The notes below the pieces were generated by a model. The model saw nothing but the letters and a program-made list of their open reading frames with translations, was not told where the DNA came from and searched no databases. From assembly GCF_017355525.1 (NCBI RefSeq), contig NZ_CP067395.1:3627001-3691000 (forward strand): 64,000 nt of DNA. The letters are read 5' to 3'. Shown in pieces: positions 1 through 64,000 of this stretch. A program made the position numbers and the translations under genes. The number at the start of each line of letters is the position of its first letter. The stretch's first letter is position 1. The stretch comes from Lysobacter enzymogenes. Lineage in GTDB: Bacteria; Pseudomonadota; Gammaproteobacteria; Xanthomonadales; Xanthomonadaceae.

Positions 1-570
1 GCGCAGGCGGCCGCTGTTGGCGCGCTGGACCAGGCGCGGCAGCAGCTGATTGTCGCCGACGCCCCAGATCAGCCGCGGGCGCAGCGCCACGGTCGCCAGC
101 TGCGGCGAATTGGCCGCGAGCACGGCTTTTTCGGCGATGGTCTTGGTGGTGGCGTAGTGGGCCTTGAAGCCGTCGCCGTAGGGCACGGTCTCGGCGCTGC
201 CGCCTTCGACCGGATGGGTCGCGCGGTGGGTGACGCTCGGCGTGGAGGTGTAGACCAGCTTGCCGATGCCGTGGGCGCGGCAGGCGGCCAGAACATTCTC
301 GGTGCCGACCACGTTGGCCTGGTGATAGCTGTCGTAGCTGCCCCAGGCGCCGGCCTTGGCGGCGTTGTGGAAGATCGCGTCGCACCCTTGCGCCGCGGCG
401 ACCACGGCGTTGCGGTCGGCAAGATCGCCCTGGATCTGGGTCACGCCGAGCGGTTCCAGCGCCGGGTAGTGGCCGCGGTTGAAGCTGAGCACTTCATGGC
501 CGCGCGCGGTGAGGCCGCGGCACAGCGCCTGGCCGAGGAAGCCGCCGCCGCCGGTAACGAGGATCTTCAT
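1..570 (-). CDS. oleD: OleD, NAD(P)H-dependent 2-alkyl-3-ketoalkanoate reductase (3' end outside window)
   Basis: Short-chain dehydrogenase/epimerase-fold reductase of long-chain olefin synthesis; it reduces the beta-keto acid made by OleA to the beta-hydroxy acid used by OleC. Only the first 190 residues are present because the window edge cuts the gene. The Rossmann glycine motif TGGGGFLG is at residues 6-13 and the YxxxK catalytic pair at Tyr139/Lys143. The ATG is at 570 on the minus strand. It follows oleB and oleC on the same strand with a 167-bp gap after oleC, so it may be in the same transcript. The OleD assignment rests on this gene order; the fold alone would allow other 3-beta-hydroxysteroid-dehydrogenase-like reductases. 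Confidence 0.9.
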
Positions 571-737
571 CGCGCTGGGGTCCATGAGTGGGGAATCGAA
601 TGATAGGGCTTGCGGCCGCAGCGGAATGTCGGCCAGGCGACAGGCCGGCGTTGGCGGGAGGGCCTGAAGGCTGTCTCACCAGCGCTGAAGCGGACCTTCG
701 GCGCTGGAGGCGGTACCGCAACACCCAACGACCGCCT

Positions 738-2399
738 TCAGTCGCCGATCGCGCGCGCCTGCAGCGCCAGCTTCTCGCGCCCGATCTTGGCGTTGTGGCG
801 GATGTCGACCGGAAAGCCCGGATGGAAGCGGAAGCGTTCGATCGCGGCGGTATGCGCATGCTTGGCGCCGATTTCGCGCAGCTCCTCGACGATGCGCTCG
901 CGCTCGCGGTTGCCGATGCGCGGCTTATGCAATTCGACCCACAGCAGCGGCCGCTGCCGGCCCGCTTCGCCGGTGCCGACCAGCGCGGTGCGGCGCACCT
1001 TGGGATGGGTGTTGAACACCGGTTCGACCTGCTCGGTGTACAACGGCCCGTTCGCGGTTTCGACGCGATGGCCCTTGCGCCCGCAGAACCACAGCCGGCC
1101 GTGTTCGTCGAGGTAGCCGACGTCGCCCATGCGGTGGACGATGCGCTCGCCCGCGCCCGTCGTTTCGCGGATCTTGGCGAGCTGGGTCATGCGCTCGCGG
1201 TTGAAGTACGAATCGGTCGCGGTCGGCCCGGCCACGGTGATTTCGCCGACGGTGCCGACGGCAACCAGCAGCTCGTCCGACCACTGCTCGATGGCTTCGT
1301 CGCTGACGCGGATGATGCGCACGTCGTTGCGCGCGACCGCGCGGCCGACGCAGGTGCCGGCGCCGGCTTCGGTCGCCGCGCGCGTGGATTGCAGTTCGCG
1401 GCCTTCGATGACCGCCACCGGCAGGCATTCGGTGGCGCCGTACGGCGTCCAGAACTGGGCGTCCTCGTGCATCAGCCCGCGCAGCTTGGCGACCGTGTCC
1501 GGCGGCACCGGCGCGCCGGCCGAGGTCACCCGCCGCAGCGTCGGCAGCGGCCGGCCGTAGTTCGCCAGCACCGCCATCAGCGCGGGCGAGCCGAACAGTT
1601 GGTCGCAATCGAAGCGGCGCAGCGCATCGTGCAGCTTGGCCGGGTCGGCCTGCGCCGGCCGGGTCGGGTCCATGTCCGGAATCACCGAGGTCAGGCCCAG
1701 CGCCGGGTCGAACAGCGCGAACGGCGGGAACGTCGGCAGATCGACGCCGCCGGGCGCGATGCCGAAGGCCTCGCCCATCATTTCGATCTGGGCGACGAAA
1801 TGGCGATGGCGGAACACGACGCCCTTGGGCACGCCGGTCGAACCGCTGGTGAACACGATCGCGGCGACTTCGTCGGCGCGGGTGTCGGCCAGCTGCGAAC
1901 CGGCGCCTTCGCCGGCGCGCTCGACGCGCGCGAGCGTGTCGTCGGCGAGGAACGCGCGTTGACCGGTGGTGATGCGGATGCGCGCCGACTTCGCCCAGCC
2001 CAGCACGACGCGGGCGATGTGCGCCAGCGGAATGCCGATGAACGCCTCCGGCGCGGCTTCGTCGAGGCATTGGCGCAGCGCGCGCTTGTCGATGCCCGGA
2101 TCGATCAGCACCGGCACCGCGCCGGCCTTGAACAAGGCGAACATCAGCAGGAAGAACTCCGGCGACGGCCGCACCATCACCGCGGTGCGGGTGCCGCGGA
2201 CGATGCCGCGTTTCGCCAGCCCGGCGGCGATCGCGTCGCTGCGGCGGTCGAGTTCGGCGTAGGTCAGCTCGACGTCGTAGCGCGCCAGGCCGTCCGGCCC
2301 GCGCGTGCCGGGGCAGCGCATGGCCACGCGCTGCGGCGACTGCGCGGCCAGCCGCGGCAGCGAGGCGGCGATGTTGCAGATCGCACCGGTAGCGTCCAT
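738..2399 (-). CDS. oleC: OleC, beta-lactone synthetase (AMP-dependent, olefin biosynthesis)
   Basis: Member of the acyl-CoA-synthetase/ANL superfamily, 553 residues, the usual OleC length. OleC uses ATP to close the beta-hydroxy acid produced by OleD into a cis-beta-lactone. The AMP-binding P-loop TSGSTGVPKG is at residues 184-193, and a typical C-terminal ANL domain with a GRKGHRVE hinge region is visible. It lies 9 bp downstream of oleB and upstream of oleD on the minus strand, the order expected for an ole operon. Alone it could be called a generic fatty-acyl ligase; the flanking oleB and oleD make OleC the best call. Confidence 0.93.
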   Translation of the reverse strand: MDATGAICNIAASLPRLAAQSPQRVAMRCPGTRGPDGLARYDVELTYAELDRRSDAIAAGLAKRGIVRGTRTAVMVRPSPEFFLLMFALFKAGAVPVLIDPGIDKRALRQCLDEAAPEAFIGIPLAHIARVVLGWAKSARIRITTGQRAFLADDTLARVERAGEGAGSQLADTRADEVAAIVFTSGSTGVPKGVVFRHRHFVAQIEMMGEAFGIAPGGVDLPTFPPFALFDPALGLTSVIPDMDPTRPAQADPAKLHDALRRFDCDQLFGSPALMAVLANYGRPLPTLRRVTSAGAPVPPDTVAKLRGLMHEDAQFWTPYGATECLPVAVIEGRELQSTRAATEAGAGTCVGRAVARNDVRIIRVSDEAIEQWSDELLVAVGTVGEITVAGPTATDSYFNRERMTQLAKIRETTGAGERIVHRMGDVGYLDEHGRLWFCGRKGHRVETANGPLYTEQVEPVFNTHPKVRRTALVGTGEAGRQRPLLWVELHKPRIGNRERERIVEELREIGAKHAHTAAIERFRFHPGFPVDIRHNAKIGREKLALQARAIGD

Positions 2400-2408
2400 G
2401 CGCGCGCC

Positions 2409-3311
2409 TCAGGCCAGCGGGTGGCGGTCGAGGAAGGCGCGGATCGCCGGCACCAGCTCGGCGGCCTTGTCTTCCAGCACGTAATGGCCGGCGTCCTTGA
2501 ACGCGTGCACTTCGGCCTGCGGCAAGGCGTCGGTGAAGCCCTTGAGGAAGTGGTGGTCGAACACGAAATCGCGCAGGCCCCAGCCGAGGAAGGCCGGGCG
2601 GTCGGCGTATTCGGGCAGCTTGCGGCCCATCGCCTGCACCAGCGGCCAGGCCTTGTCGCCTTCGCCGAGCGGGATGTCCTGGACGAAGCGCGAGGTGGCG
2701 ATGCGATTGGCCCACGAGTCGTACGGCGCGAGATAGGCGCGGCGCACCTCGGCCGGCATCGGCTTGGCCACGCCCAGGCGCGCGGCGCCGCCGGCGAAGG
2801 CGTTGAAACCGCGGATCAGGCCGGTGCCGAGCGCGGAATCGCGGCCCAGGCGCAGGCGCTTGGGCAGCGGCTTGGCCGCCGGCAGCGGGAACGCGCCGGT
2901 GTTGGTGACGACCAGGCGCTTGATCTGGTCGGAATGCTTCAGGCCCCAGCCGAAGCCGATGCCGCCGCCCCAGTCGTGCACGGCCAGGGTCATCGGGCCG
3001 GCGATGCCGAGGTGCTCGAGCAGCGTCTCGACGTCGTCGACGCGCGATTGCAGGGTGTAGTCGTAGCCGGCGTCGTCGGGCTTGTCGGACAGGCCCATGC
3101 CGACGTGGTCGGGGACGATGCAGCGGTAGCGGTCGTGCAGGCCCAGCACCAGCTTGCGCCAGTAATAGCTCCACGAGGGGTTGCCGTGCAGCATCACCAC
3201 CACCTCGCCGTCGCGCGGGCCCTGGTCGAGATAGCTCATCCGGATGCCCGGGCGGACCTCGAAACGTTGCGGCTGGAACGGGTAGTCGGGGAAGTTGAGG
3301 CTGGACGTCAT
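2409..3311 (-). CDS. oleB: OleB, beta-lactone decarboxylase (alpha/beta hydrolase)
   Basis: Haloalkane-dehalogenase-like alpha/beta hydrolase of 300 residues. OleB decarboxylates the cis-beta-lactone from OleC to give the internal alkene. HGNPSWSYYWRK near residues 42-53 is the oxyanion-hole region, the nucleophile is Asp113 in VHDWGG, and the catalytic His is His276 in DAGHYVLED. The open frame extends far upstream, but the ATG at 3311 is where homology to the fold begins, and the sequence before it contains a REP-like repeat. First gene of the oleBCD run; transcription probably starts in the 270-bp gap shared with the divergent CoA-ester lyase gene. Confidence 0.92.
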   Translation of the reverse strand: MTSSLNFPDYPFQPQRFEVRPGIRMSYLDQGPRDGEVVVMLHGNPSWSYYWRKLVLGLHDRYRCIVPDHVGMGLSDKPDDAGYDYTLQSRVDDVETLLEHLGIAGPMTLAVHDWGGGIGFGWGLKHSDQIKRLVVTNTGAFPLPAAKPLPKRLRLGRDSALGTGLIRGFNAFAGGAARLGVAKPMPAEVRRAYLAPYDSWANRIATSRFVQDIPLGEGDKAWPLVQAMGRKLPEYADRPAFLGWGLRDFVFDHHFLKGFTDALPQAEVHAFKDAGHYVLEDKAAELVPAIRAFLDRHPLA

Positions 3312-3421
3312 CGGGGACTCGGTGGCGGCGCGCCTCGCGGGCGGGCCTGGCGGACAGGCGGCCATTATCGGGTGCCGGGGCCGGATGGGGAATTTTTGCG
3401 GTGTCGGGGGGCTGGGCTCCC

Positions 3422-3450
3422 TGTAGGAGCGGCGCGAGCCGCGACCGCGG
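3422..3450 (+). repeat. REP-like repeat, family 1
   Basis: One copy of a roughly 29-bp repeat with core GTAGGAGCGGCGC followed by a GCCGCGACCGCG arm. At least 13 copies occur in this window, all in or at the edges of intergenic gaps, often as inverted pairs. This single copy lies between the divergent oleB and CoA-ester lyase genes. Confidence 0.85.
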
Positions 3451-3506
3451 GGCCTCGGCCTCGCGCCGCCCCCAACGACAACCCACGCGAATCCCCCGGC
3501 GATCGC

Positions 3507-3529
3507 AACAAAACCTATCGTTTGAACAT
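3507..3529 (+). promoter_or_regulatory. Candidate operator (AACAAAACCTA-N5-TGAACAT) before the CoA-ester lyase
   Basis: The two blocks AACAAAACCTA (3507-3517) and TGAACAT (3523-3529) recur with the same 5-bp gap before the TonB receptor at 8236-8258; a degenerate copy precedes the CoA-transferase at 17373-17395. It lies 55 to 75 bp upstream of the CoA-ester lyase start. Shared placement in one gene island suggests a site for a common regulator, perhaps the LysR protein at 7199-8092. The binding protein is inference. Confidence 0.6.
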
Positions 3530-3583
3530 GCCGCCCCTGTGCCGATGCCCGCGAACGCTTGCCGCACACTCGCCGGACCATGA

Positions 3584-4459
3584 ATGCCGCCGCCCCGCCC
3601 CGCCATGCGTAGCAAGCTGTTCGTCCCCGGGGCGCGGCCGGAGCTGTTCGACAAGGCCCTGGCCGGCGCCGCCGACGCGCTGTCGTTCGATCTGGAGGAC
3701 GCGGTCGCGCCCGAGCGCAAGGCCGCAGCGCGGGTCGCGGTGGCCGCGTTCCTGGCGTCCGGCGCCGCGGCGGCCTCGTCGAAGCTGATGATCGTGCGGG
3801 TCAACGCCCCCGGCAGCGAGCACTTCGTCGCCGATCTGGCCGCGGTGGCGCGCGAGGGCACCGACCTCATCAACCTGCCCAAGATCGAATCGGCCGCGGC
3901 CCTGCACGAAGCGGCGGCGGCGCTGGAACGGGCCGAGGCGCGCAACGGCGTGGCCCGGCCGATCGGCCTGCTGGTCAACATCGAAACCCCGCGCGCGCTG
4001 CTCGCCGCCGCCGCCATCGCCGCGGCGCATCCGCGCGTGGCGGGGCTGCAACTGGGCTTGGCCGATCTGTTCGAAGCGCAGGGCATCGCCCGCGACGACC
4101 GCGCCAACCTGCACGCCGCGCTGTTCGCCGTGCGCATGGCCGCGGCCGCGGCCGGGGTGTTCGCGCTCGACGGCGCCTACGCCAACCTGCACGACGAGGC
4201 CGGTTATTTCGAGGAAGCGCTGACCGCCAAGCGCCTGGGCTTCCTCGGCAAGAGTTGCCTGCACCCGCGCCAGGTCGGGCTGGCCAACCGCGCCTTCGCC
4301 GCCAGCGGCGACGAGCTCGACCGCGCGCGGCGCATCGTCGCCGCGGCGCGCGAGGCCGCCGACGGCGGCCGCGGCGTGTTCGTGGTCGACGGGCGCATGA
4401 TCGACCGGCCGTTCCTCAAGCGCGCGCAGGCCCTGCTCGCGACCGCGGAACGGTCGTAA
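3584..4459 (+). CDS. HpcH/HpaI-family CoA-ester lyase (CitE-like)
   Basis: TIM-barrel lyase of the CitE/citramalyl-CoA/malyl-CoA lyase family, 291 residues from this start. Family members cleave beta-hydroxyacyl-CoA esters to acetyl-CoA and a keto acid, using a metal bound by acidic residues. Visible marks are FDLEDAVAP at residues 35-43, NIETPRA, and the GLADLF stretch. A second in-frame ATG at 3605 gives MRSKLFVPG, the usual family N-terminus, and may be the real start; neither start has a strong ribosome binding site. The next gene (a symporter) follows after 86 bp on the same strand. A family III CoA-transferase at 17483 could supply the CoA ester; no hydratase is present, so the exact substrate is unknown. 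Confidence 0.85.
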   Translation: MPPPRPAMRSKLFVPGARPELFDKALAGAADALSFDLEDAVAPERKAAARVAVAAFLASGAAAASSKLMIVRVNAPGSEHFVADLAAVAREGTDLINLPKIESAAALHEAAAALERAEARNGVARPIGLLVNIETPRALLAAAAIAAAHPRVAGLQLGLADLFEAQGIARDDRANLHAALFAVRMAAAAAGVFALDGAYANLHDEAGYFEEALTAKRLGFLGKSCLHPRQVGLANRAFAASGDELDRARRIVAAAREAADGGRGVFVVDGRMIDRPFLKRAQALLATAERS

Positions 4460-4545
4460 CCAGCCGTATTCGGCCGCGGCCGGCGCGCCGCGGCATCAGG
4501 GCGCCGCGCCCGCGGCGCCGCGCAAGTTCGAGGGGACGTTGGCGG

Positions 4546-7071
4546 ATGTCGCAGCAGTCGCAGTCGGTAGGGTTCGGTCTTCGCGCGCCAACGGCGCATC
4601 GCGGCTTCGCCAGCGTGTGGCCCGCGCTGCGGCGCGCGTCGATCGCCTTCGCTGCCTTGCTGTTGCTGCCGATGCTGGCCGCGCCGCTGCGCGCCGAACC
4701 GCTGACGCCGTTGCGGGCCGGCGCGTTGCCGGCGCTCGAAGCCGCATCGCCGCCGCTCGGGCTGGCGCAGCTCGACGGCGCCACGATCGCGATCGGCGCC
4801 GACGGCGCCTGGCGCCTGGACCCAGGCGCGGCGCAGTGGCGCGCGCTGCAGGGCGGCCCGCCGCCGCGCACCCGCGCGGTCGTCGGCGACGGCGCGCGCG
4901 CGTTCGCGCTGTCGGCCGACGGTTCGCTGGCGCGGCTGCAAGCCGACGCCACGCGCTTGCAGGCGCAGGCGTTGCCGAATCCGCCGGAGCCGTTGCGCGA
5001 CGCGGCGGCGGCGTGGTCGGCCGACACGCTCTACCTCGCCGGCCTCGGCGCCGACGGCGCGCCGCGCGTCTACCAGCGCCCGCTCGGCGACGAACGCGCC
5101 GCCTGGACCGCCGCGCCCGCGTGGACCGTACCCGGCACGCCGCGCACCCTGCTGTTGCAGACCAGATCGCTGTTCCTCGTGCTCGCCGATCCCGCCGGCG
5201 ATGCCGACGCGCTGCTGCGCTGGACGCCCGGCGAAGCGGCTTGGCGCGATGTGGGCCGCGTGCCCGGTTACGTGCCCGCCGGCGCCGGCCGCGCCACCGG
5301 CCAGGCCCATCTGCTGATCCCGGTGCAGGCCAGCGCGCACGCGCCGGCGCGGCTGCAGACCTACCAGACCATCACCGGCGCCTGGGCCGAACTGCCCGGC
5401 GCGCAACTGCCGGCCGACGCGCTCGCCAGCGCGGCCTGGCCCGACGGGCTGATGTGGGCGCGCGCCGACGGCGCCCGCACCCAGTTCGCGACCGCGCAGA
5501 TCCAGTCGAACAAGCTGCGCCTGCACTGGCTCGACTGGGTGGTGATCGTGGTCTACCTCGCCGGCATGATCGGCATCGGCCTGTACTTCTACCTGCGCGA
5601 GAAACGCGGCAACACCGACAGCTTCTTCGTCGGCGGCCGCAGCATTCCGTTCTGGGCCGCCGGCATCAGCCTGTACGCGGCCAACACCAGCTCGATCAGC
5701 TTCATCGCCATTCCGGCCAAGGCGTTCGAGACCAACTGGCAGTACATGGCCAACAACGTCATCGCCGTGTTCGGGCTGGTGTTCGTGGCGATCTGGGTCG
5801 TGCCTTTGCTGCGCCGGCTCGACCTGATGTCGGTGTTCTCGTACCTGGAAACCCGCTTCCACCCGGCCATCCGCATGCTCGCCAGCGCCTTGTGCGTGTT
5901 CGTGCAGATCGGCAGCCGCATGAGCGTGATCCTGTTCCTGCCGGCGCTGGCCATCGCCACCATCACCGGCATCAGCGTGTTCTGGAGCGTGCTGCTGATG
6001 GGCGGCTTCACCATCGTCTACACCGCGATGGGCGGGATGAAGGCGGTGATCTGGACCGACTTCGTCCAGGTCATCGTCAAGATGGGCGGCGCGATCTTCG
6101 CCATCGGCTTCATGATCTGGGGCCTGCGCGGCGGCTTCGGCCAGTTCTGGTCCACTGCGATGGCCGAAGGCAAGATGCACACCTTCGACTTCAGCTTCGA
6201 TTTGACCAAAGCGACCGTGTGGGGCTTCGTGTTCCTGGTCCTGTTCGAAGTGGTGCTGACCTTCCCCAAGGACCAGGTGCTGATGCAGCGCACCTTGTCG
6301 ACCAAGTCCGACAAGGAAGCCGGGCGCTCGATCTGGGCGTTCGCGGCGATCATGATTCCCGGCGGCATCGTCTTCTACACCATCGGCACGGCGATGTTCG
6401 TGTACTACCGCGAGCACCCCGAGCGCATGAACCCGCTGCTGCCGATCGACGCGACGTTTCCGATGTTCATCGCCGCCGAGCTGCCGGTCGGCGTGACCGG
6501 GCTCATCATCGCCGGCATCTTCGCCGCGGCGATGGCGACGCTGTCGGGGATCATGAACTCGGTGGCGACGCTGATCTCGGTGGACTTCTACGAGAAGCTG
6601 CACAAGGGCCATACGCCGCAGCAGAGCGTGCGCTTCGCCGAGCTCATGACCGTGGTCGTTGGGCTGATCGGCATCGGCGCAGCGTTGCTGCTGTCGAAGT
6701 TCGACATCCATTCGCTGTTCGACGTGTCGATCGAGCTGGCCGGTTTGCTAGGCGGCGGCTTCGCCGGCGCTTATACGCTGGGCATGTTCACCCGCCGCGC
6801 CAACTGGCAGGGCGTGGCGATCGGGATCGGCGCGAGCATCGTGCTGACCTTGGGCATCTGGACCTTGCGCGCGGTGCATCCGTATTACTACCTGGCGATC
6901 TCGATCGCGCTGTGCATCGCGATCGGGTATGTGGCGAGTCTGTTTTTCCCGGCGCCGACGCAGTCGTTGGAGGGGTTGACGATTTATCGGCGGCGAGGGG
7001 CCTCATCCGCCCCTGCGGGGCACCTTCTCCCGCAAGCGGGAGAAGGGACAGCCAGCGGCGATCAGCTTTGA
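4546..7071 (+). CDS. Beta-propeller-like domain fused to sodium:solute symporter
   Basis: 841 residues. An N-terminal segment with a hydrophobic stretch ending near Ala-Glu at about residue 48 looks like a signal peptide. It is followed by about 270 residues of Trp/Gly-rich repeats like a degenerate Kelch propeller. From about residue 325 a complete SSS-family permease follows with about 13 membrane segments (start at LHWLDWVVIVVYLAGM). GAGGGGACG upstream supports the start at 4546. Similar propeller-permease fusions in other bacteria are linked to sugar-acid uptake, where the propeller may act as a periplasmic binding or mutarotase domain. The last 24 or so residues are encoded by an intergenic-type repeat, so the C-terminus seems to have been extended by repeat insertion. 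Substrate unknown; probably the island's catabolite. Confidence 0.87.
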   Translation: MSQQSQSVGFGLRAPTAHRGFASVWPALRRASIAFAALLLLPMLAAPLRAEPLTPLRAGALPALEAASPPLGLAQLDGATIAIGADGAWRLDPGAAQWRALQGGPPPRTRAVVGDGARAFALSADGSLARLQADATRLQAQALPNPPEPLRDAAAAWSADTLYLAGLGADGAPRVYQRPLGDERAAWTAAPAWTVPGTPRTLLLQTRSLFLVLADPAGDADALLRWTPGEAAWRDVGRVPGYVPAGAGRATGQAHLLIPVQASAHAPARLQTYQTITGAWAELPGAQLPADALASAAWPDGLMWARADGARTQFATAQIQSNKLRLHWLDWVVIVVYLAGMIGIGLYFYLREKRGNTDSFFVGGRSIPFWAAGISLYAANTSSISFIAIPAKAFETNWQYMANNVIAVFGLVFVAIWVVPLLRRLDLMSVFSYLETRFHPAIRMLASALCVFVQIGSRMSVILFLPALAIATITGISVFWSVLLMGGFTIVYTAMGGMKAVIWTDFVQVIVKMGGAIFAIGFMIWGLRGGFGQFWSTAMAEGKMHTFDFSFDLTKATVWGFVFLVLFEVVLTFPKDQVLMQRTLSTKSDKEAGRSIWAFAAIMIPGGIVFYTIGTAMFVYYREHPERMNPLLPIDATFPMFIAAELPVGVTGLIIAGIFAAAMATLSGIMNSVATLISVDFYEKLHKGHTPQQSVRFAELMTVVVGLIGIGAALLLSKFDIHSLFDVSIELAGLLGGGFAGAYTLGMFTRRANWQGVAIGIGASIVLTLGIWTLRAVHPYYYLAISIALCIAIGYVASLFFPAPTQSLEGLTIYRRRGASSAPAGHLLPQAGEGTASGDQL

Positions 7072-7098
7072 GCCCCTCTCCCGCTTGCGGGAGAGGGG
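7023..7098 (+). repeat. Two adjacent perfect hairpins (family 3 repeat)
   Basis: CCTTCTCCCGC at 7023-7033 pairs with its complement at 7036-7046 over an AA loop. CCCCTCTCCCGC at 7073-7084 pairs with 7087-7098 over a TT loop. The first hairpin lies inside the end of the symporter gene and the second begins 2 bp after its stop codon. They could attenuate transcription into the LysR gene, but no T-run follows, so they look more like a mobile REP-type repeat than a classic terminator. Confidence 0.8.
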
Positions 7099-7198
7099 TT
7101 GGGGTGAGGGCAACCGCACCCGCTGAAAAGGTGACCAATGGAAGTAGCCCACCCCACCCGCCTGAGGTAGCGTTGCCCCACAACAACCGCGAGCCGCC

Positions 7199-8092
7199 GT
7201 GGAAACCCAGTTCCTCAACACCTTCGTCACCATCGTCGACCAAGGCTCGATGGCCGCCGCCGCGCGCGTGCTCGGCATCACCCCGGCCGCGGTCGCGCAG
7301 CAGATCCGCACCCTGGAACGCGAGATCGGCGCGCCGCTGATCGCGCGCGTCGGCCGCACCGTCAGCGTCACCGAGGAAGGCGCGCGGATCCTGCCGCGCA
7401 CGCGCGAACTGCTGCGCAACGTCGCCGACCTGCGCAGCGTCGCCGCCGAAAGCGAAGTCGCCGGCGAGCTGCGCCTGGGCGCGTGCCCGACCGCGCTGGC
7501 CGGGATCCTGCCCGACGTGCTCGCGCGCATGGTCGAGACGTTTCCGCAGATCAACGTCTTCATCAAGCCCGGCTTCTCGGCCGATCTCTACCACGCCGTC
7601 GAACAGGGCGACCTGGACGCGGCGATCGTGCTGCAGGCGCCGTATCCGCTGCCCAAGACCTGCGAATGGCAGCTGTTGCGCGAGGAACCGCTGATCGTGC
7701 TGGCGCCGGCGCACCTGGCCGACCGCGACCCGCACGAACTGCTCGCGACCCAGCCGCTGATCCGCTACGACCGCCACCAATGGGGCGGCCGCCAGGCCGA
7801 CGAATATCTGCGCGCGCAGCGCATCGTCCCGCGCGAACGCTTCGAATTGAACGCGCTCAACGCCATCGCGGTGATGGTCGACCGCGGCCTCGGCGTATCG
7901 CTGGTGCCCGACTGGGCGCAGCCCTGGCCCGAAGGCCTCAAGCTCGCGCGCATCCCGCTGCCCGACGCCTCGGCCAAGCGCTGCATCGGCATCGTCTGGT
8001 CGCGTTCGAGCGTGCGCGTGCGGCTCGTCACCGTGCTTTTGCAGGAAAGCCGCAAAGCCATGCAGCAGCGCAACGGCCCGAAGCCCCTGTAG
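7199..8092 (+). CDS. LysR-family transcriptional regulator
   Basis: 297 residues, the standard LysR length. The N-terminal winged helix-turn-helix is at residues 17-43 (GSMAAAARVLGITPAAVAQQ), followed by a linker helix and a two-lobed effector domain. The only in-frame start that gives the full HTH is the GTG at 7199. The gene sits inside the island between the symporter and the TonB receptor, all on the plus strand, and is the only regulator there; it is the obvious candidate to bind the shared motifs at 3507, 8214, 8236 and 17373. Its TAG stop codon is supplied by the first bases of a family 1 REP repeat. Confidence 0.93.
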   Translation: METQFLNTFVTIVDQGSMAAAARVLGITPAAVAQQIRTLEREIGAPLIARVGRTVSVTEEGARILPRTRELLRNVADLRSVAAESEVAGELRLGACPTALAGILPDVLARMVETFPQINVFIKPGFSADLYHAVEQGDLDAAIVLQAPYPLPKTCEWQLLREEPLIVLAPAHLADRDPHELLATQPLIRYDRHQWGGRQADEYLRAQRIVPRERFELNALNAIAVMVDRGLGVSLVPDWAQPWPEGLKLARIPLPDASAKRCIGIVWSRSSVRVRLVTVLLQESRKAMQQRNGPKPL

Positions 8093-8115
8093 GAGCGACG
8101 CGAGTCGCGACCGCG
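8086..8115 (+). repeat. REP-like repeat, family 1, overlapping the LysR stop codon
   Basis: Diverged family 1 copy (CCTGTAGGAGCGACGCGAG and onward). The TAG in its GTAGG core is the stop codon of the LysR gene. Confidence 0.8.
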
Positions 8116-8213
8116 AAGCCTCGCTTACGACGCAACCGTGCAAGCCCGCGGTCGCAGCTTGCGCAACTCCTGCAGCTTGAAACGAAACAACATCGTTTTT
8201 GCCGCAGCGCAAC

Positions 8214-8258
8214 AAGAATTGCTAACGCCTCACCCAACAAAACCTAGCCTCTGAACAT
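8214..8258 (+). promoter_or_regulatory. Tandem candidate operators before the TonB receptor
   Basis: Downstream copy 8236-8258 is AACAAAACCTA, five bases, TGAACAT and matches the site at 3507-3529 at all 18 block positions. Upstream copy 8214-8229 (AAGAATTGCTAACGCC) differs at two adjacent bases from the site at 17373. The two copies are 22 bp apart, about two helical turns, as expected for paired LysR-type recognition and activation sites. Motif and spacing are observed; the regulator is inferred. The 347-bp gap here otherwise holds only a REP repeat. Confidence 0.6.
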
Positions 8259-8439
8259 AGCGCGCAACGGTTCTAAGCCACCGAGCGAACGCATAGTCTC
8301 GCCAGCATCCGGGGATCGCGCGATGTCGGGGACGTCGCCACAAGGACGCGGCCACGCTGCCGTCGGGCCAACGCCGGAACGATGCGCGACGCCGCTCGCG
8401 GCGCGCGCCGGCCTTCGCATCACCACGACGGAACCGAAC

Positions 8440-10716
8440 ATGCTCAAGCCTCTTTCCGCCGCGATCGGCAGCGCCCTGCTGCTGTCCTTCGTCGCCGGCG
8501 GCGCCGCCGCCCAGGACCCGGCGCCGGCCGCGCCCGAAGCCAGCGCAGCCGCGCGCGCCGCGGTCGACCTCGACAACGTCGTGGTCACCGGCACCCGCAG
8601 CCCCAAGGCGGTCGACAAGATTCCCGGCGCGATCACCCTGGTGTCGAAAGCCGAACTCGCGCGCAGCCTAGTGCTGACCGAAGACGCGACCGCGGTGCTC
8701 GCGCGCACCGTGCCCGGCTATGCCGAATCCTCGCAGGCGATGAGCAACACCGGCGAGAACCTGCGCGGCCGCGTCGCCCTGCGTTTGTTCGACGGCGTGC
8801 CGCAGGGCTCGCCGCTGCGCGAAGGCACCCGCAACGGCACCTTCACCGACATGGGCATCGTCGGCCGGATCGAAGTCATCAACGGCCCGTCCGCGTCGGA
8901 AGGCATCGGCGCGGCCGGCGGCATCATCAACTATCTGTCCGCCGCGCCGACCAAGGAAGGCAACGAGTTCACCCTGATCACCCGCTACACCACCCAGTTC
9001 GAGGACGACAGCGACGGCTGGAAGCTCGGCTTCAACTTCGCCCGCAAGGCCGGAAACTTCGACATGCTCGCCAGCGTCTCGTTCCTGGACCGCGGCATCA
9101 CCTACGACGGCCAAGGCCGCCGCATCGGCATGAACACCAGCGGCTCGCTGGCCGACACCGAATCGCGCAACCTGTTCCTCAAAGCCGGCTACGACTTCGG
9201 CGAGGACGGCACCCAGCGCATCGAAGGCTCGGTCAGCCACTTCAACATCGAGGGCAAGGCCAACTACATCCAGGTGCTGGGCTGCCGCCCCGACGAGCGC
9301 GCGCTGTGCGGCGAGACCCGCACCAACACCTCCGAGCGCGGCAGCATCTTCGGCTCCAAGGCCGCGATCAACGATTTCAAGCAATACCAGCTGACCTACA
9401 CGAACAGCGATTTCTTCGGCGGCACGCTGACCGTGAACGGCTACAAGGCCGATCAGGAAATGCGCTACCTGCCGGAGAACACCATCGACCGCCAGGATCC
9501 GCTGCTCGGGCCGATCGGTTCGGTCTGGGACCAGTCGGAAATCGTCACCAACAAGAAAGGCCTGCGCACCTCGTGGGCGCGGCCGTCGCTGTTCTCGGTC
9601 GAAGGCCTGGAGCTGCGCATCGGCGTGGACCTGGTCGAAGACACCGCGCAGCAGCGCCTGGCGCTGACCGACCGGCTGTGGGTGCCGCCGATGGACTACA
9701 AGAGCCGTGCGCCGTGGATGCAGCTGTCGTGGGACATCGGCCCGGTGACTCTGTCCGGCGGCATCCGCCGCGAGGACGGCGAGCTGCACGTCGACAGCTA
9801 CACCACCACTTGGTACCGCGACCGCCGCAACGTCGGCGGCGGCACTTTGGACTATCAGGAGAACCTGACCAACTTCGGCGCCGTGTGGCGCGTCAACGAG
9901 CAATGGTCGGTGTTCGGCTCCTACGGCGAAGGCTTCACCCTGGCCAACGTCGGCATTCCGCTGCGCAACGTGCAGTGCTCCGGCGACGCCGGCAGCGTGC
10001 AGACCAACGGCTGCCCGAACGACCCGCCGATCAACGTCGGCGACCTGCTCGACCTCAACGCCATCGTGGTCGAGAACACCGAGTTCGGCTTCAACTGGCG
10101 CGGCGAGCGCGCCTCGGTCAGCGCCTCGCATTACGACTCCAAGTCCGACTACGGCCAGTCGCTGGCGATCGACCCGGTCACCAACGACCTGGTGCTGCTG
10201 CGCGCGCCGGTGCGGATCAAGGGCGTCGAAGTCTCGGCCGACTGGCGCTTCAACGACGCCTGGCGGATCAGCGCAGTGTATTCGCGCACCCGCGGCAAGA
10301 CCTCGTTCTGGTCGGCCGACGCGGCCGGCCGCTTCGGCGCCGGCGGCTTGAACAAGCCGATGGGCGTGCTCGACATCAACCCCGACAAGCTGGCCTGGAC
10401 CCTGACCTGGAACTTCCGCCCCAACGCCGATGTGAGCCTGGGCGCGACCACATTGTTCTCGCGCGACCTGTCCGGCAGCGACGTGCGCGCATTCGACAAC
10501 CGCGCGTTCGCCTTCACCGAAAGCACCAAGGGCTACACCTTGTTCGACCTGGGCTTCAATTACGAGACCCAGCGCTACGGCAAGTTTTCGCTCGGCATCG
10601 AGAACCTGCTCGACAAGCAATACATCCTGAGCTGGTCGCAGCCGCCGGGCGGGTTCCAGAACTATTGGGCCGGACGCGGGCGCACCGTCTCGCTGACCCA
10701 CACCTTCAAGTTCTGA
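8440..10716 (+). CDS. TonB-dependent outer-membrane receptor
   Basis: 758 residues. The ATG at 8440 gives a good signal peptide (MLKPLSAAIGSALLLSFVAG, then an AAAQ cleavage region). A TonB-box-like VVVTGTR is at residues 47-53. The plug domain has the NGPSASEGIGAAGGIINY signature, and a 22-strand-type barrel ends in the canonical terminal Phe (HTFKF). Such receptors import siderophores, vitamins or glycans across the outer membrane with ExbBD-TonB energy. Its position at the head of the hydrolase, kinase and glycosidase genes suggests uptake of the compound they degrade. Tandem candidate operators lie 180 to 225 bp upstream; a strong terminator follows at 10752. Confidence 0.93.
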   Translation: MLKPLSAAIGSALLLSFVAGGAAAQDPAPAAPEASAAARAAVDLDNVVVTGTRSPKAVDKIPGAITLVSKAELARSLVLTEDATAVLARTVPGYAESSQAMSNTGENLRGRVALRLFDGVPQGSPLREGTRNGTFTDMGIVGRIEVINGPSASEGIGAAGGIINYLSAAPTKEGNEFTLITRYTTQFEDDSDGWKLGFNFARKAGNFDMLASVSFLDRGITYDGQGRRIGMNTSGSLADTESRNLFLKAGYDFGEDGTQRIEGSVSHFNIEGKANYIQVLGCRPDERALCGETRTNTSERGSIFGSKAAINDFKQYQLTYTNSDFFGGTLTVNGYKADQEMRYLPENTIDRQDPLLGPIGSVWDQSEIVTNKKGLRTSWARPSLFSVEGLELRIGVDLVEDTAQQRLALTDRLWVPPMDYKSRAPWMQLSWDIGPVTLSGGIRREDGELHVDSYTTTWYRDRRNVGGGTLDYQENLTNFGAVWRVNEQWSVFGSYGEGFTLANVGIPLRNVQCSGDAGSVQTNGCPNDPPINVGDLLDLNAIVVENTEFGFNWRGERASVSASHYDSKSDYGQSLAIDPVTNDLVLLRAPVRIKGVEVSADWRFNDAWRISAVYSRTRGKTSFWSADAAGRFGAGGLNKPMGVLDINPDKLAWTLTWNFRPNADVSLGATTLFSRDLSGSDVRAFDNRAFAFTESTKGYTLFDLGFNYETQRYGKFSLGIENLLDKQYILSWSQPPGGFQNYWAGRGRTVSLTHTFKF

Positions 10717-10751
10717 GTTCCGCGGCGGACGCCGGTTCGGATCGCCCTCGT

Positions 10752-10787
10752 CCGCCGCGGCATGGACAGCCGCGGCGGCTTTTTCTT
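10752..10787 (+). terminator. Rho-independent terminator after the TonB receptor gene
   Basis: CCGCCGCGGC (10752-10761) pairs perfectly with GCCGCGGCGG (10769-10778) over a 7-base loop, followed by CTTTTTCTT. It ends 17 bp before the serine hydrolase start, so it should reduce, though not necessarily abolish, readthrough into the enzyme genes. Confidence 0.88.
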
Positions 10788-10803
10788 CGCAACAGGAATC
10801 GAC

Positions 10804-12258
10804 TTGCCCACTCGCGCCTTCCGCCGTTGCCGCGTGCCGCTGCTGATCGTGGGAGCGATGGCGACAGGTGCGGCTTGCGCCGAAACCGGGCACAACAGCC
10901 TCGGGCCCGAAGGCCCTCCCGCGACGGTCGTGGCAATGCAGACATCGGCGGAGTCTGTGGGAGGGACTTCAGTCCCGACGCTTTCCGCTCAGGCTTCAGC
11001 ACCCACCTCGCCATTCGAACCGTTGCACGCGTACATGCGCGACGCGACCCGCCCCGGCGGCTACCTCGGCGCGGTCGTGCTGATCCTGCGCGACGGCCGC
11101 ATCGTCGACTTCCACGCCTACGGCCAGCGCGATTTGGCCCGCCGCGAAGCGATGCGCCGCGACGCGATCTTCCGCATCTATTCGATGAGCAAGACGGTGA
11201 CTTCGGCCGCGGTGATGCAACTGGCCGAGCGCGGCCTGATCGACATCGAAGCGCCGGTCGAACGCTACCTGCCCGAACTCGCCGACCGCCAGGTCGCCGC
11301 CGGCGGCAGCGCCGATGCGCCGCGGCTGCACCCGGCGCGGCGCGCGATCACCGTGCGACATCTGCTGACCCACACCGCCGGTTTCGCCGCCGGCCTGCCC
11401 GGCGACGACCTCGCCGCTGCGCTGACCCGTCGCGACGATCCGCACGCCGCCGGCGACCTCGCCGGTTTCGTCGCCCGCCTCGCGCGCGCGCCGCTGGCCG
11501 CCGATCCCGGCACCCGTTTCGGTTACGACGGCGCAGCCACCGAGGTGCTGGCGCGGCTGGTCGAAGTCGTGTCCGGGCAAGCCTTCGATGCTTACTTGCG
11601 CGAGCATCTGTTCGTTCCGCTGCGCATGCGCGACACCGGTTTCGCGGTGCCCGCCGATGCGCGCAGCCGCATCGCCGACTTGACCACCACCGCCGACGAC
11701 GGCCGCCTGCGCCTGGACGACAGCCCCTCGCAACGCGTTCCCGGCGCGCCGCTCAACGCCTATTCCAGCGGCGCCGGCGGCTTGTATTCCACCGCCTGCG
11801 ATTACGCGCGCTTCGCCCAGATGCTGCTCGACGGCGGCCGCATCGCCGACCGCTCCGGCTTCGCCGACTGCGGCGAACGCCGCGCCGGCCCCGGCCCGCG
11901 CGTGCTGCGCGCCGACACGGTCGCGGCGATGCTGCGCAACCAGCTGAGCATGCTCGATCCGCCGGTGCACCAGTTCGACCGCGGCGAAGGCTTCGGTTTC
12001 GGCGGTGCGGTGGTGATCGATCCGGCCAAGCGCGCGACGCCGGCGTCGCCGGGACAGTTCGGCTGGCCCGGCGCGGCGTCGACCACCTACGCCATCGATC
12101 CGCTGCGCAAGACCGTGGCGATCGCGCTGTTGCAGCATCTACCACGCCGCGAAATCGCCGACGACCCGCCGCGCCTGAGCGCGGATTTCTATCGTCTCGC
12201 CTACGCCGCCGTCGACGCCGCGGCCGCGGCATCGGCCGCCAGCGGGAGTGCCCGGTGA
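10804..12258 (+). CDS. Serine hydrolase of the beta-lactamase/esterase family
   Basis: 484 residues from the TTG at 10804, chosen because AGGA lies 8 bases upstream and because the alternative ATG at 10762 lies in the loop of the preceding terminator. A signal peptide with Arg-Arg and VPLLIVGAMATGAACA predicts export. The class C beta-lactamase/esterase SxxK motif is Ser127-Met-Ser-Lys130, followed by HTAGFA, a FGYDGA tyrosine motif and FGWPGA in place of the usual KTG/HxG box. Family members cleave esters, amides or peptides. Residues about 33-60 are encoded by an inverted pair of family 2 repeats, an insertion between signal peptide and enzyme domain. Overlaps the kinase gene by 4 bp, so the two are co-translated. 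Confidence 0.85.
   Translation: MPTRAFRRCRVPLLIVGAMATGAACAETGHNSLGPEGPPATVVAMQTSAESVGGTSVPTLSAQASAPTSPFEPLHAYMRDATRPGGYLGAVVLILRDGRIVDFHAYGQRDLARREAMRRDAIFRIYSMSKTVTSAAVMQLAERGLIDIEAPVERYLPELADRQVAAGGSADAPRLHPARRAITVRHLLTHTAGFAAGLPGDDLAAALTRRDDPHAAGDLAGFVARLARAPLAADPGTRFGYDGAATEVLARLVEVVSGQAFDAYLREHLFVPLRMRDTGFAVPADARSRIADLTTTADDGRLRLDDSPSQRVPGAPLNAYSSGAGGLYSTACDYARFAQMLLDGGRIADRSGFADCGERRAGPGPRVLRADTVAAMLRNQLSMLDPPVHQFDRGEGFGFGGAVVIDPAKRATPASPGQFGWPGAASTTYAIDPLRKTVAIALLQHLPRREIADDPPRLSADFYRLAYAAVDAAAAASAASGSAR
10901..10984 (+). repeat. Inverted pair of family 2 repeats inside a coding region
   Basis: The copy at 10901-10925 (GGGCCCGAAGGCCCTCCCGC) and the opposite-strand copy at 10955-10984 (GTGGGAGGGACTTCAGTCCC) are members of a repeat family otherwise found in gaps, for example 13194-13220 and 61867-61895. 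Here both are read in frame by the serine hydrolase gene. Confidence 0.75.
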
Positions 12259-13187
12259 CCCAGCCCGAACGCCTCGCCGTCCTCGTCGCCGGCTCGGCCA
12301 ATCTCGACTTCGTCGTCCGCGCCGCGCACGCGCCCGCGCCCGGCGAAACCGTGCTCGGCCGCGAACTGGCGACCTATCCCGGCGGCAAGGGCGCCAACCA
12401 GGCCCTCGCCTGCGCGCGCGCCGGCGCCGCGCCGACGCGCATGCTGCTGGCGCTCGGCGCCGACGCGCACGCCGAACCGATCGAACGCTCGTTGCGCGAA
12501 GGCGGCGTCGAACTGCGGGTGCGCCGCATCGGCGACCGCGCGACCGGCACCGCCTTCGTCTGCGTGGCCGACGACGGCGAGAACTCGATCGTCGTCGCGC
12601 CCGGCGCCAACGCCGCGCTGCGCGGCGACGACCTGCCCGCGCTCGACGGCGTCGGCTGGCTGTTGCTGCAACTGGAAACGCCGTTGGACGCGGTCGCCGC
12701 GTGGGCGCGGCGCGCACGCGCGGCAGGCGTGACCGTGGCGCTCAACGCGGCGCCCGCGCAGGCCTTGCCGGCGGCGTTGCTCGACGCGGTCGACCTGCTG
12801 ATCGTCAACGAAGGCGAGCTGGCCGCGCTGACCGGCCAGAGCGATCCTGAGGCCGCGCTCGCCGCGGTGCGCGTGCCGAACGTGGTGGTGACCCTGGGCG
12901 CGCGCGGCTGCCTCGCGCGCGCCGACGGACGCGCCCTGCGCCAGCGCGCGTTCGCGGTCGACGCGGTCGACACCACCGCGGCCGGCGATACGTTCTGCGG
13001 CGTCCTGGTCGCCGCGCTGGCGCAAGGCGACGGCTTCGACACCGCGTTGCGGCGCGCCTGCGCGGCCTCGGCGCTGGCGTGCACGCGACCGGGTGCGCAG
13101 ACCAGCGTGCCGAGTCATGTCGAAGTCGAGCGGCTGCTGCAAACTGCCGAGGCGGCGGCGCTTTCCGATCCGGTTGCCGCGACTTGA
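12255..13187 (+). CDS. Ribokinase-family (PfkB) sugar kinase
   Basis: 310 residues, GTG start at 12255 overlapping the previous stop (GTGA). PfkB-family kinases phosphorylate sugars such as ribose at the 5-hydroxyl using ATP. The substrate-binding GGKGANQA is at residues 43-50 and the anion-hole/catalytic motif DTTAAGD ends at Asp245; the usual GAGD is here AAGD, a tolerated change. The overlap with the serine hydrolase and the downstream glycosidase-like genes imply that it phosphorylates the monosaccharide they release. Ribokinase is the closest subfamily, but sugar specificity cannot be read from sequence alone. Confidence 0.88.
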   Translation: MTQPERLAVLVAGSANLDFVVRAAHAPAPGETVLGRELATYPGGKGANQALACARAGAAPTRMLLALGADAHAEPIERSLREGGVELRVRRIGDRATGTAFVCVADDGENSIVVAPGANAALRGDDLPALDGVGWLLLQLETPLDAVAAWARRARAAGVTVALNAAPAQALPAALLDAVDLLIVNEGELAALTGQSDPEAALAAVRVPNVVVTLGARGCLARADGRALRQRAFAVDAVDTTAAGDTFCGVLVAALAQGDGFDTALRRACAASALACTRPGAQTSVPSHVEVERLLQTAEAAALSDPVAAT

Positions 13188-13193
13188 GGCAGA

Positions 13194-13220
13194 GCATCGG
13201 GACCGAAGTCCCTCCCACAG
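13194..13220 (-). repeat. Family 2 repeat copy
   Basis: A copy on the minus strand (plus-strand reading GGGACCGAAGTCCCTCCCAC) just after the ribokinase stop codon, in the 101-bp gap before the next gene. Confidence 0.75.
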
Positions 13221-13288
13221 CCGCCGTACCAGCGCGACGCATCGACACCGAACTCCAATCCCGCAATCAGACTCACGAATCCCCCGCC

Positions 13289-15472
13289 ATGTCCGACTAC
13301 GATTCCGCCGCCGACGCCGCTCCCGAAGCCGAGCGCCCGCGCGTGCGCAGCGAGTACAAGTTCTCCCACGTCACCACCCAGCGCTACCTGCCGCTGCCGG
13401 GCAAGGCGCCGGGCTGGCCGTTCGCCGAGATCGGCCACTGGAAGACCGACGTGGACGGCGCGCTCGACGACTGGATCGAGGAACTCAAGGACTGGCGGCG
13501 CGAGCATCTGGTCCGCATCGGCTACGACGACGCGCATTACCGCCGGCCGGAACTGCAATGGGCGCAGCGCAACTTCGTCCACGCGCAGATGATGGTCGAG
13601 GACCGGTATTTCTACGATCCGGTCGCAGGCCGCTATACCGTCGATCGTTATCTCGACGACCTTGAGCGTCGCTACGGCGGCATCGACAGCGTGCTGATCT
13701 GGCCGGTGTATCCGAACATCGGCGTCGACGACCGCAACCAGTTCGACCTCGCCCGCGATCTGCCCGGCGGCCTCGACGGGCTGCGCGGCGCGGTCGCCGA
13801 TTTCCACCGCCGCGGCGTGCGCGTGTTCCTTCCGACCATGCCGTGGGACCACGGCACCCGCGACGCCGGCCGCCGCGATTGGGACAGCGTCGCCGAACTG
13901 GTCGCAGCGATCGGCGCCGACGGCGTCAACGGCGACACCTACAACGGCGTGCCGCGCGCGTTCTTCGACGCCTGCGACGCCGCCGGCCATCCGGTGGTGC
14001 TGCAACCCGAATCGACCATCAGCGCCGAGGAAGCGCTGATCTGGAACGTGCAGAGCTGGGGCAAGAAGGCGCCGAACGAAGCGGTACCGCCGGTGGCCAA
14101 GTTCAAGTGGCTGGAACCGCGGCACATGATCAACTACGAAAACCGCTGGGGCCGCGACCGCAACCACGACCTGCAATACATCTTCTTCAACGGCGTCGGC
14201 TACAACGCCTGGGAGAACGTGTGGGGCGTTTGGAACCAGTTGAGCGACCGCGACGCCGAAGGCCTGCGCCGCATCGCCACGGTCGAGCGCGCGTTCGCGC
14301 CGCATTTCGTCGCCGCCGATTGGCGGCCGTACGCGCGCACCTTGCAACACGGTGTATTCGCCAGCCGTTTCCCGCACGGGGGCTCGACGGTCTGGACCGT
14401 GGTCAACCGCAACGAATTCGACGTCGACGGGGAATTGATCGCAGTCGCGCATGCGGACGGCCAGCGGTACTACGACCTGTGGAACGGCGCCGAGCTGACG
14501 CCGCGCGTCGACGGCGGACGCGCGACGCTCGAATTCGCGCTGGAAGGCCGCGGCTTCGGCGCGCTGCTGGCGCGGCCGGCCGCAGCCGCCGACGACGACG
14601 GGCTCGACGCGTTCCTGGCCAAGATGCGCACGCTGTCGGCCCGACCGCTGCGCGAGTACAGCGCGCAGTGGACTTCGCTGAAGCAGACCCTGGTGGAGAT
14701 CGCGCCGACCGCGCCGGCACCGGCCGCGCCGCAAGGCATGGTCGAGATCCCTGCCGCCGACTTCGACTTCGTCGTCGGCGGCGTCGAGATCGAAGGCCAG
14801 ACCTGGGAAGGCGTGGACGTGCAGTACCCGTGGGAGAACAGCGCGCGCCGCAACCATCGCAGGCGCCTGCGCCTGCCGCGCTTCTTCATCGACCGCACTC
14901 CGGTCACCAACGCGCAGTACCTCGAGTTCGTGCGCGCCAGCGGCTACGTTCCGCGCGACGCGCACAACTACCTGCGCGACTGGGTCGACGGTGCGCCACG
15001 GGCGGGTTGGGAAGACCGTCCCGTCACTTGGGTCGCGCTCGAAGACGCGCGCGCCTATGCGCACTGGGCCGGCAAGCGCCTGCCGCGCGAGTGGGAGTGG
15101 CAGTACGCCGCGCAGGGCGGCGACGGCCGCCGCTATCCCTGGGGCGACGATTGGCGCGAAGACGCGGTGCCGGCGCCGAACCGCGGCCGCCGCGTGCGCG
15201 CGCCGGATCCGGTCGATGCGCATCCGGCCGGTGCCAGCCCGTTCGGCGTGCTCGATCTGGTCGGCAACGTCTGGCAATGGACCGACGAATACGTCGACGA
15301 TCACACCCGCGCGGCGATCCTGCGCGGCGGCAGTTCGTACCAGCCGCAGACCTCGCATTGGTATTTCCCGCAGGCCTACCGACTCGACCAGCACGGCAAG
15401 CTGCTGCTGATGGCGCCGAGCAAAGACCGCTCGGCCTGCATCGGCTTCCGCTGCGCGATGGACGCGGAGTAA
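13289..15472 (+). CDS. Glycosidase-like domain fused to formylglycine-enzyme-like (SUMF1) domain
   Basis: 727 residues. Residues about 1-480 look like a TIM-barrel glycosidase with a C-terminal beta domain (RRYGGIDSVLIWPVYPNIG, VFLPTMPWDHGTRD, a WNGAEL beta region); I do not recognise a named GH family. Residues 484-727 form an FGE-sulfatase/SUMF1 fold (FFIDRTPVTNAQYLEF, GKRLPREWEWQYAA, GNVWQWTDEY, GFRCAMD). The paired catalytic cysteines of true formylglycine-generating enzyme are absent from the expected segment, so sulfatase activation is unlikely; a binding or structural role fits better. No signal peptide is evident, so it is probably cytoplasmic. Separated by 4 bp from the GH127-like gene. 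The start is the ATG after the repeat at 13194. Confidence 0.75.
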   Translation: MSDYDSAADAAPEAERPRVRSEYKFSHVTTQRYLPLPGKAPGWPFAEIGHWKTDVDGALDDWIEELKDWRREHLVRIGYDDAHYRRPELQWAQRNFVHAQMMVEDRYFYDPVAGRYTVDRYLDDLERRYGGIDSVLIWPVYPNIGVDDRNQFDLARDLPGGLDGLRGAVADFHRRGVRVFLPTMPWDHGTRDAGRRDWDSVAELVAAIGADGVNGDTYNGVPRAFFDACDAAGHPVVLQPESTISAEEALIWNVQSWGKKAPNEAVPPVAKFKWLEPRHMINYENRWGRDRNHDLQYIFFNGVGYNAWENVWGVWNQLSDRDAEGLRRIATVERAFAPHFVAADWRPYARTLQHGVFASRFPHGGSTVWTVVNRNEFDVDGELIAVAHADGQRYYDLWNGAELTPRVDGGRATLEFALEGRGFGALLARPAAAADDDGLDAFLAKMRTLSARPLREYSAQWTSLKQTLVEIAPTAPAPAAPQGMVEIPAADFDFVVGGVEIEGQTWEGVDVQYPWENSARRNHRRRLRLPRFFIDRTPVTNAQYLEFVRASGYVPRDAHNYLRDWVDGAPRAGWEDRPVTWVALEDARAYAHWAGKRLPREWEWQYAAQGGDGRRYPWGDDWREDAVPAPNRGRRVRAPDPVDAHPAGASPFGVLDLVGNVWQWTDEYVDDHTRAAILRGGSSYQPQTSHWYFPQAYRLDQHGKLLLMAPSKDRSACIGFRCAMDAE

Positions 15473-15476
15473 GCGC

Positions 15477-17384
15477 ATGCGCGACTACGCTCCCGCGCTG
15501 GATCCGGCCGGCATCGACCTGCAAGGGCCGCTCGGCGAAGCGCTCGCGGCCAACCTGCGCGGCCGCCTGTCGCATTTCATCGTCGACGAAACCAGCCCGG
15601 CGATCGCGCTGTTCGCGCCCGAGCGCCGCCGCCACAACACCGAGGGCGATTGGTACGGCGAACACGCCGGCAAGTGGCTCAGCGCTGCGGCCAAGGCCGC
15701 CGCGCGCAGCGGCGATGCGCGTCTGCTCGGCAACGTCCGCCGCGTCGCCGACTTCCTGGTCTCGGTGCAGGAAGCCGACGGTTACCTCGGCACCTACGCG
15801 CCGGAGCGCCGCTTCATGCGCAAGCAGCCGCCGAAGCCGGTCAGCTGGGACGGCGCGCCGAGCGTGCGCACCTGGGACATCTGGACCCACGCGTATCTGA
15901 TCCTCGGCCTGCTGGAAGTGCACAAGCACTTCCCCGAACCGCGCTACCTCGACGCCGCGCGCCGCATCGGCGCGCTGTGCCTGCGCACGCTCAACGACCG
16001 CGGCATCGACATCACCGAGCTCGGCAATCATTTCGGCATGTCGGCGACGGTGCTGCTCGATCCCGCGGTCGAACTGTATTTCGCCACCGGCGAGCAGGAT
16101 TTCCTCGACCTGGCCCTGATCGTGCTCGGCCAGGCCGACGCGCATCCGCCGCTGGCCCTGCTCACGCGCGCTCTCGCCGGCGCGGACGCGGCCGAGATCG
16201 CCACCGGCAAGGCCTACCAACTGGCCTGGAACCTGGTCGGGCTGGCCAAGCTGCACCGCGCCAGCGGCCATGCCGACTACCTGGGCGCGGTCGAGTCGCT
16301 GTGGCGCAGCATCCGCGAGCGCCATCTGACCCTCGGCGGCGGCCCCTGGGGCGGCGTCGCGCACCGCTCGCGCGAGGTGTTCAACGCGCCCGGCGCGTTC
16401 GACCCGCACGGCTATGTCGAAACCTGTTCGACCCTGGCCTGGATCCAGCTCAATCGCGAATTGCTGACGATCACCGGCGAGGCGCGTTACGCCGAGGAAA
16501 TCGAGCGTTCGGCCTACAACGACCTGCTCGCCGCGCAGGCGCCGGACGGCGAGGACTGGTGCTATTACGTGTTCCCGAACGGGCGGCGCGTGCATACCAC
16601 GTACTGGCGCTGCTGCAAGTCCAGCGGTGCGATGGCGGTGGAGGAACTGCCGGGCGTGGCTTACTCGCTCGACGACGCTGACGCGGTCGCGGTCAATCTG
16701 TATGGTGCCGGCTCGGCGCGCGTCGCCCATCCGGTCGCGGGCGGACTTCGTCTGACTCAGGACACGGCGTATCCGTTCGACGGGTCGATCCGCATCCGGG
16801 TCGAGCCGAAAAATCCGGCGCGTTTCGCGCTGCGCCTGCGCATCCCTTCGTGGGCGCAAGGCGCGCATGTCGAGGTCAACGGCGCGGCCGTCGACGGCAA
16901 GCCCGCCGCAGGCGACTACTTCGCCGTCGAACGCGAATGGCGCGAAGGCGACGAGGTGCTGTTGCGTCTGCCGATGCGGCCGGTCGCGCACCTCGCGCTG
17001 AACCGCAACGTGCAGGAATCGCGCGCGCCCGACGGCAGCGCGGTCGCGCAGGAGGTGTTGCGTCACGCCTACCTCGGCTTCACCTGCGGCCCGCTGGTCT
17101 ACGCCACCGGCCTGATCGACGGCTTCAAGAGCGAGGAAACCGTGCGCCTGCCCGACGCGCCGGAGTCCGAGTGGCTGCATTGGTCCGCGCCCGCCGCCGG
17201 CGCGCCGCCGCGGCTGGAGCTACGTCTGGGCTATCGCGCGCCGCTGAGCTTCGAACCGTATTACCGCGCCGGCGGCCGCGTCGACGGCGCCTGGCGCCTG
17301 ACCTGGCTGTCGCTGGCGCCGCCCGAGGCCGATGCGGTTTGCGGCTTCGCGCACGATGCACACGGCCCAAGCAAGAATTCGTAA
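15477..17384 (+). CDS. GH127-family glycosidase (DUF1680; beta-L-arabinofuranosidase-like)
   Basis: 635 residues with an alpha/alpha-barrel followed by beta domains, typical of GH127. The family's zinc-thiolate active site can be traced: Glu315 and Cys317 in VETCST and the Cys379-Cys380 pair in YWRCCKSS, matching the ExC plus CC arrangement of the characterised bifidobacterial enzyme, where the first Cys of the pair is the nucleophile. Starts 4 bp after the previous gene, so it is co-transcribed. No signal peptide, hence cytoplasmic action on an imported glycoside. Beta-L-arabinofuranoside or a related furanoside is the likely substrate class; DUF1680 proteins are diverse. The stop codon lies inside the candidate operator at 17373. 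Confidence 0.88.
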   Translation: MRDYAPALDPAGIDLQGPLGEALAANLRGRLSHFIVDETSPAIALFAPERRRHNTEGDWYGEHAGKWLSAAAKAAARSGDARLLGNVRRVADFLVSVQEADGYLGTYAPERRFMRKQPPKPVSWDGAPSVRTWDIWTHAYLILGLLEVHKHFPEPRYLDAARRIGALCLRTLNDRGIDITELGNHFGMSATVLLDPAVELYFATGEQDFLDLALIVLGQADAHPPLALLTRALAGADAAEIATGKAYQLAWNLVGLAKLHRASGHADYLGAVESLWRSIRERHLTLGGGPWGGVAHRSREVFNAPGAFDPHGYVETCSTLAWIQLNRELLTITGEARYAEEIERSAYNDLLAAQAPDGEDWCYYVFPNGRRVHTTYWRCCKSSGAMAVEELPGVAYSLDDADAVAVNLYGAGSARVAHPVAGGLRLTQDTAYPFDGSIRIRVEPKNPARFALRLRIPSWAQGAHVEVNGAAVDGKPAAGDYFAVEREWREGDEVLLRLPMRPVAHLALNRNVQESRAPDGSAVAQEVLRHAYLGFTCGPLVYATGLIDGFKSEETVRLPDAPESEWLHWSAPAAGAPPRLELRLGYRAPLSFEPYYRAGGRVDGAWRLTWLSLAPPEADAVCGFAHDAHGPSKNS

Positions 17385-17395
17385 CGCCAGAACAT
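17373..17395 (+). promoter_or_regulatory. Candidate operator before the CoA-transferase
   Basis: AAGAATTCGTA, ACGCC, AGAACAT (17373-17395). It shares 14 of 16 bases of its first part with the site at 8214 and the GAACAT block with the sites at 3523 and 8252, in the same register. It overlaps the stop codon of the GH127-like gene and lies 88 bp before the CoA-transferase start. Confidence 0.5.
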
Positions 17396-17482
17396 ATGCC
17401 GCCTGCCTGTTCGCGCGGCGCGGGCAGGCGCACAGTTGAACCGCCCGCACCGTCGAACCGCCCAGGCTCCGCCACCGCACGC

Positions 17483-18682
17483 ATGGATTACCGCACTCCG
17501 CTTCCGCCCGATCGCAACCGCACCGGCGCCGGCCCGCTGGCCGGCGTGCGCGTGCTCGATCTCAGCGCGTACATCGCCGGCCCTTACGGCTGCGCCCTGC
17601 TCGCCGATCAGGGCGCCGACGTCATCAAGATCGAGCCGCCGGACGGCGACAACCTGCGGCAATATCCTTCGACCTTGGTCAGCGAAAGCCGCGCCTTCCT
17701 CGGCGTCAACCGCAGCAAGCGCGGCATCGTCCTCGACCTCAAGCGCGCGCACGACCACGCCGCGCTGCTGCGCCTGGTGCGCGAGGCCGACGTGCTGGTA
17801 CACAACTTCCGCCCCAGCGTTCCGGCGCGGCTCGGCATCGATTTCGAACGCCTGCAACTGATCAACCCGCGCCTGATCTATTGCGCGGTCAGCGGCTACG
17901 GCGAAGACGGGCCGATGAAGGACAAGGCCGGCTACGACCAGGTCTTGCAGACCATGACCGGCATGTGCGCGCTGCAAGGCAAGCGCGGCGGGCCGCCGGA
18001 AATCATCTACGGCTCGGTGGTGGACTATTACGCCGCCGCGCTGCTCGCCGGCGGCGTGGCCTCGGCGCTGTACGAGCGCGAGCGCAGCGGCCTGGGCCAG
18101 TTCGTCGGCGTGTCGCTGCTGCGCAGCGCGCTGACCATGCAATCGGCACGGCTGATCTGGGCCGAAGGCGAAGGCCTCGACATCGGCCGCGACATGCGCT
18201 CGGGCGGGGTCACCGGCATCCACCCGACCCGCGACGGGCATATCTACATCTCGGCCAACACGCCGCGGTTCTGGCAGGCCCTGTGCGAGAAGACCGGGCT
18301 GGACGCGTTGGTCGCCGACCCGCGCTACGACAGCGTGCGCAAGCGCGCCGACGCCGCGGCGCAGATCGTCCCGCAACTGCACGCGGCGCTCGCGCAGCAC
18401 ACCGCGCTGGAATGGGAAGCGCTGTTCGGCGACGCGGTGCCGTGCGCGGCGGCGCGGCGGATCGAAGACATGTTCGAGCATCCGCAGGTGCTCGCCGAAG
18501 GCATCGTCGCGCCGATCGAGCATCCCGGCATCGGCCGTTACCGTGGCGTGGCGCAGTCGATCAAGTTCGGCCGCACGCCGGGGCCGGCGCCGTTCGCGGC
18601 GCCGGAGCTGGGGCAGGATACCGAGGCGGTGACGCGCGAGTTGGACGAGTCGGGCGTGGTGGCGGTGCGCGAGCGCGGGTGA
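17483..18682 (+). CDS. Family III (CaiB/BaiF) CoA-transferase
   Basis: 399 residues, the usual family size. These enzymes move CoA between carboxylic acids through an aspartyl anhydride; the probable nucleophile is Asp181 in SVVDYYAA, by position like Asp169 of formyl-CoA transferase. The N-terminal PLAGVRVLDLSAYIAGPYG and the HNFRPSVPARLG and SGYGEDGP motifs are typical. The ATG at 17483 is the first that gives this N-terminus; the ribosome binding site is weak. With the CitE-like lyase at 3584 it could activate and cleave a short hydroxy-dicarboxylic acid such as malate or citramalate. This pairing is inference; the two genes are 13 kb apart but share a candidate operator. Confidence 0.9.
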   Translation: MDYRTPLPPDRNRTGAGPLAGVRVLDLSAYIAGPYGCALLADQGADVIKIEPPDGDNLRQYPSTLVSESRAFLGVNRSKRGIVLDLKRAHDHAALLRLVREADVLVHNFRPSVPARLGIDFERLQLINPRLIYCAVSGYGEDGPMKDKAGYDQVLQTMTGMCALQGKRGGPPEIIYGSVVDYYAAALLAGGVASALYERERSGLGQFVGVSLLRSALTMQSARLIWAEGEGLDIGRDMRSGGVTGIHPTRDGHIYISANTPRFWQALCEKTGLDALVADPRYDSVRKRADAAAQIVPQLHAALAQHTALEWEALFGDAVPCAAARRIEDMFEHPQVLAEGIVAPIEHPGIGRYRGVAQSIKFGRTPGPAPFAAPELGQDTEAVTRELDESGVVAVRERG

Positions 18683-18707
18683 GGCCGGTTTCGGCGTAGT
18701 CGGAGTT

Positions 18708-18780
18708 TCGCGGTCGCGGCTCGCGCCGCTCCTACAGTCGGGATCGCGCCCCTGTAGGAGCGGCGCAAGCCGCGACCGCG
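18708..18780 (+). repeat. Inverted pair of family 1 REP repeats between convergent genes
   Basis: A minus-orientation copy (18708-18737) and a plus-orientation copy (18751-18780) form a long imperfect hairpin between the convergent CoA-transferase and phospholipase-D-like genes. It could end transcription or protect 3' ends, although no T-run is present. Confidence 0.85.
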
Positions 18781-18803
18781 CCACTTCGCCTACGACGTCC
18801 GCC

Positions 18804-19499
18804 TCAACGCCCGAACTTGTCCCACAGCATCTCGAAGTGCCCCGAGAAGCTGCGCACCAGATTGGCGTCGTCGGTCACCACCAGATTCTCCTCGTTGCTG
18901 GTGGTCGCGCTGCGCGTCCAGTTGAAGCTGCCGTTCGCCAACACCCGCCCGTCGAACAGCGCGAACTTGTGGTGCATGTGGAACGGACTGTCGTCGATCC
19001 GCAGCGGTACGCCGAGTTCGATCAGCCGCGCCACGTCGCTGCCTTCGTCGTATTGCTTGTCGTTGTCGCTGATGACCCGCACCTCGAGCCCGCGCTTATG
19101 GCAAGCGAGAATCTCCTCGCTGAGCCGGTCGTCCGAGATCGTGTAGACACAGACCTCGACCCGACGCTTGGCCGACCGGCACAGCTCGCGCAACTTGCGC
19201 AGGCAGGCGTCGCCGGGCGCGAAGAACGCGCTCGACACCAGCGCCGGCGGCTCGGCGACCGCGTCCAGGGTCTTGACCACCTGCTCCAGCCAGCGCAGCG
19301 AATCCAGGGTCTGCGGCGTTTGCGACGGCTGCGCCAGCATCAGCTCGCGGGCCATGTCGAAGGCGCGGTTGCGCAGATAGCGCACCCGGTCGGCCGGCAG
19401 CTTCGCGCCGAGTTCGCGCAGTTCGAATTTCTCCTGCGCGTCCAAGTTCAGGTCGGCCACGCTTTCGCGCAGGGTGCGGTCGAGTTCGGCGAAATCCAT
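18804..19499 (-). CDS. Phospholipase-D-like protein, last gene of the PspA operon
   Basis: 231 residues with one HKD motif, His176-x-Lys178-(x)4-Asp183, followed by NGSFNWTRSA, the classic pattern of PLD-superfamily nucleases and phosphodiesterases that work as dimers. Residues 1-85 are an alpha-helical N-terminal region. No signal peptide or membrane segment is seen, so it is probably cytoplasmic. It starts 10 bp after the giant ATPase stop; the ATG at 19499 is preceded by a GTG at 19502 that could also be used. The operon context with PspA, flotillin and NfeD-like proteins points to work at the membrane, on phospholipid or nucleic acid. Which of the two cannot be decided from sequence. Confidence 0.85.
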   Translation of the reverse strand: MDFAELDRTLRESVADLNLDAQEKFELRELGAKLPADRVRYLRNRAFDMARELMLAQPSQTPQTLDSLRWLEQVVKTLDAVAEPPALVSSAFFAPGDACLRKLRELCRSAKRRVEVCVYTISDDRLSEEILACHKRGLEVRVISDNDKQYDEGSDVARLIELGVPLRIDDSPFHMHHKFALFDGRVLANGSFNWTRSATTSNEENLVVTDDANLVRSFSGHFEMLWDKFGR

Positions 19500-19509
19500 C
19501 ACGGCGGCC

Positions 19510-22500
19510 TCAGCGCTGGACCCGGCCGTTGAGCCGGTCGGCGAATTCGTTGAGCGCGCGTTGCAGTTCGCGCTGCTGTTCGGTCATCTCGGCGCGGGTC
19601 GGCGCATCCTCGATCCCGCGCTCGCCGAGTTGCTTGAACAGCTCGATCATCGCCGCGTTGACCCGTTCCTGGCGTTCGTCGTTGCCCTGCAAGCGCTCGA
19701 CCAGCGGCACGAACGCCTGCTGCAGCTGCGGGCCGAGCCCGCCGAGCGCGGCGGCCAGGGCCGCGCCGGCGTCGGCCGGCGGCGCGGCGTCGGGTTCGCT
19801 GCTTGCGGCGGCGATGCGTTCCAGCGCCGCCAGCAGTTGCGGCCACGGCGCTGCTTCGGCCGGTTTGGCTTGCGCCACCTGCGCCGCGCTCGCGCGGCCG
19901 GTGGCCGCATCGAGCGCGCGCACGCTCTCGACCAGATCGTTGAGCTGCGCCACCACCCGCCCGCCGACGTCCGACTCGCCCGCGCCCATCGCCTTGTTGC
20001 GCAGGAAATCGCGCTTGATCTGGGCCCAGCGCGCGGCCTGCTCCTCGCTGTGGATGCCGCGCAGCTCGCCGAGCTTGAGCAGGTTCTCCTCGGCGCCGGA
20101 GGTCAGCAGCTGCGCCTCGCCGAGATAGTGATCGTCGATCAGCTGCTGCAACTCGGCCGCGTTCATGACCGGCGAAATCTTCTCCGCCAGCTTGTTCATG
20201 TTGCGGTAGCTGCCTTGCAGCTTGAACGGCGGCTCGGTGCGATAGGTTTCGGCCTGGGCCGCGCTGGCGATGTACTGCTGGTTGACCCGGTAGACCACGT
20301 CGCGCACCTGCACCAGCCGTTCCAGGGTCGCGACGATCTCGTTGATCTCCGCGCCGCTGTAGGCGTGCTTGAGTTCGTTGGCCGAGAACGCCTTGCCCTG
20401 GGCCTTGTCGATCAGCTTGTACAGATCGCCCATCTCGCGCGTGGCCAGCGGCGCCAGCACCGGGTTCGAGGTCAGGCTGTTCTCGATATAGCTCAACAGG
20501 AACGCGTGCTCCATGCCGCCGAGCACGTCGCCGAGGTTGTAGATGTCGGCGCGGTTGGCGAGCATGTCCGGAATCTTGAACACCTCGCCGGACTCGGTGT
20601 ACGGGTTGCCGGCCATGACCACGCAGAACTTCTTGCCGCGCATGTCGTAGGTGCGCGTGCGCCCCTTCCACACGCCCTCGATGCGGCGGGTGCCGTCGCA
20701 CAGCGAGATGAACTTCTGCAGGAACTCGGGATGGGTGTGCTGGATGTCGTCGACGTACAGCATTACGTTGTTGCCCATCTCCAGCGCCAGATTGAGCTTT
20801 TCGAGCTCCTGGCGCGAGGTCGCGTCCGGCGCCTGGGCCGGATCGAGCGAACGCACCTCGTGGCCGAGCGCGGGGCCGTTGATCTTCATGAAGATCAGGC
20901 CGAGCCGGTGCGCCACGTATTCCATCAGCGTGGTTTTGCCGTAGCCCGGCGGCGAGATCATCATCAGCAGGCCCATCAGGTCCGAGCGCTTGCTCTCGCC
21001 GACCGTGCCCATCTGCTTGGCGAGATTGTCGCCGATGACGCCGAGGTAGACGTCGTTGATGAGCTTGTTGCGCACGAACGAGCTCAGCGGCCGCGGCTTG
21101 AACTCGTCCAGGCGCAGCGCCGCGCGTTCGCGCGCGACGATGCCCTGGCGCAGCGCCTGATAGGTCTGGAAGCCCGGCACGAAGCGTTCGCGATGGTGGC
21201 GCAGCCGCGCCGACCAGTCGTCCACGGCGATGCGCATGCGGCCCTCGCGGATGCGCGGGTGCTCGCCGAGCAGGCCTTGCAGGTCGGCGCCGAGTTCGGT
21301 TTCGCTGGTGGTCTTGGCGAAGCCGTCGTCGAGCAGCAGCAGCGCCGCGGCTTCGGCCGCGTACGCCGCCTGCGCGGCGAGCTCCGGCGTGCGCGCCAGC
21401 GCGTCGACCCAGTTCGTCGCCAGCGCCCAGCGCGCGGCCGGGCGTTCGCGCAGCGATTCGAGCGTCGCGGCGAAACCGTCCCACATCCGCGCCGCGCCGA
21501 GTTTTTCGCGCAAGGCCGCAAGCAGCTGCGCGGCGTAGCGGCTGAACACGAACCGCGGCTGCGGCGCCGACAGCTCCAGCACCAGGTATTCCGCCGCGCG
21601 CGGGGTCAGCGCCGGATCGACCGGCATCGTCTGTGCCTGCGCCCACGCCGCCATCGCCGCGGCGACTTCGCCGCGCAGCGCGGCGAGGCCGTCGCCGCTG
21701 CCGAACAGGCGCTGGATGTCGGCCGCGGTGCGCGCGCGCTCCGGCCAGCCGGCGGCATCGCCGTGCCCGCCTTGCAACGACCAGAAGTACGCCGCCCACG
21801 CCCGCGCCGCCGGTTCGAAGCTCAGGCTGCCGGCGCTGTCGCGCAGCGGCAGCAGCGCTTGCAGGATCAGCGCGGCGTCGTGGTCGTGGATGCCTTTCTC
21901 GTAGCCCTCGCGGTAGCGCGGCGCGGCGAAGTCGCGCAATGTGCGCGCCAGCGCCTCGGGCTGGGCGAGCTGCGAACGCAGCAGGTCCATGCTCAGGTTC
22001 TCGCGTCCGGCTTCGGCGGCCTCGATCGCCAGCCCGGCCAGGTACTCGCCGCGATACAGCTGCGGCGATTCGGAGTCCATCGACACGCCCCAGTAGTCGC
22101 GCGCCGCGTTCAGGCCGGCATCGTCGATCGGCTCGAAGAAATCGGTGCCGGTCAGATGCAGGTTCAGCGCGTCGCCGCGCGGCATCAGGGTCAGGTCGAG
22201 TTCCTGGGTGTTGACGCTGAAGCGGTGGCGCGGGCCGAGCTTGATGACGCCGCCGCCGTCCTCGAACAGTTCGCTGCGGTCGCGCAGCGCGCGCACCGCC
22301 TGATCGCGCGCGCCCTTGAGCCGCGCCTCGACGTCGTCGGCCTTGACGTTGTCCTTGAGCGCGCGCAGGCGCTCGGCCAGCTCGCGCAGCTTGAGGATCA
22401 ACGCGTCGCCGGCGAAGAACGCGTTGAGCTCGTCGTTGTCGGCGAAGCGCGCGGTGCGCCGGCCCAGGCCTTCGAGGATGCGCACGGCCGCGTCCATGAC

Positions 22501-24864
22501 CGCCTGCGCCTTGCGCTGGCGTTCGTCCAGCAGGGTCTGCTTGTGCGCCTCGAAGGTTTCCAGCAACTCCTCGCGCTTGGCCAGGATGTCGCCGAGGAAG
22601 GCCTCGTGCTCGCCGAACTGGCTTTCCAGTTCCTCCAGCTGCACCAGCAGGCGCGAGAGTTGCTCGTCGGCCTTTTCCGGGTCCTGCGCCAACGCCAGCG
22701 CGCTGGCGATGCTCTGGCCGAACAGGGTGAACTGGGCGCCGAACTGGGCCACCGATTCGGCCGATCCCAATTGCTTGCGGCGCTGGTCGGCGCGCGCCTT
22801 GGCCTGATTGAGCTTGGCGTAGATCTCCGAAATCGACTCGACCACACGGGTGCGCTGGGTCGCGTCGTCGACCTTCAGCGTCGCCATCAGCCCCGACAGC
22901 ATGTCCAGGTCGCCGGACATCGCCTGCATCCGGCTCAGCGGCTCGCTCAACTGGGTCACCGTGGACGCGGCCTGCGCCTGCGCGTCCAGCGTCTTGAGCG
23001 CCTCGCCGAGCGGCGCCAGCGCCTTGTCGCCGGCCAGGAACGCGCCGGTCGCCGCGCCGATGCGCTCGTGCGCGGCGATCAGCGCCTGCTCCATCGCATC
23101 GATCTTCGCCACATCGATGTAGCGGTACTCGCGAATGGTCAGCAGGTGCCCGCGCTGCGCGGTCAGTCCGTTCAACGCATCGACGAACGGCTGCACTTCT
23201 TCCCAGTTCTCGGGCTGCAGGCTGTCGAGCAGTTCCTTCTGCCGGCTCTGCGCCTCGCCCATCGCGCGCTCGGACTGGCTGCGGATGCCTTCGACTTTCT
23301 CGTACTCGTCGAGCACCGACTCGGCGGTCGCGGCGATTTCGCGCAGCAACGGCGCGACGTCGCCGCAGTGCGGGTCGCTGAGCCAATGGTGGGCGTCGAA
23401 CAGCCGCCGGGTGTTCTGCGCGAGCAGGCCGTAGCGCTGCGCCGAGACTTCGGTCGCCTCGATCTCGCGGCTCAGGCTGATCAGCTCGGACATGCCGCGC
23501 ACCAACTCGGCGTTGCCGATCTTGCCCATGAAGCTGTTGCCGGCCGGCTGCCGCGCCGCGTATTCCTCGCTGGCGTACGGTGTCTGCCACACCTGCATTG
23601 GGTGCACGCGGGTCGGCTCGTCGCTTTCGGTGGCGAAGATCACCATGCGCCCGTCTTCCAGGCGCGCGTAGCCGTGGCCGAAGATCGGCGTCTGCAGGCG
23701 CCGTTCGATCAGGTTGTAGGTGAACATCGCGGTGCGGCCCTGCTCGGGCTCGTAGAACAGGTACATCACGTCTTCGCCGTTGGGCGAGCGGATGTTGCGC
23801 TTGTAGCGCATCCCGTCCATCGACTGGTCGAAGCGCTTGTGCTCGCCGTTCTGCAGGTAGTAGCCGCCGGGGAAGATGATGCCGTGGTCTTCCGGCAGCT
23901 GGATGCAGGCCAGCCCGATCTCGTCCAGCCGCACCACCTTGCGGGTGAGGGTGTTGAACACCAGGTAGCGCCACTGCTCCTCGCGGTACGGCAGGATCTT
24001 CAGCAGGATCAGGCTGCCGACGCGGGCGTAGTCGACCTGGGCGTCGTCGAGCGACTGGGTCTTGTCCTGGACCGGCTCGCGGTAGATGCCCTGGCCGTCC
24101 TGGGTGTTGTTCTCGATCTTGACCGTGAGGTCGCCGTTGACCGTCTCGACGAACACGCTGTCGAGGATGTTCAGATGCGGATGGCGGCCGTTGACGACGA
24201 GCTCGCGCCCGGCGCGGATCCACTCGAAGTCGTACGGCGCCGGCAGCGCGATGTCGCGCTCGCCGCGGTTGTCGATGTAGCGCACTTCGCCGTCGGGCGA
24301 GACCGACCAGCGGAACACGCGCAGGTCGGTGATGCGCTCGCCGATCTGGAACGCGGCCAGCAGCTTGCCGTCGCGCACGATCAGCTGGATCAGCCGGGTG
24401 TGCTTGTAGTAGGCGTAAAGCTCGCGGAAGTCGTGGGCGAAGCTGTCGATGCCGAGGAAGCTGCCCTTGAGCTCGACCGGAGTGACGTCGTAGCCCTCGG
24501 GCCCCTGCACCAGCTTGTACAGCGAGAACACGTCGGCGACGACGGTCTCTTTCTTGAGCCCCATGAACACGTTGTAGCCGAACACCAGGTAGTCGCCTAC
24601 CTGGACGATGTCGCGCGCGACGCAGTTGTTCTCGGTGCGGATGCGGAAGCGGCCGATCACCTCCATCTGGCTGCTGCCGAACTCGGCCAGGCGCTGCTGG
24701 TTGAGTGCGTCGGCCAGCGCGCGCAGCTTCTGGCCCTGTTCGGCCAGGCGCTTGCTCAGCACCTCGTAGGCGCCGCCCTGGGCGACGGCCTGATCGACTG
24801 CGCTGCTGTCGCCAGCAGTGGGAGCGCCCGCGGCCGCAGCCGCGGCGGGCTTGGTGTCCGCCAT
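19510..24864 (-). CDS. Giant AAA ATPase (DUF3686 type, annotated elsewhere as DNA repair ATPase)
   Basis: 1784 residues. The N-terminal roughly 480 residues are rich in short beta-strand repeats (DUF3686-like region). A long coiled-coil-rich middle (about 500-900) follows, then one AAA module with Walker A SPPGYGKTT near residue 1300 and Walker B VMLYVDDIQHTHPEF near 1365, then a helical C-terminus. No membrane segment or signal peptide is visible. AGGACGAAAC before the ATG at 24864 supports the start. The DNA-repair label used in databases has little behind it. Beside PspA, flotillin and a PLD-like protein, a remodelling ATPase for a membrane-bound assembly is more plausible. Its size suggests a ring or scaffold machine; this is inference. 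Confidence 0.88.
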   Translation of the reverse strand: MADTKPAAAAAAGAPTAGDSSAVDQAVAQGGAYEVLSKRLAEQGQKLRALADALNQQRLAEFGSSQMEVIGRFRIRTENNCVARDIVQVGDYLVFGYNVFMGLKKETVVADVFSLYKLVQGPEGYDVTPVELKGSFLGIDSFAHDFRELYAYYKHTRLIQLIVRDGKLLAAFQIGERITDLRVFRWSVSPDGEVRYIDNRGERDIALPAPYDFEWIRAGRELVVNGRHPHLNILDSVFVETVNGDLTVKIENNTQDGQGIYREPVQDKTQSLDDAQVDYARVGSLILLKILPYREEQWRYLVFNTLTRKVVRLDEIGLACIQLPEDHGIIFPGGYYLQNGEHKRFDQSMDGMRYKRNIRSPNGEDVMYLFYEPEQGRTAMFTYNLIERRLQTPIFGHGYARLEDGRMVIFATESDEPTRVHPMQVWQTPYASEEYAARQPAGNSFMGKIGNAELVRGMSELISLSREIEATEVSAQRYGLLAQNTRRLFDAHHWLSDPHCGDVAPLLREIAATAESVLDEYEKVEGIRSQSERAMGEAQSRQKELLDSLQPENWEEVQPFVDALNGLTAQRGHLLTIREYRYIDVAKIDAMEQALIAAHERIGAATGAFLAGDKALAPLGEALKTLDAQAQAASTVTQLSEPLSRMQAMSGDLDMLSGLMATLKVDDATQRTRVVESISEIYAKLNQAKARADQRRKQLGSAESVAQFGAQFTLFGQSIASALALAQDPEKADEQLSRLLVQLEELESQFGEHEAFLGDILAKREELLETFEAHKQTLLDERQRKAQAVMDAAVRILEGLGRRTARFADNDELNAFFAGDALILKLRELAERLRALKDNVKADDVEARLKGARDQAVRALRDRSELFEDGGGVIKLGPRHRFSVNTQELDLTLMPRGDALNLHLTGTDFFEPIDDAGLNAARDYWGVSMDSESPQLYRGEYLAGLAIEAAEAGRENLSMDLLRSQLAQPEALARTLRDFAAPRYREGYEKGIHDHDAALILQALLPLRDSAGSLSFEPAARAWAAYFWSLQGGHGDAAGWPERARTAADIQRLFGSGDGLAALRGEVAAAMAAWAQAQTMPVDPALTPRAAEYLVLELSAPQPRFVFSRYAAQLLAALREKLGAARMWDGFAATLESLRERPAARWALATNWVDALARTPELAAQAAYAAEAAALLLLDDGFAKTTSETELGADLQGLLGEHPRIREGRMRIAVDDWSARLRHHRERFVPGFQTYQALRQGIVARERAALRLDEFKPRPLSSFVRNKLINDVYLGVIGDNLAKQMGTVGESKRSDLMGLLMMISPPGYGKTTLMEYVAHRLGLIFMKINGPALGHEVRSLDPAQAPDATSRQELEKLNLALEMGNNVMLYVDDIQHTHPEFLQKFISLCDGTRRIEGVWKGRTRTYDMRGKKFCVVMAGNPYTESGEVFKIPDMLANRADIYNLGDVLGGMEHAFLLSYIENSLTSNPVLAPLATREMGDLYKLIDKAQGKAFSANELKHAYSGAEINEIVATLERLVQVRDVVYRVNQQYIASAAQAETYRTEPPFKLQGSYRNMNKLAEKISPVMNAAELQQLIDDHYLGEAQLLTSGAEENLLKLGELRGIHSEEQAARWAQIKRDFLRNKAMGAGESDVGGRVVAQLNDLVESVRALDAATGRASAAQVAQAKPAEAAPWPQLLAALERIAAASSEPDAAPPADAGAALAAALGGLGPQLQQAFVPLVERLQGNDERQERVNAAMIELFKQLGERGIEDAPTRAEMTEQQRELQRALNEFADRLNGRVQR

Positions 24865-24966
24865 GTTTCGTCCTGCCTTTCGGGCCGGCCGCGCGAGTCC
24901 GCGCCGCCGGCGTCACACCGACGCGCCGCCGTCAGCGGCGGCGCGTTCCCTGGCCTCGCGCCGCGC

Positions 24967-27012
24967 TCAGGAATCCAGCGTCGCGGCGCCGTCGGCGGCC
25001 TTGTCGCCGGGCTTGGGTTCGGCCTTGGCCAGGATGCGCTGCAGCACGTCCTGCACGATCGGGCTCTTGCCGGCCACGCCTTCGATCGCCTTGCCGACCG
25101 ACAGCGCCTTGGCGAAGGAATCGAAGAACGCGCCTTCGCCGCCGACGATGTCGATGTTGGCCTTGCTGAGCGCGGCCGACAGCACCTCGGACTGCTCCTT
25201 GGCGATCTCCTTGTTGGCCTCGATGCCGGCGATGGCCTGCTCGAAGTTCTTTTCCAGCTGCATGCGGAACTCCTCGTGCGCGCGCGCCTGATCGCTGAGC
25301 GAACCCAACGCGCCGAACTTCTCGCCCAGGCCCTCGGCTTCGGCCTTGAACTTCTGCAGCAGCACTTCGGCTTCCGACAGGCCCAGGGCCTGGGTCGCCT
25401 TGGCCTTGGCCGCGCCCAGCTGCTCCTCGCCGCGCGCCTGCGCGAACAGGTTTTCCTCCAGCACCTTGGCGTCGGACAGGCCCTGCTTCTGCTTGGCGTC
25501 GGCCTGCGCTTCGATCACGCGCGCCTGCGCCAGGCCCTTTTCCTGCTCGCCCTTGGCTTCCGCGCCGAGGGTCTCGGCGATCACGCGGGCCTTGGCCAGG
25601 CCTTCCTTCTCGGCCGCGGCCGCGGTGACTTCGCGCACCCGCGCATCGGCCAGGCCCGGCGCGGCGCGCTCGGCCTCGATGCCTTCGGCGAGCTTCTTCT
25701 TGGCCTCGGCGGTCTTGCCGGCGGCTTCGAACTCGGCCTGGGCCAGCGTGGTCATCTCCACCGCCTTGTGCTTGGACGCGGTCTCGTCGGCCTCGGCCTG
25801 CTTGACCTGGCGCACCAGTTCTTCCTCGGCCAGCGCCTGCGCGGCGAGCACCGCGACCTGCTTGGCGCGATCGGCCTCGGACACCTGGCGCACTTCCTTG
25901 ATGCGTTCCTCCTCCTGCGCCACGGTCTTCTCGACCGCGATGCGCTCGCGGATGACGTTGGCGATTTCCTTGCGCTGTTCTTCCAGCGCGCGCTCCTTCT
26001 CGATCCGGTTGAGCTCGACCTCGCGCTCGCGCGACACCACTTCCAGGTCCTTGGCGCGGGTGACCTTCTCGACCTCGATCACCACCGCGCGCTGGCGGTT
26101 CTGCTGCGCCACTTCGACTTCGCGCTGGCGGTTCTGCTCGCGGATGTCGATCTGTTCCTGCGCGGCGATGCGCGCCTGCTCGGCCTTGAGCCGCTCCTCC
26201 TCCTGGACCTTGGCGGTCTCGGCCTGCTCGCGCGCCTGGATGGTCTGGATCTCGCGCTTCTGCCGCGCCTCGGCGTCGGCCTGCTGGCGTTCCAGCGCCA
26301 GCATCGCCTCGCGGGTCTCGACGTTCTTCTTGGTGATCGCCAGCTGCTCGTTGCGCTCGAGCTCGTTGGTGATGACGTTCTGCGCCGCGGTCAGCTCGGT
26401 GATCTTGCGGATGCCTTCGGCGTCGAGGATGTTGCTCGGGTCCAGCGACGCCTTCGGGGTCTGTTCCAGATAATCGATGGCGACGTCTTCGAGCACGTAG
26501 CCGTTGAGGTCGTTGCCGATCACCTCGATGATGCGGTCGCGGAATTCCTGCCGGTTCTCGAACAGCTTGACGAACTCGATCTGCTTGCCGACCGTCTTCA
26601 GCGCTTCGGAGAACTTGGCGTTGAACAGCTCGTTGACCGCGGTGCGGTCGGAGGCGCGGTCCACGCCGATCGCCTTGGCGACCTTGAGCACGTCCTGCTG
26701 GGTCTCGTTGACGCGCAGGTAGAACGCCACGGTGATGTCCGCGCGCATGTTGTCGCGGCAGATCAGCCCGTCCTTGGCGCGGCGATCCACTTCCAGGGTG
26801 ATCAGGGAGATCTTCATGAACTCCTTCTTGTAGATCACCGGATACACCAGCGCGCCGGTGAAGTGCACCTTCGGCGTCGCGGACATGTCGTTGACGATCA
26901 GGGCCGTGCCTTGCGGCACCTTGATGTAGAAGGCCTTGAACATCAGCAGCATCACGAAAATCATCAGTACGACGACGACGATGGCGGCGCCGACGATCAT
27001 CAAGTTGTCCAT
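24967..27012 (-). CDS. Flotillin-family protein (YqiK-like)
   Basis: 681 residues. One N-terminal membrane anchor (about residues 4-28, MIVGAAIVVVVLMIFVMLLM) is followed by a band-7/SPFH domain (about 30-250). A very long Glu/Ala/Lys-rich coiled coil (about 260-600) with EAE-type repeats, typical of flotillins, completes it. Flotillins form membrane microdomain scaffolds. Two ATGs are possible: 27018 directly abuts AGGGAG and 27012 has a 6-base spacing, so the latter is chosen. Located 73 bp after the NfeD/YqiJ-like gene and before the giant ATPase; flotillin plus NfeD is a recurrent bacterial pair (E. coli yqiK/yqiJ). Confidence 0.92.
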   Translation of the reverse strand: MDNLMIVGAAIVVVVLMIFVMLLMFKAFYIKVPQGTALIVNDMSATPKVHFTGALVYPVIYKKEFMKISLITLEVDRRAKDGLICRDNMRADITVAFYLRVNETQQDVLKVAKAIGVDRASDRTAVNELFNAKFSEALKTVGKQIEFVKLFENRQEFRDRIIEVIGNDLNGYVLEDVAIDYLEQTPKASLDPSNILDAEGIRKITELTAAQNVITNELERNEQLAITKKNVETREAMLALERQQADAEARQKREIQTIQAREQAETAKVQEEERLKAEQARIAAQEQIDIREQNRQREVEVAQQNRQRAVVIEVEKVTRAKDLEVVSREREVELNRIEKERALEEQRKEIANVIRERIAVEKTVAQEEERIKEVRQVSEADRAKQVAVLAAQALAEEELVRQVKQAEADETASKHKAVEMTTLAQAEFEAAGKTAEAKKKLAEGIEAERAAPGLADARVREVTAAAAEKEGLAKARVIAETLGAEAKGEQEKGLAQARVIEAQADAKQKQGLSDAKVLEENLFAQARGEEQLGAAKAKATQALGLSEAEVLLQKFKAEAEGLGEKFGALGSLSDQARAHEEFRMQLEKNFEQAIAGIEANKEIAKEQSEVLSAALSKANIDIVGGEGAFFDSFAKALSVGKAIEGVAGKSPIVQDVLQRILAKAEPKPGDKAADGAATLDS

Positions 27013-27085
27013 TTGCATCTCCCTATGACACGACTGCTTGTCGCGGCCGAGAAGGCGGCGACGGTTCGATGGCGGGCGCCCGGGT

Positions 27086-27769
27086 TCAGGCGCCGCGGAA
27101 TTCGTCTTCGCTGACCGCGCGGTAGGCGTTCTGGTCTTCGAGGTATTCGATCAGCACGACCCGGTCGCCGCGCTTGAAGCGCTGCGGGTCCTCGTCGCGG
27201 ATCTGCAGGATCAGGCCGGCGCCGCCGTCTTCGACGCTGGCGGTGCCGGTGCCGCGGTTGACCGGGCTGCGCACGGTCGCGACCTGGCCGAGGATCGGCC
27301 GCGGCGGGCCCGGCTGCATCTTGCGCAGCAGCTGGCGCAGCGGCCGCAGCGCCAGCGCGGCGACCGGCAGCGACACGCAGAAGTTGACGAAGATGATCGC
27401 CGCGCCCGCGGCGATGCGCAGCGGCGTGCCCGGCACCAGCTTCATCAGGTAGACGTCGGCGTAGTAGGTCAGGATCCAGCCGACCAGCACGATCACGCTG
27501 ATGACCACGGTGATCGGAATGCCGCCCAGGCCCAGGCGCATCAGCGGATCGAAGATGCCGTGCTGCGGATGGTGCGCGCCGTCGGCGAGGGTGTGGTCGC
27601 CGAAGCCGTGCGCGCCGTGACCGTGGCCGTGGCCGCCGATCCAGCCGTCGATCATTTCGCCGCCGGCCAGACCCACCGCCGACAGCAGCCAGTAACCCAC
27701 GACCACGCCGAGCAGGACGGTGTAGAACGCCGTCGGCAACGTCAGGATCGTACTGAAGAAATCGCTCAT
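27086..27769 (-). CDS. NfeD/YqiJ-like membrane protein with OB-fold C-terminus
   Basis: 227 residues. It has membrane segments near residues 10-36, 85-108 and 115-142, a His/Gly-rich loop (GGHGHGHGAHGFGDH) between the first and second, and a C-terminal OB-fold-like beta domain from about residue 160 (GQVATVRSPVNRGTGTAS, DRVVLIEYL). The ATG at 27769 has AGGGAGA upstream; the longer open frame starts in low-complexity sequence and is rejected. Proteins of this kind partner flotillins and may stabilise or modulate them. The His-rich loop could bind metal, which is unusual for the family and is inference. Confidence 0.85.
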   Translation of the reverse strand: MSDFFSTILTLPTAFYTVLLGVVVGYWLLSAVGLAGGEMIDGWIGGHGHGHGAHGFGDHTLADGAHHPQHGIFDPLMRLGLGGIPITVVISVIVLVGWILTYYADVYLMKLVPGTPLRIAAGAAIIFVNFCVSLPVAALALRPLRQLLRKMQPGPPRPILGQVATVRSPVNRGTGTASVEDGGAGLILQIRDEDPQRFKRGDRVVLIEYLEDQNAYRAVSEDEFRGA

Positions 27770-27867
27770 CCCGTCTCCCTCCCCGCTTGCCGCGATGCCC
27801 GCGGCGCCTCCATGAAACCGGGCGGCCCCATGCCGACCGGCCAAACCGAACCGAATCGAACCGGGGC

Positions 27868-28572
27868 TCAGCCCGGCAATTTCTGCCGCAGGCGCGCCAG
27901 CACCGCTTCGGCGCCGGCCTCGTCGGGCATGATCCCCGCGTCGCGCAATTTCTTTTCCAGCGCGTCGCCGCCGTCGTGGCGCGCCAGCTCGGCCGCCGCT
28001 TCCATGCGCGCGCCGCGCTCGGCCTGCTTCTGCTTGATCCGCGCCAACGAATCCACCGCGGTCTGCAAGCGGTTCTGCGGCCCGGCGTAGCGCTGCGCGA
28101 CCGCAGCCTGGGCGCGCTGCATGCTTTCGGTCGCCTTGACCGTGTCGAGCTGCTGCTTGAGCCGGCGGATGTTGCCTTCGGCCATCGCCACCGCCTTGCG
28201 CAGCTCGGCGACGCTGGCGGCGAGCTGGCGCAGGTGCGCCTCGTCGTCGCCGCGCGCGGCTTCCAGCGCGGCGATCTTGTCGGCGACTTCGCGCGCCAGC
28301 GCGTCCTCGCCCGACTCCAGCGCCTTGATCGCATAGCCTTCGTATTCGGCGATCTTGTCCGCGCCCTCGTTCCAGGCGCGCTGCGCCAGGGTGTGGCGCG
28401 CGAGCAGGTGCGCCAGCGATTCGCGCGACTGGCGCAGCTCGATGTCGCAGTCGCGGATCTCCTGGTCGAGGATGCGCAGCGCCTGGCTGTCGACCCAGGC
28501 CTCGCCGAGCTCCTGCGCGCCGGCGCGCACCGAGGTCAGCAGCTTGCTCCAGATGCCGCCCTGCTTGGCCAT
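27868..28572 (-). CDS. PspA/IM30-family protein (YjfJ-like)
   Basis: 234 residues, almost entirely predicted alpha-helix, with the long hairpin coiled coil of PspA/Vipp1 proteins, which are bacterial ESCRT-III relatives that coat and repair membranes. The N-terminal amphipathic helix (MAKQGGIWSKLLTSVRAG) fits membrane binding. Its ATG shares one base with the stop of the DUF2170 gene (TGATG), so the two are translationally coupled. The usual PspBC/PspF partners are absent nearby; it sits instead in an operon with DUF2170, NfeD-like, flotillin, AAA and PLD-like genes, as in the yjfI/yjfJ type. Confidence 0.9.
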   Translation of the reverse strand: MAKQGGIWSKLLTSVRAGAQELGEAWVDSQALRILDQEIRDCDIELRQSRESLAHLLARHTLAQRAWNEGADKIAEYEGYAIKALESGEDALAREVADKIAALEAARGDDEAHLRQLAASVAELRKAVAMAEGNIRRLKQQLDTVKATESMQRAQAAVAQRYAGPQNRLQTAVDSLARIKQKQAERGARMEAAAELARHDGGDALEKKLRDAGIMPDEAGAEAVLARLRQKLPG

Positions 28573-29195
28573 CACGCCGCCTCCAGCAATTGCGTCTCGT
28601 AGGCCTCGCTGGCCTTGATGACGTTGTCGGCCAGGGTTTCGATTTCGTACAGCACGTTCGACAGCGACGACGACGCGCTGAGCGCGCCGAACATCATGTA
28701 CACCGCTTCGCCGTCGGCGAGGGTTTCGATGCCGATGGTCGACAACGGAAACACCTTGTGGGTGCGCAGCACTTCTTCGTTGAACGCGGCGGCGTCGCGC
28801 ACGTGCGCGACCGGCCACAGCAGCGCCTCGACCACGATCTGCTCGCCGACCACGGCCAGGAACAGCGGCAGGTCGCCGTATTCGGCCATGACCAGGTGCA
28901 GGCTCGGCTCGGCGCCGTCGATCAGTTCGATCTGCGAGTCGCCGTAGACGAATTCCTCGGTCTGCGAGAGGGCGTCGAACAGCCCCGTCGCGGTCCAGAC
29001 CTTGCCGTCGTTCATGTCCCTCTCCACCCGTCCCCGTCCCGTCGCCGCACCGCGCGGCTGGCGCATGCGCTTTTCCGCCGCCAGCAGCTCGTCGCCGAAC
29101 TCGGGCAGCACCCACAGTTCTTTCTTGACCAGCCCTTTCTCGCGCAGGCGTTCGCGGTGGCGGCGCTGGTAGTAGGCGGAGGATCTGCGTTCCAT
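28572..29195 (-). CDS. DUF2170 (YjfI-like) protein with N-terminal MazE/DUF3018-like basic segment
   Basis: 207 residues from 29195. Residues about 65-205 match the YjfI/DUF2170 pattern (TATGLFDALSQTEEF, GDLPLFLAVVGEQIVVEALLW, a C-terminal helix). Residues 1-60 are basic and resemble MazE-like/ribbon-helix-helix segments (YYQRRHRERLREKGLVKKEL), a possible DNA-binding module. A second ATG at 29015 has an excellent site (GGAGAGGGAC) and would give the DUF2170 domain alone (147 aa), so two products are possible. It is the first gene of the operon and lies directly downstream of a palindromic promoter, which suggests autoregulation. E. coli YjfI belongs to the same family; its biochemical role is not known to me. 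Confidence 0.75.
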   Translation of the reverse strand: MERRSSAYYQRRHRERLREKGLVKKELWVLPEFGDELLAAEKRMRQPRGAATGRGRVERDMNDGKVWTATGLFDALSQTEEFVYGDSQIELIDGAEPSLHLVMAEYGDLPLFLAVVGEQIVVEALLWPVAHVRDAAAFNEEVLRTHKVFPLSTIGIETLADGEAVYMMFGALSASSSLSNVLYEIETLADNVIKASEAYETQLLEAA

Positions 29196-29210
29196 GGAGA
29201 CGGACGTTAG

Positions 29211-29247
29211 AGCATTACATGTGACACTGACAAGCTGTCACATGTAA
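29211..29247 (-). promoter_or_regulatory. Promoter with embedded 12-bp perfect inverted repeat for the PspA operon
   Basis: TTACATGTGACA (29215-29226) and its exact complement (29236-29247) flank 9 bp. On the minus strand, GTGACA (29241-29236), 16 bp and TGTAAT (29219-29214) form a fair sigma-70 promoter inside the repeat. A protein bound to the repeat would cover both promoter elements, as a repressor does. Predicted transcripts start about 12 bp before the 29195 start codon, so that reading frame would have a very short leader. Confidence 0.75.
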
Positions 29248-29352
29248 GAGCCGACGAACGGCGGCAGACGGCGGCCGTTGGGGGCCGCCGGGCGTTGTCG
29301 ATCAAGGGCTTGCGGTACGCGGGTGGAAGGCTCTCGCCGGCATGGGCGAGGG

Positions 29353-29381
29353 CGCGGTCGCGGCTTGCGCCGCTCCTACAG
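29353..29381 (-). repeat. REP-like repeat, family 1
   Basis: Single minus-orientation copy in the gap between the PspA-operon promoter and the small protein gene. The remaining bases of this gap show no gene. Confidence 0.85.
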
Positions 29382-29391
29382 AGAGCTTGGG

Positions 29392-29637
29392 TCAGGCCGG
29401 GATGCCGTGTTGCTGGCGGGCCTGGGCGATGCGGGCCTGGACTTCGGGGGCGAGGGTGCCGAGTTCGGCCTGCTTGAAGATGTTGCCGAGCACGCGCTTC
29501 TCGTCGTCGTCGATGACGTCGTCGCGCAGGGCGAGGTCGAGCAGGTTCTGCAGTTCGGCGAGGTCGAGCGTGCCGTCGTTGGTGAATACCTGGATCGAGG
29601 CGAGCGCGATCACGAGGTGGCTCTTGGGCTGGGCCAT
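29392..29637 (-). CDS. Small acidic protein, possibly TerB- or EF-hand-like (81 aa)
   Basis: 81 residues; I do not recognise it firmly. Start at 29637 with GGAG upstream. The core TNDGTLDLAELQNLL and RDDVIDDDEKRVLGNIF is two acidic helix-loop-helix units that look like a degenerate EF-hand or a TerB-type helical repeat. No signal peptide. It lies just upstream of the PspA-operon promoter on the same strand but has its own gap. Coding is supported by frame-consistent codon use and the ribosome binding site. Confidence 0.6.
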   Translation of the reverse strand: MAQPKSHLVIALASIQVFTNDGTLDLAELQNLLDLALRDDVIDDDEKRVLGNIFKQAELGTLAPEVQARIAQARQQHGIPA

Positions 29638-29770
29638 GCGGCAACTCCGTTGCGGGTGATGAAGGTCCTGGTGCGGCGGCCGTCGCGGCCGGCGCGTGAT
29701 GGGTTCGACTATAGCAAGGTCGGTGCGGGGTTCTGCGGTCGGGGGCGCAGGGTTCGCCGTCAGCGAAGTG

Positions 29771-29844
29771 TCGCGGTCGCGGCTTGCGCCGCTCCTACAG
29801 TCGCAAACGAAACCCCTGCAGGAGCGGCGCAAGCCGCGACCGCG
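29771..29844 (+). repeat. Inverted pair of family 1 REP repeats
   Basis: Minus-orientation copy 29771-29800 and plus-orientation copy 29815-29844 form a long hairpin in the 319-bp gap between the small protein gene and the 3' end of oleA. Apart from the oleA terminator next to it, no gene is seen in this gap. Confidence 0.85.
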
Positions 29845-29880
29845 ACACCGCAACTACCGCGCAACCCGCCACGCCCGCGC

Positions 29881-29919
29881 AAAAACAAAACGGGCCCGAC
29901 GCTCGCGCATCGGACCCGC
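29881..29919 (-). terminator. Terminator of oleA
   Basis: On the minus strand CGGGTCCGA (29918-29910) pairs with TCGGGCCCG (29899-29891) with one mismatch, followed by TTTTGTTTTT. It lies 38 bp after the oleA stop codon. Confidence 0.75.
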
Positions 29920-29956
29920 TCGTTTTTCGCAGCGAGCCTTGCGGCTCAGTCCGCGA

Positions 29957-30979
29957 TCACCACACCACTTCGGCCATCGAGCAGTTCAAGCCCGAACCGA
30001 TGCCGAGCAGCGCGACGCGGTTGCCCTTCTTCAAGCGGCCCATCTCGCGCAGCTTGCTGAGCACGATCGGCACCGAGGCCGGGCCGATGTTGCCGTGCTC
30101 GCCGAAGATCGTCATGACCTTGTTCGGGTCGATGCCGAAGGCCTTGAGGAAGGCCTGGGTGTGCGCGCGGCTGACCTGGTGGATCACGAATTCGTCGAGC
30201 TCCTCGACCGCCCAGCCGAGCGCGGCGCGCGCGGCGGTGAAGGTCTTCTGGCCGAGCTTGAGGCCTTCGATCATCAGCATGCGGCCGTCGGCGACCATGC
30301 GGTCGTGGTGCAGGTCGCCCACGCACAGGTGGTTCCACTCGGTCGCCGAGCGGGTCACGCCGCCGCGGTAGCGCGGCGCGCCCGGGGCCAGTTCGGCGCG
30401 GGCCAGGACCATCGCCGCGGCGCCGGAACCCAGGGTCAGCGTCGCCATTTCGTCGCGCAGCTGCGATTCGGTGACGTCGGCGCGCGACAGGCGGTCGAGG
30501 GTCTTCTCGTAGGCCTTGTTGGCGGTCTCGCCGTCGACGACCAGGGCGTAGTCGATCTCGCCGCGCTCGATCATGCGGCCGGCGATGTCCATGCCGTTGA
30601 TGAAGGCGAGACAGGCGTTGGCGACGTCGAAGTTCTGGCAGTTCTCGCCCAGGCGCAGGTTGCCGGCGACGATGCTGGCGGTCGACGGCTCCAGGTAGTC
30701 GCGGCTGACCGAGGTGTTGACCAGCAGGCCGATGCGGTCGGCGTCGACGCCGGCGTCGGCCAGCGCCTTGACCCCGGCCAGGGTCGCCGCTTCCGACGGC
30801 TTGACCTCGCCGTCCCACAGACGGCGCTCGCGCACGCCGGCGATGTTCTGCAGCACGTCCACCTTGATGCCGAGGCGGTCCAACGTCGGCTTGAGCCGGG
30901 CGTTGATTTCCTCGGTGGTCAGCTTTCGCGGCGCGTCGACATGGGCGAGGCCGGCGATGGCTACGTGTTGGAACAGCAT
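29957..30979 (-). CDS. oleA: OleA, thiolase-fold acyl-CoA condensing enzyme of olefin synthesis
   Basis: 340 residues, very close in sequence to Xanthomonas campestris OleA, which performs head-to-head Claisen condensation of two fatty acyl-CoAs to a beta-keto acid. The catalytic Cys123 (ANACLAF), His267 (VIHQVS) and Asn297 (EHGNIGP) triad of the FabH/OleA fold is intact, with the OleA glutamate at Glu97 (DYLEPST). The start is ATG 30979. Unlike many relatives, oleA is not next to oleBCD here; its partners begin at 3311 on the same strand. It has its own terminator (29881-29919). Database tools may mislabel it as FabH. Confidence 0.95.
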   Translation of the reverse strand: MLFQHVAIAGLAHVDAPRKLTTEEINARLKPTLDRLGIKVDVLQNIAGVRERRLWDGEVKPSEAATLAGVKALADAGVDADRIGLLVNTSVSRDYLEPSTASIVAGNLRLGENCQNFDVANACLAFINGMDIAGRMIERGEIDYALVVDGETANKAYEKTLDRLSRADVTESQLRDEMATLTLGSGAAAMVLARAELAPGAPRYRGGVTRSATEWNHLCVGDLHHDRMVADGRMLMIEGLKLGQKTFTAARAALGWAVEELDEFVIHQVSRAHTQAFLKAFGIDPNKVMTIFGEHGNIGPASVPIVLSKLREMGRLKKGNRVALLGIGSGLNCSMAEVVW

Positions 30980-31166
30980 GGGCGCGAACCCTTGGCAGGC
31001 AGAAAAGTGCGACAGGTTAGCGCCTTCGCGCCCCCCATGCACCAGCAAAAGTCACGCCGGGGCCTGGATCTGAACCAAGCCCGAAGGGTTATTCCGTTTG
31101 AAATTCAACCATTTACAACGGTTTTTGCACCGCAAAAAAGCCGTACGCCGGCGTTTGGATTTGCGT

Positions 31167-31553
31167 TCAACCGCCGACGGGATAGGTCTGGGCGCTGCCG
31201 GAAGCGGGTTTTTGCGCGGCCGGAGCGGCCGCGCCGGGGCCGGCGGCGCCGCAACGGTAGGCGCCGAAACGCTGCGCGCCCTGGTTCGGATCGGCCAGCG
31301 CCTGGATGGTGTCGGCCTGCAACGCCGGCGCTTCGTTGCGCGCCAGGGTTTCCAGTTCTTCGCGCACGCGCAGCTCGTTGCGCTCGTAGAAAGCGATGTT
31401 GTGCTTGACCGCGACCTGCACCTCGCCGCGCTTCTCGCACGCGGGCGCCGCGCCCGGAGACAGCACCCGCACCGCCTGCGCGCCCGGGGCCATGTTGACC
31501 CAGGTGCAGGCCGAAACGCTCAGAGCCAGGAACACGATTGCCGGTGCGCGCAT
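31167..31553 (-). CDS. DUF4156-like outer-membrane lipoprotein
   Basis: 128 residues. The signal peptide MRAPAIVFLALSVSAC ends in a lipobox with Cys16. The mature part has the DUF4156-type pattern: a VRVLSPGAAPACEKRGEVQV segment, then YERNELRVREELETLARNEA and a C-terminal Cys that may form a disulfide. The C-terminus is Ala/Pro-rich. Such proteins are small periplasm-facing lipoproteins of unknown role. The start at 31553 is the only one giving the lipoprotein signal. It is monocistronic between oleA and the M16 peptidase. Confidence 0.8.
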   Translation of the reverse strand: MRAPAIVFLALSVSACTWVNMAPGAQAVRVLSPGAAPACEKRGEVQVAVKHNIAFYERNELRVREELETLARNEAPALQADTIQALADPNQGAQRFGAYRCGAAGPGAAAPAAQKPASGSAQTYPVGG

Positions 31554-31687
31554 GCGGAACCTCGATGGGGGCGGTTGGAACCGGCCGGCATTGTCGCCGG
31601 AATCGGCTGAGCGCGAAACCAATGCGTGCCGGCCGATCGCGTGCGGCCGCGATGCACGCGCCGACCAGCGCCTGCGCCCGAACGCGA

Positions 31688-31714
31688 ACGGGCCGCCCTG
31701 CGCGGGCGGCCCGT
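31688..31714 (-). terminator. Likely terminator after the M16 peptidase gene
   Basis: ACGGGCCGCCC (31688-31698) pairs perfectly with GGGCGGCCCGT (31704-31714) over a 5-base loop, 44 bp after the stop codon. The T-run after the stem is weak, so termination may be inefficient. Confidence 0.55.
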
Positions 31715-31757
31715 GGTTCGTTCCAGCGGCGAACCCGCCGCCGTTATAGCCGCTGCG

Positions 31758-34661
31758 TCAGCGCAGCGGCTTGCCGTCGCTGTCGATGACCTTGACCTCG
31801 CCGAGCCCCAGCGCGCGCACCGGCTGCTCGATCTTGGACAGGTCGCCGACCACCACCCAGGTCAGCGCGGCCGGGTCCAGCGCCTTGGCCGCGGCCTGCG
31901 CCAGCGCCGGCGTCATCGCCTCGTTGCGCGCCTTGTATTGCAGGATGTAATCGGCCGGGCGGCCGTAGCGCAGGTCGGCGCCGACCTGGCCGAGCAGCGC
32001 GTCGCCGGTTTCGTACGCGCCCGGCAGGCTCAGGGTGTTGGCGGCGCGGACCTTGGCCACCTCGGCCGCCAGGATCGGCTTGCTGCCGCTGCTGAAGGCT
32101 TCGATTTCGCGCTTGAGTTCGGCCAGCGATTCGACCGTCTTGTCGGCCTGCACCGCCGCCTGCGCGATCCACGGGCGCTGGCCGAGCGCATTGCCCGAGC
32201 CGCTGTAGGACCCGTAGGCCCAGTGCTTGTCCTCGCGCAGGTTCATGTTGAGGCGCGAGCTGAACTCGCCGCCGAGCACGCCGTTGGCGAAATCGAAATC
32301 GATCGTGCCTTTGTCGCTGGTCGGCGCGATCAGCTCGCCGACATAGAGATTGGACTGGATCGCGCCGGGCTGGTCGACCAGGAACACCCGCGGCGCCTTC
32401 GGCCGCGCCACCGCGGTCAGGGCCGGCAGCGCCGGCGCGTCGGCCGCGCCCTTCCAGTCGCCGAAGCGCTTTTCCAGCAGCGGCACGATCTGCGCCAGGG
32501 TGGTGTCGCCGACCACGACCACGCGCGCGCGCTGCGGCTGCAACCAGTCGCGGTGGAAGCGCAGCAGGTCGTCGCGCTGGATCGAACCGATCGAGGCCTC
32601 GGTGCCGGTGCCGGTGAACGGAATCGCGTAGGCGTGGTCGGCGCCGTACAGCAGCGGCGGCAGCACCCGCAGCGCAGCGGTCTGCGGGCGCGCCTTCTCC
32701 TGCTTGATCCCGGCCAGCCACTGCGCGCGTACGCGCTCGATCTCGCCGTCCTCGAAGCGCGGACGGCGCACGGTGTCGGCGAACAAGTCCAGCGACGGTT
32801 CGAGCTTGTCGCTCAGCGCCGACAACGCGACGCTGGCGCTGTCGAGGCTGGCGCCGCTGCTGAGTTCGGCGCCGAGCTGTTCCTTGCGCGCCGACAGCTG
32901 CAGCGAGCCCAGATCGCCGGCGCCTTCGTCGAGCATCGCCATCGCGAAGCTGGCGGTGCCGGTCTTGCGGCCCAGGTCGGCGCTGAAGCCGCCGGGGAAT
33001 TCCATCTGCAACTGCACCACCGGGATTTCGTGGCGCTCGATCAGCACCACCTGCATGCCGTTGGCCAGCGTCGCGGTCTGCCGCGACGGGAACTTCAGCG
33101 CCGGGAAGCTGGTGGTCTTGGGCACGCCCTGGCTGCGGTCGAGGTCGGACTTGACCGTGGTGAAGCGCGGGTCCGGCGCCGGCAGCGGCGCGGGCCGGCT
33201 CGCCGGCGCGGCGCGCGCGGTCTCCGGCAACGCCGAGGCCGGCTGGTCGCCGGGCGTCACCACGATGGTGTGCGAGCCCTTGCCGAGCCACGTGCGCCCG
33301 GCCGCCTGCACGCTGGCGATGCTGGCCTTGTCGAGGTCGGCGAGCTCGCCGCGGTAGCAATCGGGCCGGCCGAGGAACACCGCACAGCGCGCGAGCACGT
33401 CGGACTTGCCGCCGAAACCGCCGATGCGCTCGATGCCGCGCACGAACTCGGCGCGGCTGGCGGTCTTGGCGCGTTCGAGTTCTTCCGCGCTCGGGCCCTG
33501 CGCGATCAGGCGCGAGATTTCCTCGTCGATCGCCGCGCGCACCTTGGCCGGGTCGACGCCTTGCTTGACGTTGGCGACCACGACCAGGGTGCCGCTGATT
33601 TCGGCGTCGTTGACCGAGACGCTGGCGCTGTCGGCGATGCGGTCGCGGTGGACCAGGCGCTCGTCCAGGCGCGAAGCCGCGCTGCCGCCGAGCACCTGCG
33701 CGAACAAGGCCAGGTCGGTGCCGTCGGCGGCGCCGAACTGGGCGACCGGCCAGGCGCGGTAGACGCGCGCCTGCGGCACGCGGTCGCCGATGGTTTCCTC
33801 GGTGTCGCGCTCGCGCTTGGGCACGCGCGGTGCCATGTCCTTGAGCGTGGCGGTGGCGGGAATGTCGCCGAAGTAGCGCAGCGCCTTTTGCTTCGCGGTG
33901 GCCAGGTCGATGTCGCCGGCCAGCACCAGCACCGCGTTGTTGGGGCCGTACCAGCTGCGGAACCAGGTCTTGACGTCGTCGAGCGAGGCCGCGTCGAGGT
34001 CGGCCATCGAACCGATGGTCTGCCAGCTATAGGGGTGGTCGGCCGGATACAGCGCCTCGTAGAGCTTGGCGATGATGCGGCGGCCGTAGGGCTGGTTTTC
34101 GCCCTGGCGCTTTTCGTTCTGGACCACGCCGCGCTGCTCGTCCAGGGTCTTCTGGTCGATCGCGCCGAGCAGGTGGCCCATGCGGTCGGATTCCATCCAC
34201 AGCGCCATGTCCAGCGCGGTGGTCGGCACGTTCTGGAAATAGTTGGTGCGGTCGACGTTGGTGGTGCCGTTCTGGTCGGTGGCGCCGACCAGTTCGAACG
34301 GGCCGAAGAATTCGTCGCGGTGGTTTTCCGAACCCTGGAACATCAGGTGTTCGAACAAATGGGCGAAGCCGGTGCGGCCGGGCTGTTCGTTCTTGCTGCC
34401 GACGTGGTACCAGACGTTGACCGCGACGATCGGCGCCTTGCGGTCGGTGTGCACGATCACCCGCAGGCCGTTGGGCAGGGTGAATTCGTCGTAGGCGATG
34501 GCGACCGCGGCGGCGGGCTTGGCGGCCGCGGCCGGCGTCGCGGGCGCGGCCAGCGCCGCGGCGGGCGCGCCCAGCGCGGCGGCCAGCGCCAGGGCTAGCG
34601 CGGCGGCGCGCGGGGCCGGCGCGCACGCGCGCGGGCCGAAGAAGGAGGAAAGCTGGGACAT
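31758..34661 (-). CDS. M16-family zinc peptidase, two-domain, periplasmic
   Basis: 967 residues with two tandem M16 (insulinase/pitrilysin) halves. The N-terminal half has the inverted zinc motif HxxEH at His101-Leu-Phe-Glu104-His105 (HLFEHLMFQG) and the distal glutamate region near 180 (NEKRQGENQPYG). The second half, from about residue 500, lacks the zinc motif, as usual for the partner domain. An Ala-rich signal peptide of about 39 residues (ending AALAAP) indicates export. The start is the ATG at 34661. Family members degrade peptides in the periplasm. It is transcribed divergently from trmL across a short shared promoter region. Confidence 0.92.
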   Translation of the reverse strand: MSQLSSFFGPRACAPAPRAAALALALAAALGAPAAALAAPATPAAAAKPAAAVAIAYDEFTLPNGLRVIVHTDRKAPIVAVNVWYHVGSKNEQPGRTGFAHLFEHLMFQGSENHRDEFFGPFELVGATDQNGTTNVDRTNYFQNVPTTALDMALWMESDRMGHLLGAIDQKTLDEQRGVVQNEKRQGENQPYGRRIIAKLYEALYPADHPYSWQTIGSMADLDAASLDDVKTWFRSWYGPNNAVLVLAGDIDLATAKQKALRYFGDIPATATLKDMAPRVPKRERDTEETIGDRVPQARVYRAWPVAQFGAADGTDLALFAQVLGGSAASRLDERLVHRDRIADSASVSVNDAEISGTLVVVANVKQGVDPAKVRAAIDEEISRLIAQGPSAEELERAKTASRAEFVRGIERIGGFGGKSDVLARCAVFLGRPDCYRGELADLDKASIASVQAAGRTWLGKGSHTIVVTPGDQPASALPETARAAPASRPAPLPAPDPRFTTVKSDLDRSQGVPKTTSFPALKFPSRQTATLANGMQVVLIERHEIPVVQLQMEFPGGFSADLGRKTGTASFAMAMLDEGAGDLGSLQLSARKEQLGAELSSGASLDSASVALSALSDKLEPSLDLFADTVRRPRFEDGEIERVRAQWLAGIKQEKARPQTAALRVLPPLLYGADHAYAIPFTGTGTEASIGSIQRDDLLRFHRDWLQPQRARVVVVGDTTLAQIVPLLEKRFGDWKGAADAPALPALTAVARPKAPRVFLVDQPGAIQSNLYVGELIAPTSDKGTIDFDFANGVLGGEFSSRLNMNLREDKHWAYGSYSGSGNALGQRPWIAQAAVQADKTVESLAELKREIEAFSSGSKPILAAEVAKVRAANTLSLPGAYETGDALLGQVGADLRYGRPADYILQYKARNEAMTPALAQAAAKALDPAALTWVVVGDLSKIEQPVRALGLGEVKVIDSDGKPLR

Positions 34662-34814
34662 GACGGCTCCGGTCGTTAGGGGCGTCCGCGAGCGGACCAC
34701 CGGCCATCTTAGGCGCAGGCGCCACGCCGGGCATGGGTCGCCGGTCACGTGGGGAGGCCGCGCGCGGCTGCGTTGCGCGGCCCAAGGCCGGCCCGGCCGC
34801 CGCATAATGCGCGC

Positions 34815-35294
34815 ATGTTCAACGTTATCCTGTTCCAGCCGGAGATTCCGCCCAACACCGGCAACGTCATCCGCCTGTGCGCGAACACCGGCGCGGCCCT
34901 GCACCTGATCGCGCCGCTCGGCTTCACCCTCGAAGACAAGCAGCTCAAGCGCGCCGGCCTGGACTACCACGAGTACGCCAGCCTGCAGGTGCACGACGGC
35001 CTCGACGCCGCGCTGGCCGCGATCGCCGCCGCCCAGGGCGCGCCGCCGCGTTTGTTCGCGCTGAGCACGCGCGGCCGCGAGCGCTTCGACGCGCCGCGTT
35101 ATGCAGCGGGCGATGCGTTCCTGTTCGGGCCGGAGACCCGCGGGTTGCCGCAGGAGGTGCTCGATGCGCTGCCGGCGGAGCAGCGGTTGCGGCTGCCGAT
35201 GCGGCCGGACAACCGCAGTCTGAATCTGTCGAACACGGTGGCGGTGGTGGTGTTCGAGGCGTGGCGGCAGTTCGGGTATGTGGGCGGAGAGTAG
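34815..35294 (+). CDS. trmL: tRNA (cytidine/uridine-2'-O-)-methyltransferase TrmL
   Basis: 159 residues, SPOUT fold with a C-terminal knot. It 2'-O-methylates the wobble base of tRNA-Leu using S-adenosylmethionine. The family marks are NVILFQPEIPPNTGNVIRLC near the N-terminus, FLFGPETRGLP in the middle, and MRPDNRSLNLSNTVAVVVFE at the C-terminus. The start is ATG 34815, close to the divergent M16 promoter. It stands alone, and the DNA after it drops in GC. Confidence 0.95.
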   Translation: MFNVILFQPEIPPNTGNVIRLCANTGAALHLIAPLGFTLEDKQLKRAGLDYHEYASLQVHDGLDAALAAIAAAQGAPPRLFALSTRGRERFDAPRYAAGDAFLFGPETRGLPQEVLDALPAEQRLRLPMRPDNRSLNLSNTVAVVVFEAWRQFGYVGGE

Positions 35295-35791
35295 AGAGGA
35301 CCGAATCGGAACCTCGGCCGCTTCAGCCATTTTTCGGTATCACGAAGCGGTTAGCGCCCCGGGGACAGTATTACGCTAATCCGCCTATTAGAAAGCCCAT
35401 TCCCATGCTGGATTTACAAGGAAGCTTCTGCGCCGGGGAATAGATGGGAATTTGAGCTTCCACATATATGGCACTTATTGACGTGCCATAACGCAGTGAT
35501 AAATCGCCCATATCGAAGTTGGAGAATTTGAGCGCACCGCTGCTTGCGCTCAACGCGTCGCAGTTCCCGCCAGACGACTGAGCCATGATCGCCTAGGCCA
35601 CGGGGAATGCCGACTGTCTGATCAAGCCCCGTTGTTTCGACACAAAAAACGCTCGATCGGGAGCGTCACCGGAATAATCGCGGACGAGAGCGCAAAACAG
35701 CGATCGCTGGGCAGGATAAGCGCACGCGCCGCCGCCTCAGCCCCTCGCAAAATCGCTACTGGCTCGAACCCCTCACATGGAGAAAGTGAAA
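35295..35791. other. Low-GC gap with no convincing gene
   Basis: 497 bp of clearly lower GC than its surroundings between trmL and the metzincin pair. A 71-codon minus-strand reading frame (35371-35586) is listed separately with low confidence. The stretch AGCGCCCCGGGGACAGTATT near 35353 resembles sequences often seen near REP-associated transposase remnants, but no transposase residue can be found. Confidence 0.6.
35371..35586 (-). CDS. Possible small protein (71 aa), doubtful
   Basis: A 71-codon frame with an ATG but no clear ribosome binding site. The product is mixed in composition, with no signal peptide, motif or homology I can recognise. It could be a remnant of acquired DNA. Listed only because it lies in a low-GC patch where such a long frame is somewhat less likely by chance. 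Confidence 0.2.
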   Translation of the reverse strand: MAQSSGGNCDALSASSGALKFSNFDMGDLSLRYGTSISAIYVEAQIPIYSPAQKLPCKSSMGMGFLIGGLA

Positions 35792-36619
35792 ATGTTGCGG
35801 ATCCTGATCTTGATCGGAGCCCTGGGCGGATTGGGTGCTTCCGTTCCGTCGCACGCCGCGCTCAAGGACGCTATAGCCGAACGCGGGCGCCAAGAAGTCC
35901 ACAAAAACCAGCAAGAGCGCCTGCAAGCGCTTACGCAACGCGGTCGGATTGGCAGCTTCCAACAGTTGCTCGGAACGGGCCGCATGCAGGTCGCCTCGTC
36001 CACCGGCGCATCCGAGGCCGCTTCGCGCGATGCAGCCATCGACTTGGCTGCCCTTGGCTTCACCGCGGCGGACGTCAAAGCCTATCGCGCGCGCCAAATC
36101 GATCTATTCGATGTGGCGCACCGGTTTTTCGAAGGCATCACGTCGCCGACAGAACAGATGCTGATGGCCGACACCATTGTGATAGGCACGGCGGGGCAGA
36201 TGCGGGGCGCGCGCGACCGCATCGACGGATTCCTGACGGAAGTCCCGTTCAGCGTCGCGAAATCACTGAAGGGCTCGCGCACTGCCGGCGACATCGTTCA
36301 CATCCCCATGAATTCCGGCCCGCTTCCGGATGGCAACTATCAGCGGGATTTTTCCGAAGTCCAGTTCGCCTATGGAAAAAAGTACCTGCTCGTTCTGTCA
36401 AAGAACTGGTACGAGCAATTCGTCGCCATAAAGAAGAAGCGAGCCGAGAGCAGCTTTACCGCACTGCCCTACGTCGTGTACGAAATCGCCGAGAACAACG
36501 CGTTGCGCCGCGTCTCCCGCACGCTCAAAGCCGGACCCGAACCCGAAAACGTCGAATCCGTAGAAGCCGAACTAAGGCGCCTCGCCGTAAGCAGCAGCCA
36601 AACGGGAGGGGTCCGATGA
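35792..36619 (+). CDS. Secreted protein paired with metzincin, possible NTR/TIMP-like fold
   Basis: 275 residues from ATG 35792, which has GGAG 9 bases upstream; an in-frame ATG at 35777 lies on top of that site and is less likely. The signal peptide is MLRILILIGALGGLGASVPS, followed by HAA. Residues about 125-210 (ADTIVIGTAG, FSVAKSLKGS, DIVHIPMNSG, GKKYLLVLSKNW) follow a pattern seen in netrin-like OB-fold domains, as in tissue inhibitors of metalloproteinases. That is a pattern resemblance only. The stop overlaps the start of the metzincin gene (ATGA), so the two proteins are made together; an inhibitor, chaperone or pro-factor role is plausible. Codon use is less GC-rich than its neighbours. 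Confidence 0.7.
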   Translation: MLRILILIGALGGLGASVPSHAALKDAIAERGRQEVHKNQQERLQALTQRGRIGSFQQLLGTGRMQVASSTGASEAASRDAAIDLAALGFTAADVKAYRARQIDLFDVAHRFFEGITSPTEQMLMADTIVIGTAGQMRGARDRIDGFLTEVPFSVAKSLKGSRTAGDIVHIPMNSGPLPDGNYQRDFSEVQFAYGKKYLLVLSKNWYEQFVAIKKKRAESSFTALPYVVYEIAENNALRRVSRTLKAGPEPENVESVEAELRRLAVSSSQTGGVR

Positions 36620-37620
36620 GATTTCGCGCCACGCGCACTGCGCTAGCAATCGGGGCGATAGTCTGGGCTGGAATCGGCCATGCCAGCCCACCGAACTTTC
36701 TCGTAAAATGGCAGATCGATTCCGCTATCGTCGGAATCCACAGTTCCATACCGCCGACCTGCGTCCAGCCCACGGCGAATGCAGTCGCCACATGGAACAG
36801 CGTTGGGGCAAATTTCCTTCTTTTCCCGGACTTCATCGTCTCTCAACCGCGAGTGGCCGAGCAGAGGCCGGATTACGACTACAAGAACGTCACCATCGAA
36901 GACGGCGTGCCGTCGAATCCGCTTGCGCTTATGGCGGCTAGAGTGACGATGAACACCTCTACAAAAGTCTTGCAGAACGCGGACATCGTCGTAGACAAGC
37001 GCCGGCTATGGAACAACGATCCGACCCAAATCCAGCTTAGTTGCTCGACCGCGACGAATATCCCACCTGCCGAAGTTGACTGGGAATCCGCGATTCTTCA
37101 CGAACTTGGGCACGTGGTTGGAATCGACGACAGCCAGAGCGACATCAGCTGCTCGATGTATTTCGAATTGGGCCCAGGACAAAAGCAGCGCAGCCTGTGC
37201 GCGGACGAAAAACTGGTATACATCGATGCGTACAAGCCGTTCAAGATCACGAGCCTAGCGAACCTGGCCGGCCCGCAGGGCGTGAACATTCCTGCTCAGA
37301 TCTTCTTTGAAGGCATTCCCAAGTTCCCGGTCCAGAGAAAGACCAAGATCGTTGAATGCGCCAGCGACTGGTCGTGCTCCGATTACAACGGAAGCTACTC
37401 GACCTATACGTCCTCGCCGCTCACCTTCAATTTCAAGTGCACGAATTCCTCGCCACTGCCCACGGCGACGTTCAAATGGAGAACCACGCTGGTCGATGCC
37501 AATGGCGTGACGACCAACGCGGTCGACCATACGAGCACCTGCACCAGACCGGCCGGTACGACGCAGACAAGCACAGTCGATGTTTCGGGTGGTGTCGGTC
37601 GAGTAATAATCACCGACTGA
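36616..37620 (+). CDS. Secreted matrixin-like metzincin protease
   Basis: 334 residues. The N-terminal signal peptide is MRFRATRTALAIGAIVWAGI, cleaved near GHA-SPP. The zinc-binding motif HELGHVVGIDD (His162, His166, Asp172) has the HExxHxxGxxD form of metzincins that use Asp as third ligand, with a SMYF Met-turn about 18 residues later. After the catalytic domain (to about 205), residues 205-334 form a Cys-rich beta-type domain (CASDWSCSDY, KCTN, STCTRP) that may bind substrate. Its ATG overlaps the upstream stop (ATGA) with GGGAGGGG before it. Base composition is lower in GC than the genome, which suggests recent acquisition. Confidence 0.88.
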   Translation: MRFRATRTALAIGAIVWAGIGHASPPNFLVKWQIDSAIVGIHSSIPPTCVQPTANAVATWNSVGANFLLFPDFIVSQPRVAEQRPDYDYKNVTIEDGVPSNPLALMAARVTMNTSTKVLQNADIVVDKRRLWNNDPTQIQLSCSTATNIPPAEVDWESAILHELGHVVGIDDSQSDISCSMYFELGPGQKQRSLCADEKLVYIDAYKPFKITSLANLAGPQGVNIPAQIFFEGIPKFPVQRKTKIVECASDWSCSDYNGSYSTYTSSPLTFNFKCTNSSPLPTATFKWRTTLVDANGVTTNAVDHTSTCTRPAGTTQTSTVDVSGGVGRVIITD

Positions 37621-37702
37621 AGCCGCAACCAAGCGGGTTCGGCACAGTCAACTGGCGCTAAAAAACCTATCGGCGACAGCTTGCGAGCGCGAGGAAAAAA
37701 GC

Positions 37703-37733
37703 AAACCCCATCGTGAGCCGGGGCTTTCTTTTT
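37703..37733 (+). terminator. Possible terminator after the metzincin gene
   Basis: A short stem CCCC (37706-37709) with GGGG (37720-37723), extended by flanking A/T pairs, followed by CTTTCTTTTT. The stem is short; a moderate call, 83 bp after the stop codon. Confidence 0.4.
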
Positions 37734-37833
37734 CGCGGCGCACACTGGCGTGCCGAAAAGACACTGCGTTGTGACCTTGATCCGACATCGCCGTGAACGG
37801 CGACGCGCAAAAAAGATCGACAGCGGCGCGCTG

Positions 37834-39222
37834 TTACAACAACCGCTCCCGCTTCACCGCCAGATACTTCTCCACCAACGACGCCGCCAACTGCTCGCAA
37901 GCCACGTCCAGCACCATCACCCCCTGGCTGCGCAGCGCTTCGTGCGCCTGGGTGCGGTGTTCCAGGTATTGCGCGGTGGCGCCGGCGCGGATCGCGCCGG
38001 ACAGGTCGTCGACTTCGTCGTCCAGGGCCTGATCCAGCGAGCCTTCGCGCAAGCTCGCCACGCACACCAGATGGCGGCCGCGCAGCATGCGCACCGCGGC
38101 CAGCAGGTCGTCCATGTCTTCGTCGCGCAGGTTGGTCACCAGCATCACCAGCGCGCGCCGGCGCTGGCGCAGCGACAGTTCGGTCGCGGCGGCGAGGAAG
38201 TCGGTGGCGACCGGCTGCGGTTGCAACGCGTAGCTGGCGCGCAGCAGGTTGTCGATCGCGCCGACGCCGCGCTGCGGCGGCACCCAGCGGCTCTGGCCGC
38301 CGCTGGCGAGCAGGCCGACGCCGTCGCCCTGGCGCAGCGCCAGATACGACACCACCAGCGCCGCGTCGAGCACGTGGTCGAAGTGCGAGAGCTCGCCGTC
38401 GCGCGCCATCAGCCGGCGGCCGGTGTCGAGCATCAGCACCAGTTGCTGGTTGCGCTCGTCCTGGTATTCGCGCGAAATCAGCCGGCGCGCGCGCGCCGTG
38501 GCCTTCCAGTCGATCTGGCGCAGGCTGTCGCCGACGCGGTACTCGCGCATCTGGTGGAAGTCGGTGCCTTCGCCGCGGCGGCGCTTGACGTGCGCGCCGA
38601 CCAGGCGCGAGGCCTGTTCGGCGCTGAACATCGCGAACTTGGCCAGCGGCGCGAAATTGGGGAACACCCGCACGCGTTGCGGCGCGCCGGCCACGCGCGA
38701 CTGCCACCACAGGCCCCATGGCGAATGCAGGCGCAGCTGGGTGCCGTCGAACTGGAAATCGCCGCGGCTGTTGGCGCGCAGGTAGTAGTCGAAGCCGGCC
38801 GATTCGCCGGGCTTGAGGTCGAGCCGGCGCGGCAGGTCGCGCCAAGCCCAGCCGCCGGGATGCAGGTCGAACACGTCGACGCGCTGGCGCCGTTCGCCGT
38901 CGATTTCCAGGCTCACCGGCCGTTCCACGCCGATCGCCCAGGTGTCGTGCATGCGCCGCTGCACGCGCGGCGTCGGCGCGCGCCATACCCGCCAGCCGTC
39001 CAGCGCCAGCAGCGCCACCGCGGCCAGCACCGCCAGCTGCCACCACTGCGGGCTCAGCCAGCCCGCGCTCGCCGCCAGGCCCAGCGCCGCGCACGGCAGC
39101 GCCAGCCAGCCCAGCCGCAGCGACGGCCGCGGCCAGGCTTGGCGCGCCAGCGCGCGTTCGCGCGGCACCGCGGATGCGGCGCCGGCGACGGCGGGCAACG
39201 GCGGCGGCGCCGTCGGACTCAT
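37834..39222 (-). CDS. DUF58-domain protein of the MoxR operon
   Basis: 462 residues. N-terminal membrane segments (about 35-70) precede a DUF58 domain with the signature RVGDSLRQIDWKATARARRL near residues 225-245, then a vWA-like region (LVLMLDTGR). DUF58 proteins occur with MoxR ATPases and are thought to act in membrane-linked assembly or chaperone complexes. The start ATG overlaps the MoxR stop by 4 bp (ATGA), and it is the last gene of the seven-gene operon. Confidence 0.92.
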   Translation of the reverse strand: MSPTAPPPLPAVAGAASAVPRERALARQAWPRPSLRLGWLALPCAALGLAASAGWLSPQWWQLAVLAAVALLALDGWRVWRAPTPRVQRRMHDTWAIGVERPVSLEIDGERRQRVDVFDLHPGGWAWRDLPRRLDLKPGESAGFDYYLRANSRGDFQFDGTQLRLHSPWGLWWQSRVAGAPQRVRVFPNFAPLAKFAMFSAEQASRLVGAHVKRRRGEGTDFHQMREYRVGDSLRQIDWKATARARRLISREYQDERNQQLVLMLDTGRRLMARDGELSHFDHVLDAALVVSYLALRQGDGVGLLASGGQSRWVPPQRGVGAIDNLLRASYALQPQPVATDFLAAATELSLRQRRRALVMLVTNLRDEDMDDLLAAVRMLRGRHLVCVASLREGSLDQALDDEVDDLSGAIRAGATAQYLEHRTQAHEALRSQGVMVLDVACEQLAASLVEKYLAVKRERLL

Positions 39223-40208
39223 TGCCGCGGCGCTTCCACCGTGGCCAGCAGCGCGTGCAGCACGTCGTCGGGCGACTGGCCTTCGATCTGCAGCTCCGGC
39301 GCCAGCGCGATGCGGTGGCGCAGCACCGGCTTGGCGATTTCGCGCACATCGTCGGGGGTCACGAAATCGCGCCCGGACAGCACCGCCTGCGCGCGCGCGG
39401 CGCGCACCAGGCCGAGGCTGCCGCGCGGGCCGGCGCCGAGCGCGATGCCGGCCCAGTCGCGGGTCTTGGCGACGATGCGCACGACGTAGTCGATCACCGC
39501 CTCGTCGACCCGCACCAGCGCGGTGCCCTGCTGCATCGCCACGATTTCCTCGGGGCCGAGCACGCGCTGCACCTGCGACAGGTCGAAGTCCGACGCGCTG
39601 CGGCCGAGGCTGACCGCGCTGACCATGCGCTTCTCGTCGGCCAGGGTCGGGTAGTCGATCATGATCTTCAGCAGGAACCGGTCCAGCTGCGCTTCCGGCA
39701 GCGGATAGGTGCCTTCCTGTTCGACCGGGTTCTGGGTCGCCAGGGTCAGGAACGGCGGCGGCAGTTCGAAGCTGTGGCCTTCGATGGTGACCTGCAGTTC
39801 CTGCATCGCCTCCAGCAGCGCCGACTGGGTCTTGGCCGGGGCGCGGTTGATTTCGTCGGCCAGCAGCAGATTGGTGAACACCGGGCCGCGGCGGATGTTG
39901 AAGCTCTCGGTCTTGGGGTCGTACACCGCGTGGCCGCTGATGTCGCTGGGCATCAGGTCGGGGGTGAACTGGACGCGCGCGTAACCGCAGTCCAGCGCCT
40001 TCGACAGCGCGCGCACCACCAGGGTCTTGCCGAGGCCGGGCACGCCTTCGAGTAGCGCATGGCCGCCGGCGAGCAGCGCGATCAGGATCTGGTCGAGCAC
40101 TTCGGCCTGGCCGATGAAGGCCTTGCCGACCTCATCGCGCACGGCGGCGGCGCGTTCGGCGAGCGCGGCGCCGGTGATCGGGACGAGCGGAGCGGCATCG
40201 AGGCTCAT
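39219..40208 (-). CDS. MoxR-family AAA ATPase
   Basis: 329 residues. AAA core with Walker A GVPGLGKT at residues 55-62, Walker B LLLADEINRAPAKTQSALLE, sensor region TQNPVEQEGTYPLPEAQLDRF, and a C-terminal lid. MoxR ATPases remodel or load partner proteins such as vWA/DUF58 proteins. The gene lies between the DUF4350 and DUF58 genes and overlaps both by 4 bp, so translation is coupled throughout. Confidence 0.95.
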   Translation of the reverse strand: MSLDAAPLVPITGAALAERAAAVRDEVGKAFIGQAEVLDQILIALLAGGHALLEGVPGLGKTLVVRALSKALDCGYARVQFTPDLMPSDISGHAVYDPKTESFNIRRGPVFTNLLLADEINRAPAKTQSALLEAMQELQVTIEGHSFELPPPFLTLATQNPVEQEGTYPLPEAQLDRFLLKIMIDYPTLADEKRMVSAVSLGRSASDFDLSQVQRVLGPEEIVAMQQGTALVRVDEAVIDYVVRIVAKTRDWAGIALGAGPRGSLGLVRAARAQAVLSGRDFVTPDDVREIAKPVLRHRIALAPELQIEGQSPDDVLHALLATVEAPRQ

Positions 40209-41422
40209 AGACGGTTTCTCATGCGGATCAAAGTGGCGATGCGGGTGCGGAAGGCGGCGTGGTCGCGCGCCAGCGGAGGGGCGAGGGCGTCGCGGATCTG
40301 CGCCGGCCCGAGCCCGGGTTCGTTCTTGTAGCGCTGCGCCAGCAGCTCGACCTGGGGCTCGCCTTCGATCGAGGCGGCGTACGGGTCGCGCCGGCGCAGC
40401 CGCAGCAGGAACGCGGCGCGCACCGAGGCGTACAGGCTGGGGCCGTAGCCGTAGCGGTAGATGTGTTCGCCGCTGGCGACCACGTGTTCGAGCAGCGAGC
40501 GCCGCTCCATCGCCGGCGCCGGCCGCAACGGGCCGAAGCGCTGCATGCGCTGCCACAGCCACGCCAGCAGCCACAACAGCAGCGGCAGCCACGCCATCCA
40601 GCTGTTGACGATCAAGGTATGCCACAGCGACGGGACTTCGGCCGCGTAGATCAGGTGCACGGTGCCGGCCTCGTAGTTCGGCGCCAGCACCTGGCGCGCG
40701 AACGCGGCGTTGGAGGCCTGCGCGATCTCGTCGCCGCCCAGGCGCGGGCCGCCGAACAGCGGCACGCCCGAACCGCCGCGGTTGGACAGGAAATCCAGGT
40801 CCGCCAGCACGTCGACCTTGCCGTCGCCGTAGGGCAGACGCGCGTACACGTAAGCCGTGTCCTCGTCGCCCCAGGCCGCTTCGGGTTCGGTTTCGGCGTT
40901 GTAGAAATAGAACCGGCGCGAGCCGCAGAACATCGACTGCGCCTGGCGCCCGCGTTCGAACAACTGCGCGCAGCCGTTGCGCTCGGCCTGCTCGCTGCCG
41001 TCGGACGCGTCGAGCAAGGTCACGCCGACGTCGTCGAGCACCGGCACCCGCGCTTCGCCGACGCGTTCGCGCCACGGCGGCGTGCGCACGACCAGGTGGC
41101 CGCCGCGCGCGACCCATTCCAGCAAGGCCTTGGCGTCGCCGGCGGCGAGGGTGCGCGGGTCGCGGTAGATCACTACGGTGTCGCGCTTGCCCAGCGTATG
41201 GGTCGACAGCAGCAGGCGCTGGCGCGCGTCGACCTTGACCCCGTCCTTGAGCAGAGCCAGCTTGAGCACGTACAGCGGATTGCTCGCCGCCTCGCCGGTG
41301 CGCGGCATGTCGACCATTTCCTCGCTGCGCACGAAATCCTGGCGCCACAGCGAATAGCCGGCGAAGCCGAGCAAGCCCAGCACCAGCACGACCAGGATCG
41401 CGTACACGGCCTGGCGGTTCAT
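40205..41422 (-). CDS. DUF4350 membrane protein
   Basis: 405 residues from ATG 41422, which overlaps the preceding stop (ATGA). One N-terminal membrane segment (about 5-25) and one near residue 280 (MAWLPLLLWLLAWLW) frame a periplasmic GATase-like/DUF4350 domain (LLEWVARGGHLVVRTPP, VLDDVGVTLL). A cytoplasmic helical tail follows. DUF4350 proteins accompany MoxR/DUF58 genes in many proteobacteria; the molecular role is unknown. Confidence 0.88.
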   Translation of the reverse strand: MNRQAVYAILVVLVLGLLGFAGYSLWRQDFVRSEEMVDMPRTGEAASNPLYVLKLALLKDGVKVDARQRLLLSTHTLGKRDTVVIYRDPRTLAAGDAKALLEWVARGGHLVVRTPPWRERVGEARVPVLDDVGVTLLDASDGSEQAERNGCAQLFERGRQAQSMFCGSRRFYFYNAETEPEAAWGDEDTAYVYARLPYGDGKVDVLADLDFLSNRGGSGVPLFGGPRLGGDEIAQASNAAFARQVLAPNYEAGTVHLIYAAEVPSLWHTLIVNSWMAWLPLLLWLLAWLWQRMQRFGPLRPAPAMERRSLLEHVVASGEHIYRYGYGPSLYASVRAAFLLRLRRRDPYAASIEGEPQVELLAQRYKNEPGLGPAQIRDALAPPLARDHAAFRTRIATLIRMRNRL

Positions 41423-43137
41423 GCGGCCCACCCGAAGCGCCGGCTGAGCGTGCCGACCAGATCATCGAACTCCTCGGCCGCCGGCAGGGTTTGCGCGTAG
41501 GCCGCGTACTGCCACACCCGCACCGCGCGCGCGAACGCGTCGCGGTCCTCGGCCAACGGCAGCTGGCGCGAGGCGCGCAGGCATTGCGCCTCGGTCGCGC
41601 CGGGGACCAGGGTCACCTGCGCGCGCTGCGCCATCGATTCGACCGCGGCGCGGTACATCAGCGCCAGCGCGTCGCGGTGGCGGCCGCCGCGCCACAGCCG
41701 GCGGATCGCGGTCGCAATGTCGTCGGGCAGCGGTTCGGGTTCGGCCAGCGCCGCGCTGCGCACATCGCCGGGCGCCTGCACCGCGTCGCCGGCGCCGCTG
41801 CGGAACCAGCCCAGCCAGCGGCTCAGGCTGAACAGCAACAGGCCGACGATCAGCGCGACCACGCCCCACAGCACCACTTCCAGGCCGGTGGCCAGGCCGC
41901 TGCCGATGCCGTTGAAACCGCTGCGGTCGCGCCGTCTGGCGGGCTTGTCCGGCTCGGGTTCGTCGGCCTTGGCGCGCGGCTTCCACAGGCTTTGCTTCTG
42001 CTTCGGCGCGACGGTCGGGTCTTTCATCGACTGATCGACCGCGCGCCGCAGCGCCGCGTCGTCGCTGCGCGCGGCGCCGTATAGCGCGTCCAGGGTCGAG
42101 GTCTGGGCGCCGGGCTTTTTTTCGTCGTCGCGGATCGGAACGCTGGGGTAGGACGACTCGGCGTCTTCGTCCTCGGAGGATTCGTCGCCGCCGCCTTGCT
42201 CGCTTAGTTCGTCCGCGTCGACCTGCGCGTCGTCGGCGGCCGGCTCGGCCGCGGGCGCGGCGGCATCGCCGCCTTCGAACTGCGCGGCGCGGTCGCCGCC
42301 GGCGTCCTGCGCCTGCGCCGGCGCCAGCCACGCGCCCAGCCCCAGGCCGAGGCACAGCGCCAGCAGCGACGGCGCCGCGGCCGCGCTCAGGCGCGCGCGC
42401 AGGCGGCGGAACACGATCTCGATGTCCCAGCCTTCGATCTCGGTGCGGCGATTGAGATACAAGCCGAAACCGGCGCCGACGTAGAACGGCTCGATCACGC
42501 TCATCGCGATCCACTGCAGCACGTTCAACAGCGCGATCATCCAGCCCGGCTGTTCGACGAACGCTTCCCACAGCGACTTGAGCGTGTCGGGCAGGTAGTC
42601 GAACGGGATGAACATCGCCCCGGCGAACACCAGCCCGAGCATCAGCACGAGTTCGAAGTTCAGGCAGATCAGGGTCAGCAGCGCGCTCACGCCGTACACC
42701 GGCGCGCCGAGCGCGGCGCGGCGCTGGCGCGCTTCGCCGCCGTCGCCGCCTTCGAGCAGGTCGACCGGCAGGTACAGCGGACGCGCCGGGCCGAGCCGGC
42801 GCCAGGTCAGGTACGGCAACCACCAGCGCCCGCCCCAGCGCAGCGCGGCGCGCGCGGTCTGGCGCGGGGTCGGGGTTTCGCCGAACACCGCGCGCGAGAT
42901 CACGAACAGCGGAATGCGGTCGAGCCAGGGCTTGAGCCACCACATCAGCAGGCCCGACAGCCACAGCAGGTCGAACACCCAGCCGATCGCGTTGAGCGCG
43001 ATCAGCAGCGGCAGGGTCACCAGCAGCCAGGGTTTCCAGATCGCGCCGGCGTTGCGGCGGACCAGGGCCATGCCGAGTTCGCAGGCTTCCCAGGCGGTGC
43101 GCGGACGCAGGGCGACGGTGAGCGCTTCGAGCTTCAT
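41419..43137 (-). CDS. DUF4129-containing membrane protein of the MoxR operon
   Basis: 572 residues. N-terminal half with four or five membrane segments (residues about 35-270), then a long acidic, low-complexity linker (ESSEDEDAESS region), a further membrane segment near 440, and a C-terminal DUF4129-type helical domain (AIRRLWRGGRHRDALALMYR, QYAAYAQTLPAAEEFDDL). The start is ATG 43137, overlapping the SpoIIM-like stop by 4 bp. It probably anchors the complex in the inner membrane. Confidence 0.85.
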   Translation of the reverse strand: MKLEALTVALRPRTAWEACELGMALVRRNAGAIWKPWLLVTLPLLIALNAIGWVFDLLWLSGLLMWWLKPWLDRIPLFVISRAVFGETPTPRQTARAALRWGGRWWLPYLTWRRLGPARPLYLPVDLLEGGDGGEARQRRAALGAPVYGVSALLTLICLNFELVLMLGLVFAGAMFIPFDYLPDTLKSLWEAFVEQPGWMIALLNVLQWIAMSVIEPFYVGAGFGLYLNRRTEIEGWDIEIVFRRLRARLSAAAAPSLLALCLGLGLGAWLAPAQAQDAGGDRAAQFEGGDAAAPAAEPAADDAQVDADELSEQGGGDESSEDEDAESSYPSVPIRDDEKKPGAQTSTLDALYGAARSDDAALRRAVDQSMKDPTVAPKQKQSLWKPRAKADEPEPDKPARRRDRSGFNGIGSGLATGLEVVLWGVVALIVGLLLFSLSRWLGWFRSGAGDAVQAPGDVRSAALAEPEPLPDDIATAIRRLWRGGRHRDALALMYRAAVESMAQRAQVTLVPGATEAQCLRASRQLPLAEDRDAFARAVRVWQYAAYAQTLPAAEEFDDLVGTLSRRFGWAA

Positions 43138-44147
43138 GCGGCGTCTTCGTCGTCCTGGTACGCCGCGTTGCGGCCGCCGCGCAGCAGCCACAGCGCGGTC
43201 AGCGACCACAGCAGCGCGCCGACGGCGTACTTGATCGAGGCCGGCATCCAGCCGATCGACGACCAGAACGCTTCGACGAACGCGGCGAACACCAGCATCG
43301 CGAACACGCCGATGCAGATCTTGGCGCCGCGGCGGCCGCCGTGGATCAGCGAATCCACGCGCCGGCGCTGGCCCGGCGCGATCAGGCTCAGGCCCATGCG
43401 CAGGCCGGCGCCGCCGGCGATGACGATCGCGGTGAGCTCCGGCGCCGAATGCCCGGCGACGAAGCGCCAGAACGGATCGCCGTGGCCGACCGCCTGCAGA
43501 TGCCCGGCGACGCCGCCGATCATGATGCCGTTGAAGATCAGCACGAACACCGTGCCGACCCCGGCCACCAGGCCGGTGGCGAAGGTCTGGAAGCCGATGC
43601 CGACGTTGTTGCCGATGTAGTGGGCGAACATCTCCAGGTCGTCTTCCTGGGTGCGGCCGAGGTCGCGCTTGCCGCTGGGGTCGTACATTTCCTCGAACTG
43701 GGCCAGCATCTGCGGCGGGAACAGGCCCGAGGCCAGGTCCGGCTTGACCTGGATGGCGACGAAGATCGTCACCAGCGGAATCACGAACAGCAGCGCTGCG
43801 GCCAGCATGCAGCGCCATTCGGCGCGGACCAGGCGCGGGAAGCCGGCGAGCAGGAATTCGACCGCGCGGCGCGGATGCGCCGGCTTGGTCCGGTACAGCA
43901 TGCTGTGGCCGCGCTGCATCAGCTGTTGCAGGCGGTCGGTGACCACCGCGCTGTAGCCGCGCCGGCGCGCCAGCGCCAGTTGCTGGCACAGGCGACGGTG
44001 GCGCGCGGGCAGTTCGTCGTCGCGGATGCCGCGCCATTCGCGCCGGGTCGAACGCGCGTTGCGCGCGCTGTCGCCGCGGCGCTCCAGCCACTGTTCGAAC
44101 TCGCGCCATTCGGCCTGATGCCGTTCGACGAAGCGTTCCTGCTTCAT
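43134..44147 (-). CDS. Stage II sporulation protein M-like (SpoIIM/DUF95) membrane protein
   Basis: 337 residues. Cytoplasmic N-terminal helical part (1-105), then about six membrane segments with the DUF95 pattern NNVGIGFQTFATGLVAGVGT and LIFNGIMIGGVAGHL followed by HSAPELTAIVIAGGAGL. This organism does not sporulate; in proteobacteria the family is a standard member of MoxR/DUF58/RDD operons. Overlaps the next gene by 4 bp. Confidence 0.92.
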   Translation of the reverse strand: MKQERFVERHQAEWREFEQWLERRGDSARNARSTRREWRGIRDDELPARHRRLCQQLALARRRGYSAVVTDRLQQLMQRGHSMLYRTKPAHPRRAVEFLLAGFPRLVRAEWRCMLAAALLFVIPLVTIFVAIQVKPDLASGLFPPQMLAQFEEMYDPSGKRDLGRTQEDDLEMFAHYIGNNVGIGFQTFATGLVAGVGTVFVLIFNGIMIGGVAGHLQAVGHGDPFWRFVAGHSAPELTAIVIAGGAGLRMGLSLIAPGQRRRVDSLIHGGRRGAKICIGVFAMLVFAAFVEAFWSSIGWMPASIKYAVGALLWSLTALWLLRGGRNAAYQDDEDAA

Positions 44148-44163
44148 GACCGTGCGCCCCGCT

Positions 44164-44847
44164 TCATCGCCGCCCCAGCAGCCAGTTGGCGATGCCGTAC
44201 AGGCGCGCCGCCGCGGCCTGGCCGCGCACGTGCACCAAGGGCTCGGCCAGATCGGCCAGTTCGGCCTGACGCGCCGCGGTCAGGCCGGGGCCGCGTTCGG
44301 CGAAGGCGACCACCGCGGCTTGTTCGTGCGGCAGCAGCAGTTGGTCGGGCGCCACCGCCGGCGCGACCGCGGCCTCGTGCAGCAGCGTCTGGCGCGGCGC
44401 GTGCACGACCAGGGTGCGCGCGACCATGTCGCCCAGGCGCCGGCCCCAGGGGTCGATCAGGCACGTGGTCAGGCCGACCGCATAGAACAGCGGCAGCGCG
44501 TCGACCACCCGCAACAGGTTGCGCGCGAACGCCGCCATCCAGCCGACCGGCGCGCCGTCGGCGGACACCACGCGCAGGCCCAGCGCCCATTTGCCGGGCG
44601 TGCGGCCCTGCATCAGCGCTTCGAACAGCACCGGATAGAACCAGGTCAGGCCGAAGCTGACCAGCATCAGCAGCGCGCCGCCGGCCTTGCCGAACGGAAT
44701 CGCCAGCAGCTGCACCAGGGCGACGTAGATCGCCGCGCGCGCGAGCAGGTCCACCAGATACGCCAGCGCGCGCGGCACCGGGCCGGCCGCGCGCAGGTGC
44801 AGGGCCACGCCTTCGGGCGTCACCACCTGGCGGTAGGTGTCGAGCAT
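44164..44847 (-). CDS. RDD-family membrane protein
   Basis: 227 residues from ATG 44847, which shares one base with the upstream stop. Three to four membrane segments and the RDD signature ALAYLVDLLARAAIYVAL, with TPGKWALGLRVVSADG and RNLLRVVDALP, followed by a soluble C-terminal tail. RDD proteins are transport-like membrane proteins that often accompany MoxR operons. 16 bp separate it from the SpoIIM-like gene. Confidence 0.9.
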   Translation of the reverse strand: MLDTYRQVVTPEGVALHLRAAGPVPRALAYLVDLLARAAIYVALVQLLAIPFGKAGGALLMLVSFGLTWFYPVLFEALMQGRTPGKWALGLRVVSADGAPVGWMAAFARNLLRVVDALPLFYAVGLTTCLIDPWGRRLGDMVARTLVVHAPRQTLLHEAAVAPAVAPDQLLLPHEQAAVVAFAERGPGLTAARQAELADLAEPLVHVRGQAAAARLYGIANWLLGRR

Positions 44848-45353
44848 CAGACCTTGATGACCTTGGTGTCGCAGATCAGGTCGTGCAGGCAGCGGCTTTC
44901 CTCGCCGAAGATCCACAGCGCGTTGACCAGGGCGAAGATGCCGCCCAGGCACGGCACCTGCTCGATCAGCGCGATCACGAACATGCGCAGGCCGACGATG
45001 CGGCCGAACGAGCACGGCGAGCCGTCGTTGCGCACGATCTTCATCCCCAGCCAGCGCTTGCCGAGGGTCTGCGAATGCTGCGACAGCAGCACCAGCTGAT
45101 ACGCGAACAGGCCCAGCGCGAGCAGCAGGCCGAGCCCGATCATGCCCAGTTGCAGCGGCGAGGGTTCCTCGTTGCGCGGCGCGATCGCCACCGACAGGAA
45201 CGCCGGCAGCAGGCAGGCCATGATCAGGCCGCCGTCGATCAGGCGCGCGACCAGACGCAGGCCGCGGTCGGCCTTGATCGAGTCGTCGGCCAGTTCGCCG
45301 GGCAGCGGCGGCGGCGCGGTCGGCGCCGCGTACGGATTCTGCGAATCTTCCAT
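44847..45353 (-). CDS. RDD-family membrane protein, first gene of the MoxR operon
   Basis: 168 residues. N-terminal Pro-rich tail (NPYAAPTAPPPLPGEL), then the RDD core LRLVARLIDGGLIMAC and GKRWLGMKIVRNDGSPCS with four membrane segments. It is the 5' gene of seven on the minus strand; the promoter must lie in the 91-bp gap upstream to 45445. Paralogous to the next gene, but without the C-terminal tail. Confidence 0.9.
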   Translation of the reverse strand: MEDSQNPYAAPTAPPPLPGELADDSIKADRGLRLVARLIDGGLIMACLLPAFLSVAIAPRNEEPSPLQLGMIGLGLLLALGLFAYQLVLLSQHSQTLGKRWLGMKIVRNDGSPCSFGRIVGLRMFVIALIEQVPCLGGIFALVNALWIFGEESRCLHDLICDTKVIKV

Positions 45354-45444
45354 GTAGCGATAACTCCGTGGTGGTGCTTTCCCCTGGCGCGACTGTAAAC
45401 GCGGCGGGCGGGCCTGACTAGCCGCGGCGCGGCCGGCGCCGGGC

Positions 45445-45987
45445 TCAGGCCGTGGCCATGCCCAGGTAGCGGTCCTTCAACCGAACATAATGCTGCGCGC
45501 TGTATTGCAGCTGCTCGATCTCGCGTTCGCTCAGGCGCCGGACCAGGCGCGCCGGATTGCCGAGCCACAGCTCGCCCTCGCCGACCACCTTGCCCGGCGC
45601 GATCACCGCGCCGGCGCCGACGAAACCGAAGCGGCTGACGCGGGCGCCGTCGAGGATCTTGGCGCCCATGCCGATCAGGGCGAACTCGTCGATGGTGCAG
45701 GCGTGGACGATGGCGCCGTGGCCGATAGTCACGTCGTTGGCGATCACCGTCGGCAGGCCGCCGGGACGGGTGAACGGGCCCTCGTGGGTGACGTGGACGA
45801 TGGTGCCGTCCTGGACGTTGGTGCGCGCGCCGATGGCGATGGAATTGACGTCGCCGCGGACCACGCAGCCGGGCCAGATGGACACGTCGTCGCCGAGGGT
45901 CACCGCGCCGATCACGGTCGCGGCCGGGTCGACGTAGACGCGTTCGCCGAGGGCGGGGAAGGTGTCGAGATAGGGTCGAAGGCTCAT
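45445..45987 (-). CDS. Gamma-class carbonic anhydrase-like hexapeptide protein
   Basis: 180 residues with left-handed beta-helix hexapeptide repeats. The zinc ligands are visible as His65 (GTIVHV), His90 and His95 (IGHGAIVHAC), the gamma-carbonic-anhydrase layout, with RGDVNSI and NVQDGT motifs. Most bacterial YrdA-type proteins of this size have weak or unmeasured activity, so carbonate hydration is possible but not certain. Start at ATG 45987. The gap upstream to 46345 holds a MITE-like element. Confidence 0.92.
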   Translation of the reverse strand: MSLRPYLDTFPALGERVYVDPAATVIGAVTLGDDVSIWPGCVVRGDVNSIAIGARTNVQDGTIVHVTHEGPFTRPGGLPTVIANDVTIGHGAIVHACTIDEFALIGMGAKILDGARVSRFGFVGAGAVIAPGKVVGEGELWLGNPARLVRRLSEREIEQLQYSAQHYVRLKDRYLGMATA

Positions 45988-46119
45988 CCGCGCATTGTAG
46001 GCGCTGGCGGCGGCGGGCCGCGGCGGCGGGCGCGGATCGCCCGATCCGGGCAGGCTGGTCCGCTCGGTCGCTCGGTCGCTTGGTCGCTTGACGCGGCACT
46101 TCAGCGCCCTCCGTCCCAC

Positions 46120-46228
46120 CGTCATCCCCGCGAAGGCGGGGATCCAGGGCTTCATCGCGACACGACTCTGAAGTCTCTGGATCCCCGCCTTCGCGGGGAT
46201 GACGTTCTGGTGGAGACGCCGGCGCGGG
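46120..46228 (+). mobile_element. MITE-like element with 28-bp terminal inverted repeats
   Basis: An 84-bp unit (46120-46203) with perfect 28-bp inverted ends starting CGTCATCCCCGCGAAGGCGG. A second copy at 63609-63692 has the same length and only 3 differences, and similarity continues about 25 bp past the right end in both. No coding capacity, so it would have to be moved by a transposase elsewhere. It sits in a 357-bp gap that otherwise shows no gene. Confidence 0.8.
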
Positions 46229-46344
46229 ACAGTCCCGCCACAACCGTAGGGTCCGCAACTCGACCGCCGCGCCCCCCTCGCCTGTCCTCTGCCGCCCCAC
46301 CGCGGTCGCGTTTTCGCCGCCCCCGGCGTACTAGACTGCGGCGT

Positions 46345-47772
46345 ATGGACACTCTCGCCGACACGCCCCTCGCCGACCTCGCCGCGACCCGCGAACGCCT
46401 GCGCGCCGCCTGGCAGGCGCGCAAGCCCGACTACGCCCAGCGCCGCGCCGACCTGCTGCGCCTGCGCGACGCGTTCCGCGCCCGGCTGCCGCAGATGGAC
46501 GCGGCGATCCGCGCCGACTTCGGCCACCGCTCCAGCCACGAGAACCTGCTCTCGGAGGCGATGATCACCCTGGCCGAGATCGAGCACGCGCTGTCGCACC
46601 TGCGCGGCTGGATGCGCCCGCGCCGCGCCGCGGTCGGCTGGCGGTTCTGGCCGGCGCGCGCGCAGATCCGGCCCGAGCCGGTCGGCGTGGTCGGCATCCT
46701 GTCGCCGTGGAACTACCCGGTGAACCTGGCCCTGGTGCCGCTGGTCTCGGCGATCGCCGCCGGCAACCACGTCTACCTCAAGCCGTCCGAACACACCCCG
46801 CGCACCGCGCAGTTCCTGCGCGAGCTGCTGGCCGACGTGTTTCCCGAAGACCGCGTCGCGGTCGCGCTGGGCGGGCCGGAGCTCGGCGCGGCGTTCTCGG
46901 CGCTGCCGTTCGACCATTTGCTGTTCACCGGCTCGACCGCGGTCGGCCGCAAGGTCATGGCCGCGGCCGCGCCGAACCTGACCCCGGTGACGCTGGAACT
47001 CGGCGGCAAGGCGCCGGCGCTGGTGTGCCCGGACTATCCGCTGGAACAGGCCGCCGCGCGCATCGCCACCGGCAAGTGGTTCAACGCCGGGCAGACCTGC
47101 ATCGGCGTGGACTACGTGCTGGTCGACGAGGCGCGCCGCGACGCGCTGGTCGCCGCCGTGCTCGCGCAGTTGAAGGCGCGCTACGGCGACCTGGGCGTGG
47201 CCCAGGACTACACCCGCATCATCAACGCCAGCCAGTACGCGCGGCTGGCCTCGTACCTCGACGACGCGCGCGCGCGCGGGATCGCGGTGATCGAACCGTT
47301 CGACGACCCCGCCGCGCGCGACGCGCGCGCGGCCGAGCGCCTGTTCCCGCCGACGCTGGTGATCGAACCCGGCGACGACGCGCAGGTGATGCAGCACGAG
47401 ATCTTCGGCCCGATCCTGCCGGTGCTGTCCTACCGCACGCTCGACGAGGCCATCGCCCGCATCAACCGGCTCGACCGGCCGCTGGCGCTGTACCCCTTCA
47501 GCCGCGACTCGGCCCAGGTCGACAAGATCCTCGCCCAGACCCTGGCCGGCGGCGTCACCGTCAACGACACCCTGCTGCACTTCGGCGCCCACGACCTGCC
47601 GTTCGGCGGGATCGGCCCCAGCGGCATCGGCGCGATCCACGGCCGCAACGGCTTCGACGCTTTCAGCAAGCTGCTGCCGGTGTTCTACCAGCGGCCGTGG
47701 GCCGGCAGCGACCTGCTCAAGCCGCCGTACAAGGGCAAGATCGACGCGATGATCCGCTTCCTGGCGAAGTAG
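46345..47772 (+). CDS. Aldehyde dehydrogenase, coniferyl-aldehyde-dehydrogenase type
   Basis: 475 residues. NAD(P)-dependent aldehyde dehydrogenase with catalytic Cys252 in GQTCIG and general base Glu218 in ELGGKAP, NAD-loop motif SPWNYPVNL and FTGSTAVGR. Length and C-terminal region (LLPVFYQRPWAGSDLLKPPY) match the coniferyl aldehyde dehydrogenase (CalB-like) branch, which oxidises aromatic or long-chain aldehydes. Standing alone, its physiological substrate is open. Start at ATG 46345, shortly after the MITE. Confidence 0.92.
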   Translation: MDTLADTPLADLAATRERLRAAWQARKPDYAQRRADLLRLRDAFRARLPQMDAAIRADFGHRSSHENLLSEAMITLAEIEHALSHLRGWMRPRRAAVGWRFWPARAQIRPEPVGVVGILSPWNYPVNLALVPLVSAIAAGNHVYLKPSEHTPRTAQFLRELLADVFPEDRVAVALGGPELGAAFSALPFDHLLFTGSTAVGRKVMAAAAPNLTPVTLELGGKAPALVCPDYPLEQAAARIATGKWFNAGQTCIGVDYVLVDEARRDALVAAVLAQLKARYGDLGVAQDYTRIINASQYARLASYLDDARARGIAVIEPFDDPAARDARAAERLFPPTLVIEPGDDAQVMQHEIFGPILPVLSYRTLDEAIARINRLDRPLALYPFSRDSAQVDKILAQTLAGGVTVNDTLLHFGAHDLPFGGIGPSGIGAIHGRNGFDAFSKLLPVFYQRPWAGSDLLKPPYKGKIDAMIRFLAK

Positions 47773-47991
47773 CGCGCTGGAAGTGATCGACGGCAGCGAC
47801 GCAGGGACCGCGGAGCCGTCGAGGCGGTCGTGCGGGCGCGGCGCGAGTCCGCCGAGCGATCCCCGGTGCGCTGCGCGCCGCCACCTGCGCGCGACGCGCA
47901 GCCTTCGTCGCGACGAAACCGGCGCAGCGCAAGGCCGCGAATGCGATGATGGCGGCGCGGCGCAAGGCCGCGCCGGAGGATCGCAACGCGC

Positions 47992-49245
47992 ATGGACGCC
48001 CCAACGCCCCACCCCGCTTCGCCGTCCGCGCCAACGCGCTCCAACGCGCCCGCGTGGGTCGCCTTCGCGCTGCCGCCGCTGGCCAGCGCGGCGTGGCTGG
48101 TCTGGGCCGCGCTGACGCTCGGCAACGCCGAGGCCGAGGGCGGACGCGCTTACGACATGATGCTGTACGGCATCGGCGGCGCCGGCCTGACCGGCGTGGC
48201 CGCGATCGCGGTGCTGATCTGGGCCGGCCTGCGCGGCTACGTCGGCCGCGCCCTGCTCGCCTTGCTCGCCGGCCTGCTGCTGGCGCCGCTGCTGCTGTGG
48301 TTCGGCGCCGGCGCGGTGCTGTCGGCGCGGCGCAAGGATTTCGAACAGCGGCAGGAACAGGTGCGCCAGCTCGCCGACACGGTCCGCCGCGGCGACGCCG
48401 CGCATATCCGCGCCGCGATCGACGCGCTGCCCGACAAACCCGGCCCGGCGCGCGCGTTGTGCATGCTGCAAGGCCGGCGCACTTACAAGCTGGTGCATTG
48501 GGTCTGGTTCGACGAACACGCCAACGGCCCCCAGTTGTCCAGCGCCGAGCTGCTGACCGCGGCGGCCGCGGTGGTCGACGGGCCGGCCTCGATCCAGGTC
48601 AAGCAAACGACCCTGCGCACGGCCCTGCTCGGCCTGATCGAGCAAAACGAGCCGGCGCGCTTCGGCGCCTGGGCCGCATTGTGGCGGCGCACGCTGACGC
48701 AACCGGCCGCAGGCCCGCTGCTGCTCGTCGCCGATCCCGACGCGCACGGCGATTGCAGCTACGGCGATCCGCTCGATTTCGCCCTCAGCCGCTGGCGCGA
48801 CGACGGCGTGCGCGCGTGGATCGACGCCGGTTTCGGCTTCGCCGAGGGACGCAGCCAGCCGCTGTCCGCGCTGCGCGCCCTGCGCCGTCCCGGCAGCTTG
48901 CGCGCCCTGCTCGCCGCCGACCCGCAGTTCGCGCAGCTGTTGCGCGAGGACCGCGACGCCGGCGAAGAAGCGCTGTCGGCGCAGGCCGATTCGCTCAGCG
49001 CCACGCTCGATGCGAGCGAGCGGCCCGAAGACGCGGCCGAACTGGTCGAAGCGCTGCACGCCGCCGGCGCGCGGCCGCGCACGGTCGGGCTGGCGACCGG
49101 CTGCGAATTGTTCGAGGCCGGCGAAAAGCGACGCGACGCGCCGCGCGACACGCCGCAACGGCAGGCGGCGGTCGAGCGCATCCGCGCAGTGTTGTGCCCG
49201 CAGCCGCGCAAGCCCGCGCACGCGGCGCGGCCCGCTGCGGCGTGA
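47992..49245 (+). CDS. Membrane protein of unknown function, paralog 1
   Basis: 417 residues; not recognised. Three N-terminal membrane segments (about 20-42, 57-80, 85-108) are followed by a soluble helical domain. The soluble part has RALCMLQGRR, a WRDDGVRAWIDAGFGFAEG block, ALRRPGSLRALLAADPQFAQ, and a C-terminal ERIRAVLCPQPR, which the next gene repeats. The helix-turn pattern is reminiscent of ankyrin-like or effector-immunity membrane proteins, but no family can be named. The N-terminus is Pro-rich. The start is supported by GGAGG a few bases upstream (near 47977). Confidence 0.7.
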   Translation: MDAPTPHPASPSAPTRSNAPAWVAFALPPLASAAWLVWAALTLGNAEAEGGRAYDMMLYGIGGAGLTGVAAIAVLIWAGLRGYVGRALLALLAGLLLAPLLLWFGAGAVLSARRKDFEQRQEQVRQLADTVRRGDAAHIRAAIDALPDKPGPARALCMLQGRRTYKLVHWVWFDEHANGPQLSSAELLTAAAAVVDGPASIQVKQTTLRTALLGLIEQNEPARFGAWAALWRRTLTQPAAGPLLLVADPDAHGDCSYGDPLDFALSRWRDDGVRAWIDAGFGFAEGRSQPLSALRALRRPGSLRALLAADPQFAQLLREDRDAGEEALSAQADSLSATLDASERPEDAAELVEALHAAGARPRTVGLATGCELFEAGEKRRDAPRDTPQRQAAVERIRAVLCPQPRKPAHAARPAAA

Positions 49246-49315
49246 GCGCGGCCGAACTGGCATCGTCCACGGCGGCGCGGTAAAACGGCGTCAGCCCCGG
49301 ATTCGAGCCATCGCC

Positions 49316-50674
49316 TTGGACGGCACTGTCGATCGCACCGCCCGCCAGCGCCGCCGCGTCCTGCGCCGCTGGCTGCTCGCTTATCCCGTGGTCGCGCTGG
49401 CCTTGTCGATCTATGCGGTCGCCACGTCCGCGCGCACCGACATGGGCGAATTCCTGCTGCTCGCGGTCGTCGCCGCCGGCGCGGCGCTGGCGATGCCGCT
49501 GCTGGCGCTGATCGACGGCGCGCGCAGCCGCGCGATCGGCCCGGCCGTGGGTGGCTGCCTGCTCGGCGTCGTGCCCGCGCTGCTGGTGGTCGCCTGCGTC
49601 ACCGCGGCCGACCAAGCCTATTTCGAGCACACCATGAAGATGCAGCGCGAACGCATGGCCGGGCTGCTCGACGCCAGCGTGCGCGGCGACCGCGACGGCG
49701 TGCGCGCGGCGATGGCGACGCTCGCCGACGAATACGACCCGGCCCACGCGCTGTGCCTGATCGGCGCCGCCGGCCGCAGCCAGGACTGGGTGCTGCCCGA
49801 ACCCGACGGCGGCGCACTGCGCGTTCCCACCGCGCGGCTGTTCGACGCCGCCGAAGCCTTGATGCAGGACCTGCCGCGCGCGCAGCGCCAGGCCGTGCTC
49901 GGCGCGCTGCTGGTGCGGCTGAGCGAACGCAATGAGGCGATCGGCTACCTGCGCGGTTGGCTGCGCCTGTGGCGCGACGCCCAGGCCGAACGCGCGTCGC
50001 GTACGCTGGCCTTCGCACAACCGCGCGCCGACGATTCCGCCGGCGACTGCCATCTCGACAGCGACGCCGACCTCGCCCGGATCGTCGCCGACACCTGGCA
50101 CGACGACGGCCTGCGCGCCTGGATCGCCGCCGGCTACGGTTTCTCGGCGGAACAGGGACCGCCCGCGCTCGACGGACTGCGCAGCGAGGCCGGTCTGGAC
50201 GCGTTGCTCGCCGCCGGCTTCGACCTGCGCGCGGCGCTGCGCCGGCCGGTCGCCAACAACGAGGCCATGCACCAGCTCGCCGCCCGCCTGCCGCTGCGGC
50301 TGGACCAAGGCGACGACCCCGCCGCGCTGGCCGGGCTGACCGAAGCCTATCTGCGCGCCGGCGCCGAACTCGGCCGGACCCGCTACGGCAAGACCCTGTG
50401 CGAAACCTTCCGCGACGCCGAGCGCAGCCAGGCCGCCGACCGCGCGTCTGCGCCCGCGGCCGCGCGCACCACCGCGGCCGAGCGCATCGATCGGGCGCTG
50501 TGCCCGCAGGGCCGGCCGCCGGCGCCGACGTCTTCGTCCACCACCGCTTACGAAGACAGCCTCGCGGCGGCCTCCGACGCCGCGTCGGAGGCGGCCCGGC
50601 GCGAGGCGCTCGGGTCGTCGCAGTCGCCGAGCCCCGAGCCGCCGGCGCCCGAACCGGCCACGCCCGCACATTGA
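49316..50674 (+). CDS. Membrane protein of unknown function, paralog 2
   Basis: About 452 residues; the start is uncertain, and the TTG at 49316 is taken because it just precedes the first basic and membrane region. Three membrane segments (about 18-110), then a soluble domain that mirrors the upstream gene: HALCLIGAAGR, TWHDDGLRAWIAAGYGFSAE, GLDALLAAGFDLRAALR, and ERIDRALCPQGR near the end, plus a Ser/Pro/Ala-rich tail. The pair looks like an old tandem duplication. I cannot assign a function. Confidence 0.65.
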   Translation: MDGTVDRTARQRRRVLRRWLLAYPVVALALSIYAVATSARTDMGEFLLLAVVAAGAALAMPLLALIDGARSRAIGPAVGGCLLGVVPALLVVACVTAADQAYFEHTMKMQRERMAGLLDASVRGDRDGVRAAMATLADEYDPAHALCLIGAAGRSQDWVLPEPDGGALRVPTARLFDAAEALMQDLPRAQRQAVLGALLVRLSERNEAIGYLRGWLRLWRDAQAERASRTLAFAQPRADDSAGDCHLDSDADLARIVADTWHDDGLRAWIAAGYGFSAEQGPPALDGLRSEAGLDALLAAGFDLRAALRRPVANNEAMHQLAARLPLRLDQGDDPAALAGLTEAYLRAGAELGRTRYGKTLCETFRDAERSQAADRASAPAAARTTAAERIDRALCPQGRPPAPTSSSTTAYEDSLAAASDAASEAARREALGSSQSPSPEPPAPEPATPAH

Positions 50675-50715
50675 GGCGACATCGCCGCGCCCGCAAACGC
50701 GGCTACACTTCGCCC

Positions 50716-51483
50716 ATGAAAATCGTCAGCTGGAACGTCAACTCCCTCAACGTGCGCCTGCCGCACCTGCAGCAGTGGCTGGAGGCGTTCGCGCCCGACA
50801 TCGTCGCGCTGCAGGAAACCAAGCTCGAAGACAGCCGCTTCCCCGACACCGCGTTGGCCGAGGCCGGCTACCGCAGCGTGTTCGCCGGGCAGAAGACCTA
50901 CAACGGCGTGGCGATCCTCTCGCGCGAAGCCGCGCAGGACGTGCAGGTCGGCATTCCGGGTTTCGACGACGAGCAGCAGCGCGTCATCGCCGCGACCGTC
51001 GGCGGGCTGCGCATCATCGACCTGTACGTGGTCAACGGCCAGGACGTGGGCACCGACAAGTACGCCTACAAGCTGCGCTGGCTCGATGCGGCGCACGCCT
51101 GGATCCAGGACGAGCTCAGCCGCCATCCCGACCTGATCGTGCTCGGCGATTTCAACATCGCCCCGGAAGCGCGCGACACCCACGACCCGGCGGTGTGGAA
51201 CGACAGCCACATCCTCACCTCCACCGCCGAGCGCGACGCGCTGCAACGGCTGCTGGCGCTGGGCCTGCACGACGCGTTCCGGCTGTTCCCGCAGGAAGAA
51301 AACCAGTTCTCGTGGTGGGACTACCGCCAGGCCGGCTTCCGCCGCAACCTCGGCCTGCGCATCGACCTGACCCTGATTTCCGACTCGCTGCGCGCGCGCT
51401 GCGTGGCCGCCGGCATCGACCGCGAACCGCGCACCTGGGACCGTCCCAGCGATCACGCGCCGGCGTGGGTCGAACTGGCCTGA
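50716..51483 (+). CDS. xth: Exodeoxyribonuclease III / AP endonuclease
   Basis: 255 residues of the EEP fold. It nicks DNA at abasic sites and digests duplex 3' ends. The metal and catalytic motifs are NSLNVRLPHL, LQETKLE, GDFNIAPEARD, LGLRIDL and SDHAP, all intact. The start is ATG 50716. A strong bidirectional terminator follows at 51508. Confidence 0.95.
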   Translation: MKIVSWNVNSLNVRLPHLQQWLEAFAPDIVALQETKLEDSRFPDTALAEAGYRSVFAGQKTYNGVAILSREAAQDVQVGIPGFDDEQQRVIAATVGGLRIIDLYVVNGQDVGTDKYAYKLRWLDAAHAWIQDELSRHPDLIVLGDFNIAPEARDTHDPAVWNDSHILTSTAERDALQRLLALGLHDAFRLFPQEENQFSWWDYRQAGFRRNLGLRIDLTLISDSLRARCVAAGIDREPRTWDRPSDHAPAWVELA

Positions 51484-51507
51484 GCCCGCGCGTTTTCGCC
51501 CAAGCAA

Positions 51508-51537
51508 AAGGCCCGGCATTGCCGGGCCTTCTGTTTT
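51508..51537. terminator. Bidirectional terminator between xth and the YeaQ-like gene
   Basis: AAGGCCCGGC (51508-51517) pairs perfectly with GCCGGGCCTT (51521-51530) over ATT, followed by CTGTTTTT on the plus strand and a T/A-rich run on the other strand. It ends transcription of both convergent genes. Confidence 0.9.
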
Positions 51538-51556
51538 TCGCGGCGCCTGCTTGCGC

Positions 51557-51832
51557 TCAGCGCACGCGGCCGCGCCGGAACAGGTTGACGATGCCGAGCA
51601 GCACGATCGCGCCGACCAGCGACAAGGCCAGCCCGGCGACGTTGAACGCGCCGCTGTTGATGGTGCCGGCGCCGATGCCGAGCACGCCGCCGAGCCAACC
51701 GCCGAGGAAGGCGCCGACGATGCCGACGATGATGTTGAGGAAAATGCCTTGCTGGCCGTCGGTGCGCATGATCATGCTGGCGATCCAACCGATGATGCCG
51801 CCTACGACCAACCAAACGATGATGCCGAACAT
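51557..51832 (-). CDS. GlsB/YeaQ/YmgE-family stress membrane protein
   Basis: 91 residues with three membrane segments rich in Gly (GGIIGWIASMIM, NIIVGIVGAFLGGWLGGVLG, VAGLALSLVGAIVLLGIVN), the transglycosylase-associated family pattern. The start is ATG 51832 with an AGGAGAAGA site. Members are linked to acid or general stress; no enzymatic function is known. Convergent with xth. Confidence 0.93.
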   Translation of the reverse strand: MFGIIVWLVVGGIIGWIASMIMRTDGQQGIFLNIIVGIVGAFLGGWLGGVLGIGAGTINSGAFNVAGLALSLVGAIVLLGIVNLFRRGRVR

Positions 51833-52052
51833 TGCGTCTTCTCCTGAGGTTGCACAGGTGATGCGAACGGCGCCGTAGTGCGTGAAACGTAGCGCTGGCG
51901 CCGTTGCCTGAACGGGGTTGCGGCCAGTCTGGTACCGATGGCGTGACGGCAACGTCGAATTGCGCGCGTTGGTCATGTGAAGAAGCGAACGACGCGGGCG
52001 TTCGTGAACGTCGCGGCGCGATTTCGCGACAACTTGCGCATGCGGGGGCTGC

Positions 52053-52220
52053 CTGCTGCAGGAGCGGCGCAAGCCGCGACCGCGCCAACGCGACCATTGC
52101 GACCGCATCGGTCGCACGGCTGGCCGCAGACGCAAACGAACACGACGGCCGCTCAACGCGGCCGGTGAAAATTTCGTCGTGGTTGGCTTGGCGCGGTCGC
52201 GGCTCGCGCCGCTCCTACAG
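52053..52220 (+). repeat. Two inverted family 1 REP repeats in the 51.8-52.2 kb gap
   Basis: A plus-orientation copy (about 52055-52085) and a minus-orientation copy (52192-52220) lie about 110 bp apart. They fill much of the 405-bp gap between the YeaQ-like gene and the 3' end of the AMP-ligase gene. No gene is seen in it. Confidence 0.8.
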
Positions 52221-52237
52221 GGGGGAGCGATCGCGGC

Positions 52238-53626
52238 TTACGTTTGCGCGCGCAGCATCGCTTCCAGCGCATCGCGCGGCAGTTTGCCGGTGTCGTTGCG
52301 CGGCAACGCGGCCACTTTCTTGAGCGGGCGCGGCAGGAACACCGGATCCACGCTCTGCCGCAATGCGGCCAGGATCTGCGCTTCGCTGAGCGACGGCGCG
52401 ACCGCCAATGCGGCGATGCGGCGCACGCCGAACGCATCGGCTTCGTCGAGCTGGAACACCGCGCCGTCGTCGACGCCGTCGATCGCCAGCAGCTTGCGGG
52501 TCAGATCGCCGAGCGAGGCGCGCTTGCCGGCGATTTCGAGCAGGTCGGCGGCGCGGCCGCGCACGTGGAAGCGGCCGTCGGCGTCGACTTCCATCAGGTC
52601 GGCCAGCACCACCGCTTCGGGCAAGTGCGCGGCGTGGATCGCGGTGCCGTCGGGCTGCGGGCACACGCGCACGCCGGGCAGCGGCGTCCACGCCAGTTCC
52701 TGCGCGGTGCGGCGGCGCGCGAACACGCAAGTTTCGGTCGAACCGAACACTTCGCGCACTTCGCAGCCGTAGCGCCGTTCCGCGGTCTGCGCCAGTTCCT
52801 GCGACAGCGGCGCGGTGGCCGAGACGATGCCGGCCAGCGGCGGCAGTTCGATCTGCGATTCGACCAGCGCGCGCAAGTGCACGGGCGTGGTCACCAGCAA
52901 CGGGGGCGTGGCGGCGTCGGCCAGCGCGCGCGCGACGTCGCCGGGAAAGAACGGCCGCTGCGCATGCACCGCGACCGGGCCGAGCAAGGGCAGCAGCACC
53001 GACATCTCCATGCCGTACATATGCTGCGGCGGCACGGTGGCCACGACTTCGGTGACGCCGTCCGCGCGCAGCAGGCCGGCCAGCGCGGCCAGGTTCTGCG
53101 CGGTGCTGGTGCGGAAGCCGCCCCAGGTCTTGAGGTTCGGCTTGGGCTGGCCGGTGCTGCCGGAAGTGAAGCCGATCGCCAGCAGCGCTTCGTCGTCGAC
53201 GCGCAGCGGTTCGCCCGCGAGCGGCGGCAACGCCTGCTGCAGCCGCAGATAGCGCGGCGGCACCGGTTCGAGTTCGAGATCGCCGACGCAGTAACTTTCG
53301 GGGTAGCGGCCGAGCACGTCGTCGACGATCGCCGGCGCGCGCGACGGCGGCAGCAGGTTGATCTGGCCGCGCACCGCGACCGCGCACAGCGCGACCAGGA
53401 AGCGGTAGCGGTCCTCGCACAGGTTCACCGCATGCCGCGCCTGCGGCAGGCGCGCGGCCAGCGCGCGCACGTCGCCTTCGAACGCGGCGCGGTCGATGCG
53501 GCCGCCGGGGCCGAACGCGAGCGCGCGCGTCGGCGCGCCGGACAGAAGCTCCCGCCACGCGGACTCGGATTCGCAATTGGGCTGGGGCGCCGGGGCGCCG
53601 TGGCTCGGATCGATGACCGCTGACAT
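52238..53626 (-). CDS. AMP-dependent acyl/aryl ligase
   Basis: 462 residues, ANL superfamily. P-loop GFTSGSTGQPKP and the VSATAPLSQ, GSTETCVFA and C-terminal GRAADLLEIAGKRASLGD segments are intact. These enzymes adenylate a carboxylic acid and usually pass it to CoA or a carrier protein. A phosphopantetheinyl transferase gene is divergent and 220 bp away, which fits loading of a carrier protein, as in xanthomonadin/aryl-polyene pathways. No carrier protein or ketosynthase lies in the window, so the pathway is inference. Start at ATG 53626. Confidence 0.85.
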   Translation of the reverse strand: MSAVIDPSHGAPAPQPNCESESAWRELLSGAPTRALAFGPGGRIDRAAFEGDVRALAARLPQARHAVNLCEDRYRFLVALCAVAVRGQINLLPPSRAPAIVDDVLGRYPESYCVGDLELEPVPPRYLRLQQALPPLAGEPLRVDDEALLAIGFTSGSTGQPKPNLKTWGGFRTSTAQNLAALAGLLRADGVTEVVATVPPQHMYGMEMSVLLPLLGPVAVHAQRPFFPGDVARALADAATPPLLVTTPVHLRALVESQIELPPLAGIVSATAPLSQELAQTAERRYGCEVREVFGSTETCVFARRRTAQELAWTPLPGVRVCPQPDGTAIHAAHLPEAVVLADLMEVDADGRFHVRGRAADLLEIAGKRASLGDLTRKLLAIDGVDDGAVFQLDEADAFGVRRIAALAVAPSLSEAQILAALRQSVDPVFLPRPLKKVAALPRNDTGKLPRDALEAMLRAQT

Positions 53627-53846
53627 TCGCTGTGGTTTTCCGCTGTGTTGCCTGAAACTTGCCGGGCCCTGCCTGATCGCAGGCTGACGAACCGCCTCGG
53701 CGCGGCCTCGGCCGCGCCGGTACTGCGCCTGCTGCGGCCCGCGCGCAAGCGCCGCGCCCCCGCGCAGCTGCCGTACGAACGAAACCCGATCCCCTGGGTT
53801 TAGCTTACGCTGACCGACCCGCCGCACGCCAAGCCCGCATCTGTTC

Positions 53847-54434
53847 ATGTCCCTGTCCGCCGTCACCGCCCCGCCGCTGTGGACCCCGCCGCGCTGGATC
53901 TGGCTGCCGCATCCGCACGGCGAACCGGCGCAGCCGCAGGCGCGCGCCTGGCTCGCCGCCGAACTCGGCGACCCGGACCTGCAAGTGGCGCGCGACGGCC
54001 GCCAGCGTCCGCACCTGCTGCCGCCGCACCAGGGCTGGGACTGCAACTGGAGCCACAGCGGCGACCGCCTGCTGGTGGCGCTGGGCCGCGGCGGCCGGGT
54101 CGGCGTCGACCTGGAGCGGCTGCACCGGCGCCCGCGCGCGCTGGAGGTGGCCAAGCGCTACTTCACCGAACGCGAGGCGCAGTGGCTGGCGGCGCAGGAC
54201 GATCGCGATCTGGCGTTCCTGCGGCTGTGGTGCGCGAAGGAAGCCGTGCTCAAGGCGCACGGGCACGGGCTGTCGTTCGGGCTGCACCGGCTGCGCCTGG
54301 AACCGGCGGCCGACGGGTTGCGGCTGGTGGAATGCGATGCGGAGCTGGGCGTGCCGGAGCAGTGGCGGCTGCTGGAGATCGCACCGGGGCCCGGATACCT
54401 GGGCGCGCTGGCGTGGCGGATGGAGCCGCTGTAG
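53847..54434 (+). CDS. 4'-phosphopantetheinyl transferase (Sfp type)
   Basis: 195 residues. It transfers phosphopantetheine from CoA to carrier proteins. Magnesium-binding GVDLE (Asp88, Glu90) and the [12 protein letters not shown] motif (Trp128, Lys131, Glu132) are intact, with NWSHSG near residue 67. The start is ATG 53847; its TAG stop lies in the GTAGG core of a family 1 repeat. Divergent from an AMP-ligase, so the two may serve one carrier-protein pathway. Confidence 0.93.
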
Positions 54435-54528
54435 GGGCGGCGCGAGCCGCGGCTGCGGGGTTTTCGATGGCGCCGAGACTTTCGCCGTAGCGGGATTTTC
54501 GCGGTCGCGGCTCGCGCCGCTCCTACAA
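54430..54528 (+). repeat. Inverted pair of family 1 REP repeats
   Basis: Plus-orientation copy (about 54430-54459, diverged) starts inside the phosphopantetheinyl transferase stop codon. A minus-orientation copy is at 54500-54528. Together they occupy most of the gap before rsmG. Confidence 0.8.
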
Positions 54529-54567
54529 CAAGCTTCGGCCATCGCGCATTCGGCGATAATCGCCGCG

Positions 54568-55233
54568 ATGAACGCTCCCACTTCCCTACCGCCCGGCCTG
54601 CGCGGCGAGCTCGAGGCCGGCCTGTCCGCGCTCGCGCTCGACCCGGCGCTGGCGACGCCGCTGCTGGACTACCTGGCCCTGCTGGCGCGCTGGAACCGCA
54701 CCTACAACCTCACCGCGGTGCGCGACCCGCACGAGATGGTCGGCAAGCACCTGCTCGATTCGCTGGCCATGCACCGCTACGCCGAGGCCCTCGCGGCGCG
54801 CGGCGGCGCGCTGGCCGACCTCGGCACCGGCGCCGGCCTGCCCGGCATCCCGTTGTCGATCGTCAAGCCGGGCCTGCGCGTGACCCTGGTCGAGAGCAAC
54901 GGCAAGAAGGCCCGCTTCATGCGCGAGGCGCTGCGCCAGCTCGGGCTCAGGCACGCGCGGGTGGCCGAATCGCGGATCGAGGCCTTCGCCGAGCCGGGCG
55001 CCTACGACGCCATCACCGCGCGCGCCCTGGCCACGCTGCCGCTGATCCTGGAACTCGGCGGGCACCTGCTCAAGCCCGGCGGGGTGCTGCTGGCGATGAA
55101 GGGCGTGCGCCCGGACGAGGAAATCGCCGCCCTGCCCGCGGGCTGGGAGCTGCGCGCGGTCGAGCCGATGGCGGTGCCGGGGCTGGCCGCGGAGCGGCAT
55201 ATGGTGGTGATCGGGCGGGTCGGCGAGGGCTGA
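54568..55233 (+). CDS. rsmG: 16S rRNA (guanine-527-N7) methyltransferase RsmG
   Basis: 221 residues. Rossmann-fold methyltransferase using SAM to methylate G527 of 16S rRNA. Motifs: [29 protein letters not shown] and ITARALATL. Start at ATG 54568. It precedes parA and parB, the usual neighbourhood of this gene in many bacteria. Loss of RsmG alters streptomycin response in other species (established knowledge). Confidence 0.95.
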
Positions 55234-55300
55234 TCCGGGCGGCGGACGCCGGGCGCGGCGACGGCGATCTGCGCTGCGGCCTGCGCGGTAGCGGAATTGG

Positions 55301-55330
55301 CGCGGTCGCGGCTTGCGCCGCTCCTGCAGG
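55301..55330 (-). repeat. REP-like repeat, family 1
   Basis: Minus-orientation copy in the 272-bp gap between rsmG and parA; the rest of the gap shows no gene. Confidence 0.8.
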
Positions 55331-55505
55331 GGGCTGCGGCTACCATACGGCGGCCGGGCGGAACGTCCGGCGCCACGCGCCGCCCCAGGACGCCCCAAGC
55401 GCGCGGCGGCCGGGGCGGGCATAATCCCCTGTCCGGTCGGCGCCACGCGCCGCCGGCATCGTCAGCTTCTTCTTTATTCACTCCGCAACCGCAGGGACGA
55501 GCCGC

Positions 55506-56324
55506 ATGGCCCGCATCATCGCCGTCGCCAATCAGAAAGGCGGGGTCGGCAAGACCACCACCGCGGTCAACCTGGCCGCCGCGCTGGCCGGCGCGCCCAA
55601 GCGCGTGCTGCTGGTCGACCTGGACCCGCAGGGCAACGCCACGATGGGCAGCGGCATCGACAAGCGCCAGCTCGAGGACTCGGTCTGCGACGTGCTGCTG
55701 GGCGAGGCCGACGCCGCCGCCACGATCGTGCAGGCGCCGGAAAGCTTCGACCTGTTGCCGGGCAATATCGACCTCACCGCGGCCGAAATCCGCCTGATGA
55801 ACGAAGATGCGCGCGAGCAGCGGCTCAAGCGCGCGCTCGAACCGCTGCGCGCGAACTACGACTTCATCATCATCGACTGCCCGCCGGCGCTGTCGCTGCT
55901 GACCTTGAACGCGCTGACCGCGGCCGATTCGGTGATCGTGCCGATGCAGTGCGAGTACTACGCCCTGGAAGGCCTCAGCGCGCTGGTCGAGACCATCGAT
56001 GCGCTCAAGGCCCAGCTGAACCCTTCACTCGAAATCGAAGGCGTGTTGCGCACCATGTTCGACGTGCGCAACAACCTCGCCAACGCCGTCTCCGCCGACC
56101 TCACCGCCCACTTCGGCGACCGGGTCTTCCGCACGATCGTGCCGCGCAACGTGCGTCTGGCCGAAGCGCCGAGCTACGGCCAGAGCATCGTCGGCTACGA
56201 CCGCGCCAGCCGCGGCGGCATCGCCTACCTGGGCCTGGCCGGCGAAGTGCTGCGCCGCCAGCGCGAGCGCGATCAGGCCGCCGCCAAGACCGCGCGCAGC
56301 GCCACCGCGGAGACCCCGGCATGA
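55506..56324 (+). CDS. parA: Chromosome-partitioning ATPase ParA (Soj)
   Basis: 272 residues. Deviant Walker A KGGVGKTT at residues 11-18, DLDPQGNATMGSG and IIDCPPALSLLTLNAL (Walker B region) show an intact Soj-type ATPase without an N-terminal helix-turn-helix, the chromosomal form. It moves ParB-bound origin DNA. Start at ATG 55506; its stop overlaps the parB start (ATGA). Confidence 0.96.
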   Translation: MARIIAVANQKGGVGKTTTAVNLAAALAGAPKRVLLVDLDPQGNATMGSGIDKRQLEDSVCDVLLGEADAAATIVQAPESFDLLPGNIDLTAAEIRLMNEDAREQRLKRALEPLRANYDFIIIDCPPALSLLTLNALTAADSVIVPMQCEYYALEGLSALVETIDALKAQLNPSLEIEGVLRTMFDVRNNLANAVSADLTAHFGDRVFRTIVPRNVRLAEAPSYGQSIVGYDRASRGGIAYLGLAGEVLRRQRERDQAAAKTARSATAETPA

Positions 56325-57238
56325 GCAATCCCGCCAAGAAGCGCGGCCTCGGCCGCGGCCTGGAAGCCTTGCTCGGCCCCAAGGCCGCCGCCGAAGCGCC
56401 GACCCTGGTCGAAGCCCAGCCCGGCGACCTGCTGCGGCACCTGCCGGTCGATTCGCTGAGCGCCGGCAAGTACCAGCCGCGCAAGCACTGGGACGAGGAA
56501 AAGCTCGCCGAGCTGGCCGAGTCGATCAAGGCCCAGGGCGTGATCCAGCCGATCGTCGTGCGCGAGATCGGCGAACGCGGCGGCAAGACCTACGAAATCA
56601 TCGCCGGCGAACGCCGCTGGCGCGCCTCGCGCCTGGCCGGGCTGGCCGAGATCCCGGTGGTCATCCGCGAAGTCGACGACCGCACCGTGGTCGCGATGGC
56701 GCTGATCGAGAACATCCAGCGCGAAGACCTCAACCCGCTCGAAGAAGCGCAGGCGCTGACCCGCCTGATCGACGAATTCGACCTCACCCACGCCCAGGCC
56801 GCCGAGGCCGTGGGCCGCTCGCGCGCGGCGGTGTCGAACCTGCTGCGCCTGCTCGAGCTGCCGGGCGAGATCCGGGTGCTGGTGGAGACCCGTTCGCTGG
56901 AAATGGGGCACGCGCGCGCGCTGCTGACCCTGGCGCCGCAGGCCGCGATCGCCCTGGCCCGCCAGGCCGCCGAGCTCGGCTGGTCGGTGCGCGACGTCGA
57001 ACATCGCGTGCAGCAGCTCGCCGCCGGCAAGATCCCGGTGTCCGGCAAGCCCAAGCCGGCCAAACTCAAGCCGCAGGCCGACATCGTGACCCTGGAGCGC
57101 GAGCTGTCGGAATCGCTCAACACCAAGGTCAACGTGCTGCACGGCCGCGGCGGCAAGGGCCGGCTGGTGATCCACTACACCGACCTGGATTCGCTCGAAG
57201 GCGTGCTGGAAAAGCTGCGCGGCAAGGTCGAGGCTTAA
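56321..57238 (+). CDS. parB: Chromosome-partitioning protein ParB
   Basis: 305 residues. The N-terminal ParA-contact segment (KKRGLGRGLEALLG), CTP-binding ParB/Srx domain (GERRWRASRLAG, ENIQREDLNPLEEA), central helix-turn-helix (THAQAAEAVGRSRAAVSNLL) and C-terminal dimer domain are all present. The start overlaps the parA stop. No palindromic parS site of the usual kind was found in this window. Confidence 0.96.
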   Translation: MSNPAKKRGLGRGLEALLGPKAAAEAPTLVEAQPGDLLRHLPVDSLSAGKYQPRKHWDEEKLAELAESIKAQGVIQPIVVREIGERGGKTYEIIAGERRWRASRLAGLAEIPVVIREVDDRTVVAMALIENIQREDLNPLEEAQALTRLIDEFDLTHAQAAEAVGRSRAAVSNLLRLLELPGEIRVLVETRSLEMGHARALLTLAPQAAIALARQAAELGWSVRDVEHRVQQLAAGKIPVSGKPKPAKLKPQADIVTLERELSESLNTKVNVLHGRGGKGRLVIHYTDLDSLEGVLEKLRGKVEA

Positions 57239-57656
57239 GCCTCGCGGGCGGGCTTCGGGCCCGGGCCGCCGCGCTTTCTGCAAGAAGTCCTCGACGCGAG
57301 GTTTCCCGCGCGTTTGCGGCAGGGCCTCAGGCCCGACGCCTTCCGATCCGGCTGCGATCTAAGGCGCCCGCTCGGCGGCGCCCGACCGCGCCGCCCCGCC
57401 ATCTCCTTCAGCTCGCTGAACCGAGTACCGGCTCGGTCGTTTCCCCCTAGCCTGATCGCGCCGCCCTAGCGGCCGCCTCCGTGTTTTGTCGACCGTAACG
57501 ACACCGGATCGCGAGGGGTTCCACTAAACTTGCGCCACCGTCCCCCGCCGCCTGCCCTGCCGGATCCCGTCCGGCCGGGCGCTGGGCGTCGCCGGTGCGG
57601 TAGGCAGTTTCAGAAATTCAGGCACTGAAAAATCCACCGAGCAAGGAGATGCAACG
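57239..57656. other. 418-bp gap after parB
   Basis: Holds a degenerate family 2 repeat near 57314 (GCAGGGCCTCAGGCCCGACG) and, close to its right end, the strong ribosome binding site of the next gene (AAGGAG at about 57642). No gene is visible; the low-complexity C-rich part shows no clear promoter. Confidence 0.6.
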
Positions 57657-58082
57657 ATGAAATGGATGGCCGCCGCCGCGCTGATGCTGGCCCCGGTCCT
57701 GGCCTGGGCGCAAACCGGCACCTGCCCGGCGCTCAAGAACCCGGACATGAAGTGGAACCAGCGCCAGGGCGACAACTACACCCTGTGCTACATCGAACTG
57801 CCCGGCAGCGTCAGCACCGGTTTCGGCATCTATGTCGGCCACCGCACGTTCAAGCCGGACAAGAAGGCCAAAGCCGAGAAGGGCGCGGTCGGCACCCAGC
57901 AGGTGCAGTGGTACACCAAGGCCACCCCGGGCAACGCGCGTCCGTACTCGCGCGAAGCGATGATCGTGATCCCCGGCGACAAGCCCAAGAGCAAGCTCAA
58001 GGTCTACGCCTGGATCGACGCGGCCACCGCCGAACAGCTGAGCCAGGCCACCGCGATCGCCAAGCAGGTGGCGCTGAACTGA
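57657..58082 (+). CDS. Small secreted protein of unknown function
   Basis: 141 residues. Clear signal peptide (MKWMAAAALMLAPVLAWA, cleavage before QTG) and a strong ribosome binding site AAGGAG. The mature part has a Cys pair (CPAL, LCYIEL) and a beta-rich pattern (SVSTGFGIYVGHRTF, REAMIVIPGDK). Not recognised as a named family; export to the periplasm or outside is well supported. Confidence 0.8.
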   Translation: MKWMAAAALMLAPVLAWAQTGTCPALKNPDMKWNQRQGDNYTLCYIELPGSVSTGFGIYVGHRTFKPDKKAKAEKGAVGTQQVQWYTKATPGNARPYSREAMIVIPGDKPKSKLKVYAWIDAATAEQLSQATAIAKQVALN

Positions 58083-58185
58083 GGCCCCGGCCCGGCCGGA
58101 TCCGCGACCGCGACGCGCGTGCAATGCGCGCGTCGCGGGCACGACGGATAATGTGCGCCCGTCCCGACCGCCGGCCTTCCCTCGC

Positions 58186-59151
58186 ATGACCATCCTCGTC
58201 ACCGGCGCCGCCGGCTTCATCGGCGCCAACGTCTGCCGCGCGCTGCGCGCCCAGGGCCGCGCCGTGGTCGGCCTGGACAACTACAACGATTACTACGACC
58301 CGCAGATCAAGCGCGACCGCGTCGCCGCGCTGTGTCCGGACGTGGACATCCGCGCGCTCGACCTGACCGACCGCGACGGCCTGGCCGCGCTGTTCGACGA
58401 GTTCGCGTTCGAGCGCGTGGTGCACCTGGCCGCGCAGGCCGGCGTGCGCTACTCGCTGAGCAATCCGCACGCCTACGTCGACAGCAACCTGGTCGGCTTC
58501 GTCAATCTGCTGGAACTGTGCCGCCACCGCGGCGTGCAGCACCTGGCCTACGCCTCGTCCTCGTCGGTGTACGGCGACTCGGCGACGCCTCCGTTCTCGG
58601 AAGACCAGCGCATCGACAAGCCGCGCTCGCTGTACGCGGCGACCAAGGCCGCCAACGAGCTGATGGCCTACACCTACGCCCAGCTGTACGGCCTGCGCGC
58701 GACCGGCCTGCGCTTCTTCACCGTGTACGGCCCGTGGGGCAGGCCGGACATGGCGCCGCTGCTGTTCTCGCGCGCGGTCCTGGCCGGGCGCCCGATCGAG
58801 GTGTTCAACCACGGCAAGATGCGCCGCGACTTCACCTACATCGACGACATCGTCGCCGGCGTCATCGGCGCGCTCGACCACCCGTCCGAAGCGGTCCCGC
58901 CGCACCGCGTGTTCAACCTCGGCAACCACACCCCGGTCGAGCTGGAGCGTTTCATCCAGGTCATCGCCGACGCCGCCGGCCGGCCGGCGCAGAAGGTCTA
59001 CAAGCCGATGCAGCCCGGCGACATGGTCGAAACCATGGCCGACACCGCGCTCGCCCGGGCCGCGTTCGGCTTCGAGCCGGCGACCTCGATCGAGGCCGGG
59101 CTGCCCGGCGTGGTCGCCTGGTGCCGCGACTATTTCGGCGACAATGCTTGA
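58186..59151 (+). CDS. NAD-dependent epimerase, UDP-glucuronate 4-epimerase type
   Basis: 321 residues. Extended SDR epimerase: TGAAGFIGANV at the N-terminus, catalytic YAATKAANEL, and NDYYDPQIK, the hallmark of the CapI/GAE branch that converts UDP-glucuronate to UDP-galacturonate. Start at ATG 58186. A glycosyltransferase gene follows 231 bp later, consistent with a surface-polysaccharide or lipid-A-sugar role. Confidence 0.9.
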   Translation: MTILVTGAAGFIGANVCRALRAQGRAVVGLDNYNDYYDPQIKRDRVAALCPDVDIRALDLTDRDGLAALFDEFAFERVVHLAAQAGVRYSLSNPHAYVDSNLVGFVNLLELCRHRGVQHLAYASSSSVYGDSATPPFSEDQRIDKPRSLYAATKAANELMAYTYAQLYGLRATGLRFFTVYGPWGRPDMAPLLFSRAVLAGRPIEVFNHGKMRRDFTYIDDIVAGVIGALDHPSEAVPPHRVFNLGNHTPVELERFIQVIADAAGRPAQKVYKPMQPGDMVETMADTALARAAFGFEPATSIEAGLPGVVAWCRDYFGDNA

Positions 59152-59382
59152 AGTTCGGCTGTTTTCCAGACCTGGGGCGGGTTTTTAGCCGCACTACGGT
59201 GGCCCGTGACGATTCCGACCGAATCTGAACACCGGCGCAGGTAAGCTCCGCGGTTTGCGCCGGCGGCCGGGCTGCGCACAATGAATCGTTAAACCCGGCG
59301 CGGCAGGCTTGCGTCTCAGGCGCTCCTGCGGCATATCGCGCATGCCCGCCGGACCTCCCCCGAATTCCCTCGAGTTCCATCC

Positions 59383-60108
59383 ATGACCCAAACCCCACAA
59401 CTGTCGGTCGTCGTTCCGGTGTTCAACGAACAGGACAACGTCGCGCCCCTGGTCCAGGAAATCACCACCGCGCTGCGCGGCGTGGCCGATTTCGAGATCG
59501 TCTATGTGGACGACCATTCGCGCGACGGCACCCTGGCGGCGCTGGAAGCGCTGAAAGCCGGCGTACCCGAGCTGCGCGTGCTGCACCACGTAACCCAGAG
59601 CGGGCAGAGCACCGCGGTGCGCAACGGGGTCAAGGCCGCGCGCGGCGCCTGGATCGCGACCCTCGACGGCGACGGCCAGAACGACCCGGCCGACATTCCC
59701 AAGCTGCTGGCCAAGCGCGCCGAATCGGCGCCGCAGTTCAAGCTGTTCGCCGGCTGGCGGGTCAACCGCCAGGACTCCGGCAGCAAGCGCTGGGCGTCGA
59801 AGTGGGCCAACGCGATCCGCAGCCGCATGCTGCGCGACGACACCCCCGACACCGGCTGCGGCATCAAGCTGTTCGAGCGCGCCGCGTTCCTGGAACTGCC
59901 GTACTTCGACCACATGCACCGCTACCTGCCGGCGCTGATGCAACGCGCCGGCTACCAGACCGTCAGCGTACCGGTGAACCACCGCGCGCGCGGCGCCGGC
60001 GTGTCCAAGTACAACAACCTCAACCGCGCCCTGGTCGGCATCAGCGACCTGCGCGGCGTGGCCTGGCTGATCCGCCGCGGCAAGCTGACCCAGATCGTCG
60101 AACGCTGA
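59383..60108 (+). CDS. GT2-family polyprenyl-phosphate sugar transferase
   Basis: 241 residues, dolichyl-phosphate-mannosyltransferase-like GT-A fold: PVFNEQDNV, YVDDHSRDGT and the metal site DGDGQNDP. No C-terminal membrane anchors are present, unlike many relatives. It lies 8 bp before a LAB_N gene, a combination found in proteobacteria for making undecaprenyl-phosphate sugars used to modify lipid A or similar glycolipids. Sugar unknown. Confidence 0.9.
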   Translation: MTQTPQLSVVVPVFNEQDNVAPLVQEITTALRGVADFEIVYVDDHSRDGTLAALEALKAGVPELRVLHHVTQSGQSTAVRNGVKAARGAWIATLDGDGQNDPADIPKLLAKRAESAPQFKLFAGWRVNRQDSGSKRWASKWANAIRSRMLRDDTPDTGCGIKLFERAAFLELPYFDHMHRYLPALMQRAGYQTVSVPVNHRARGAGVSKYNNLNRALVGISDLRGVAWLIRRGKLTQIVER

Positions 60109-60116
60109 GCGCCGCC

Positions 60117-60452
60117 ATGGACTTGATGAATTCCCCGATCGGGTGGCTGGCCTGGACCGGCCTGCACATGTCGCCGTGGAAGCTGATCGGCCTGATCGGC
60201 GCGCTGATGTTCGGCGGCCGCTGGCTGGTCCAGTTCGTCGCCAGCAAGCGCGCGGGCAAGCCGGTGATCCCGCGGGTGTTCTGGTACATGAGCCTGATCG
60301 GCAGCGCGATGACCCTGAGCTACTTCCTGTTCTCGCAAAAGCAGGACTCGGTCGGGGTGATCCAGAACCTGTTCCCGGCGTTCACCGCGGCCTACAGCCT
60401 GTACCTGGACATCAAGCACCGCGGCTGGCGCCGCGACCGCGCCAGCCACTGA
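60117..60452 (+). CDS. LAB_N-family small membrane protein
   Basis: 111 residues with three to four membrane segments (WKLIGLIGALMFGGRWLVQF, FWYMSLIGSAMTLSYFLF, LFPAFTAAYSLYLDI). This is the lipid-A-disaccharide-synthase N-terminal-like family that accompanies GT2 enzymes. The start is ATG 60117, 8 bp after the transferase. Probably acts with it in the inner membrane. Confidence 0.9.
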   Translation: MDLMNSPIGWLAWTGLHMSPWKLIGLIGALMFGGRWLVQFVASKRAGKPVIPRVFWYMSLIGSAMTLSYFLFSQKQDSVGVIQNLFPAFTAAYSLYLDIKHRGWRRDRASH

Positions 60453-60468
60453 GCCGGCGCCCGCGGGG

Positions 60469-60867
60469 CTAGTCGAGCTGCTCGCACCCGGGCGGCACCA
60501 CGACCCAGGCATGGCGGCGTTCGCCGTACACCGAGACCTGCGGCGGCGGCGGAAACGCCGGATCGGCGAACGCGCCGGCCGCGACCAGGACGATGCCGGG
60601 CAGCGCCTCGGGCCGCCAGAACACGGTCGAGCCGCAGTGCGGGCAGAAACCGAAACGGGCCCGGTTGCCGCTGTCGCCGGCCTTGACGAACTCTCGCGTC
60701 TCGCCCTGCACCGCGACCGAGGCTTCGGGATAGCGCACCTGATAGCTGAACGCGCTGCCGGTGCGGCGCTGGCAGGCCAGGCAGTGGCAGATCGAGATCC
60801 GCAGCGGTTCGCCCTCGCAGGCCAGGCTCAGCTGGCCGCAGGCGCAGGAAGCGGTGCGACGGGTCAT
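60469..60867 (-). CDS. GFA-family protein (glutathione-dependent formaldehyde-activating enzyme-like)
   Basis: 132 residues. Zinc-binding Cys pattern CACGQL, CHCLAC and CPHCGS is complete, with RFGFCPHCGSTVFW, as in the GFA superfamily. The family name comes from an enzyme now known not to be required for formaldehyde; most members have unknown function. Start at ATG 60867. Confidence 0.88.
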   Translation of the reverse strand: MTRRTASCACGQLSLACEGEPLRISICHCLACQRRTGSAFSYQVRYPEASVAVQGETREFVKAGDSGNRARFGFCPHCGSTVFWRPEALPGIVLVAAGAFADPAFPPPPQVSVYGERRHAWVVVPPGCEQLD

Positions 60868-60937
60868 GGCGCTCGTCCTCGACGGGGTGGTCCGCCGCCG
60901 GAGTATGGCGCCGGGCCGCGTCGCATGGGCCAAGTGC

Positions 60938-60966
60938 TTGTTCCGGCTTGTAATTGCCGGCATAAT
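60938..60966 (+). promoter_or_regulatory. Sigma-70 promoter for rpmB-rpmG
   Basis: TTGTTC (60938-60943), 17 bp, CATAAT (60961-60966). Predicted start about 60973 leaves a leader of some 180 bases before rpmB, long enough for regulation, although no known ribosomal-protein binding fold was identified. Confidence 0.7.
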
Positions 60967-61152
60967 GCGCGGCTCGCTGTGTCCGGCCGCCTCTCGAGGC
61001 GTCACCGGGCGGCCCCGGAAGCGCGATTCCGGACCGCCACGTGCAGCGGAAATTCCACCTGTATCGCGCGGTGCAAGCGTCTTCATCGATGCCGGCATCG
61101 GGGCCGCCGCCTCCCTGGCCAAGGGAAGCATCCAACCTTTTAGAGGTGCGCA

Positions 61153-61389
61153 ATGTCCCGCGTATGCCAAGTTACGGGCAAGCGAACGACGACCGGCAAC
61201 AACGTCTCGCATGCCATGAACAAAACCCGCCGCCGTTTCCTCCCCAACCTGCACGAGCGCCGTTTCTGGGTCGCCAGTGAGAACCGTTGGGTGAAGCTGC
61301 GCGTTTCCGCCCACGCCCTGCGCACCATCGACAAGAACGGCATCGACTCCGTTCTCGCCGAGCTGCGCGCCCGCGGCGAAAAGATCTAA
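61153..61389 (+). CDS. rpmB: 50S ribosomal protein L28
   Basis: 78 residues, typical length. Family marks: [26 protein letters not shown] and [11 protein letters not shown]. Preceded by GAGGTG. It is followed 12 bp later by rpmG, the standard L28-L33 operon. Confidence 0.97.
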
Positions 61390-61401
61390 GGAGGATCGAC
61401 C

Positions 61402-61566
61402 ATGGCTTCCAAGCGCGACAAGATCCGCCTGATCTCGACGGCGAACACCGGTCACTTCTACACGACCGACAAGAACAAGAAGAACACCCCGGCCAAGATG
61501 GAGATCAAGAAGTACGATCCCGTCGTCCGTAAGCACGTGATCTACAAGGAAGGCAAGATCAAGTGA
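61402..61566 (+). CDS. rpmG: 50S ribosomal protein L33
   Basis: 54 residues; starts at ATG 61402 after a strong AAGGAGGATCG site. Sequence begins [17 protein letters not shown] and ends with KEGKIK. It lacks the CxxC pairs of the zinc-binding (C+) form, so it is the C-minus type common in gammaproteobacteria. The stop codon is the first base pair of a 51-bp dyad (61564-61614). Confidence 0.97.
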
Positions 61567-61614
61567 CGCAATGGCGCGTTCGCGCCTAGCGCGAACGCCT
61601 TTGCCATTGCGTCA
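61564..61614 (+). other. Two-part dyad directly after rpmG
   Basis: Outer arms TGACGCAATGGC (61564-61575) and GCCATTGCGTCA (61603-61614) enclose inner arms GCGTTCGCGC (61576-61585) and GCGCGAACGC (61589-61598), loop CTA, with a CTTT bulge. It begins with the rpmG stop codon. No T-run follows directly; it may stabilise the mRNA end or be a REP-like relic. Confidence 0.75.
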
Positions 61615-61637
61615 TCCCCGCGAAAGCGGGGATCCAG
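61610..61637 (+). mobile_element. Half copy of the MITE-like terminal repeat
   Basis: One 28-bp end of the element seen at 46120 and 63609, with a single mismatch. The other end is missing, so this is a solo end left by deletion or excision. Confidence 0.75.
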
Positions 61638-61651
61638 AGCCTTCAGAAGCG

Positions 61652-61678
61652 AACCCGCCTACATGGCGGGTTTTCTTT
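61652..61678 (+). terminator. Rho-independent terminator of rpmB-rpmG
   Basis: AACCCGCC (61652-61659) pairs perfectly with GGCGGGTT (61665-61672) over TACAT, followed by TTCTTTT. About 85 bp after the rpmG stop. Confidence 0.85.
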
Positions 61679-61726
61679 TGCGCGGATTTCGCCGAGGCAT
61701 CCGGCTTGCGCGGCGAACGGCGACTC

Positions 61727-61895
61727 CGCGGTCGCGGCTCGCGCCGCTCCTACAGGCAGCGCTCGCCGCAACGCAGCGACCACGACGCCGCCACGAACGC
61801 GAGAGGGACTCCAACCCGACGCCTTCGCCCCGATCGCCGCGCCCCCACGGCGCGGCGATCCGAACCCAAAGCGTCGGGACCGAAGTCCCTCCCGC
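61727..61895. repeat. Family 1 and family 2 repeats in the rpmG-protease gap
   Basis: Family 1 minus-orientation copy at 61727-61756. Family 2 copies at about 61800-61826 (plus) and 61867-61895 (minus, reading CGGGACCGAAGTCCCTCCCG) form an inverted pair. No gene is visible in 61679-61938. Confidence 0.75.
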
Positions 61896-61938
61896 AACCG
61901 CGATCCCACCGACGCCTACGCGCGCCGGCTCCGCCGCA

Positions 61939-63168
61939 TCACGGAATCACGCCGCCGAAATACGTCGACACCTGCGGCCAGATCAGCGAGATCTTCGCGC
62001 CGGAATTGAAGCAGCCGCCGAAGTGGTGCAGCGCCAGCACCTTGCCGCTGGAGCGCGCGATCACCGGCGAACCCGAGCTGCCGCCTTCGGTGTCGCAGTA
62101 ATAGCCCACGTCGCTGTTGGTGGCGTTGCCGTTGACGCTGGGCGCATCGACGCGGCACTTGCCGCCGCTGTTCTGGGTGTCGGCGACGCTGAGCTCCTTC
62201 ATCCGCCCGCCCGGATGGCCGGCGATGAAGATGCCTTCGTTGGCGACCGCGGCGCGCGGATCCAGGCCGAGCGAACCGAAGCTGGAGATGTTGGCGAAGT
62301 TCTTCACCGTGAACAGGGTGTAGTCCAGGGTGGCGTCGGTCTTGAGCATCTGGTCGCCCGCGACCTTGGTCACCGTCGCCTGCGCGCCGGTGCAGGTGCT
62401 GCGCTGGTAGTTGAACCAGAACTCGGCGCCGGCCACGCCGGCGGCGCTGTTGATGCAGTGGTTGTTGGTGAACATGCGGTTCTGCGAGCTCACCCGCCAT
62501 GCGGTGCACAGGCTGCCGCCGCTCATGACCGCGCGCGCCACCGGCTTGGAGCCGTTGAAGGCCTGGGTGTCGCTGGTCGAATAGCAGGCCGCGGCCTGCT
62601 TGTTGTCGGTGCCGCAGATCGACTTGCCGCCGACGTCGGTGCTCAGCAGGCCTGCGTTCTGCAGCTCCGGCAGCATGTCGTCCGGATAACCTTCGAGATA
62701 ACGCGTGACCTTGACCCCGTGATCCTTGCGCCACGGCTCGCGCGCCGTGCCGACCAGGCGCAGCACCGCGACCGGTCCGGAGATCGACATCGCCGAGAAC
62801 CGGGTCTTGCCGTCTTCGCCGAGATCGGCGGCGACGGTGTGGCCGTCGCGGCGATCGGCGCTGTAGCGATACACCTCGCTGCCGTCGGGGCTGGCGACTT
62901 CGAGGGTCACGCCGGCCGGCAGCGAGAAGTGTTCGAAGTGCACCTTGATGAAGGACGCGTCCGGGGTGCGGATTTCCACCTGCTTGGCGCCGGCGTCGAC
63001 GCCGGCGCGGCCGACGCGGCCGGGCTGCGCACCCAGTTGCAGATCGGCGGCGCGCACGTCGGCGATCTTGATCGGCGCCGGCGCGGTCTGCGCGTTGGCC
63101 GACAGCGACAGGCACAGCGCGCTGGCGAGCAGCGCGGGTACGAACAGCTTGGACATTGCGTGGTTCAT
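61939..63168 (-). CDS. Secreted trypsin-fold serine protease, lysyl-endopeptidase-like
   Basis: 409 residues. Signal peptide MNHAMSKLFVPALLASALCL, then SLSANAQ; an AGGAGGG site supports ATG 63168. Residues about 28-195 form a pro-region. The catalytic triad is His237 (FTNNHC), Asp282 (TLDYTLF) and Ser367 (GGSSGSPV), and Cys residues are spaced for several disulfides. The pattern resembles Achromobacter/Lysobacter lysyl endopeptidase-type exoenzymes, but Lys specificity needs structural checks. Lysobacter is known for secreted lytic proteases. Confidence 0.92.
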   Translation of the reverse strand: MNHAMSKLFVPALLASALCLSLSANAQTAPAPIKIADVRAADLQLGAQPGRVGRAGVDAGAKQVEIRTPDASFIKVHFEHFSLPAGVTLEVASPDGSEVYRYSADRRDGHTVAADLGEDGKTRFSAMSISGPVAVLRLVGTAREPWRKDHGVKVTRYLEGYPDDMLPELQNAGLLSTDVGGKSICGTDNKQAAACYSTSDTQAFNGSKPVARAVMSGGSLCTAWRVSSQNRMFTNNHCINSAAGVAGAEFWFNYQRSTCTGAQATVTKVAGDQMLKTDATLDYTLFTVKNFANISSFGSLGLDPRAAVANEGIFIAGHPGGRMKELSVADTQNSGGKCRVDAPSVNGNATNSDVGYYCDTEGGSSGSPVIARSSGKVLALHHFGGCFNSGAKISLIWPQVSTYFGGVIP

Positions 63169-63520
63169 TCGCTGGTCCCTCCTGGGATGTAGCGGCGCGA
63201 ACACGGCTTGAGGCGATGAGGCGTGCGGGCGCGCGCCGACGCGCCGCGCGCGGGCGGCGGTCGGGCGTGGCGAGTGCTGCGCCGGAGACGATGGTTGAGG
63301 TGGCGCACGGCGAGGCCCCGCCGTGCGCGGGCGACCTTGGCAAATGCGGCGGGGGCAAACCGTGATCGCGGTGGGTTACGCGGCGCGCGGATACAGGTCG
63401 GTGGCGGAACCTTGATAGCCGGCTCAGGGCGATTGAGGCGCGGGTAAGACGCGTTCAGGGCGTTGCGGGTGAAGGGGTGCGCGTTGCGGCAGGACAGCAA
63501 TGCGTAAGTGGGTGGCGGGA

Positions 63521-63555
63521 GTTGGGAGTTGGGAGTTGGGAGCTGGGACTTGGGA
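63521..63555 (+). repeat. 7-bp tandem repeat, five units
   Basis: Three exact GTTGGGA units followed by GCTGGGA and CTTGGGA. Such short repeats vary in copy number by slippage. Confidence 0.85.
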
Positions 63556-63608
63556 TGCGGGACGACAGATCCTCTGCCGCCGCAGCAAGACACCACGGCC
63601 CCGCCTGT

Positions 63609-63717
63609 CGTCATCCCCGCGAAGGCGGGGATCCAGGGCTTCATCGCGGCATGACTCTGAAGTCTCTGGATCCCCGCCTTCGCGGGGATGACATTCTGGC
63701 GGGGACGCCGGCACGGG
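63609..63717 (+). mobile_element. MITE-like element, second copy
   Basis: 84-bp unit (63609-63692) matching 46120-46203 with 3 differences; similarity continues about 25 bp beyond in both copies. No coding capacity. Confidence 0.8.
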
Positions 63718-63823
63718 AGAATTGCGGCCGGACGCCCCGCCCAAAGTCGCACTCCGCTCGCGCCCCGCCCCCGCCACCGACCCCGTACACTCGACCGACT
63801 CCAATCACCCGGCGCCCGCACCC

Positions 63824-64000
63824 TTGATCCCCGGCTGGATCCTGCTGCTGGTCTCGGCCGGCTACGTCGGCCTGCTGTTCGCGGTCGCCTACTACGGCGA
63901 TCAGCGCGAGCGCTCGCCGCGCGCGCGCTGGCTGCGCACCGCCGTGTATTCGCTGGCGCTGGCGGTGTACTGCTCGTCGTGGACGTTCTACGGCGCGGTC
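63824..64000 (+). CDS. Start of a symporter/sensor histidine kinase (CbrA-like), truncated by window
   Basis: Only the first 59 codons are present, from a TTG at 63824. The hydrophobic sequence IPGWILLLVSAGYVGLLFAV, then YYGDQRE, and VYSLALAVYCSSWTFYGAV matches the N-terminus of SSS-domain sensor kinases such as CbrA. The 3' part lies beyond the window, so the kinase domain cannot be verified. Confidence 0.75.
   Translation, partial: MIPGWILLLVSAGYVGLLFAVAYYGDQRERSPRARWLRTAVYSLALAVYCSSWTFYGAV

Follow-up and report, generated by a model that had tools for sequence, protein, structure and literature searches.

The six-gene minus-strand run in the window, meaning the whole 64,000-nucleotide stretch of Lysobacter enzymogenes DNA analysed here, is not a new candidate: it is the bac operon already known from Pseudomonas aeruginosa as bacABCDEF (PMC2587700, PMC10948618). 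Our analysis indicates that this operon probably combines an envelope-stress effector with BacA as an operator-binding autorepressor and perhaps the PspA protein BacB as anti-repressor, and the autorepressor switch looks like a new part of the known operon. An earlier note had taken the genes for a candidate membrane-repair set. A PspA/flotillin/AAA/PLD membrane-stress module remains a fair reading, and published comparative genomics (PMC11237479) and the P. aeruginosa data, in the text available, lean in that direction. Ravi et al. 2024 (PMC11237479, section 19) list the gene set as well; their CesT/Tir-PspA - band-7/flotillin - YqiJ - AAA - PLD operon is, in the available text, the same set. 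The main text of that paper, in the form available, mentions neither TerB, TelA/tellurium, operators, palindromes nor autoregulation, and its one mention of RHH concerns a separate last gene in another operon type.

All six genes are collinear in the order DUF2170-PspA-YqiJ-flotillin-DUF3686/AAA-PLD (Table 1). The bacA and bacB genes overlap by 1 bp (TGATG), and the remaining gaps from bacB to bacF are 98, 67, 102, and 7-10 bp, in agreement with the single run with gaps of about 100 bp or less that had been described. No minus-strand terminator-like site was found between 18500 and 29700, and the 7 sites detected there all lie on the plus strand. In P. aeruginosa, RT-PCR demonstrated a single transcript. 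The layout is identical to that of PA14_16140-16200, except that Lysobacter has a TerB-like gene upstream of bacA. In our locus survey this order was shared by loci from different families, indicating that it is not due to chance. The six flanking proteins scanned were FGE-sulfatase-like, GH127, CoA-transferase III, beta-ketoacyl-ACP synthase III, DUF4156, and M16 peptidase proteins, all unrelated, with no pspB, pspC, or divergent pspF beside the operon. The reported absence of the usual psp genes therefore holds locally; elsewhere, the genome encodes a second PspA and a single PspC, the latter 2.3 Mb from the operon.

Table 1. Features of the bac locus (positions in the window)
Feature	Position	Strand	Basis
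bacF, single-HKD PLD-superfamily protein, 231-232 aa	18804..19502 (alternative start 19499)	-	PLDc_2 97.9 bits
BacF HKD	18912-18980	-	HxKx4D motif
bacE, DUF3686 - DUF7902 - AAA ATPase, 1784 aa	19510..24864	-	DUF3686 685 bits
BacE AAA core	about 20584-20967	-	AAA_5/AAA and motifs
BacE DUF3686	23386-24726	-	Pfam
bacD, flotillin/Band-7-like protein, 683 aa	24967..27018	-	homologs
bacC, YqiJ/NfeD-like membrane protein, 227 aa	27086..27769	-	homologs and conserved position
bacB, PspA/IM30, 234 aa	27868..28572	-	Pfam PspA_IM30 165.6 bits (cut-off 33.9)
bacA, DUF2170 protein, 207 aa	28572..29195	-	Pfam DUF2170 169.6 bits
BacA DUF2170/CesT-like domain, residues 67-201	28593-28997	-	fold of 8q8o
BacA MazE-like segment, residues 1-48	29052-29195	-	hhalign to MazE-like
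-10-like hexamer TAACGT	29204..29209	-	window row of promoter comparison
Predicted operator O2, TCACATGTAA, in -35/-10 spacer	29215..29224	-	paired site, conservation
-35-like hexamer TTGTCA, between operators	29228..29233	-	promoter geometry of relatives
Predicted operator O1, TTACATGTGA	29238..29247	-	exact pair unique in genome; kept in relatives
TerB/EF-hand-like small helical protein, 80-81 aa	29392..29634	-	weak label; homologs at bac loci

In the PDB, BacB matches Vipp1/PspA. The BacC start used here is an ATG that lies downstream of where the longest ORF begins. Support for the earlier labels flotillin and NfeD comes from some homologs and not from the window proteins themselves: BacC and BacD gave no relevant Pfam match of their own, YqiJ_N was matched in 2 of 12 BacC homologs (best 0.0021), and among 12 BacD homologs Band_7 was matched in 2 (best 3.4e-8) and Flot in 1 (0.0063). 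BacD aligned with Pseudomonas BacD (L013-L019) at 1083-1094 bits. YqiJ-YqiK and flotillin-NfeD are known gene pairs; the BacC-BacD pair resembles them and differs in being coupled to PspA, AAA, and PLD genes. In BacE, DUF7902 passed the Pfam cut-off, as did AAA_5 (25.1 vs 22 bits) and AAA (25.0 vs 21.2 bits). The motifs SPPGYGKTT and LYVDDIQH, which we take to be Walker A and Walker B, are largely conserved among 68 BacE proteins, together with AGNPYTESG and IPDMLANRAD. HMHHK...GSFNWTRS is nearly invariant across 43 BacF proteins.

We then considered BacA, which scores 341.2 against the NCBIfam equivalog model for BacA (cut-off 300). Crystal structure 8q8o spans its DUF2170 half, which has the same fold as T3SS chaperones and YbjN. 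The N-terminal segment aligned with the MazE-like family (PF11455) by hhalign with probability 86 and score 31.0, and 40 column shuffles reached at most 16.5. The MazE-like profile matched 9 of 18 BacA proteins at E <=1. An N-terminal helix - strand signature is common to this segment and MazE-like antitoxins; it differs from them in scoring below the Pfam gathering cut-off (15.5 vs 22 for the window protein) and in being fused to DUF2170. In the AF2 monomer model, pLDDT was below 50 at residues 1-7, 21-30, and 46-63, the low-confidence residues 21-30 separating helices 6-19 and 31-45. P. aeruginosa BacA as described in the available text (16 kDa; 146-residue chain) lacks the N-terminal segment that its ORF (L131) encodes. 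The segment seems to have been overlooked in earlier work because the bacA start was placed too late.

Just upstream of bacA, positions 29215-29247 form a perfect inverted repeat, which corresponds to the regulated promoter of the earlier note; that the first gene is probably its own repressor had gone unnoticed. The exact operator pair occurs once in the 5.95-Mb genome, and the reversed control gave 0 matches. In relatives, tandem TYACATGTRA palindromes, spaced mostly 22-24 bp apart, precede the bacA start codon and bracket a sigma-70-like -35 box, and O1 is conserved near -51 in many relatives whose BacA has the N-terminal segment. The promoter comparison took in 48 different promoters, each with adequate sequence and a pair of sites separated by 22-24 bp: TTG lay between the operators in 42 (shuffled mean 15.0), and TTGnnn-N16-19-TAnnnT was present in 38 (shuffled mean 0.92). 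A generic sigma-70 scan found no promoter in the bacA upstream region.

The presence of the operator followed that of the BacA segment among 137 DUF2170 genes, 6 of which had an upstream region identical to another. Within 150 bp upstream, at least one site with at most one mismatch was found for 78 of 84 segment-bearing genes and 0 of 53 segment-less genes, at least two sites for 71/84 vs 0/53, and an exact site for 68/84 vs 0/53; the reversed motif gave 0/79 and shuffled motifs a mean of 1.28/79. Over 400 bp, a range wide enough to take in genes that are extended N-terminally in other ways, the corresponding counts were 78/84 vs 4/53 with one mismatch (reversed control 2/53 in the latter group), 68/84 vs 0/53 for exact sites, and 66/84 vs 0/53 for site pairs. 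None of the 13 loci scored as bacCDE alone (phmmer at 1e-4) had an operator site; one of them, L079, has by profile a divergent DUF2170 gene upstream of bacC (35 bits) with neither segment nor site. Variation in the segment strand was accompanied by variation in the operator: KKE went with TYACATGTRA in 52/53 cases, KHE with a GC-core site in 3/4, and KKD with TTTCATG sites in 7/9, and KRE was split between 7 standard and 4 TTTCATG-type sites. The six segment-bearing genes lacking a standard site all carry variant sites, which were found only afterwards, so this covariation is partly post hoc. Exact pairs were present in 15 of 24 further bac genomes and absent from 9, and all lay at bacA by coordinates except two in G1002. 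One of these two precedes a LemA gene by about 26 bp.

The sample and thresholds bear on these counts. All 52 DUF2170 rows of one search were covered, and 24 rows were taken from 121 rows of others, 4 being given loci and 20 hand-picked so that the various types were represented; G451 and G391 already belonged to the set, and five named loci are on the same contigs as other loci. The thresholds, 35 bits for calling the segment and 1 mismatch for calling the site, were chosen in the light of the first table, and a Fisher test of site against segment is inflated by relatedness. In a quick tree with long branches, the site changed in the same direction as the segment in 2.9 of 3 independent, well-supported pairs on average and never in the opposite direction; three pairs are too few for significance.

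These observations point to BacA as the likely repressor of its own operon, judged from sequence. The N-terminal segments would probably bind O1 and O2 as dimers and block RNA polymerase, and the CesT/chaperone-like half may bind BacB. Under membrane stress such as osmotic shock or phage, free PspA, newly made or displaced, may titrate BacA off the DNA, so that BacB would relieve repression. The induced PspA and flotillin polymers might then form a membrane-bound assembly remodelled by the BacE AAA engine, and single-HKD BacF could conceivably have a phospholipid, for example cardiolipin, as its substrate. Published P. aeruginosa data can be set beside this scheme. BacB-F rose 6.1-13.5 fold in a bacA mutant, which BacA autorepression, if true, would explain; the mutant is a transposon insertion, so the rise could also stem from transposon read-out. 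A strong BacA-BacB interaction has been cited as unpublished, and the published AlphaFold2 probability for this pair is 0.981. In the text available, the operon's PspA is induced by osmotic shock and PA3728-PA3732 by phage, and biofilm, swarming, and rhamnolipid phenotypes are reported, which makes the switch relevant to work on envelope stress and biofilms. With copper, BacB fell 1.53-fold and BacC rose 1.67-fold, opposite changes that a single switch fails to explain.

The palindromes could instead be bound by another transcription factor, the BacA segment serving, for example, PspA or membrane contact. The low model confidence and sub-threshold MazE-like score of the segment are in line with this; however, sites come and go with the segment rather than with operon type, operator variants accompany segment variants, and the near confinement of exact pairs to bacA promoters across 25 genomes is unlike the distribution of global regulator sites, so we consider it improbable. 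About equally doubtful is that sigma-54 (RpoN) drives the operon and BacA is merely a chaperone or post-transcriptional partner. A sigma-54 promoter was proposed in the P. aeruginosa papers, as far as their available text goes, and the T3SS-chaperone/YbjN fold of BacA would suit such a role. From -300 to +100 bp of the P. aeruginosa operator start, however, the best sigma-54 matches on one strand had 3 mismatches in 10 against the consensus, one of the two best overlaps the bacA start codon, and the TTGnnn/TAnnnT promoter described above is interleaved with the operators. Least credible, to the point of being very improbable, is that the palindromes lack function and persist through kinship of the sampled genomes. 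Independent contrasts are indeed few, but the sites are present at named loci of Lysobacter, Pseudomonas, and Comamonadaceae type, at L024 from a Myxococcales MAG, and under three more family codes that belong to the same class (L071/L072, L073, L076), and the sequence around the sites differs between these relatives. Moreover, L137, grouped among segment-bearing relatives, lacks both segment and sites.

On the effector side, BacE and BacF could be a nuclease machine for DNA repair or phage defence that has nothing but the operon in common with the other genes; we regard this as unlikely, if slightly less so than the first two alternatives. The Pfam text for DUF3686, 'ATPase involved in DNA repair', is the sole source of the DNA-repair label of BacE; the phage induction already mentioned and weak BacF matches to NucT and DrmC (31-32 bits for the latter) also favour it. 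Against it, the NCBIfam equivalog cut-offs are far from reached (NucT 46.4 vs 297; DrmC of DISARM 31.2 vs 133), and in the PDB BacF is closest to the mitochondrial cardiolipin hydrolases (1.7e-28), a family that also includes nucleases. Of 55 other genomes with a DUF3686 match, 53 were fetched (G776 and G826, with the match near a contig edge, were left out), and BacC-BacD adjoin BacE in 51 of the 53 loci in a survey that scored bac proteins alone. The tie of the ATPase to DNA-repair or restriction genes, which the earlier note had named as contrary evidence, was not seen in this survey of bac proteins.

If BacA is an autorepressor relieved by PspA, bac would be a sign-inverted counterpart of classical pspF/pspABC. 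The PspA core is shared; there, PspA holds the activator PspF, whereas bac is predicted to use a repressor, has no adjoining psp partner genes, and has a sigma-70-like promoter. E. coli PspA, according to the available text, sets expression by binding a regulator, to which the predicted BacB-BacA contact can be likened. A repressor with mapped operators would make it testable how a PspA coat is switched on where PspF, PspB, and PspC are absent. We lean slightly toward a joint, wider reading in which the DUF2170/BacA family consists of PspA-induced membrane-stress repressors, with a MazE-like head and a chaperone-like PspA sensor, serving more than one kind of cassette, and in which both the annotation and the crystal of P. 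aeruginosa BacA begin at an internal start, Met60 within a 206-aa ORF. If true, this would correct the start site underlying a crystal structure and the sigma-54 proposal. Such repressors would target bac- and glutathionylspermidine-synthase-type PspA cassettes through tandem TYACATGTRA-class operators. L027, a cassette of the latter type, carries both segment and operator, and the window genome's own such cassette (L081) carries neither. The predicted specificity, if true, is that KHE-type BacA favours TCACGCGTGA and KKE-type favours TCACATGTGA.

Finally, the small TerB-like protein upstream of bacA is a candidate seventh component of bac. Pfam TerB did not match the window protein, and its homolog in L071 scored 21.0, below the 24.4 cut-off. 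TerB-like protein and TelA are added in relatives, and at 9 of 78 loci a homolog of the small protein is encoded between bacD and bacE.

The best reading of the sequence is that BacA, the DUF2170 protein, would act as a repressor of its own operon, bacABCDEF, bound at two predicted palindromic operators before bacA, O1 and O2. Exact pairs with 8-24 bp between the sites occurred once in the window genome (control, 0). We then compared 137 DUF2170 genes, calling the N-terminal MazE-like segment of BacA (residues 1-48) at 35 bits or more. Within 150 bp upstream and at no more than one mismatch, a site was present in 78/84 genes with the segment vs 0/53 without it, for which the search begins at the DUF2170 domain and may miss promoters behind other N-terminal extensions. 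At least two sites were present in 71 of the 84, and controls gave 0/79 (reversed) and 1.28/79 (shuffles). Because of the promoters that 150 bp may miss, the test was rerun with 400 bp, giving 68/84 vs 0/53 for exact sites, 78/84 vs 4/53 at one mismatch (reversed in the latter, 2/53) and 66/84 vs 0/53 for operator pairs. Paired sites were mostly 23 bp (35 cases), 22 bp (15) or 24 bp (11) apart, with other spacings scattered.

Coordinates of the bac features and related loci
Feature	Position	Strand	Description
bac operon	29195-18804	-	six genes
bacF	18804-19499	-	PLD-like
Operator pair O1/O2	29247-29215	-	TTACATGTGA-N13-TCACATGTAA
Small TerB/EF-hand-like protein	29634-29392	-	homologs in 34/78 loci (duplicates counted)
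Repeated intergenic element	about 18710-18780, 29340-29375, 29770-29850		near GTAGGAGCGGCGCAAGCCGCGACCGC; REP-like by eye
L157	G1002:C1:1893287-1893319		bac-type operator pair ~26 bp before LemA gene (172 bits)
L158	G1002:C1:2136252-2136284		third operator pair in G1002, beside small membrane-protein-like ORFs
Second DUF2170-PspA pair	L081:7400-12973 (own genome C1 about 4.022-4.028 Mb)		cassette with ion channel, DUF2491, DUF1190 and GSP_synth
TerB/EF-hand-like homolog	L010:14154-14441		linked to bac
bacE-bacF interval	L057:1312-3200; L064:14622-16389		TelA (toxic anion resistance) and uncharacterised 230-260-aa protein
bacD-bacE interval	L011 14304-18747 (Allofranklinella); L022 14290-18738 (Vandammella)		~4.4 kb extra genes, including a methyltransferase-like ORF (by eye)

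Exact pairs were found in 15 of 24 other bac genomes and in none of the remaining 9, all at bacA save two in genome G1002; the pair before its LemA gene suggests a second repressor target in some genomes. No operator sites were found at the 13 loci scored as carrying only bacC, bacD and bacE. Among 48 two-site promoters, TTG lay between the sites in 42 (shuffled mean 15.0), and TAnnnT followed 16-19 bp further on in 38 (shuffled mean 0.92) and was absent in 10. The window elements, TTGTCA-N18-TAACGT, place O2 within the spacer, so that protein bound there would keep polymerase off the promoter. Of the two elements the -10 is a weak one, and a generic promoter scan did not detect it.

The segment, some 48 residues long, opens BacA and follows the pattern [KR]SSAYYQR.HR.RLRE.GLVKKE.W.LPE. 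In an 18-sequence BacA alignment, 16 invariant positions fell among the first 48 vs 28 among the other 159. Its likeness to MazE-like antitoxins scored 15.5 bits in Pfam, under the cut-off of 22, with matches at E <=1 in 9/18 members, and hhalign against a MazE side of two sequences gave a probability of 86 and a score of 31.0 (best of 40 column shuffles, 16.5). The AF2 model contains helices at 6-19 and 31-45 and a low-confidence stretch at 21-30. By analogy, this arrangement would suit a ribbon-helix-helix-like strand of the kind that takes shape only on dimerisation. Sequence searching found a single solved relative, 8q8o, whose chain of 146 residues aligns to residues 63-202 of the window protein. 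Locus L131 matches this chain at 99% identity over 140 residues; its bacA ORF has 206 residues, starts MERKSSAHYQ and contains 146 residues after Met60, and PA3732 is listed as 16 kDa by Mace et al. (PMC2587700). This indicates that the published BacA lacks the segment, and the region once searched for RpoN sites in P. aeruginosa would be partly coding sequence. The distant DUF2170 group L082-L086, perhaps another specificity class, carries another, weakly similar N-terminal segment (VKxExWAP-like) and different upstream palindromes.

We also compared segment variants with site types in 79 distinct upstreams, using classes drawn up post hoc, after looking: TYACATGTRA accompanied the KKE segment in 52/53, the KHE segment (4) had a GC core in 3 and a mixed one in 1, the KKD segment (9) had TTTCATG-type sites in 7, and the KRE segment (11) had 7 standard and 4 TTTCATG-type sites, with 2 upstreams unclassified. 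Where a gene had the segment but no standard site, as in L057, L058, L060, L068, L087 and L150, variant sites were present in all six cases. In L027 (P. syringae-type), segment and site precede a glutathionylspermidine-synthase cassette, and L143-L148 and L152-L153 share this BacA type, with sites; the window genome's own cassette of this kind (L081) has neither, nor does L137, which lies among segment-bearing relatives. The L025 N-terminus is out of frame, with TCACGCGTGA-type repeats. The tree contained 6 segment changes and only 3 well-supported independent pairs; the site followed the segment in 2.9/3 on average and never the opposite way, which is supportive but not significant, and relatedness of the sampled genes is a caveat on the segment-site statistics.

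Under repression by BacA, the chaperone-like half of the protein would sense PspA, and stress altering the free PspA pool would release BacA. A BacA-BacB AF2 interaction probability of 0.981 is given in PMC13092808, while PMC10948618 mentions strong binding between the two as unpublished work. In a P. aeruginosa bacA transposon mutant, BacB-F rose 6.1-13.5 fold while biofilm, swarming and rhamnolipid were all lowered (PMC10948618); the insertion's own promoter might instead drive bacB-F. PspA rose in osmotic shock and not in heat shock (PMC2587700), and PA3728-PA3732 were raised in all phage-infected samples (PMC12041424). Under copper, BacC rose 1.67 fold and BacB fell 1.53 fold, which speaks against a simple picture of bac regulation (PMC6444534). 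The open-access PMC literature, with subscription papers outside the search, yielded nothing combining PspA, repressor and operator, so novelty is not proven; it yielded no mention of DUF3686/PF12458, three papers mentioning DUF2170, and the four operator strings in five listed papers titled on other organisms.

The effector steps would follow family knowledge: BacB is Vipp1-like (PDB), AAA motifs are kept in BacE (68 sequences) and HKD in BacF (43 sequences). The cardiolipin hydrolase family has both phospholipid and DNA activities. In the PDB, BacF is nearest to mitochondrial cardiolipin hydrolase structures (1.7e-28), far nearer than to bacterial NucT (4e-7), with endonuclease 1byr at 1.9e-13, making phospholipid a somewhat more likely substrate than DNA.

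The six minus-strand genes and their short gaps (<=102 bp) were confirmed, and DUF2170 and pspA overlap by one base (TGATG). DUF2170, PspA_IM30, DUF3686-DUF7902-AAA and PLDc_2 exceeded Pfam cut-offs, the flotillin and NfeD/YqiJ labels came via homologs only, and BacA is the NCBIfam name of the first protein (341 bits vs cut-off 300). The candidate membrane-repair set of the earlier note is real but not new, having been published as bacABCDEF in P. aeruginosa (PMC10948618, PMC2587700), where RT-PCR connects the genes into one operon (PMC10948618). Ravi et al. 2024 (PMC11237479) describe CesT/Tir(DUF2170)-PspA with band-7/flotillin, a beta-propeller/coiled-coil AAA and a YqiJ-like protein, with PLD added in some Proteobacteria.

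DUF3686 is sparse, occurring in 7/274 genomes of the class, 8/398 of the phylum and 44/198 of the family (own genome counted in each). The co-occurrence survey that the earlier note proposed covered loci from 53/55 other DUF3686-positive genomes, plus 24 named loci from the BacA scan. BacC and BacD accompanied the ATPase in 51/53 loci, BacA in 38/53 and BacF in 27/53; 13/53 were C-D-E only by score, although in one of them, L079, the profile picks up a divergent DUF2170 gene upstream. With scoring for bac proteins alone, the 53 loci gave no sign of a DNA-repair setting. The closest named loci are Lysobacter (BacA identity 88-95%; 64% in Lysobacter sp. M2-1, L023). Genes flanking the operon are metabolic or of unknown kind, and no assignment from tRNA, Rfam or defence-system scans of the window held up. 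The repeated intergenic element lies on both operon sides.

The TerB/EF-hand-like protein is a candidate seventh component. It lies upstream of bacA in Lysobacter and in the bacD-bacE interval elsewhere (9 loci), with bac-linked homologs in L010, L052, L054, L057, L058, L060, L068, L071 and L072. TelA lies between bacE and bacF in both Lysobacteraceae loci tested (L057, 232 bits; L064, 256 bits), linking bac to tellurite/toxic-anion type stress genes.
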